From a virus: 28,452 nucleotides of DNA. The notes beneath the pieces were generated by a model. It saw only the letters and a list, made by a program, of their open reading frames with translations, was not told the DNA's origin and did no database searches. Location of the stretch: the IMG/VR virus record IMGVR_UViG_3300025151_000214, positions 1 through 28,452 of that record, one strand, 5' to 3'. Position numbers and translations under genes: made by a program. Below, one piece after another: positions 1 to 28,452 of the stretch (positions are counted from its first letter, which is position 1; the number at the start of each line of letters is the position of its first letter).

Positions 1-32
1 ACTCGCACGATGATGATGGTGGTTGTGGTGGG

Positions 33-164
33 TTAAGACGCTGTATCAAGGATAACAGAGAGGATGATGCAGCCAACACCAAAGGTGAGGAGGAGTAGGC
101 TGACTGAAGGTAGTGTAGCGCAGGTTGCAGCGGCAAAGGCTACGAATGCAACAAAGGTTAACAT
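33..164 (-). CDS. Two-segment hydrophobic membrane protein, 43 aa, unknown function
   Basis: MLTFVAFVAFAAATCATLPS then VSLLLLTFGVGCIILSVILD and a short TAS end: two apolar helices with almost no charge. It overlaps the end of the previous gene. It may be an early membrane protein affecting the host envelope or energy state, but no family is recognised. About 30 bases remain to the window edge, with no further feature I can support. Confidence 0.6.
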   Translation of the reverse strand: MLTFVAFVAFAAATCATLPSVSLLLLTFGVGCIILSVILDTAS

Positions 165-322
165 TGCTCTAGCTCCAACTTGCGGAAGTAGAAACCACGC
201 TCAAGGGGCGTGAGCCCCCGAGCTGATGTGGCCGCAAAGCCAACCGCCTTAGCGTTGGCGATGATCTCAGCACTGCGGCGTGCGCCAGCAGCGTAGTCGG
301 AGCGGATACGTGGTTCAGCCAT
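158..322 (-). CDS. Small conserved-looking cyanophage protein, 54 aa, unknown function
   Basis: Translation starts MAEPRIRSDYAAGARRSAEI, continues IANAKAVGFAATSARGLTP and ends FYFRKLELEQC. Basic and helical, no membrane segment. I recall near-identical MAEPRIRSxYAAGARRSAEI proteins at the left end of marine T7-like cyanophages. It overlaps both neighbours (5 bases upstream, 7 bases with the next gene), consistent with an early operon. Function unknown. Confidence 0.75.
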   Translation of the reverse strand: MAEPRIRSDYAAGARRSAEIIANAKAVGFAATSARGLTPLERGFYFRKLELEQC

Positions 323-530
323 TGTACTGATACAAGTAGTTGAACACTTCCTGATTGTTGGTGACGTAGTCTTGCACGTCGATCAGATCATAGAACGGGT
401 CGCCGTCCTGATCTCCACAGCCGTCGATGAGAAGGAAGGTAGCCTCGCCCTCATCGTCGGTGGATCGTTTGAGCTCGTAACTGGTGCAGGATTGCACGGC
501 ATCACGAAGCTCTGAAAAGCTGTAGTGCAT
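315..530 (-). CDS. Small acidic early-type protein, 71 aa, unknown function
   Basis: Starts MHYSFSELRDAVQSCTSYEL and ends NYLYQYNG; Asp/Glu-rich, with FLLIDGCGDQDGDPFYDLID in the middle. The open frame extends to 737, but that upstream part is Pro/Arg/Ser-rich low-quality sequence in the noncoding region, so I chose the ATG at 530. Its TGA lies just beyond the next ATG (5-base overlap). Placement after the putative genome-end junction suggests a left-end early gene, a class often acting on host proteins; no function is visible. Confidence 0.75.
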   Translation of the reverse strand: MHYSFSELRDAVQSCTSYELKRSTDDEGEATFLLIDGCGDQDGDPFYDLIDVQDYVTNNQEVFNYLYQYNG

Positions 531-589
531 TGGTGGTGGTGGGTTGAAAGGTTGCCACAGCCCGAAGGCTTCAAGGCGGGGATCAGAAG

Positions 590-607
590 CCAGCAGCGGA
601 CTGCTGG
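590..607 (-). other. Perfect 7-bp hairpin upstream of the early small genes
   Basis: CCAGCAG, loop of four, CTGCTGG. No T tract on either strand, so not an intrinsic terminator. It lies 60-77 bases before ATG 530 and could be a 5' leader stem. Confidence 0.5.
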
Positions 608-905
608 TCAAGTGATGTGGAGAGTGTAGCAGATGACGGTCAGAGCGAGTCGATGACTGTCGGAACCAGGCAGGGTTGGGCGGTGGCGTTCCGCCTCCCT
701 CGCTTGGTTGAACCCAAGGTACACCCCAGACCGGCACCCTGTCGCCCTCCCTTGTGCCAGTTCGTCGACTGTCCGCGTACAGATGTGGTGAGAAATACGA
801 TCGGGCGCACGCGCGCGTTACCTATCCGTGCCGTAGGGGTGCCGAATGTGTGCCAGCCACAGAATCGCACACCGGCAAGGGGGGATCGCCACGACGCCAG
901 CGTTA

Positions 906-932
906 ATAATAGGTCTGAGAAAATTATGCCAA
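906..932 (-). promoter_or_regulatory. Weak sigma-70-type promoter candidate
   Basis: TTGGCA (932-927) and TATTAT (911-906) on the minus strand with a 15-base spacer, shorter than the usual 16-18. Located where T7-like phages need a host-read early promoter, upstream of three small early-type genes. Weak by itself. Confidence 0.3.
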
Positions 933-934
933 AA

Positions 935-947
935 TTTAAGGGGTCCT
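935..947 (-). promoter_or_regulatory. Candidate phage promoter motif at the end of the microprotein gene
   Basis: AGGACCCCTTAAA on the minus strand overlaps the microprotein stop codon. It is the closest relative of the motif at 1830-1842 and leads into the noncoding 531-935 region. Confidence 0.3.
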
Positions 948-1022
948 GAGGATCCAGACAATAGAAATACCGACCAGAACCAGCAGAACCAGGATCATGA
1001 CGACCACTGACCATACAATCAT
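936..1022 (-). CDS. Single-span membrane microprotein, 28 aa, coupled to thyX
   Basis: ATG overlaps the thyX stop as ATGA. The peptide MIVWSVVVMILVLLVLVGIS continues to IVWILRTP: one uninterrupted apolar helix of about 22 residues with a basic C-terminal end. It has the size of small holin-like or regulator peptides, but no family can be named. The precise stop-start overlap and purely hydrophobic composition support a real gene; the short length leaves doubt. Confidence 0.55.
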   Translation of the reverse strand: MIVWSVVVMILVLLVLVGISIVWILRTP

Positions 1023-1648
1023 GCCCACATAGCCTCATAAATAGCAGGGCACTCTTTCTCAATCACATCCTTAACACTCTCAGCAATCGTACGATGCTCT
1101 AGCTGCGTCTCAGGACCGCCTCTAAGGTCTGCGTAATGCATCCAAGACCTCAGAGTACCATTCATGTACAAAGTCGTCTCAGAGCCCAAGGGAAGGACCT
1201 CTCGTGCACACTCCTTTGCTACTCCAGACTCCAGGAGACTGTCATAAAGGGCATAAGCAGAAGCGTAATGATCACTGATCTGATCTGTCCAAGCATACTG
1301 CTCAGCCAACGGAATGTCATCAATACTGTTTTGCCTATTCTTAGCATCCTGTCTGCGAAGAAGAGGAGGCTTTGGTATAGACTGTACTTCTGCATACCGT
1401 TGTGAGAACTCTTGAAAAGAGAATGATCTGTGTCGTAGGATTTGAGCACTGATTGCTCTGGTTGTTTTGATTTCTAGAACCATATTCACCATCTCAAAAG
1501 GAGACCAGTGTTTATGCTTAATAAGATACCTAAGGAGACGAGGTGCTGTCTCTTTGCTGTGTTGGTTAGCAGGGTTAGATACACGTGCACAATAGGCTAC
1601 GAGATCTTCTGCGTCAGGGGTAATGGAAATAAGTTTAGCGGTGTGCAT
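1019..1648 (-). CDS. thyX: FAD-dependent thymidylate synthase ThyX
   Basis: Makes dTMP from dUMP with methylene-tetrahydrofolate and reduced FAD, supplying thymidine for phage replication. 209 residues, normal ThyX size. The signature RHRxxxxxxxS is at 72-82 (RHRSFSFQEFS), followed by QRYAE; the late block SWMHYADLRGGPETQLEHR fits the dUMP/FAD site. The start is ATG 1648 with repeated ATCATGTAT sequence just upstream and no Shine-Dalgarno. The gene lies beyond terL at the end of the late region. thyX occurs in several marine podoviruses and cyanomyoviruses. Its TGA overlaps the next ATG. Confidence 0.96.
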   Translation of the reverse strand: MHTAKLISITPDAEDLVAYCARVSNPANQHSKETAPRLLRYLIKHKHWSPFEMVNMVLEIKTTRAISAQILRHRSFSFQEFSQRYAEVQSIPKPPLLRRQDAKNRQNSIDDIPLAEQYAWTDQISDHYASAYALYDSLLESGVAKECAREVLPLGSETTLYMNGTLRSWMHYADLRGGPETQLEHRTIAESVKDVIEKECPAIYEAMWA

Positions 1649-1719
1649 ACATGATGATACATGATATATGTGATGCTTCTAGTAGTCTTACTAGAGTAGG
1701 TGAAAGAAGATGAATAAGA

Positions 1720-1754
1720 CAAGATGGTTCGGACTTCGTCCTCACCTCATCTTG
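1720..1754 (-). ncRNA. Structured thyX leader element with a GA/GA internal loop
   Basis: Minus strand: CAAGATG, AGGTGA, GGAC, GAA, GTCC, GAAC, CATCTTG. Outer stem 7 bp, inner stem 4 bp, and between them an asymmetric loop in which GA on one side faces GA on the other, as in a kink-turn. It sits about 70 bases before the thyX ATG, just after the terminator. Role unknown; a cis element or chance fold. Confidence 0.4.
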
Positions 1755-1785
1755 GAAAAGAAAGGGAAGAATGTTTGTCTTCCCC
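1755..1785 (-). terminator. Intrinsic terminator after the large terminase
   Basis: Minus strand GGGAAGA, loop CAAACAT, TCTTCCC (7 bp perfect, extendable by a G-T pair), then TTTCTTTT. It lies between terL and thyX and probably ends the main late transcript, leaving thyX to read-through or its own start. Confidence 0.75.
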
Positions 1786-1807
1786 TTCCTTTGACCGCTT
1801 TTTCCAC

Positions 1808-1831
1808 ACACGAGGGCACCACTCCCCGTGT
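1808..1831 (-). other. Hairpin downstream of the large terminase
   Basis: Plus-strand ACACG-A-GGG, loop CACCACT, CCC-CGTGT: 8 bp with one bulged A. No T tract follows it on the minus strand. It may be a 3'-end stability or processing structure ahead of the terminator. Confidence 0.45.
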
Positions 1832-1842
1832 TAAAGGGTCCT
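1830..1842 (-). promoter_or_regulatory. Candidate phage promoter motif between terminase and thyX
   Basis: AGGACCCTTTAAC on the minus strand, 11 of 13 bases shared with AGGACCCCTTAAA at 935-947. An intrinsic terminator lies about 45 bases further on, which argues against a simple promoter for thyX unless read-through is high. Confidence 0.3.
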
Positions 1843-1863
1843 ATTGCTTGTTTTTTGAGCAAG

Positions 1864-3612
1864 CTATTGAACAGAAACCCAGGTAGGGACTGAGTTTTTA
1901 GACAAACCTCTTGCTTCTTGTCTTTGTTTGTAATTCATGCCTAAAACCATGTGGTTAGCGGCTGATTGTGGGTCGTCTTTCCAAGCTTGTTCTAGATCTT
2001 TCCACTCTTCAAATTTACGTTTGGCAATTTCTTGGTTGGCTGAGATTGCCATTGCGTCGGTGAAGTATTTAACTCCTTGGGCAAGGGAATCGAGTCTGTC
2101 ATCGTGTTTAACGGCACCTTTTTCTCTACACATTCTAGAGAATTGGTAGAAGAGCATGTAGAGAAGACGTTCCTCAGGAGGCGCATCTTTGTTGCTGTTA
2201 TAATCCCAGTCAATAAGCCCCCTGTCGATAACCAGACGATGCTGATTAAGGACAGGCTCCAAAGCGTCAATAATGCGATCCTCTTTTCTGACATTAGCAC
2301 GTACCTCTTCTACGTCGATGTTTTGTTTAGTTTGGATTAGGTGTTTTTTAAACAGTTCTGCTACGATGCCGTCACCAAAGTTTGTCTCAATGAGAAGCTT
2401 GTTTACTTTGTATTTACGACACCCTCTCAAAATGTCCAGAAGTGTGTTGTCTGAGTATCCGTCTCTGTAAGCACGCATTTCGTGCACGTACAGGAAACCG
2501 TTACGTTGGGAGATATAAGTTGCTGCTGTTTCATCCGATCCACGACCCGACGGGTCAATGCTGCAGATTGTCTCAGAGTAATCATCCCATTGCCCCTGGA
2601 GCTGCATTGGACTGTAGAAATAATCTCCAGGTAGTCCGACAGTTGGAGCTTCTTTGATAATGTTCTGGGGGTCGCTACACCAGATAATGGACTCAGGAGC
2701 AGTGGTAGGGTTAACGCTGGTGACAATAAGATCAGCCATTTTAAGCGGGAACTTTTCGGCGTCACTGAGAGTCGTGTCCAGCATGAACTGCAGCATGAAG
2801 TTGCTGCGTCCCATTGCTGCTTCACGTTCGATAAGATCTTCATCGTTAAAACGATCAGGGTCAGTTACTTCCCAAGGTTCTGCACCGTTCTCGATGTCTT
2901 CTACAAGCTGTGGGGCTAGGAGACCTTCGTAGTTAGCTAGTTTCTTGGGATAGCGGGAGGGCCAGACAAACGGTCTGTAGTTACGTTCTGCTAGCTTACG
3001 GTAGATGGTAAACGTAGTTTGGGGAGTCCCCAGGAACATAATACGGCTGTCTGGGTTTGGTGTCAGGATTGATTCGGTTTCTGTACAGAGTTGCAACAGC
3101 TTCTCCCTCATCAATTCTGTCATTGAGTTGCCAGGAACCTCCACGTCGTCTAGAATCATGAGGTCAGCACGGCTACCAGTAAGCTGACCAGTAATGCCGA
3201 CAGACTTAACTGAAGGAGCTTGGTGAGGTTTAGCTGGTCCCACGTCGAACGAGACCCTGGACCATCTTTGGTCATCTGATTTAGGTTTGAGGTGTGCAAG
3301 CCAAGGAACTTCTAGCACAAGCCGCTGACAAAAGATGGAAAACGAGTCTGCTCTATCCTTAGATGCAGATACCACCATAATTTTCTTGTCAGGGTTATTG
3401 TAGAGCGTCCACAGCACAAAGGCTGCTGTAATCCAGCTCTTACCCACCCCACGAAACGCCTGAATCTGTAGACGTTTGGGTCCTTGCTGTAGATATTCTG
3501 CAATGCACAGTTGTGCACGGGTTGGCGGGGGAAGTTTAAGGTGTGCCCAGACTGCGGTAAGAAAATACCGAAAGTCTGCCTGAAGATTATTCTGTAAGTC
3601 GTCTGTATGCAT
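1864..3612 (-). CDS. Terminase large subunit (T7 gp19-like, DNA maturase B)
   Basis: 582 residues (T7 gp19 is 586). ATP-driven packaging motor and concatemer-cutting nuclease. The N-terminal ATPase has Walker A RGVGKS at 54-59 and Walker B LMILDDVE at 151-158, with a likely catalytic Glu158 and coupling motif GTPQTT at 195-200. The C-terminal RNase H-like nuclease has D353 (SIDPSGRGSD), E409 (LLIETNFGDG) and D504/D505 or D508 (KHDDRLDSL). All motifs are intact. The start ATG follows the tandem repeat; no ribosome site is visible. A terminator follows its stop in the gap before thyX. Confidence 0.97.
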   Translation of the reverse strand: MHTDDLQNNLQADFRYFLTAVWAHLKLPPPTRAQLCIAEYLQQGPKRLQIQAFRGVGKSWITAAFVLWTLYNNPDKKIMVVSASKDRADSFSIFCQRLVLEVPWLAHLKPKSDDQRWSRVSFDVGPAKPHQAPSVKSVGITGQLTGSRADLMILDDVEVPGNSMTELMREKLLQLCTETESILTPNPDSRIMFLGTPQTTFTIYRKLAERNYRPFVWPSRYPKKLANYEGLLAPQLVEDIENGAEPWEVTDPDRFNDEDLIEREAAMGRSNFMLQFMLDTTLSDAEKFPLKMADLIVTSVNPTTAPESIIWCSDPQNIIKEAPTVGLPGDYFYSPMQLQGQWDDYSETICSIDPSGRGSDETAATYISQRNGFLYVHEMRAYRDGYSDNTLLDILRGCRKYKVNKLLIETNFGDGIVAELFKKHLIQTKQNIDVEEVRANVRKEDRIIDALEPVLNQHRLVIDRGLIDWDYNSNKDAPPEERLLYMLFYQFSRMCREKGAVKHDDRLDSLAQGVKYFTDAMAISANQEIAKRKFEEWKDLEQAWKDDPQSAANHMVLGMNYKQRQEARGLSKNSVPTWVSVQ

Positions 3613-3613
3613 G

Positions 3614-3633
3614 CTAGAAGGGGCTAGAAGGGG
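3614..3633. repeat. Perfect tandem 10-mer (CTAGAAGGGG x2)
   Basis: Two exact copies of CTAGAAGGGG side by side, one base from the large-terminase start codon. On the minus strand they read CCCCTTCTAG twice, so there is no Shine-Dalgarno before the ATG. Confidence 0.7.
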
Positions 3634-3670
3634 CCTCTAAGGCGTCCCAAGGGGGATTGTACCTTAGAGG
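3634..3670. terminator. Inverted repeat in the large-terminase leader; terminator-like on the plus strand
   Basis: CCTCTAAGG (3634-3642) pairs with CCTTAGAGG (3662-3670), with an inner TCCC/GGGA stem. On the plus strand CTTTTTAG follows, so the structure could stop antisense transcripts. On the minus strand it lies just upstream of the large-terminase ATG and contains the candidate motif at 3637-3648. Confidence 0.5.
3637..3648 (-). promoter_or_regulatory. Candidate phage promoter motif before the large terminase
   Basis: GGGACGCCTTAG on the minus strand, differing from the capsid-leader motif GGGACACCCTTAG by one base and one gap. It lies 25-36 bases upstream of the terminase ATG. It also forms part of the hairpin, so the likeness could come from the stem. 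Confidence 0.3.
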
Positions 3671-3693
3671 CTTTTTAGAGGGCTTAGAAGCGA

Positions 3694-4581
3694 TTATTTC
3701 TTCTTCTTTTTCATCTCAGCTTGGCGCTTCTTAGAACGCTCACGCATTGCCCGCAGTTCATCTACGCGCTGACGTGACACTGACTTACCAGTCTTAGCTA
3801 CAGAGTAAGCACGGCCCCTCTTGACAGGACCAACACCGCTCACACCACTACCCTTTTTAACTTTAGGAGTAGATTTAGGTTGAGCTTTAGGAGTAACGTT
3901 CTGACGCTTTGCTGGTTTCCTGTCATTAGGTGATCCCCTGCCAGTACCTTCTTGGGGCGGGATGTTAGACATGCCACGCTTAGCAGGCTTGGCAGGCTTT
4001 GCATAGCTTGTGGGACGACCACGGCGGTTACGGCTAGTTACCTCACGCTGGGGCTTGGCAGCAGGTTTGGGTTTACGCTTAACGGCAGCTCGGCTACCGC
4101 CTTGACCACCTTTAGTACCTGAACCTTGAGTCGTTCCTTTTCTAGCAAGTTTGGCAAGACCTTCGCCTCTACGCAGGCTATCTACCAAATCTTTAGCGGT
4201 AGCAATGCCACTAATAGCGAGGCCAGCTGCACCAGCTCCTTTAATACCTTTTGCAAGTTTAGATGCAGTGCGGATTGAAGGGTTAAACCGAGGCGGTTTA
4301 CCAATACCAGGAGGTCCACTCCTAGGAGTACCTTGAGTGCCGTACTTATTCACGCCTCCACGGCGTCCAGTGTCGCCTCCCATAGCGCTGGGTGTACGGC
4401 GGCTAGGACCTTGTACAGGAGGTCTGGCTGGACCTTGAGCACCACGAGCTGGTCCAGTAGGATTAGTTTTGACGCTTTTAGCACGAGCTTTTGCAGCTCG
4501 TTGCTCGCGCAGCAAACGTTGTTGACGTTGCCGCATAGTTTCTTCAGGCTTTTTGCCTTTGACTTTTTTACGAGGGGCCAT
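3694..4581 (-). CDS. Very basic low-complexity protein with one apolar segment, 295 aa
   Basis: Rich in Lys, Arg, Pro, Gly and Thr, opening MAPRKKVKGKKPEETMRQRQ and ending in a Lys run (EMKKKKK). About residues 110-135 include the only apolar stretch (GIKGAGAAGLAISGIATAKD). No catalytic motif. It looks like an intrinsically disordered nucleic-acid-binding protein; an alternative is a structural or DNA-condensing protein. Similar MAPRK-KGKKPEETMRQRQ proteins occur in marine cyanophages by recollection. It directly precedes the large terminase leader, so a link to packaging is suggested but not shown. Confidence 0.75.
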   Translation of the reverse strand: MAPRKKVKGKKPEETMRQRQQRLLREQRAAKARAKSVKTNPTGPARGAQGPARPPVQGPSRRTPSAMGGDTGRRGGVNKYGTQGTPRSGPPGIGKPPRFNPSIRTASKLAKGIKGAGAAGLAISGIATAKDLVDSLRRGEGLAKLARKGTTQGSGTKGGQGGSRAAVKRKPKPAAKPQREVTSRNRRGRPTSYAKPAKPAKRGMSNIPPQEGTGRGSPNDRKPAKRQNVTPKAQPKSTPKVKKGSGVSGVGPVKRGRAYSVAKTGKSVSRQRVDELRAMRERSKKRQAEMKKKKK

Positions 4582-4910
4582 CAGTTAATGTGATCGATAA
4601 TACGTTGTTCTCTGTCGGGATGCAGCCCATATTTAGCACGCATCCAGTTTAACCAATTGTCGCTACCTTTGTCCTGATTACAATGGGTACAGGCTGGTAC
4701 CAAGTTGCTCGTGAGATCTTCTCCACCCAGAGACTTAGGGTGAACGTGGTCAAGAGTAAGTTCATGTAATTCATAAGTTTCTCCACAATAAACGCATTGA
4801 CATTTGAAGTGCTCTTTTATTGCACGCCTCCATAGGCGCTTAGCTTCTGGGGATGTCATGGTTATTAGGTTGTATAAGTAATGATCAGGAGTAGGTAGCA
4901 GAGGCGTCAT
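4581..4910 (-). CDS. HNH endonuclease between the terminase subunits
   Basis: 109 residues with a full HNH core: CQCVYCG, then LTLDHVHPKSLGG with DH and HP, then NLVPACTHCNQDKG with the second Cys pair and Asn. This is the McrA/HNH-type zinc-bound beta-beta-alpha nuclease. N-terminal about 35 residues are a helical addition. HNH proteins near terminase can be needed for packaging-related cutting in other phages, but free-standing homing HNH genes are also common; the sequence does not settle which. ATGA overlap upstream, TGATG downstream. Confidence 0.88.
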   Translation of the reverse strand: MTPLLPTPDHYLYNLITMTSPEAKRLWRRAIKEHFKCQCVYCGETYELHELTLDHVHPKSLGGEDLTSNLVPACTHCNQDKGSDNWLNWMRAKYGLHPDREQRIIDHIN

Positions 4911-5185
4911 CTGATTGTCAGCTTACCTCTGTTTCTGGCACGGTTTTTGGACGGGTCTTCACGGACGAACGTGCCTTTCGTGGTTTTGGAGAAGTCTTTG
5001 CCTCCTTTACCGTAGACTCCGGCTTGGCGACGGGCTTTGTTGTGCTCTGCGCGGTAGTCTTTGCGGTCTTCGCGTTTGTTAATTTGCCGATTCGTTGCGT
5101 TTTTATGGGCTCGAGCGGCTGCATTGTCGCGGTAATTCTTCGCACTTTTGCGTAGCTGGTTGTAGGGTTTCTTTTTAGGAGCCAT
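4907..5185 (-). CDS. Lys/Arg-rich protein, 92 aa, unknown function
   Basis: Starts MAPKKKPYNQLRKSAKNYRD; over a third Lys/Arg, with Asn and Ala. No hydrophobic segment and no Cys. Cyanophage proteins with a similar start (PYNQLRKSAK) are often found beside packaging genes, from memory. Likely binds DNA or RNA by charge, but no fold is evident. ATGA overlap with the HNH gene on one side and TAATG with the small terminase on the other, so it is translated as part of the packaging module. Confidence 0.75.
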   Translation of the reverse strand: MAPKKKPYNQLRKSAKNYRDNAAARAHKNATNRQINKREDRKDYRAEHNKARRQAGVYGKGGKDFSKTTKGTFVREDPSKNRARNRGKLTIR

Positions 5186-5424
5186 TAGCGTCTTACTGCC
5201 TTCTGTACTTCATCAAAATTGATGGTTGGCATAATATCAGCAAGGCCGCTGAGAGCAGAACCCTCAACGGCCACACCAGTAATGTCATTTTTGGACAACC
5301 AGTCACAAGCTGCTTTAAGATCTTGTGTGGTTGCTTCGCCAGACCTGATTCGCGCTAAGAACTCCTCTGTGATAAGGTTGTGAAGCTCGTTGAATGAGTC
5401 CTCACTTGCTCTTTTCTTGCTCAT
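5185..5424 (-). CDS. Terminase small subunit (T7 gp18-like, DNA maturase A)
   Basis: 79 residues (T7 gp18 is 89). Recognises concatemeric phage DNA and recruits the large terminase. MSKKRASEDSFNELHNLITE begins the protein; ARIRSGEATTQDLKAACDWL (about 23-42) matches the helical segment I associate with this subunit in marine podoviruses, and the C-terminus NFDEVQKAVRR follows. The open frame goes back to 5478, but those residues overlap the preceding gene, so I chose ATG 5424. TAATG overlap with the next gene. Its distance from the large subunit (three genes) is greater than in T7. Confidence 0.85.
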   Translation of the reverse strand: MSKKRASEDSFNELHNLITEEFLARIRSGEATTQDLKAACDWLSKNDITGVAVEGSALSGLADIMPTINFDEVQKAVRR

Positions 5425-6076
5425 TTTTAGGGTTAATTGACACAATGGGGACAATGTCGTGGCAAAGTACCTCAACACGGCTTCCTGGTCTAAACATAAA
5501 CCCAGTTTTCATGATTTCTGTGCACTTCAAGGCACGAACAAGCTCATAATCTAGGCGAAGTTTCTGCTCTTGTTTACGAGCTATGCTTTTACATAGCGCA
5601 ATCATGCTGCCGTCAAGTGGTATACTAAAGTTAACTTGCATACCATAGTTATTGCTACGGACATACCCTGTGTTTTCGTAAGGGATGGTATCGTTACCCA
5701 TATAAAACGGGCTAAGCTGCATGGTAGGACCATTACAACTTACGCTACTGCCAAAGTATTGACGACTTGGAGCCCCATTGTTTTGGAACTGTACGGCTTG
5801 ATTGGTCACATTACCAGTCGCAGCCGCTACGGGGTTGGATGTGTTTTGAACTTTTGGGTCTTCACTGTTAGCAAATGCAGGATTTATTGAGAGAAGACCG
5901 ACAAGGAAGTAGTAGTAGAGGACTGCTGGATGGTTTCGGTTACGAGACTGTCTTCGATCAGACCTGCTGCTCGGGTCACAATCTCTAGTTGAAACTGTTC
6001 TCCTGCGTTGGTCACCGAATAAGTTGTAGCTGAATCTGCGATGTCCCCACTCGGGGTTACGTTGGTTCCAGACCAT
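5402..6076 (-). CDS. Exported cyanophage protein, start uncertain (signal peptide near 5929-5870)
   Basis: The well-conserved-looking part is about 150 residues, from NSEDPKVQNTSNPVAAATGN to the end, and contains SCNGPTM, FYMGND, CKSIARKQEQKLRLDYELVRALKC and a late Cys, so disulfides are likely. Just before it, AVLYYYFLVGLLSINPAFA looks like a signal core with an AFA cut site. There is no ATG, GTG or TTG close upstream in that frame. The nearest ATG is 6076, which makes an implausible 190-base overlap and a 50-residue Arg-rich leader; GTG 5809 would lose the signal. I give the longest frame and flag the start. Stop overlaps the small terminase start by 23 bases. Function unknown. Confidence 0.65.
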   Translation of the reverse strand: MVWNQRNPEWGHRRFSYNLFGDQRRRTVSTRDCDPSSRSDRRQSRNRNHPAVLYYYFLVGLLSINPAFANSEDPKVQNTSNPVAAATGNVTNQAVQFQNNGAPSRQYFGSSVSCNGPTMQLSPFYMGNDTIPYENTGYVRSNNYGMQVNFSIPLDGSMIALCKSIARKQEQKLRLDYELVRALKCTEIMKTGFMFRPGSRVEVLCHDIVPIVSINPKNEQEKSK

Positions 6077-6234
6077 GATGAGTAGGTGCCACCATAGACG
6101 TTGGTCTCAATGGTACGGTCAATGTCTACAGTGGTAGTAGTAGTGGATTGCATGCTGCCCTGTGTAAAGTTGGGCGTAACTTGCTGAGCTGCAGCGGGAC
6201 TAGCTAGAAAGAGAAGGAGTAGCAGTTTTTTCAT
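5884..6234 (-). CDS. Exported Ser/Thr-rich protein, 116 aa, unknown function
   Basis: Clear signal peptide (MKKLLLLLFLASPAAAQQ, cut expected after AAA at about residue 16). The mature part is Thr/Ser-rich, beta-like and almost free of Lys, with a TTTTT run and YGGTYSSWSGTNVTP. No Cys, so no lipoprotein. Related exported proteins with FTQGSM-STTTTT openings occur in marine cyanophages, by recollection. Role unknown; a periplasmic or surface role is expected. Its 3' half overlaps the next frame, which encodes another exported protein. Confidence 0.75.
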   Translation of the reverse strand: MKKLLLLLFLASPAAAQQVTPNFTQGSMQSTTTTTVDIDRTIETNVYGGTYSSWSGTNVTPSGDIADSATTYSVTNAGEQFQLEIVTRAAGLIEDSLVTETIQQSSTTTSLSVFSQ

Positions 6235-6527
6235 GGTAGTTCTTTCTTGGGTTCGTTTGGTTTGTTGTTACTGTTTCTGCTATTATTAGATGTGTTTAGA
6301 CCAAACGTAGCTAGAGCGCCTGTAAAAACGCTAGCCACAAATGTTATGTCACCACCACTTTGACCTTTTTTAATCATTGGAAGATCAACGTAGTTAAGAG
6401 TAATAATAAAACCACTCCAGACAACAACACCAAGACGAACAAAAGTCCCTAAAATTTCAATGTCTTTTTCAGCATGTTCCTTTACTTTTTTTAGGAAGGG
6501 TCTTTTTTCTTGGTTAGTTTGCTCCAT
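6231..6527 (-). CDS. Holin-like two-helix membrane protein, 98 aa
   Basis: Charged N-terminus, then two apolar segments: about 28-47 (TFVRLGVVVWSGFIITLNYV) and about 61-77 (ITFVASVFTGALATFGL), with a polar Asn/Lys/Pro-rich C-terminus. Size, two helices and charged tail fit a class II-like holin, which opens the inner membrane at lysis time. I recall cyanophage proteins with HAEKDIEIL and RLGVVVWS annotated as holins. It sits next to the small terminase region, the usual T7 place for lysis genes. No endolysin gene is adjacent. Confidence 0.75.
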   Translation of the reverse strand: MEQTNQEKRPFLKKVKEHAEKDIEILGTFVRLGVVVWSGFIITLNYVDLPMIKKGQSGGDITFVASVFTGALATFGLNTSNNSRNSNNKPNEPKKELP

Positions 6528-6928
6528 GTTTGTTTGAATACAGGCTTGAAAACCATTACTAAGTACTTGAACAAAGAGGTAGCAGTCAAGGTGGCAGCAA
6601 CACTAATAAACGCTGTGGTGGCTGCAGTAGTCATGATAGTTGTGGTTGGCATTGGGACTTCAATGTCCGTAAATGGGATCTCAACTATCTGTGCCTCTGG
6701 TGGAAGGCTTGGTTTGGTTGGTTTAGTTTTTGTATTCTTTGCAGGAGGTTTGTCTTCCGCATCCATACCTTTAACACCCGGAGGCGGCCTAAGGGCGCTA
6801 GGAGGCACCACAAGGGGCTTGTAGCTAGGTAACTGAGCCCTTGGTACCTCTAGCACCGCTTGGGGCAGCTCAGGGGCTGCTGGAAGGGTTAGAGAAGGAA
6901 GGAGAGGCGGGTCACTCCAGGGGTCCAC
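6491..6928 (-). CDS. Pro-rich single-pass membrane protein, 145 aa, unknown function
   Basis: Starts with GTG (MDPWSDPPLLPSLTLPAAPE), overlapping the previous gene by 17 bases; I keep this start because the MDPWSDPP opening recurs in cyanophages, from memory. Residues 1-90 are Pro/Lys-rich and probably extended; residues about 100-127 form one membrane helix (AFISVAATLTATSLFKYLV); the C-terminus is basic (WSKLTKKKDPS). This topology could suit an envelope-spanning lysis factor, like a spanin, but no lipobox or coiled coil supports that. It overlaps the holin gene by 37 bases. Confidence 0.75.
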   Translation of the reverse strand: MDPWSDPPLLPSLTLPAAPELPQAVLEVPRAQLPSYKPLVVPPSALRPPPGVKGMDAEDKPPAKNTKTKPTKPSLPPEAQIVEIPFTDIEVPMPTTTIMTTAATTAFISVAATLTATSLFKYLVMVFKPVFKQTWSKLTKKKDPS

Positions 6929-7085
6929 CGAACAAGCCGCGTTCGATAAACTTTACTGCTTCATCATCAACAGTGTTATCTGTTTGTTCAGCAAGTTTGG
7001 TAAGAAGGTCAACAACCAAACGCTTGACCTTGTCAGAGTTAATAAACGAAAACAAAAGTGGACGGATAAGGGCGATCATAATCAT
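6912..7085 (-). CDS. Small conserved cyanophage protein, 57 aa, unknown function
   Basis: Translation gives MIMIALIRPLLFSFINSDKV with an apolar N-terminal 15 residues, then amphipathic KRLVVDLLTKLAEQTDN and VDDEAVKFIERGLFGG. Two starts are possible, ATG 7085 (chosen, ATGA overlap with the previous stop) and ATG 7079. The short hydrophobic start is not a full membrane span plus signal site, so membrane association is possible but unproven. I recall the same KVKRLVVDLLxxLAxQTDNTVDD block in other marine cyanophages. It lies in a cluster of membrane or exported proteins that includes the holin. Confidence 0.8.
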   Translation of the reverse strand: MIMIALIRPLLFSFINSDKVKRLVVDLLTKLAEQTDNTVDDEAVKFIERGLFGGPLE

Positions 7086-7327
7086 TCAGTAGGAAGGACG
7101 GCGTTACCAGCGGTAATAGCGGCGTTAAAAGGTTCAAGATCTTCTGTAGTCCAGAAGTCTTTTGCAACCATGATCTCAAGGTGCCTTACATTGCGACGAA
7201 CATCGTCAATTTGCTGTTCATTACGCTCGTCCAAAGCGACAAGTTCATTGATTAGTTCAACACTGTGACCAGCGGCTGTGTAGTGTTGAGCAATTTGTTC
7301 AGAATCAGGTGTATAATTAGAGGACAT
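7082..7327 (-). CDS. Conserved cyanophage protein after the fibre, 81 aa, unknown function
   Basis: Begins MSSNYTPDSEQIAQHYTAAG and contains RRNVRHLEIMVAKDFWTTED (about 45-64) and a C-terminal NAAITAGNAV. The frame is open to 7378, but I chose the ATG at 7327 since the upstream residues lie in the fibre coiled-coil coding region and this is the start I recall in cyanophage homologues. Helical, acidic, soluble. Its place after the fibre suggests a role in fibre folding or tail assembly, but that is only context. TGA overlaps the next ATG (ATGA). Confidence 0.8.
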   Translation of the reverse strand: MSSNYTPDSEQIAQHYTAAGHSVELINELVALDERNEQQIDDVRRNVRHLEIMVAKDFWTTEDLEPFNAAITAGNAVLPTE

Positions 7328-10300
7328 TTTGTTTAAGAGTTTCGATTTCAGATTTAAGATCTTTAATAGCCTGTACAAGGACAGGAATTAGTTTTCCGTA
7401 TGATGCTTCGAGACGATCAGGATTATCATCTAGCACCAAACCAAGGTAATCAGCGTTGACATCTGATTGGGCAGTTTGCAAGTCTTGAGCGATAAAGCCA
7501 GCTTCATAAGAACCATCTTTACCGTTACCATCACGAGTGTCCCATTTAAATTTAACGGGACGAAGGGCATCAATAAATTCAAGACCCAAAGACAGGTCTT
7601 CTACTTCAGTCTTGTCACGACCATCAGAAAGACTGCTGATTGTTTGAGTGTTACAACGCAAAGAACTTACAAAGACGTTGCCAAGGGTTACTTGGTTAGA
7701 AGAATTTGAAGCGCTCGGTTTTGCGTCGTATCCAAGGCTTGTATTGTTTGAACCAGTGGTAAGGTTCTCTGCAGCTTGGTGTCCAAGTGATGTATTATGG
7801 GTGCCTGTTGTAACTAATCTTGCTGCATTCGAACCGACAGCAACGTTGTAATAAGCAGTTGTTACAGCACTATTCGAGTTGTATCCCACGGATACGTTTT
7901 GATACCCAGTAGTGTTGGCATCTAACGCTTGAGATCCGACTGAAGTGTTGTAAGTTCCAGTCGTTGTAGATTCAGCAGCCCAAGGACCAATGGCAACGTT
8001 GCCGTCTGCAGTGGTATTTTCTTCACCAGCGTACATTCCAATGAAGACATTTTTAGCTCCAGTAGTGTTTTGATACCCAGCGCGATAACCAACACCTATG
8101 TTGTCACCGCCAGTGGTGTAATACAACGCCTCATGACCAACAGCGACATTGCCGCTTTGATATTGATTGGTATGTAGTGCTTCAGTGCCAATAGCAACAT
8201 TTGAACCACCGCTGGTAATGTTATACCCGGCTTGACGACCAAGCGCAACATTGTTGCTTCCGGTGCAATCAAAAAGGGCGCCAGAACCTACAGCAGTATT
8301 AAACGAGTTGGTTGCGCATGATTGCAACGCATAAGAACCAATCGCAGTATTTTCATTACCCGTAGTAACGTTTGCACCAGCGTATCTACCAACTGCGGTT
8401 AAAGCAGATGCGGAGGTGCAGTCTTCGCCTGCATTATTGCCAACAAAAGTGTTGTTAAAACCTGTGGTGTTTGCGTAGCCTGACTTATAGCCGATTGCAG
8501 TGATACTGTCTTCCGTGTTGTACCTTAAGGAATAAGCACCGATTGCTGTGCAGTAGCCATCATTGCTGCCGTTTGAGTTTTCATACAACGCCTCATAACC
8601 AACAGAAGTGTTGCTAAAGCCACCATTGTTTCTGAATTGACTTTGATAACCAATAGCTACATTGCTATTGCCTGTTTGATGTGTTTTAAGCGCATCCTGT
8701 CCAATTGCGATATTTCTATTAGCAGTAGTGTTATCTTTAAGCGCATCACTACCAATCGCAATGTTGGAGTCTCCAGTCGTGTTAGCGTTTAGTGCGTAAT
8801 AACCAAGCGCGACATTTCTTTCGCCACCGTTGTTGTAATAAAGTGTACTAACGCCAACAGAAACGTTGTAACTATCGCTTGCGTTGTTGAACTGAGAAGC
8901 ATTTCCAACGGCAACATTGCTAGTGCCGTTGCTTAAGTTATTGAGAGCCTGCGAACCTAGCCCGAGGTTTCCAGTTCCAGTGGTCGTATGCGGTGGACCG
9001 CCAGACGCAGTGGCAAGTGTGATGTTGCCATTAGATGAGTTATAGGTAAGGACTTGTCCGTTAGAGGCACCAGATTGCAATCCAGGGATGCGAAGGCTTG
9101 TGACACTTGCGTTGCCTAGCGTAATCTCGTTGGTTGCTGTTGCAGAACTTGCATCAGCGTCGTATCCAATGACAGTCAGGTTTGATCCTGTAGTAATGCT
9201 GTTACCTGCTTTATGACCAAAAGCAGTATTAGAACCACCAGTGGTATTTAAACGTAACGCTTCACTGCCAACTGCTGTGTTTGAGCTAGCTGTAGTTATA
9301 AAACTACCAGCGTCTCGTCCGACAAGAGTACAATTAACGCCACTAGTAACAGCAGAGCCAGCACTATATCCAACCGCTGTATTAGCAGAATACTGAACAT
9401 TTGTCAGTGCGTTATAACCTACAGCAGTGTTGTAAAAAGCTCCTGTTGCTGCAGAGCCCATGGAGCTGTAGCCAACAGCAGTATTTTCTGAGCCAGTGGT
9501 GACAGTACCTAAGGCTGCAGAACCCACGCATGTGTTGTTATTACCTGTGGTGATCGCATCACCTGCTTGATAACCAATAGCTGTAAGTCCAATTGCGCTA
9601 GTTGCTGTCTTACCGGCTTGGTGTCCAAGGCAAACTACAGGGGTAGTAGCATTGAGAGCAGCCTCATAGCCAACGCCAGTGACGTAATTACTAGCTGCAA
9701 ATCTTCCTGCTCGGTATCCGATTGCAGTTGAGCCGTTATGAGTTGTATTACCATTTCCTAAAGCATTACTGCCTACCGCTACGTTTTGATCGCCTGTAGT
9801 GTTGCTGCTAAGAGAAGAATTACCAAAGGCAGCGTTGCTAAAGCCAGTAGTGTTGCTATTTAGGGCGTTTCTACCGAAGGCTTCATTTCCAGGACCAGTG
9901 GTGTTGTTTTGTAGAGCACCCGTGCCAACAGCAGTGTTTTCGTTATCAGAGCTGTCGTCGCTATTTAGTGCGTTTTCTCCGATACCAATACTTGCAGACG
10001 TAGATGTAGTCGTATATTTAACAACAGCATCCGATAAACCATTAAGGCTAGATGCACCACCACTTGCTGCAGCAACCCAGTCGTAATCAGATCCATTCCA
10101 GCTAAGAACTTCACCGTTGGATGCAGTAGATCGGTTGAGGTGAGCGTCTACATTGCTATTGGCATAAGCTGTTGCTCCAGCTGCAATACCGTTCAGCTTG
10201 GTATGGTCAGCATCAGTAAAGACATTAGAGTCAGTAGCAGATTCGACAAGGGTACGGATTTCTGCTGCAGTTTGATCAGCAGTTGCACCTGCTTCGATGC

Positions 10301-12800
10301 CATCTAACTTTGTACCGTCAGTTGCTACATCACGACCGTCAACAGTACCAGTAACGGTAATGTTTCCGTTGACAGTATTAGTACCAGTTACAGTGATGTT
10401 GCCATTAACGGCAAGGGTTTCAGCAATCTGATCAACTGTCAGAACATTACCAGCCTTAAACTTACCAATATGGTCAGTGCTGGATTGCCAGACCTTACCG
10501 CCACTTAGTTGCTTGACTTGGTTGGCTTCAACAGGAACACCACCATTGTCTGGGTGATCACTGTAGTCAGTACCTACACCAACATACTCAAAGGTGTGTC
10601 CACCAGTACTGATGTAAGAACGAAGAGCAAAGCTGACAGCAGTGTTGCTGATGTTAGAAGCAAGAGCTGGTGTGATAGTCACATTCCAGCCAGAGCCATT
10701 AGCAGTACTACTTACAACACCATAATCAGCACCATCAATGGTCATCATCATGTGATCCAACGGACGGGACACCGTGCCGTGGAAGCTACTAGCACTGCTA
10801 ATAGCACCAATGGTGACAGTAGTAGCTCCTGCGTTAGCTGCACTTGCCGTAGCAGTAGCAATAGCTGTAGGACTCTTACCTTCAGCAATCAAGCCATACC
10901 GACCGAAGTCAGTAACACAGTTGCTCAGGTTGATCTGACCGCCGTTCTTAGCCTTTGCGTGGTAGTGACAGAACGTGCCGAAGAACGACACAAGCTGTGC
11001 ATAACCGTTGTTAGTAACAAGGATGCCAGGACCATCAAGGGTGATCTGAGTAAATGCATCAACCACCATGCTTCGGATGGGACTTGATTGAGCCGGTACG
11101 GAACCGTCAACCAAAAGGCCACCACCACAAGGTGCAGATGTTTGGTCACCTGCTACTGCGCTATAGGTTTGGGAGTCAGTAGACGGGAAGGTGTTGGGAT
11201 CAAAGTTAGCGTTGTCAAAGTGAGCATCACTGAAGTGCGTACAGTTTTGGATGTACGGACTCTTCAGGATGACAGGGTTACCCGAACGGAACGAAATAGC
11301 AAACGGTTGGTTAGAAGGAAGACCGTAGGTAGAGTCGTTGTCAATTGAGTTGTTACGTGATCCTTGGTCATTGGTAGGGACCTTTAGACCCAACATGGTG
11401 AAGTTAGCGATGTAGGTGCCGCTATCGACTTCCCACATGTTGTTGTTTTCAGTCGCTACGGTGGGGTGAATGAAGCAGCTACGAAGGGCCTTACCAACAA
11501 CGGAGACGTTATTCTTCTCGATACGAAGTGGCAGCACCTCCTGGTAGACACCAGGCTCAACCACAACCAGTGTTCCGTCACCAGAGCTAGAAGCGTTGAT
11601 CAAGGTGATAGCACGTTTGATCGAACGAAGAGGTGACTGAGGTAGGAAGCCACTATTACCGGCAGCGTCACTGCCATTAACAGCGTCGACATAACGAACA
11701 ATAGTAGTTCCTGCAGGAATGTAGGGAGTACCAGAGGTCAGGACTTTCCATTCAGTCCCTTGCCACATGTACAAGGCGTTGATGCCTTCTGTTGGGTTGT
11801 ACCAGAACTTACCTACTTGTGCAGTAGTGGGTTGAGATGTACTGACGATTGCGTCAAGACGCTTGGCAATGGCACCAACAGTAGCCACTTGATCATCGTC
11901 ATTGTTCCATGTAGAAGCGTACTCGGAGGTGTCAGCCTTGTCAAGTCCTTTGATCTTTTGGACATCAATCGAGCCATCAGCAATGGTAAGTTCTACTTCA
12001 CCGTCAGCTGGGCGTGTAAGGGTGATAGGGTTGCCGTTAGTAACCGAAGGCGTAGAGATCTGAACAACACCTTGCTGGGATGCAGTGCTCTTGTCAGCAG
12101 CAATGACAGCATCACCAGACGTGTAAGTCACGCCAATAGCATGACCTTCGTTAATAGAGACAGCACCTTTGTTAGTTTTGGAGCTGTCCTCAACAGAAAT
12201 GGTAACTTGCTTGTTAGAGTTGCTACCACCAGTAGTATCGGTAAGGTCAATAGCCTCACCTTCCAACAGGTCATCAGTAATAACCTTACCCAGCTGGGCA
12301 CGGTTGACTGCATCATCGTCACTGTTAGCGTCTGCTACGTTTTCAACACGCAATCCACGTGCATCTACAGACTGGGAGTTTTCACGAGAAGGAGTTACAC
12401 CATCCTTAGCAGTGTTCACACCCTCCTGAGCCATGAAACGTACTTGCTCTAGAGCGTCGTTCAGTTCTTGGGCACGGATTGTACTGCCAGGAACGAAGGT
12501 GACTACAGAACCGTCATCAGTAGTACGCTCAATAAACAAAAACGCCCCATTAGCTGGGGCGCTGTTGAATGCAATGGTAGTATCGTTAGCAAAGGTGTAG
12601 TTAATCAGAGCAGTGCCCTGAGTAATCTCACCAGAAATAACTTGTGGGTGGGTGGCGTCGGCAGTAGAGGTAGTATTCTGTTGTAGTTGAAGGACATCAT
12701 CGATGTAAACATCAACGTCAGCCTTCGCAATGTATTCAAATGGAAGTGTAAACTGGGTTTGTGACCCGTTTGCGTCGTAAGTTTGTTTTGTTACTGCCAT
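7317..12800 (-). CDS. Giant tail fibre: gp17 N-terminus, beta-helix, repeat arrays, S74 chaperone
   Basis: 1827 residues, over three times T7 gp17. Domains: (a) 1-150, T7 gp17-type attachment domain, starting MAVTKQTYDANGSQTQFTLP and including FVPGSTIRAQELNDALEQ; (b) about 360-640, pectin-lyase-like beta-helix starting VRYVDAVNGSDAAG; (c) about 860-1720, two arrays of about 17-residue repeats (NTAVGxxAL type); (d) 1725-1827, S74 intramolecular chaperone with SDGRDK carrying the Ser1725/Lys1730 dyad spaced as in endosialidase chaperones (S911/K916), then a coiled coil (about 1805-1825). The trimeric fibre should bind host surface and lose the chaperone by self-cleavage before Ser1725. Stop overlaps the next gene by 11 bases. 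Confidence 0.95.
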   Translation of the reverse strand: MAVTKQTYDANGSQTQFTLPFEYIAKADVDVYIDDVLQLQQNTTSTADATHPQVISGEITQGTALINYTFANDTTIAFNSAPANGAFLFIERTTDDGSVVTFVPGSTIRAQELNDALEQVRFMAQEGVNTAKDGVTPSRENSQSVDARGLRVENVADANSDDDAVNRAQLGKVITDDLLEGEAIDLTDTTGGSNSNKQVTISVEDSSKTNKGAVSINEGHAIGVTYTSGDAVIAADKSTASQQGVVQISTPSVTNGNPITLTRPADGEVELTIADGSIDVQKIKGLDKADTSEYASTWNNDDDQVATVGAIAKRLDAIVSTSQPTTAQVGKFWYNPTEGINALYMWQGTEWKVLTSGTPYIPAGTTIVRYVDAVNGSDAAGNSGFLPQSPLRSIKRAITLINASSSGDGTLVVVEPGVYQEVLPLRIEKNNVSVVGKALRSCFIHPTVATENNNMWEVDSGTYIANFTMLGLKVPTNDQGSRNNSIDNDSTYGLPSNQPFAISFRSGNPVILKSPYIQNCTHFSDAHFDNANFDPNTFPSTDSQTYSAVAGDQTSAPCGGGLLVDGSVPAQSSPIRSMVVDAFTQITLDGPGILVTNNGYAQLVSFFGTFCHYHAKAKNGGQINLSNCVTDFGRYGLIAEGKSPTAIATATASAANAGATTVTIGAISSASSFHGTVSRPLDHMMMTIDGADYGVVSSTANGSGWNVTITPALASNISNTAVSFALRSYISTGGHTFEYVGVGTDYSDHPDNGGVPVEANQVKQLSGGKVWQSSTDHIGKFKAGNVLTVDQIAETLAVNGNITVTGTNTVNGNITVTGTVDGRDVATDGTKLDGIEAGATADQTAAEIRTLVESATDSNVFTDADHTKLNGIAAGATAYANSNVDAHLNRSTASNGEVLSWNGSDYDWVAAASGGASSLNGLSDAVVKYTTTSTSASIGIGENALNSDDSSDNENTAVGTGALQNNTTGPGNEAFGRNALNSNTTGFSNAAFGNSSLSSNTTGDQNVAVGSNALGNGNTTHNGSTAIGYRAGRFAASNYVTGVGYEAALNATTPVVCLGHQAGKTATSAIGLTAIGYQAGDAITTGNNNTCVGSAALGTVTTGSENTAVGYSSMGSAATGAFYNTAVGYNALTNVQYSANTAVGYSAGSAVTSGVNCTLVGRDAGSFITTASSNTAVGSEALRLNTTGGSNTAFGHKAGNSITTGSNLTVIGYDADASSATATNEITLGNASVTSLRIPGLQSGASNGQVLTYNSSNGNITLATASGGPPHTTTGTGNLGLGSQALNNLSNGTSNVAVGNASQFNNASDSYNVSVGVSTLYYNNGGERNVALGYYALNANTTGDSNIAIGSDALKDNTTANRNIAIGQDALKTHQTGNSNVAIGYQSQFRNNGGFSNTSVGYEALYENSNGSNDGYCTAIGAYSLRYNTEDSITAIGYKSGYANTTGFNNTFVGNNAGEDCTSASALTAVGRYAGANVTTGNENTAIGSYALQSCATNSFNTAVGSGALFDCTGSNNVALGRQAGYNITSGGSNVAIGTEALHTNQYQSGNVAVGHEALYYTTGGDNIGVGYRAGYQNTTGAKNVFIGMYAGEENTTADGNVAIGPWAAESTTTGTYNTSVGSQALDANTTGYQNVSVGYNSNSAVTTAYYNVAVGSNAARLVTTGTHNTSLGHQAAENLTTGSNNTSLGYDAKPSASNSSNQVTLGNVFVSSLRCNTQTISSLSDGRDKTEVEDLSLGLEFIDALRPVKFKWDTRDGNGKDGSYEAGFIAQDLQTAQSDVNADYLGLVLDDNPDRLEASYGKLIPVLVQAIKDLKSEIETLKQNVL
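7700..8976 (-). repeat. Fibre repeat array 2, about 25 units of about 17 residues
   Basis: Second run of the same repeat (for example NVAIGSDALKDNTT), about 25 units by eye. It ends in NQVTLGNVFVSSLR directly before the S74 domain. A linker with SNG-x-VL and ASGG precedes both arrays, so the whole linker-array-cap module seems to have been duplicated. Edges are approximate. Confidence 0.8.
9150..10000 (-). repeat. Fibre repeat array 1, about 17 units of about 17 residues
   Basis: In-frame degenerate repeats with consensus N-T-A-V-G-x-x-A-L/G followed by a Thr/Asn/Gly turn; I count about 17 units. The pattern resembles YadA-head or haemagglutinin-type beta-roll repeats in phage and bacterial trimeric fibres. 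The array ends in NEITLGNASVTSLRIPGL, which parallels the end of array 2. Edges are approximate. Confidence 0.8.
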
Positions 12801-15800
12801 TATTTGGGCATGTCAAGGAGTTCTTTAATGCGGTCCAGTTGCCCAGTTTGACTGAGTTTCTGGGTGGTACGGCGGGTTTCAATACGGTCATAGAGTTCAG
12901 GGTTTTCACGCTTCAGTTTTGCAACTGCAATCTGCTTGGCTTTCTTGAACTCTTCGTCCACCAGTTGGTAGAACTTCATCTTGAACAAATCAGCACCTTC
13001 ACTGATGCTGATGTTTGCTTTCTTATATTCATCAAATGCTTTACGCCAGTAGGGATCACGTATCATCACTCTTTCAAGACGAGCCCGCAAATCACCCATA
13101 GACATAAGCCTGCTTAGCTCAGACTTCTCGTAAGCGTTCAGAGGCACACCATCAATCTTAGACAAGATCTCAGGCATGTTGTAACGCATCTCTACAAGAC
13201 CTTGTTTAACAGGATCGTTTGTAACGTCGGTGATAGCAATAGGACTAACGCTATTAAAAATGCGGAGAAGGGGGTTCTCAGCAGCCGTCGACAACGGTTG
13301 ACCGGACCTATCCTTAGACAAGATGTCATGCTGGTTAGGTAGGAAAGACTTGAAAACCGCATCACGCTTAAAAATCATCTGTAAAAGATTAGTAGCTTCT
13401 TTACGGTTAGCATCTGTAAGATCGCCAATCTGCCCCATCAATCCAGCGTAAGGAAGGTGAGAGCGGATAAACTTAGCACCAGTTAGTTTAATACGTTGCT
13501 CTGCTGTGTCTTGATTCATCAGGCTAGCCAGGTCTTCGACACCAGCAAGCATAGACTTATCCACAATAACAGCCGATGTCATAAACACCAGCTTCTGCAT
13601 CCAGTTTTCAACAGTCTTTTCACCCAGAGTGTTGGCATTCTGAACGACGTTTGCAGCCATAGCAAACAAAGTGTTGAAGGGTTCCAGATCGTTGTAGCCC
13701 ATGTAAATAGTCTTACCACCCACCTCAAACTTGTAAGAGTAAGGCTTCTTACCAGCCTGAACCCATGCATCACGATCTTCCTTGTTGTAAGGATAGTCAC
13801 CAGTCAGGTTACCAGACATAGCAGCGATGGTAGCCATGCCCATGATCGTAGATCCCATGGCAATACGACCTTCCATCAAGGCTCGCTCTTGACCAACAGT
13901 CTTAGCAGTCAGTCCATACTCCTCAAGGTTCCTACCGATTTCCCCAGTTTTAGGGTTAACGTACATCAAATCCTTGTACTTTTTATGGAAGACAGCCAGA
14001 GGAGTGTGTTGGAACGTCAGGTTCAAGGCATTGAAACCAGTACGAACAAACGGGAAGAAGGCGTTCATCATTGGAAGTTTGCCAATCAGCTCCCAACCTT
14101 TCATGTTGCCTTGCAACGCTGTCGTCATAGCAGCTTCGTCACCAGCCATCTTAGCAGCTTTGTCAGTTACGATGAACTGTCCGTCACGGTTCTTCTTAAA
14201 GATCTCATCACGGAAGTTCTCTTCATACTTACGGACAAACGCCTTGACATCTTTAGGGTCAATGCCTTGGTCTAACGCAGCAATAGCAGCGTTCTGACGC
14301 ATCTGCATACGACCAACTACCGTACGGGCTAGTGCGTCACCAGCGCCCATGGCGTTTTGGCTGTACTTAACAAGAGGGTTAGTGTTGAATCTAACGATGG
14401 TATCCATCATACCATAAGCTTTCTTCTGAGCTTCAGTACCGTACTCCTCATAAAAAGGAGCCAGAGCCTTCCACTCATCCATCTCAGCCTCGACATCAAA
14501 CCTACCATCGTAAGGCAGGTTCTTACGGTTCAACCCTTGGTCCCAGGCATACTTAAACATACGCCATCCTTCTGCCAAAGCTTGTCCGTACCCATCTATT
14601 TGCACAGCTGCGAGCAGCATCTCTCTTTCGCTGAAACCATCTGATTTGCCAGCAATCTTTTTAAGACCTTGAGCATAGGTAGCTCCAACGTAAGCTTGAA
14701 GAGGACGGATCAGAGCAATCAGGTTAGTACCTGTAATAGCTTTGATAGGAGTCTTGAGAGAACTCAGGATAGAGTTGTAGAACATAGAGGCAGTCTGAGT
14801 CCGTGCTTCACCACGAATCGTAATGCCATCCATTTCTCCACCTCTGATACGTGCGGTCAGAAACTCTTTAATCTGAGCCATGACACGGACACGTCCACCA
14901 GACAAGGCATTCATCTCCATCAGAGCTTTGATGGACTTCTGGTCGCCTTTCTCTAGAAGTGCTTTGAGTGCACCGTTGAACTCGTCAGCTTCCTTATCGA
15001 TCTCTGCCAGACGTTTTTGTGTAGCATCTTTAAGGTCTTTGGGCATCAGGTTAACTTGCTGATACCTACCATCCAAACCCCAGAAGTAGCCAATCTTCTT
15101 ATGCTCTTTCAGCGCCACAGTCATAGCATCAAAGACAATCTCACCCTGTTTTCTAATAGACAAACCTTCTTCAGCCAGCTGGAAAGTACCAGCTGAGATA
15201 GCTTGGACTTGCTTAGCCAAGGAGTTGATAGTCAGCTGCAGGGCTGCTTTTTGTGCAGGAGAGGCCGTGATGATACGGTTGCCTGCGTTGATGTAAACAC
15301 GGGCGTTAGCATCAGCACCTTCTTCAAAGTACTTAGCAAAGCCAGCAGCAATGTCACCACCAGCATCAATGATCTCACTGAGGTCAGCTGCCGTAGCAAG
15401 CGTCATCATCTTGATCTGCTCAAAGCTGAAGGTGTTACCTGCTTCTTTGAAGACATCATCAGCCATCGAGTTGATAGCTTCATCAAGGTATTCCTGGATG
15501 TTCTTGTCACCACGAGCAATAGCCTTCAGTGCAGACTCAGTAAACAGAGGGATGTAAGACTTAGCCTCTCCATCACCCAGTTTCATGTTCTGCATCAGGT
15601 CCTTGACGTGAGCAGCAAATCCACCAGACTGAACAACTGCCTTATCTACATCATCGTAGAGTTGGGGCTGAACATCAGGAGTGGTAGTTTCTCCATCTTT
15701 GATAGCAGCTTCTCTGCGCTCATCAGCAGCTTTGTTCTGATTAGCCTGACCTTCTTCTACAGTTTTCTTATATTCTGCATTGGCATCAGCATCTGCCTGT

Positions 15801-16609
15801 TCTGGAGTTTTACCTTCTTTAAGAGCTTTCTTGGCTTTGAACCTGCCTCGAATAAATCCAGCCAGTGCCCAGCCAATGTGAGCAAGTCCCATACCCTCGG
15901 TGGTAGTCTTGATACGAGCTACCCAGGGGTTATCTTCTTCATCAATAGCCAAGGCATTACTAAAAGAGTTAGCTAGCCAAGGCACATCTTGAATCAGGTT
16001 AGAGAGGTTCTCTTCTTCAGAACTGCTGGAGATAAGATCAGCAGCAGCACCTTCAGAAGCTACCTTAGCAGACTTACCTGCAAACCGCAGCAGACGGTTA
16101 CCAGCACTGTACTGCTTCCAAGCGTTGGCAGCTTTTGCACCAACACCTACACCACGGGCTAAACCGCCCACACCGCCAGTACCGATGCTCAGCAGACCAA
16201 ACTCCACCAAGCTCCTACCTACTTTACCTAAAGCGGTTTTGTTTTCAGGAGCCCAGTCATCAGGCAGGTCAAGCCAGCCAGCATCACCCTCTACATACTC
16301 AGAGCTGAAAGGGTTCTGGGTGTTGTCAATAGGACGACCGAACAGCGAGTTGAAACCAGTCTTGAACGTGTCACCTGCCAGTTCAGCAAAGTCACCAACG
16401 CTCTCAACTGCTTGTGCGCCACCACCTCTGATGGCTGCACCTGTTTCAGAAACGACAAGTCCTAGTCCTTGAGGTTCAGCAGCCTTGGCTTCCTCAGCTG
16501 CCTTCTCCTCCTCATCTTGTTGTTTGAGTTGCTCTCCTGTCATCTCCCTGATCGGGTCCAGGTAGGACCCAATGGGAGCATTCATGTCAATGTTAAGATC
16601 TTCTTCCAT
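12800..16609 (-). CDS. Internal virion protein D (T7 gp16-like), ejection core
   Basis: 1269 residues (T7 gp16 is 1318). Large core protein expected to span the inner membrane during genome ejection. The N-terminus is acidic with Glu/Ala runs (about 24-48), then Gly/Ala-rich hydrophobic stretches (about 138-165), long helical regions and another apolar stretch about 915-935 (GSTIMGMATIAAMSGNL). I see no transglycosylase motif at its N-terminus, where T7 gp16 has one; that domain appears at the end of the preceding gene instead. Called by size, order and composition. Its stop overlaps the fibre start (TAATG). Confidence 0.88.
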   Translation of the reverse strand: MEEDLNIDMNAPIGSYLDPIREMTGEQLKQQDEEEKAAEEAKAAEPQGLGLVVSETGAAIRGGGAQAVESVGDFAELAGDTFKTGFNSLFGRPIDNTQNPFSSEYVEGDAGWLDLPDDWAPENKTALGKVGRSLVEFGLLSIGTGGVGGLARGVGVGAKAANAWKQYSAGNRLLRFAGKSAKVASEGAAADLISSSSEEENLSNLIQDVPWLANSFSNALAIDEEDNPWVARIKTTTEGMGLAHIGWALAGFIRGRFKAKKALKEGKTPEQADADANAEYKKTVEEGQANQNKAADERREAAIKDGETTTPDVQPQLYDDVDKAVVQSGGFAAHVKDLMQNMKLGDGEAKSYIPLFTESALKAIARGDKNIQEYLDEAINSMADDVFKEAGNTFSFEQIKMMTLATAADLSEIIDAGGDIAAGFAKYFEEGADANARVYINAGNRIITASPAQKAALQLTINSLAKQVQAISAGTFQLAEEGLSIRKQGEIVFDAMTVALKEHKKIGYFWGLDGRYQQVNLMPKDLKDATQKRLAEIDKEADEFNGALKALLEKGDQKSIKALMEMNALSGGRVRVMAQIKEFLTARIRGGEMDGITIRGEARTQTASMFYNSILSSLKTPIKAITGTNLIALIRPLQAYVGATYAQGLKKIAGKSDGFSEREMLLAAVQIDGYGQALAEGWRMFKYAWDQGLNRKNLPYDGRFDVEAEMDEWKALAPFYEEYGTEAQKKAYGMMDTIVRFNTNPLVKYSQNAMGAGDALARTVVGRMQMRQNAAIAALDQGIDPKDVKAFVRKYEENFRDEIFKKNRDGQFIVTDKAAKMAGDEAAMTTALQGNMKGWELIGKLPMMNAFFPFVRTGFNALNLTFQHTPLAVFHKKYKDLMYVNPKTGEIGRNLEEYGLTAKTVGQERALMEGRIAMGSTIMGMATIAAMSGNLTGDYPYNKEDRDAWVQAGKKPYSYKFEVGGKTIYMGYNDLEPFNTLFAMAANVVQNANTLGEKTVENWMQKLVFMTSAVIVDKSMLAGVEDLASLMNQDTAEQRIKLTGAKFIRSHLPYAGLMGQIGDLTDANRKEATNLLQMIFKRDAVFKSFLPNQHDILSKDRSGQPLSTAAENPLLRIFNSVSPIAITDVTNDPVKQGLVEMRYNMPEILSKIDGVPLNAYEKSELSRLMSMGDLRARLERVMIRDPYWRKAFDEYKKANISISEGADLFKMKFYQLVDEEFKKAKQIAVAKLKRENPELYDRIETRRTTQKLSQTGQLDRIKELLDMPK

Positions 16610-19230
16610 CAGTTGTAACGATTAAGAACAGAGGTGGTGTATTGCTGCATATTAGGATCTACTGTGGTAGGACCTTTGATGTCAGGATTGTCATAATCCC
16701 CCATCCTACCACCACCACCATACCATGCAGCAGCTACCATACGAACCACAAGGTTAGGATCGTTGGTCTGCTGATATGCTTCTTTAATGTACTGATTGAG
16801 TTGCCAATCAGCCAGTTGTTCTTGCAACCGATGGTTCTTTAGGAAAGCGTTCTGGCTTACAGGAACAGGATAACCTGCTCTCCTAGACCATTCTTGCACG
16901 TTTTCCCAAAGGATCTGGTACTTACCCAAAGCAGGGTTATCTGCACCATAGGCAGTCTTGTTGTAAGCGCCATAGTCATTGCTTGACTCCTGCATACCCA
17001 GAGCACGCTTCATACCACGTGCACTGACCAAACCCATCTCGCGCTGAGCCCTCTCAATCTTGTTAGGAGTAGGGTCCTGGGCGAGCATACGTTTGATATG
17101 CGGATATTTATCTAGCTCCTTCTGCAGCAACACAGCCTCTTGGGGAGGCTCCAGGGGCTCGGCTTCAGGGTTTTGCAGTCTGCGTTGAGCATTCAACATT
17201 TCCCATGGCGTCACACCTTGGAGAGCAGCTAGATCACCGATAAAGGGACGAGGATAACCCCCAGCGGTAAGAGTGAGATCCTGAGCAGTGAGCCCAAGCT
17301 CAGTTTCAAGGAGGTTTTTGCCATCGTTGTTAGCAATCTTTGCATTTTTGTAAACGGTTTTGTAGCGTTCAAGGGTAGCTTTGCGGATACCTTCAGTAGC
17401 GACTTGCTCAAATTCAGTAAAGCCTTCGCCAGATTTATTGTAAAATTTTACGTATTCAGGGAAGTTCTTCTTTCCACCGCCTTTCCCTGGGTCAGCGTTA
17501 ACACCTTTAATACCTTCAGCAATAGAACTACCTGCTTCTTTAATAGCATCAGGCAAGCTTAAAGTATCACCGTTTTCTTTAGCAAGGCGCTGCAGTTGGC
17601 GAGCCTTAGCCATGACAAGATTCTGTGCTGCTGTACGAGCACGACCAGTAGCAAGAGTGTTGATGCCAAACTTGGTATTTTCTTTAGAAACCTCAGCAAT
17701 AGCTCTTTCGATTTCTTTGTTGGCACTCTTAACAGCTTCAACAGCGTCCTTGCCAATAGGCTTCTCAGCAATGATACCTTGCTCAATGCCTTGTGCAATG
17801 ATGCCAAAGTCTAGTCCTTCGACTGCAGACCGAGGAATCTGTGCACCGTCTTTACCGTCAGTAACTCCAAACTGTTCCTTGAGTTCGTTGATGCGTGCCT
17901 GAGAGTCAGATGCACTAGCAACAGCTGGTGTCATTGCTTCCAGCAGTCCCGACATCATCTCACGTTGATCAGGATGCTTCTTGTAGAACTCAGCAGCCAG
18001 CTTCATTTTGTCAGCTTCAGTGGTGCTAGGGTCTCTAAAGACTTCTAGAATAGCATCTCGAAGCTCTGTAGCTGCTACTGTATCAGCAGCTTGATCAAGA
18101 CGGAACCGATCGATCCTAGCCTTTGTAGCTGCAGCATCAATAGATGCATCGCTGAACTCATCACCATAGAGTTCTTGCAAGGACTTCTTACCAGAGGGGT
18201 GATCAAGCTTGTGCTCACGCAGAGCTTTCTTGATCTCATCAGCCCGCTCAGGGTTAGCTGCAATCACAGCATCAATCTGGCTACGCAGCTGCAGACGAGC
18301 AGCACGCTTACCTGTGCCTCGCTTGCCACCAATAGTCTCTAGATTATCAGAGGCAGTCTGAAGCCAGGTGTCAAACTGAGCACCGATCTGCTTAGAGTCA
18401 CCATCCTGCAGCACATTGTGCAGAAGGTTCTCTTGGGCATCCAGGTGCTCTTCAGCAGCCTCCAGCTCCAGACCTTGAATCTCTTCACGGCGGTGGATCT
18501 GTGAGTTCTGAAGAACCCTATCAGTCAGGTATTTGTTAACAACCTTGGAGCTGAGGTTACCAGGATTGCTGTCCTTAAGGTACTCAGCTTGTAGGTACTT
18601 GAGTGCAGCATCATACTGCTCCAAGCCCTCGTAGTCCTTGATTGCAAACTCGTTACCTTGAGCATCAGTGATGACAGTCTCGTTGCTGTCAAGCTCAGCC
18701 TCAAGGTGAGCATCCCAACCGTTTGCTCTTTCTTTGAGTCCTCCGATCTCCCAGCCCATGCGTTCATAGGTGGAGAGAGAACGGACCTTTTCTTTGGCTT
18801 CAGCAGTAGGAGCCTTCTGAGCTTCTGCTTCCACACGGTTGTGCAGCTCTTGGTTAGCAGCCAAGGCTTCATCAACCTCTTTGTTTTCTTGAGCAGCTAG
18901 ATCAGGATTGGTAGCACGCAGCTCGATGCCACGTTGAATACCTTCTTCTTTACGCTGTTTCTCGAACTCCAGGTAGTCTTCCTGAAGAGTCCTTTTAATA
19001 GTGTTGCTAAATTTAGAGAGAGCTTGCAGCTCGTACTGAGAGTTAGATGATTGAATGTCACTAACTCTTTTCATTTCTCGGATTTGCTGAGACGCTTGCG
19101 TCTCCATTCCTTGGATCCGTTCCTTACCACGCTTTTCAAGTTGAGCAGCCTCCTGGCGCATACGCTTGGAGGGGTCAATGACCTGGCGGTTACGGAAACC
19201 AATGGACTGTGCACTACCTTGGTATGCCAT
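16609..19230 (-). CDS. Internal virion protein C (T7 gp15-like) with C-terminal lytic-transglycosylase-like domain
   Basis: 873 residues (T7 gp15 is 747). Residues about 1-720 are charged and helical, as in gp15, which forms the periplasmic DNA-ejection tunnel with gp16. The last 140 residues look like a lysozyme-fold SLT domain: ALGMQESSNDY with a candidate catalytic Glu748, GKYQIL at about 769-774 (the G-QI block) and AAAWYGGGGRM at about 833-843 (the YN-G-like block). In T7 this activity lies at the N-terminus of gp16, not in gp15. The domain would cut peptidoglycan locally during DNA entry. TGA overlaps the next ATG. Confidence 0.85.
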   Translation of the reverse strand: MAYQGSAQSIGFRNRQVIDPSKRMRQEAAQLEKRGKERIQGMETQASQQIREMKRVSDIQSSNSQYELQALSKFSNTIKRTLQEDYLEFEKQRKEEGIQRGIELRATNPDLAAQENKEVDEALAANQELHNRVEAEAQKAPTAEAKEKVRSLSTYERMGWEIGGLKERANGWDAHLEAELDSNETVITDAQGNEFAIKDYEGLEQYDAALKYLQAEYLKDSNPGNLSSKVVNKYLTDRVLQNSQIHRREEIQGLELEAAEEHLDAQENLLHNVLQDGDSKQIGAQFDTWLQTASDNLETIGGKRGTGKRAARLQLRSQIDAVIAANPERADEIKKALREHKLDHPSGKKSLQELYGDEFSDASIDAAATKARIDRFRLDQAADTVAATELRDAILEVFRDPSTTEADKMKLAAEFYKKHPDQREMMSGLLEAMTPAVASASDSQARINELKEQFGVTDGKDGAQIPRSAVEGLDFGIIAQGIEQGIIAEKPIGKDAVEAVKSANKEIERAIAEVSKENTKFGINTLATGRARTAAQNLVMAKARQLQRLAKENGDTLSLPDAIKEAGSSIAEGIKGVNADPGKGGGKKNFPEYVKFYNKSGEGFTEFEQVATEGIRKATLERYKTVYKNAKIANNDGKNLLETELGLTAQDLTLTAGGYPRPFIGDLAALQGVTPWEMLNAQRRLQNPEAEPLEPPQEAVLLQKELDKYPHIKRMLAQDPTPNKIERAQREMGLVSARGMKRALGMQESSNDYGAYNKTAYGADNPALGKYQILWENVQEWSRRAGYPVPVSQNAFLKNHRLQEQLADWQLNQYIKEAYQQTNDPNLVVRMVAAAWYGGGGRMGDYDNPDIKGPTTVDPNMQQYTTSVLNRYN

Positions 19231-19232
19231 TG

Positions 19233-19943
19233 TTAACCTTTAATTGTCTTGTAAGTACCAATACCGGCGCTTGCGCCGTCGACAGCTGATCCCAGCAATG
19301 CCCCAGCCAACGCAAGTCCCGAAGGACCTTGAGCTTTGATAGGCTTGACAGGCAGGAAGGAAGCTTCCGGTGAGAGTGGAGCGGCAGGTAGATTGTTCCA
19401 TGCAGCAACGTTAGCAGCTTGCTGATCGAGAAGGATACCTTCGCGCTCAACACCTGCAGCCGTAGCAGCATCGTAAAGGGTTTGATTGATCTGAGCCTGC
19501 TCAAAGCCAAGCTGGCGTTGAGAATCCATAGCCTGCAGGAGAAAGGACTGACCAGCTTTACCACTAGCAAGTACTTGACCTTGAGCTTGGATAGCGTTTG
19601 CTAGCTTTGTTTGAGCATCAAATGCTGCGCCAGCTCGTTTTTCATTTAGTTTTTGATTAGAGGATGCTAGTGCTCGGTTAGCTTCAGCTTGGTTAGCAGT
19701 AAGCTGGGCGTAGTATGCGTTCTTAGCAGCAGTCTCTGCTTTTAGCTCTGCCTGATACACACGCCCCTTTTCTCGATCTCGTACTGCAGCAATTTGCAGA
19801 TCACGTTGATACTGTTGCTGGGCAATAGCGTTGGACCTAGCTACCGCTGCCTGCTGAGACTGATGCTGACCGACGGCTTGCATGCCTCCAGCTGCTGCAG
19901 TCCCAACACCAACAGCGATAGAGGCACTTATTGGGTCGCACAT
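19233..19943 (-). CDS. Internal virion protein B (T7 gp14-like)
   Basis: 236 residues (T7 gp14 is 196). It starts MCDPISASIAVGVGTAAAGG, a Gly/Ala-rich hydrophobic segment that resembles the membrane-inserting start of gp14 proteins, then a long Gln/Ala-rich helical region (about 25-160) typical of inner-core proteins, and a second Gly/Ala-rich segment near the C-terminus (SGLALAGALLGSAVDG). In T7, gp14 leaves the head and forms the outer-membrane part of the DNA ejection channel. Position directly before the gp15 and gp16 equivalents fits. Two bases separate it from the gp15-like gene. Confidence 0.88.
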   Translation of the reverse strand: MCDPISASIAVGVGTAAAGGMQAVGQHQSQQAAVARSNAIAQQQYQRDLQIAAVRDREKGRVYQAELKAETAAKNAYYAQLTANQAEANRALASSNQKLNEKRAGAAFDAQTKLANAIQAQGQVLASGKAGQSFLLQAMDSQRQLGFEQAQINQTLYDAATAAGVEREGILLDQQAANVAAWNNLPAAPLSPEASFLPVKPIKAQGPSGLALAGALLGSAVDGASAGIGTYKTIKG

Positions 19944-20389
19944 AGTTTAACAAATTGAATTAGGGGGACACCGTTGTGAACGTGATAGTTAATGAATGTA
20001 AACTTAAGAAGCTTAAGCAGCTTGATATGACTCTCATTCCTCATGTCTGCGTGATTCCACAGGTATGGGTTATGAAGACTGTCAAGCCACCTTCTAGCTT
20101 CTCTTACAAATGTATGCGGATATTCTTCACTGGCTTTAGTACATAACATCCAGATCTTATTGTCTGGTGTTACGCCTGCCACACCGGCAGCCTTGCCGTT
20201 GGGCACAGTGAAATAGACAGAGAAAGCAGAACGATAGTAAGACTCCAGGACTGCTGCCGGAGCAGTCAGCCCTGTGGTCTCTTCTACTTCTCTGATGTCT
20301 TCCCAACGCAGATTCTCGCCAACTTCTAGAGCTAGCTGAGGGGTGCATGGTTGAATGTACTTACCGACGTACGTGTCGTTTGTTGTCAT
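19928..20389 (-). CDS. Internal virion protein A-like (T7 gp13 position; GNAT-like)
   Basis: 153 residues (T7 gp13 is 138). The N-terminal part carries LRWEDIREVEETTGL, the middle strand-turn GKAAGVAGVTPDNKIWML and the C-terminal part NESHIKLLKLLKFTFI, which resembles the last helix and strand of GNAT acetyltransferase folds and T7 gp13/DUF2833 proteins. T7 gp13 is needed for normal virion assembly and is not known to acetylate. Gene position between tail tube B and the gp14-like protein supports the call; sequence resemblance alone would be moderate. It overlaps both neighbours (29 and 16 bases). Confidence 0.75.
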   Translation of the reverse strand: MTTNDTYVGKYIQPCTPQLALEVGENLRWEDIREVEETTGLTAPAAVLESYYRSAFSVYFTVPNGKAAGVAGVTPDNKIWMLCTKASEEYPHTFVREARRWLDSLHNPYLWNHADMRNESHIKLLKLLKFTFINYHVHNGVPLIQFVKLCATQ

Positions 20390-23159
20390 AGCGTCCGTCC
20401 CAGCTGGCTGAGACTAGAGTTGCGGTAAAGGGGTCAGGAACTTTAACAGTAAGGGTGTATTTCTCGTTCTTCTTATAGATAGGTACCTTAACAGACTTGT
20501 ACAGTTTAGAGGGGATCTCGTTGAACTGTTCTCCATCAACTGACATGCCAGATTCATACTGAATGTAATCATCTGTCTGAGGAGCAGTAAGATGGAACTC
20601 CATAGGACCAGAGACACCTAGCTCAAAGTTGATACGGTTAATCCTCAGCTCACCATCAATGTCAGGTTGGTTAGGCTGCAGGTTGTAGTAGAAGTTAGGT
20701 AGCTCAATTTCTGTGGTGTACTTGTATCCAATAGCAACATTACCTGTAGTTAGATCGATGTTGTTAAAAGTAGCAGTAGTACCGCTAACGCTGTCAGGAA
20801 CTCTGACAACACCAGCATCAACACCGCTGAGGAATACAGCGACCATGTCATAAGTATTGTCGTAGGTGTAAGGTAGCGTTACCGTAGAAATTTTTGTGGT
20901 AGAATTATAGGTTGCTGACGCAATGGTCATGTTGTCCAGGCTAGCCTCAAACCTACGGCTGGTCTCACCTGTACCTACCTGATAGCTTCTGGTGTTGGTT
21001 GTGTCCACCACCATCTCGTGACGATTCAGAATGTATTGACCATCCTGCTCAGTAACGATGTACTGGTTACCAGCAGTAAACAGGCTGTGTACATAGTTAC
21101 CAGTAAGGCTCCAAGTGTACCACGCAGACTGCTGACGCTCACCTCCTGAACCATAGTACTTGTAGAAGTAGAGCTTGGATGTATTCTTCTTAGCGTAGCT
21201 TACCAGTCCAGTCTGAGCAGAGTTAGATACGTGATCAATGTCATTAGGAAGCAGCTCAGGGATAACCCTAGTCTGCTCTGCTACTGAAGGAGGGATGGTC
21301 TCATCTTGAATCACCATCTCAAAGACACGGCTAAATGCTGTGCTGCCAGTACTGAACATGATAGAAGTACCAAGGTCAATAGGTCTGACTGTAGGACTAC
21401 ACTCATAAGAAGACAGCTTCTTGAGCTGTACAGTCTCAGTGCTCAGTACATCAGCTTCTGTGAACAGCATGAACTGTGCACCTTCACTAAACATGACCAG
21501 ACCCTTTTGGATGGGCAGGACATGGTTCAAGATAGCAGGCTTGACATCTGAGGTAGCGATGTCAATAGGATCAGCATCACTAGCTGTGATAGCAGAGTTG
21601 GTAAAGAAGTTAAAATAATCAGAGGCTTGGCTAAGAATGACGTTTTCACCAGAGACAAATCCCAAGCGGTTACGGTAGAAGAAAATGTCTTTGATCTGTT
21701 TACCAACAAAGGTAGGCATAGGGTTGGTTGTATCATCCCCTACCTGCCGATCGATCCAATAGTTACCAAGAGGGTCGTTAGGGTCAAGGCGTCTAAAGGT
21801 CCAGGTACCATTACGGTTGTTCACCAAAGCGTGAGGCATGGTGTCATAGTCAAAGCCTGCCGTAATGTTAGGAGCAACTGTCTCTTCCCAAACACCACTA
21901 CCAAGGCTAGTGTCAGTACGGTCTACAATGAATTTAACATAGTAGTCATCTGACAAAGACTCTTCTGTGTTACTGACCTTGGCGATGTAGTTGTTCTTAC
22001 AAATAGAGGGCAGCTTAGAAATGTTTTGTGCACTGTCTTGAAACACCTCCATTGAATCTTTAGCTACACCACCTCTAACCTCAATAGTAAATGAGGTAGC
22101 ATTACTAACAAAGATACCATCACCAACAACCTCAGCAAAGACACCATACTTGCTGATGAGCTGATCTTTGAGTGTACCCAGAATAGTGCTAAGGCTAAGG
22201 GCTCCCTCGTTTGGATCTTTAGGAGTAGCATAGAATGCAACACCTGAGTCTGCATAGGTCTCGTATGCTACCGAGTCTACGACAGTAACAGTGTAGTTAA
22301 TACCCTGAACTGCTACTGAAAAGGTAGTACCAGAGAGCTGAACATTAAAACCTCCATCCTGTAGAACCACCTCTGCATTGTACCGTACGTGGTAGAGTGG
22401 TTCATGGTTGCTGCTATAGTTGTGTACGTAAGGTGTACCATTAACAACTACAGTAGCTTTAACACCAGTAGTGGCATTGTAGAACTCTTGCTTACCAGCG
22501 TACTTAGGTGGACCTTGGATGTTAGCTGACTGATCAACCCACGATCCATCAATAGGATCTGCAACATTGGTCTGTGGTGTATTAACAGTAACCTTCAACC
22601 CACGTGCTCTACGCTTGGTAGTGGGAGTCAGGGTAGATCCGTTAATACCAATAACATACTCAGAGTTGTAGGCTACATTCTTGACATTAACAAATGCGTA
22701 GTGATCAATAGCTACAGGGTTAGGCCCAGGGCTCATAAACTTAGTGGTGAGCCTTGCTGTTTGAACAGTTTTCTGAGGGTTGGTGATCAATGTATAATCA
22801 CCAATACTCATCACACCGTAGGGATCTGTAGCACTGGTTAAATAACTATAGCTAGCCCCTGATCCAAGGCTTACAGGCTCCTCTGCACCAGTCAGCAGGT
22901 TCCATACCTTAATGTCATTAGAGCTGATCTGAGCAATATACTTCTCGTCATTGTCTCTGAGGATAGTAATCCACTGACCACCAGCTGTTGCGTTTTGCAG
23001 GTCAGCAACGAACTCACCAGGAGAACGCTTAGACAAGCCAAAGGTCACATCAGGGACAGCGTTATCACACACCCTGAGTTGACCAGGAAACTTGATAAAG
23101 TCTGGCTGTTGTGATACGCCTCCAAGAAAATTTTTAATTCGTTGATTGACTGCTGCCAT
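20361..23159 (-). CDS. Tail tubular protein B (T7 gp12-like), nozzle
   Basis: 932 residues (T7 gp12 is 794). It builds the tail nozzle and fibre-attachment part of the podovirus tail. The start MAAVNQRIKNFLGGVSQQPD matches the family signature (NLxxGVSQQP), and beta-rich propeller-like sequence follows, including FFYRNRLGFVSGENVILSQA, a typical family block. The 3' end overlaps the gp13-like gene by 29 bases. The extra length relative to T7 is common in marine cyanopodoviruses. No truncation or frameshift seen. Confidence 0.94.
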   Translation of the reverse strand: MAAVNQRIKNFLGGVSQQPDFIKFPGQLRVCDNAVPDVTFGLSKRSPGEFVADLQNATAGGQWITILRDNDEKYIAQISSNDIKVWNLLTGAEEPVSLGSGASYSYLTSATDPYGVMSIGDYTLITNPQKTVQTARLTTKFMSPGPNPVAIDHYAFVNVKNVAYNSEYVIGINGSTLTPTTKRRARGLKVTVNTPQTNVADPIDGSWVDQSANIQGPPKYAGKQEFYNATTGVKATVVVNGTPYVHNYSSNHEPLYHVRYNAEVVLQDGGFNVQLSGTTFSVAVQGINYTVTVVDSVAYETYADSGVAFYATPKDPNEGALSLSTILGTLKDQLISKYGVFAEVVGDGIFVSNATSFTIEVRGGVAKDSMEVFQDSAQNISKLPSICKNNYIAKVSNTEESLSDDYYVKFIVDRTDTSLGSGVWEETVAPNITAGFDYDTMPHALVNNRNGTWTFRRLDPNDPLGNYWIDRQVGDDTTNPMPTFVGKQIKDIFFYRNRLGFVSGENVILSQASDYFNFFTNSAITASDADPIDIATSDVKPAILNHVLPIQKGLVMFSEGAQFMLFTEADVLSTETVQLKKLSSYECSPTVRPIDLGTSIMFSTGSTAFSRVFEMVIQDETIPPSVAEQTRVIPELLPNDIDHVSNSAQTGLVSYAKKNTSKLYFYKYYGSGGERQQSAWYTWSLTGNYVHSLFTAGNQYIVTEQDGQYILNRHEMVVDTTNTRSYQVGTGETSRRFEASLDNMTIASATYNSTTKISTVTLPYTYDNTYDMVAVFLSGVDAGVVRVPDSVSGTTATFNNIDLTTGNVAIGYKYTTEIELPNFYYNLQPNQPDIDGELRINRINFELGVSGPMEFHLTAPQTDDYIQYESGMSVDGEQFNEIPSKLYKSVKVPIYKKNEKYTLTVKVPDPFTATLVSASWDGRYDNKRHVRR

Positions 23160-23161
23160 GG

Positions 23162-23782
23162 CTATCGACTAACTGCGTTGAAAGGTTTGTAGGAGGGATA
23201 AGGGTTGCGGAAGTCGGTGCCTTGGAAGACGTTGTACTCAGCCTGCTGAGTGTCATACTCAACAGCTAGAGCACGGAGCTGTGCCTCATCTGCTGCCAAC
23301 AGCTTAGCTGCTTTCTCATCATTGACCATACGGGTCACAGCAATGCGGGAAGCGCGTGAAGCGATGTAGTCACGGAAGACCTGAGGGATGTCATCAAACT
23401 CGAAGAACCACACCACATCACAGTAGAGAGTATCGATGCCCGTAAATTTATAGGAGTGAGAATAGCGATCATACAGCTTACCGTCCCTCTTAACCACATC
23501 ATAGTCATCACGGTGCTTGAATTTGTTCACGTCCAGCTGGAGGACAGTGGGCGGAATCAGTACCTCGTCGTTGGTGTCTACCACAAACGGGAACTCATAT
23601 TCAGTATTGTATACCCAGCCTTCAGCTTGAACTTCACGACAAACTTGTCGAAGAGTGTTCTGAGCAATAGCAACTTCAGGGCTTTGGGTTTCTAGTGTAT
23701 TGACAGGAGACTCACCCACGCTCATGAGAACGTGGTTAACAGCATCCAGTTCGGTGGACGATGCGTACGAATTAGTTGTCAT
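23162..23782 (-). CDS. Tail tubular protein A (T7 gp11-like)
   Basis: 206 residues against 196 in T7. It forms the dodecameric gatekeeper ring between portal and nozzle. The opening after MTTNSYASSTE, namely LDAVNHVLMSVGESPVNTLE, is the characteristic start of the family, and the middle has VQAEGWVYNTEYEFPF. The open frame extends back to 23878, but that would cross the terminator and part of the capsid gene, so I chose the ATG at 23782. No Shine-Dalgarno is possible within the T tract. Tail tube B follows after two bases. Confidence 0.93.
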   Translation of the reverse strand: MTTNSYASSTELDAVNHVLMSVGESPVNTLETQSPEVAIAQNTLRQVCREVQAEGWVYNTEYEFPFVVDTNDEVLIPPTVLQLDVNKFKHRDDYDVVKRDGKLYDRYSHSYKFTGIDTLYCDVVWFFEFDDIPQVFRDYIASRASRIAVTRMVNDEKAAKLLAADEAQLRALAVEYDTQQAEYNVFQGTDFRNPYPSYKPFNAVSR

Positions 23783-23787
23783 GATAT

Positions 23788-23814
23788 AAAAAAAGGGACC
23801 CCCGAAGGAGTCCC
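23788..23814 (-). terminator. Rho-independent terminator after the capsid gene
   Basis: Minus strand: GGGACTCC, TTCG tetraloop, GGGGTCCC (8 bp with one G-T pair), then seven T. A textbook intrinsic terminator with a stable UUCG loop between capsid and tail tube A, equivalent in place to T7 T-phi. It ends 6 bases before the next ATG, so leak-through must feed the tail genes. Confidence 0.93.
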
Positions 23815-23834
23815 AATATAGAAACAAGAATGGA

Positions 23835-24929
23835 TCAGAATGCAGAACCAGCGGTGCTGGTAGCGTGCAGTTCGACACAAGCAGCAGGGTTCAGGTAGTC
23901 GGTACCCATGCTGAGGCGACCCAGGATCACGTCGCCCTGGTAGATCACGGACACGTCGCCAGAGGTGACCTGGACCTGGGGTCCAATGGTCTCAACGACA
24001 CCAGCGGCTTCACGTTGGAAGATAAGTCCGCAGGAGGTATCGAAGTCGGTAGCAGAACCGTAGGCGTTGTTTTCGCCAGTGGTGGTAGCTTCCACGTCAA
24101 CGCCCACGAAGGAGCCAGCGTTGTCGATGGTAGAGGCAGTACCATACTTGCCCAGGAACGGAAGGTTCATGGACTTGTAGATCTTGATGCCAGCAATCGA
24201 CAGCACACCCTGACCGGACTGCAGAGCGGTACCCTGCTCGTCACGGTTGATCAGAGCGTTGCTCTGCACGTTTTCCACGAGCGAGTAGAATTGGCGTGGG
24301 GACAGAACAGCCACACGACCTTCCTGAGACACACCCTTCTCATCCAGGACAGCAGCAGCTTCAAAGAAGGCTGCCACGATCTTGGTGGAGTCGAGAGCGT
24401 CAGCAGTGGTGCCAGTACCAGAGCCAATCTGGATCTGGGTACCACCGGGCTCAACCTTACCGGATGCAGAGATGGGGTGAGCAGCACGTGCACCGCGTGC
24501 AATAGCACGGAAGATGCGACGGTCATAGTGCTCAGCCAGAGCATAGCCGATCTTCTTGGAGATCTCGCCACGCAGCTCGTAGTGAGCCAGGGTCTCATCG
24601 AGATCATACACGAAAGCGGAGCTGACCAGCAGGTCATCGACCACGATGGTCTTCTCTGCCACCGGGGGATCACCAGATCCCAGGATCGGAGTACCAGGCG
24701 TATGGAAACCAGCGTCCATGCGTCCAGTGTAGATGAACTGAAGAGACTTACCGTTCTTCAGCGTGCGCTTCATGACGAGGTCACGAGCGATGGTGTTATG
24801 CTGGAAGCCCTTGAACATCTCACCAGAGAAGAGCTTCAGATAAAGTTCATACTTGTCACCAGAACCACCATAACCAGTACCAGTACTGAGATTAGAGCGG
24901 CCTAGCGCAGTTTGTGTTGCGTTAGCCAT
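23835..24929 (-). CDS. Major capsid protein (T7 gp10A-like)
   Basis: 364 residues, near the T7 gp10A length (345), with the family's overall pattern: N-terminal arm with YELYLKLFSGEMF (residues about 27-39), E-loop region with GRMDAGFHTPGTPILG, and the HK97-fold core with ALAEHYDRRIFRAIARGARAAH. It forms the icosahedral shell. It follows the scaffold and auxiliary cassette as in cyanopodoviruses and is followed at once by a strong intrinsic terminator, the T7 gene 10/T-phi arrangement. Codon choice is more GC-ended than in neighbours, as expected for the most expressed gene. No Shine-Dalgarno precedes the ATG; the leader has CTCCTT instead. No slippery frameshift product like gp10B is evident. 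Identity is very secure. Confidence 0.96.
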   Translation of the reverse strand: MANATQTALGRSNLSTGTGYGGSGDKYELYLKLFSGEMFKGFQHNTIARDLVMKRTLKNGKSLQFIYTGRMDAGFHTPGTPILGSGDPPVAEKTIVVDDLLVSSAFVYDLDETLAHYELRGEISKKIGYALAEHYDRRIFRAIARGARAAHPISASGKVEPGGTQIQIGSGTGTTADALDSTKIVAAFFEAAAVLDEKGVSQEGRVAVLSPRQFYSLVENVQSNALINRDEQGTALQSGQGVLSIAGIKIYKSMNLPFLGKYGTASTIDNAGSFVGVDVEATTTGENNAYGSATDFDTSCGLIFQREAAGVVETIGPQVQVTSGDVSVIYQGDVILGRLSMGTDYLNPAACVELHATSTAGSAF

Positions 24930-25012
24930 TTGTTTAAGGAGTTAGTAAATTGTAACAGACTCCGAACGTTCAGATTAAAAAAGTTTTGTGGTCTATCCCA
25001 CCGTCTAGACGG

Positions 25013-25025
25013 CTAAGGGTGTCCC
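25013..25025 (-). promoter_or_regulatory. Candidate phage RNA polymerase promoter upstream of capsid gene
   Basis: GGGACACCCTTAG on the minus strand, about 85 bases before the capsid ATG. Similar strings occur in three other intergenic gaps (3637-3648, 1830-1842, 935-947). From memory it also resembles the published Syn5 RNA polymerase promoter (ATTGGGCACCCGTAA) in its GGG-CACCC-TA core. A capsid gene flanked by a phage promoter and a terminator is the T7 arrangement. It is inference from pattern only. Confidence 0.4.
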
Positions 25026-25046
25026 TCGTAAGGGGCCAAAGCCAAT

Positions 25047-25085
25047 GACTGGGGGAGGAATCGAACCTCCCCTACACCGTCAGTC
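25047..25085 (-). ncRNA. tRNA acceptor/T-arm-like fold in the capsid gene leader
   Basis: On the minus strand GACTG, an 8-base insertion ACGGTGTA, then GGGGAGG, loop TTCGATT, CCTCCCC and CAGTC. The two stems stack to 12 bp, the length of a tRNA T arm plus acceptor; the loop is a canonical T loop, and the insertion sits on the 5' strand where the D and anticodon arms would be. There is no anticodon arm, the 3' end reads ATTGG rather than ACCA, and no T tract follows. It is not a working tRNA; it may be a tRNA remnant, tRNA mimic or RNA-processing or stability element. Confidence 0.5.
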
Positions 25086-25187
25086 GATCTCTTTATACAC
25101 TACACCACGGTAGCGAAGGGCATCAGTGTGATAACGCTGTGCGCGCTTCTTCTGTGATGCAAGGAAACGAATAAGATTGATGGACAT
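25080..25187 (-). CDS. Very small conserved-looking protein with YRGVVY motif, 35-39 aa
   Basis: Translation from ATG 25187 gives 35 residues starting MSINLIRFLASQKKRAQ and ending RYRGVVYKEID. The RYRGVVY motif resembles the LxYRGVxY signature of DUF4278-type cyanobacterial and cyanophage small proteins. An in-frame TTG at 25199 has a possible ribosome site (GTTAGG) six to eight bases upstream and would add four residues (MYEL). It lies alone between the psbA-downstream cluster and the capsid leader, and its stop overlaps the tRNA-like fold. Function unknown; a small protein call like this is moderately uncertain. Confidence 0.6.
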   Translation of the reverse strand: MSINLIRFLASQKKRAQRYHTDALRYRGVVYKEID

Positions 25188-25205
25188 GAGTTCGTACAAG
25201 ATAAA

Positions 25206-25229
25206 CCTAACCCCCGTTCCATGGTTAGG
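25206..25229 (-). other. Inverted repeat, 7-bp perfect stem
   Basis: CCTAACC and GGTTAGG flank a 10-base loop. No T tract follows on the minus strand, so it is not a standard terminator. A smaller TCCC/GGGA hairpin lies just upstream in transcription (about 25236-25249). The 3' arm carries AGG just ahead of a possible TTG start at 25199, so the stem could hide a ribosome site or protect a processed 3' end. Confidence 0.5.
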
Positions 25230-25267
25230 CAGCATGCGTCCCGAATGGGATGAACGTACGAATAGTG

Positions 25268-25429
25268 TTATGCAGCGTACTTGCGCTTCTTAGCAGTCTT
25301 TGCTGCACGCTTAAAGTTAGCAGAAGTAGGAGCACCTGGAGAACCAGGCTTCCTCATCTTCTCACCACTGCCAGCAGCGATACGCTTGCGCTTGGCGTGG
25401 ATGTTAGCATAGAGTCCGGGTTTAGCCAT
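25268..25429 (-). CDS. Basic conserved cyanophage protein, 53 aa, unknown function
   Basis: Begins MAKPGLYANIHAKRKRIAAG and ends AKKRKYAA; Lys/Arg, Gly and Ala dominate. It overlaps the previous gene by 8 bases. I recall near-identical short proteins (MAKPGLYANIHAKR) in many marine T4-like and T7-like phages, so it is probably a true conserved gene, but its function is unknown. It closes the run of small basic genes behind psbA; a 7-bp hairpin (25206-25229) lies just downstream. Confidence 0.8.
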   Translation of the reverse strand: MAKPGLYANIHAKRKRIAAGSGEKMRKPGSPGAPTSANFKRAAKTAKKRKYAA

Positions 25430-25628
25430 AACGTTTTTTCTTAGTTTTCTTTTTGGCTAGAGGGAGCTGAGGACCAGTCCGCTTAAGAAAGGTATCCTTC
25501 TCGTGAGGATTGTCCGTGCTCTTACCTTTATTGTAGAGCTTTTGTTTCTTCTGTGCACCTTTGTGTCCAGGACCAATCTGAAAAGATTGAGCAATGGTCA
25601 GATCTTTACGATCCTTTTTCTTCTTCAT
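25422..25628 (-). CDS. Lys-rich small protein, 68 aa, unknown function
   Basis: Starts MKKKKDRKDLTIAQSF and ends with a Lys-rich tail (KKKTKKKRYG). The frame is open 93 bases further upstream, but I chose the ATG at 25628 because it overlaps the preceding stop as ATGA, the spacing seen throughout this operon. The protein is soluble, very basic at both ends and disordered-looking, with no known motif. Possible roles include binding DNA or RNA in the prohead or host cell; none is demonstrated. Confidence 0.7.
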   Translation of the reverse strand: MKKKKDRKDLTIAQSFQIGPGHKGAQKKQKLYNKGKSTDNPHEKDTFLKRTGPQLPLAKKKTKKKRYG

Positions 25629-25861
25629 GAGCATTTCCACTTGCGTAATGCAAGAGCCTTCCTTGTAGGACGACCCTTGCTGTCTTTCATTGGTCCTTTG
25701 ACACCGCCCATGCGAGCACAAAAGGACCTCTTACGGCCTGCAGCCTTTTTAGTTTTAGGGTTAGGAGCTGGGGGTTTTAAGTTAGCACCCTCCTTCGCTT
25801 TGAAGTGTCTCCTGCCCGCAGCGGTCAAACCGCCAGAGGGACTTTTGTGTTCTTTACGCAT
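25625..25861 (-). CDS. Small basic conserved cyanophage protein (DUF6321-like), 78 aa
   Basis: Soluble, strongly basic protein with the pattern SPSGGLTAAGRRHF near residues 7-20, a Pro/Lys-rich middle, then GRKRSFCARMGG and the ending KALALRKWKCS. The Cys residues in CARM and WKC could bind metal, but two cysteines are few. I recall this layout as DUF6321, a family widespread in marine phages and of unknown function; that assignment is from memory. Start and stop are tied to neighbours: ATG overlaps the psbA stop and TGA overlaps the next ATG (ATGA), so it is translated from the psbA message. Confidence 0.8.
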   Translation of the reverse strand: MRKEHKSPSGGLTAAGRRHFKAKEGANLKPPAPNPKTKKAAGRKRSFCARMGGVKGPMKDSKGRPTRKALALRKWKCS

Positions 25862-26940
25862 CAGCCAATAGCAGGGGCATTGAGTGCGACAGGTGTGGTC
25901 TCAGCGGCTGCGAGATCCAAGGGGAAGTTGTGTGCGTTACGCTCATGCATAACTTCCATACCCAGACCAGCTCGGTTGAGAACGTCTGCCCAGGTGTTCA
26001 CCACATGACCTTGACTCTCAACAATGGATTGATTGAAGTTGAATCCGTTGAGGTTGAACGCCATGGTGGAGACGCCGAGGGCGGTAAACCAGATGCCCAC
26101 GACCGGCCATGCTGCAAGGAAGAAGTGCAGAGAGCGGCTGTTATTAAACGAAGCATACTGGAAAATCAAACGTCCGAAGTAACCGTGGGCAGCGACAATG
26201 TTATATGTCTCTTCTTCCTGCCCAAACTTGTATCCATAACTCTGCGAGACCTCTTCGGTAGTCTCCCTAATGAGGGACGACGTGACGAGAGATCCGTGCA
26301 TAGCTGAAAAAAGAGCACCACCAAATACCCCAGCAACACCAAGCATATGGAAAGGGTGCATAAGGATGTTGTGCTCCGCTTGGAAGACAAGCATGTAGTT
26401 GAAGGTACCTGAGATTCCGAGGGGCATTGCATCAGAGAAAGATCCTTGTCCGAAGGGGTAAACCAGGAACACGGCAGAGGCAGCTGCAACAGGTGCAGAG
26501 TATGCCACAAAGATCCAAGGACGCATACCTAGTCGATAGCTAAGTTCCCACTCTCGTCCCATGTAAGAATAGATACCAATGAGGAAGTGGAAAACGACAA
26601 GCTGGAATGGACCCCCATTGTAGAGCCATTCATCAAGTGTAGCAGCTTCCCAAATTGGGTAGAAGTGTAGTCCGATGGCATTGCTGCTCGGAACGACGGC
26701 TCCCGATACGATGTTGTTTCCATAGAGGAGGGAGCCTGCAACGGGTTCACGGATTCCATCAATGTCAACAGGCGGAGCGCCAATGAAGGCGATAATAAAA
26801 CAGGTTGTGGCTGCCAGTAAGGTAGGAATCATCAGGATACCAAACCAGCCTACGTATAGACGATTGTTTGTAGAGGTTACCCAGGAACAGAACTGCTCCC
26901 AGTTACTCGTCTGACCTCGCAGTGAAGTAATCGCTGTCAT
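25861..26940 (-). CDS. psbA: Photosystem II reaction centre protein D1
   Basis: D1 core subunit of photosystem II, binding P680, pheophytin, QB and the Mn4CaO5 cluster in the thylakoid membrane. The gene is uninterrupted: 359 residues, five hydrophobic segments, no intron. All key residues are at canonical positions: E130, Tyr161 (TyrZ), D170, E189, H190, H198, H215, S264, H272, H332, E333, H337, D342 and A344, with a C-terminal extension after A344 for CtpA processing. E130 is the form associated with high-light D1. The start lies inside the upstream HNH gene and has no Shine-Dalgarno; the TGA overlaps the next ATG (TGATG). By family knowledge, phage D1 replaces photodamaged host D1 and keeps energy flowing during infection. 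Identification is certain. Confidence 0.99.
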
Positions 26941-27235
26941 GAGTATGTATGTTGTGACAGTTGGCGCAGATTACCCTGCACTTATCTATCTCATCCATAA
27001 TCTTTTGCCAACTGCGATTCGTATGATCACTCAAATTGAATGCCTTATCTGCAGGGTCTAAGTGATCAAACGTCAAAGCCGCAGGATGAGCCTTGTATCC
27101 ACAAAGCTCACACCCACGGTCCATCTTATATTTAGTTATGTATTCCCGCCGTTCGCGGTAACGTTGTCTCCAGTACTCCTTCCGATCAGAAGTTGAACTT
27201 GGCTCCGACTTTGGTTCCGTAGCCATTGTCGTCAT
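26903..27235 (-). CDS. Free-standing HNH endonuclease upstream of and overlapping psbA
   Basis: Small HNH-family nuclease. Zinc-ribbon and HNH residues are visible in order: CELCG, then LTFDHLDP with the central His, then [10 protein letters not shown] with the second Cys pair and final Asn/His. The N-terminal 40 residues are highly basic (Arg/Lys/Tyr), fitting DNA contact. The start is ambiguous: GTG 27238, ATG 27235 or ATG 27226 all lie inside the 3' end of the preceding gene, and I chose the first ATG. The stop at 26903 is 38 bases inside psbA, so its last residues are encoded in another frame of the D1 N-terminus. Free-standing HNH homing enzymes next to psbA are known in cyanophages (F-CphI of S-PM2), and the same role is likely here. 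Target site and activity are not shown by the sequence. Confidence 0.85.
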
Positions 27236-27530
27236 CACCAGTGATGAAGGAGACTTCGCCGTAGACAGACAGAGTGTCAGTTACGGGGTAGGAACCGCCT
27301 GCTTTACCAGACAGTTCTACATCGCCATCACCAGCGTCAGGAGCCAGGAGGGTAGGACCACCCTGGATATACCAGTTGGAGCCCTCGTAGCCCACGTGGA
27401 CGTCCGTAGCGGTACCGAGATAGTCAGACCCAGCGAAGCCAGAGTTGGCTTCCACGTTCACGTAAGGACCTGCTTGTGCAGCACCATGAATGGAACCGAG
27501 CAGGAGACCAGCAGCAATAATAGATTTCAT
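27186..27530 (-). CDS. Exported small beta-barrel-like (porin-like) protein, 114 aa
   Basis: The first 20 residues are a clear Sec signal peptide (basic start, hydrophobic core, AAQA before the predicted cut at residue 20/21). The mature part is about 94 residues of alternating polar and aromatic or hydrophobic residues in short Gly/Asp-rich-turn strands, and the last residue is Phe (KFNF), the classic end signal of Gram-negative outer-membrane proteins. It is too short for a normal 16-strand porin; a small OmpX/OmpA-like barrel or an oligomer of strands is possible. It sits between hli and the psbA-flanking HNH gene and overlaps both neighbours. Cyanophage homologues are often labelled possible porin, from memory. 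Export of a phage-made envelope protein may alter uptake or superinfection, but nothing here proves that. Confidence 0.75.
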   Translation of the reverse strand: MKSIIAAGLLLGSIHGAAQAGPYVNVEANSGFAGSDYLGTATDVHVGYEGSNWYIQGGPTLLAPDAGDGDVELSGKAGGSYPVTDTLSVYGEVSFITGDDDNGYGTKVGAKFNF

Positions 27531-27643
27531 TTTTTAGGTTTGGATTTGCGGAGTATAGTAAGATCAGCACGTGTGATCTTTTTACGAGGTGCTGCTACGG
27601 CAGCTAACTTTTTTTGTTTGGGTGAGTATTTGCCGTAGGGCAT
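27527..27643 (-). CDS. Small basic cyanophage protein, 38 aa, unknown function
   Basis: A 38-residue protein starting MPYGKYSPKQKKLAAVA and ending KSKPKK, with about a third Lys/Arg and no membrane segment. Start and stop are fixed by overlaps on both sides: ATG overlaps the hli TAA by one base and TGA overlaps the ATG of the barrel-like gene (ATGA). This frame architecture supports real translation despite the small size. I recall similar short MPYGKYSPKQKKLA proteins beside hli/psbA in marine cyanophages, but no function is known. The charge would allow nucleic-acid or membrane-surface binding; that is speculation. Confidence 0.8.
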   Translation of the reverse strand: MPYGKYSPKQKKLAAVAAPRKKITRADLTILRKSKPKK

Positions 27644-27771
27644 TACCAGATACCAGGGATGATCTGTCCAGTGGTGAGGTATGCTCCGACTGCAGCTACG
27701 AAGCCTAGCATAGCCAGGCGTCCGTTCAGCTTCTCAGCTTTTTCCCAGTGGGTTTCGTAGAAGTCGTTCAT
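27643..27771 (-). CDS. hli: High-light-inducible protein (Hli/HLIP), 42 aa
   Basis: Single-helix chlorophyll-binding protein of the thylakoid membrane, thought to bind free pigment and quench excess energy near photosystem II under stress. Translation gives 42 residues with the ELIP/HLIP helix: the motif EKLNGRLAMLGF at residues 13-24 contains the Glu and Asn chlorophyll ligands and the Arg of the salt bridge, followed by a Gly/Ala-rich membrane helix and the ending TGQIIPGIW. The length is usual for phage Hli proteins. Its ATG overlaps the scaffold stop (ATGA) and its TAA overlaps the next ATG (TAATG), so translation is probably coupled to the late structural operon. Together with psbA downstream it forms the phage photosynthesis cassette. 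The gene is host-derived by family knowledge. Identification is very secure. Confidence 0.95.
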   Translation of the reverse strand: MNDFYETHWEKAEKLNGRLAMLGFVAAVGAYLTTGQIIPGIW

Positions 27772-28452
27772 ACCTTGAGGTTAGAGCGTTCAAGTTTGCG
27801 CATAACGTCCATGCGATATGCGTCATCATTATCATAGCGAGGATCCGACATGTCGCGGACAACCTCAGCCATGCTGCGGTAAGCCTGTCCAGTAGAGGAC
27901 TGCTTACCAGTAACAAGGTCAGGGGTACGACCCACTGCGTCCTCGTACTGACCGACCAGTGCCTTTACAGCAAACCGGACGGCTGCTTCGTTGGCAGTGT
28001 TGATGACTTCATCGAAAGCTTCGATGTCAGCCTCAGGCAGGTTCTCACTTGCCCACTGCACAACGTCAGCGTAGCCTTGTTCACCACCAGCAATAGCTTT
28101 GATGTCAGAGATTGAGCTTTCAGGAAGGGTAGACTCTGCATCATCATAGCCTAGCTGGTTGCGAAGGCCGCCAAGATAAGCATCAATAGTTTCGTCGGAG
28201 AAGCCAGCTTCATTGAGTTCGTCATACATCTCAGGAGTGAGAGTACCATCGTTCTCATAGAAGTGATCGTTCATAGCCCACGGGTCGATGCCGTTTTCTG
28301 AAAACACATCAGCGAGGTTGTCACCGTATGCCTCAGCGACTGCGTCAAAGTTAACGTAGCCGTCATCATCGTAGCGTTCATAATCGCCTTCCGTGGATTC
28401 TTCGTCGTACTCTCCTTCTTCTTCTACTTCTGCTTCTCCACTATCATCTTCG
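27768..28452 (-). CDS. Capsid assembly scaffolding protein (T7 gp9-like), 5' end outside window
   Basis: Internal scaffold that guides major capsid protein into procapsids and leaves before DNA is packaged. The frame is open to the window edge (first complete codon at 28451), so the N-terminus is missing. A GTG at 28307 is in frame but internal: the 48 residues upstream of it are equally protein-like and very acidic (Glu/Asp/Tyr-rich), as is usual for the N-terminal half of T7-like scaffolds. The rest is an acidic, mostly helical protein with a basic C-terminal tail (about the last 15 residues, ending KLERSNLKV), which in this family contacts the capsid protein. It lies upstream of the capsid gene as in T7, separated by the hli/psbA cassette as in marine cyanopodoviruses. 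Its TGA overlaps the hli ATG (ATGA). The call rests on composition and position; I see no catalytic motif. Confidence 0.8.
   Translation of the reverse strand, partial: EDDSGEAEVEEEGEYDEESTEGDYERYDDDGYVNFDAVAEAYGDNLADVFSENGIDPWAMNDHFYENDGTLTPEMYDELNEAGFSDETIDAYLGGLRNQLGYDDAESTLPESSISDIKAIAGGEQGYADVVQWASENLPEADIEAFDEVINTANEAAVRFAVKALVGQYEDAVGRTPDLVTGKQSSTGQAYRSMAEVVRDMSDPRYDNDDAYRMDVMRKLERSNLKV

Follow-up and report, generated by a model that had tools for sequence, protein, structure and literature searches.

Transfer RNAs can punctuate transcripts, as in animal mitochondria and bacterial tRNA-mRNA operons, where polycistronic transcripts are split at them. In MALAT1/mascRNA and in the immunity RNAs of P4 and P1, a tRNA-like structure lies in a long RNA whose end is set by RNase P/Z. 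The late mRNAs of T7 are processed by RNase III, with a leader structure at the processed 5′ end before gene 10. In the t-elements of plant mitochondria, a tRNA or tRNA-like structure lies beside a protein gene, and cleavage by RNase Z produces the 5′ end of the mRNA; from species to species a whole tRNA or a degenerate form of one takes this place, and in potato mitochondria a tRNA overlaps the C-terminus of the ccmC ORF (PMC6801519). Bacterial RNase P (RNA) cuts hairpins made only of the acceptor stem and T-arm at the canonical site, and is thought to gauge 12 bp from the T-loop (PMC11143913). Both RNase P and RNase Z are present in cyanobacteria, RNase Z universally so (PMC10989914), and cyanobacterial RNase P favours precursors without CCA (PMC4264200).

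No description of a tRNA-like mRNA element in cyanophages or other phages was found in the open-access literature, a body of work that leaves most subscription journals outside. The locus considered here lies in the 28-kb window (the whole stretch of 28,452 nucleotides that was analysed) of a T7-like cyanophage, in which the psbA, capsid and tail-tube genes that were checked are all on the minus strand. The features of the locus are as follows.

25861 to 26940, minus strand: psbA (photosystem II D1), upstream in the same late block (Pfam PF00124, 1.3e-87)
25205 to 25259, minus strand: glutamine-II riboswitch, 5′ of the peptide ORF (Rfam RF01704, 56.1 bits)
25080 to 25187, minus strand: downstream-peptide ORF MSINLIRFLASQKKRAQRYHTDALRYRGVVYKEID, 35 codons, with its stop inside the tRNA-like element
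25047 to 25085, minus strand: tRNA-like element in the leader of the capsid gene (sequence, RNAfold, architecture scan, homologous elements)
25073 to 25080, minus strand: insert ACGGTGTA, 8 nt on the 5′ strand, a GG-bearing putative D-loop mimic that covaries with T-loop base 55 in relatives
25046, minus strand: discriminator-like A; RNase Z is predicted to cut between it and TTGGC
24988 to 25045, minus strand: structured leader module TTGGC...CCAC (alignment, covariation)
25001 to 25012, minus strand: palindrome CCGTCTAGACGG, whose centre varies in relatives and is usually still palindromic
24962 to 24973, minus strand: near-palindrome CTGAACGTTCGG, the second in the leader, 5′ of the capsid start (sequence)
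23835 to 24929, minus strand: major capsid protein gene, T7 gp10A-like, start at 24929 (Pfam PF21703, 1.2e-69)

The order along the minus strand is psbA, glutamine-II riboswitch, peptide ORF, tRNA-like element, structured block, near-palindrome and capsid gene. The order of the genes is the same in the reference cyanophages S-SBP1, S-TIP37, P-SSP7, S-RIP1, S-RIP2, S-CBP1 and others. Many T7-like cyanophages have a glutamine-II riboswitch in the interval from psbA to the capsid gene (matched in 12 of 18 loci sampled), and in relatives it often lies 5′ of a short peptide ORF with a YRG motif. The peptide ORF of the window (25080 to 25187) gave no match in Pfam, and no sigma-70 promoter that could be the source of a transcription start site was found at the element.

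All the parts named in the original prediction were found, on the minus strand: stems of 5 and 7 bp totalling 12 bp, the T-loop TTCGATT, an 8-base insertion on the 5′ side and a position in the capsid leader. Read from 25085 to 25047, the element is GACTG-ACGGTGTA-GGGGAGG-TTCGATT-CCTCCCC-CAGTC, followed by A, with an outer acceptor-like stem of 5 bp (GACTG/CAGTC, 25085-25081 with 25051-25047), a T-stem of 7 bp (GGGGAGG/CCTCCCC, 25072-25066 with 25058-25052) and the T-loop at 25065-25059. This two-stem structure was both the MFE and the centroid structure in RNAfold. The fold energy of the region was unremarkable (z −0.85), so that energy alone is no proof, and it was discarded as evidence. At the same time, a scan for a T-loop hairpin with an outer stem stacking to 12 bp detected this single element in the window, against a chance expectation of 0.03 per Markov shuffle of the window. 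The element has the features of a tRNA elbow, namely U54, C56, R57 and A58 in the T-loop and a D-loop-like GG that would contact U55/C56, and its coaxial stack of 12 bp falls within the range of about 10–13 bp seen among relatives. It is not a functional tRNA gene: neither ARAGORN nor Rfam (RF00005) called a tRNA in the window, and the glutamine-II riboswitch was the sole match to Rfam families in the window and the related leaders.

The module that follows the element consists of a GGCT/AGCC helix with a nested UACG hairpin, the palindrome CCGTCTAGACGG and a GTGG-GATAGA-CCAC hairpin. In an alignment of 42 modules (A1), 98% of the cells of the GGC(U)/(A)GCC helix and its nested UACG-type hairpin were paired, and the covariation score of these helices was 0.547, versus 0.145 for shuffled alignments and at most 0.093 when the helices were slid. 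In the third hairpin, the loop GAURGA is kept while the stem changes between GTGG/CCAC, GTAGG/CCTAC, GTGTG/CACAC and GACTG/CAGTC. The module matched no Rfam family, and this three-helix leader 5′ of the capsid genes of T7-like cyanophages is a candidate new RNA family. A self-cleaving ribozyme was considered for it and rejected, as no known core was matched by eye and there was no match in Rfam. The palindrome centres differ among phages (CTAG, CATG, ATAT, TCGA, AGCT, ACGT and CCGG, as well as AACGTT, GGATCC, GATC and TACGTA); their being mostly kept as palindromes despite sequence change suggests a dimeric DNA or RNA contact and not a simple hairpin.

Related loci were gathered by capsid protein, downstream block, class B loop and T-arm patterns; a broad scan with the T-loop pattern was set aside because its matches were mostly ordinary viral tRNAs. 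Wherever the gene was on the contig, in 113 loci, the downstream block preceded a capsid homologue. Distances of 290–305 nt to the capsid gene at three loci proved to be tblastn artefacts, and the true starts lie at the usual distance. In all 110 loci with enough sequence, the slot directly before the block was filled by one of two types of structure: a T-loop hairpin or tRNA in 47 (and, with one stem mismatch, in L150), and an unrelated hairpin, here called class B, with the loop CACCTCARNGTCGGA or one-base variants, in 52 plus 10. Mini-elements occur in P-SSP7, S-TIP37, S-RIP1 and S-SBP1, among others. The content of the slot switched at least 28 times on a capsid tree of 204 rows, by which measure the element is exchanged as a module.

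The class B hairpin has a stem of about 9–10 bp, and its 15-nt loop, CACCTCARWGTCGGA or the variant GTAGGA, is strongly conserved. It stands directly before TTGGC in L005, L006, L008, L009, L021-L024 and many others. Over half of the retrieved relatives have it in place of the tRNA-like element, and it reaches capsid genes that are only about 45% identical. It had no match in Rfam. Its reading as a second T-loop was rejected, as the loop UCARWGU(C/A) violates the T-loop rule at the fifth base. Since this hairpin without a T-loop occupies the slot in more than half of the relatives, a second structure must meet the function there.

The slot can also hold whole tRNAs. In L098, L140 and L348 it is an intact tRNA-Gly(UCC), scored at 68–70 bits by Rfam, the discriminator of which is directly followed by TTGGC; in L092 and L096 it holds a tRNA called as Leu. 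In a pattern scan, a 3′ half of tRNA-Gly type stood immediately ahead of TTTGGC in 81 contigs; the capsid gene follows in 77 of them, and ARAGORN called 36. The Rfam tRNA scores form a graded series from 70 down to 25 bits, with forms having a weak D-arm at 25–34 bits, and in L323 the acceptor stem, a GG-bearing insert and the T-arm are kept, the anticodon arm alone being missing. Along the series, identity elements are lost while the acceptor/T-arm stack is kept. The distance from the T-loop to TTGG, part of the TTGGC that does not vary in the downstream leader, is 13 nt in all 31 tRNA types and in the window element; among 69 mini-elements it is 13 nt in 41, 14 nt in 24 and 15 nt in 4. Replacement by genuine tRNAs at the corresponding place in the mRNA, which is one of the criteria for a t-element, was found in the relatives, and the graded series makes an origin of the mini-element from a tRNA likely.

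Several side observations concern these tRNAs. An upstream ORF extends across the tRNA-Gly 5′ half and stops at the anticodon stem in L155, L280, L284, L297, L302, L311, L317, L331 and others, with C-termini such as ...RVPMEESRFPT, and this overlap of coding sequence and tRNA may explain the degraded D-arm. In L348 (4416-4576), tandem tRNAs, one of 87 nt and then the tRNA-Gly, precede the capsid leader module. Additionally, L092 carries at 3901-3937, on the minus strand and near the tRNA in the capsid leader, a match to the Rfam abiF RNA (47.8 bits); abiF RNAs are associated with phage defence.

The original prediction had proposed that paired changes in both stems with a fixed T-loop in relatives would support selection, and compensatory changes alongside the kept T-loop were observed. 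The outer stem varies by lineage and still pairs (GACTG/CAGTC, GAGTA/TACTC, AACTGA/TCAGTT, AAGTAA/TTACTT, AAGTGA/TCACTT, AGTGA/TCACT and others), with at least 15 different strand sequences among relatives. Of 68 unique elements, 44 had a perfect 5-bp partner of the 3′ strand at 4–20 nt upstream, versus 3.2 expected when the upstream sequence was shuffled.

In the tRNA elbow, G18 contacts base 55 and G19 pairs with C56. The T-loops of the module-linked elements follow T[T/G]C[A/G]ANN, the second base being only T or G in a search that allowed any base; G is at position 55 in about half of the mini-elements, and real tRNAs are without G55. The canonical T-loop that had been predicted is present in the window; in relatives, G is tolerated as its second base provided that the insert is altered too. 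The insert, usually a small hairpin or a short strand, carries a loop with unpaired GG (GUUAGG, UUAAGG, AAAUAGG, UGGUGA, CGGUGUA) where the T-loop begins with TTC, and AG, rarely UG (GUUAAG, UUAAAG, UAAG, UAGA, CUGU), where it begins with TGC. The closest pair, with nearly identical leaders, is L041, with ATCG-GTTAGG-CGAT and TTCAAGT, versus L080, with ATCG-GTTAAG-CGAT and TGCAAGT. In a first automatic test of the elbow, unrelated viral tRNAs and closing G-U pairs were counted as well, and the test was redone with module-linked elements only. Base 55 and the insert motif agree in 64 of 68 rows of the capsid tree; the four departures, explained by hand, stem from the automatic rule, as in two TGGTGA was clipped by the length limit and in two an AGG outside the loop was counted. 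Among independent pairs on supported branches, 13 agree, none disagrees and 2 are undecided (p = 0.00024), for a rule that was framed after the data had been viewed and for pairs whose independence is only approximate because leader modules recombine. We infer that this covariation is an exchange of G18-U55 for A18-G55 with G19-C56 kept, with the base-level geometry so presumed. By this covariation the insert is a D-loop substitute and not filler: the 8-base insertion does lie where it had been placed, at the missing D and anticodon arms, and it carries the GG of a D-loop. Judging from the sequences compared, it is very likely that the element has the described structure and is under selection as a tRNA mimic.

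As to function, a processing site for the capsid mRNA cut by RNase Z/P is the probable role. In the proposed mechanism, the acceptor/T-arm stack would fold in the late transcript (psbA, glutamine-II riboswitch, peptide ORF and capsid) and the D-loop-like insert would dock on the T-loop; host RNase Z, possibly together with RNase P, would then cut at the mimic, and a cut by RNase Z after the discriminator would give a capsid mRNA starting with UUGGC, just 5′ of the structured block. From the intact tRNA to the mini-element, the acceptor/T-arm stack is constant, as are the elbow and the precise 3′ junction, and the anticodon arm is lost; the features kept are those recognised by RNase P and RNase Z and not those needed in translation, which argues for the RNase Z cut. 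The whole tRNAs that occupy the slot in relatives speak strongly for the cleavage option of the original prediction, the cutting itself being presumed. CCA is not encoded at the window element. Weighing against a processing role are the class B hairpins, the G55 of about half of the mini-elements and a total helix length that ranges from about 10 to 13 bp. The participation of RNase P is doubtful: the upstream ORF terminates within most mini-elements and within the tRNA types as well, in the window with TGA at 25082-25080, and a 5′ cut by RNase P would take away its stop codon. This overlap raises the hypothesis that terminating ribosomes may delay folding and cutting. A more speculative extension, to which we give a rather low probability, is that the glutamine-II riboswitch controls translation of the peptide, that terminating ribosomes keep the mimic unfolded, and that a fall in translation permits folding, cutting and release of the capsid mRNA. 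If such a translation-gated switch is real, the nitrogen state of the host would set capsid output through tRNA-processing enzymes, and the mimic would be a new minimal form of tRNA, with A18-G55 substituted for G18-U55 in the elbow.

Other readings of the element have to be weighed against processing. The stems are G+C-rich, and class B hairpins without a T-loop occupy the same slot, both of which would suit a stable hairpin that is not cleaved but blocks exonucleases or aids folding of the module. Such a stability or insulation stem, also among the options of the original prediction, is unlikely, as it leaves unexplained the fixed T-loop, its covariation with the D-loop-like insert and the whole tRNAs in the slot; moreover, a tetraloop hairpin would suffice for this purpose, and none was seen in loci with enough upstream sequence. 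The element might instead stay uncut and bind EF-Tu, the CCA-adding enzyme, a synthetase or a phage protein, for instance to regulate how the capsid is translated or to label the psbA mRNA at its 3′ end. These proteins also see the elbow and the acceptor stack, which is retained while identity elements are lost, but the mini-elements are internal to the transcript and have no free 3′ end without a cut, and whole tRNAs in the slot would be processed anyway; this possibility is somewhat less probable still.

The 36 intact tRNA-Gly genes and the degraded forms at the same place could also mean that the slot is mainly a tRNA gene site, with a useful tRNA-Gly(UCC) retained in part of the phages and functionless, decaying remnants of it as the mini-elements. 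However, mini-elements keep compensated stems (15 versions) and a compensated tertiary contact, and the neutral-remnant reading is contradicted by these stems, the elbow and the constant position; it is given very little credence. The other relic once proposed, an attachment site derived from a decayed host tRNA, fared well only as regards tRNA ancestry, which the graded series makes likely. T-arms are common parts of attachment sites, and a marine Prochlorococcus podovirus reportedly carries a tRNA-derived sequence adjoining its integrase, which counts for a phage copy of the 3′ end of a host tRNA. Against this, the capsid gene follows in every locus checked, and the sequence differs per lineage, with compensation; because of the compensated stem variation, the compensated elbow and the modular exchange, an attachment site is not supported, and its probability is close to nil.

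If the processing reading is right, some of the most abundant viruses of the ocean use the tRNA-maturation enzymes of their hosts for the mRNA of their coat protein. The relatives form a natural series from an intact tRNA to the smallest structure that evolution treats as tRNA-like, which bears on the minimal needs of RNase P and RNase Z, and the predicted replacement of G18-U55 by A18-G55 is a directly testable structural prediction. Moreover, a structured leader 5′ of the capsid genes of T7-like cyanophages that is absent from Rfam is now described.

Taken against the known systems, the element is probably, on this sequence-based comparison, a minimal tRNA mimic that marks an mRNA processing site and works like a t-element. 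Like the plant t-elements, it interchanges whole and degenerate tRNAs beside a protein gene and overlaps the end of an ORF, as in potato ccmC; unlike them, it resides in a bacterial virus, always at the same gene, its cleavage is a presumed one, its elbow contact is compensated, and the putative cut is followed by a structured leader dedicated to it. As in tRNA punctuation, the intact tRNA-Gly of some relatives lies between ORFs, and its excision would free an mRNA, whereas most relatives are without a usable tRNA and keep just the parts seen by the processing enzymes. The minimal model substrates of RNase P share the acceptor stem, T-stem and T-loop (PMC11143913), but the cyanophage element is natural and has an insert that mimics the D-loop. 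MALAT1/mascRNA and the P4/P1 RNAs likewise hold a tRNA-like structure within a long RNA, in other hosts and other gene contexts. With the RNase III processing of T7, the locus has in common a T7-like phage, late genes and a leader structure before the capsid gene; the cyanophage element differs from the T7 hairpin in being tRNA-like, and the class B hairpin might be closer to the RNase III hairpin of T7 than the tRNA-like element is.
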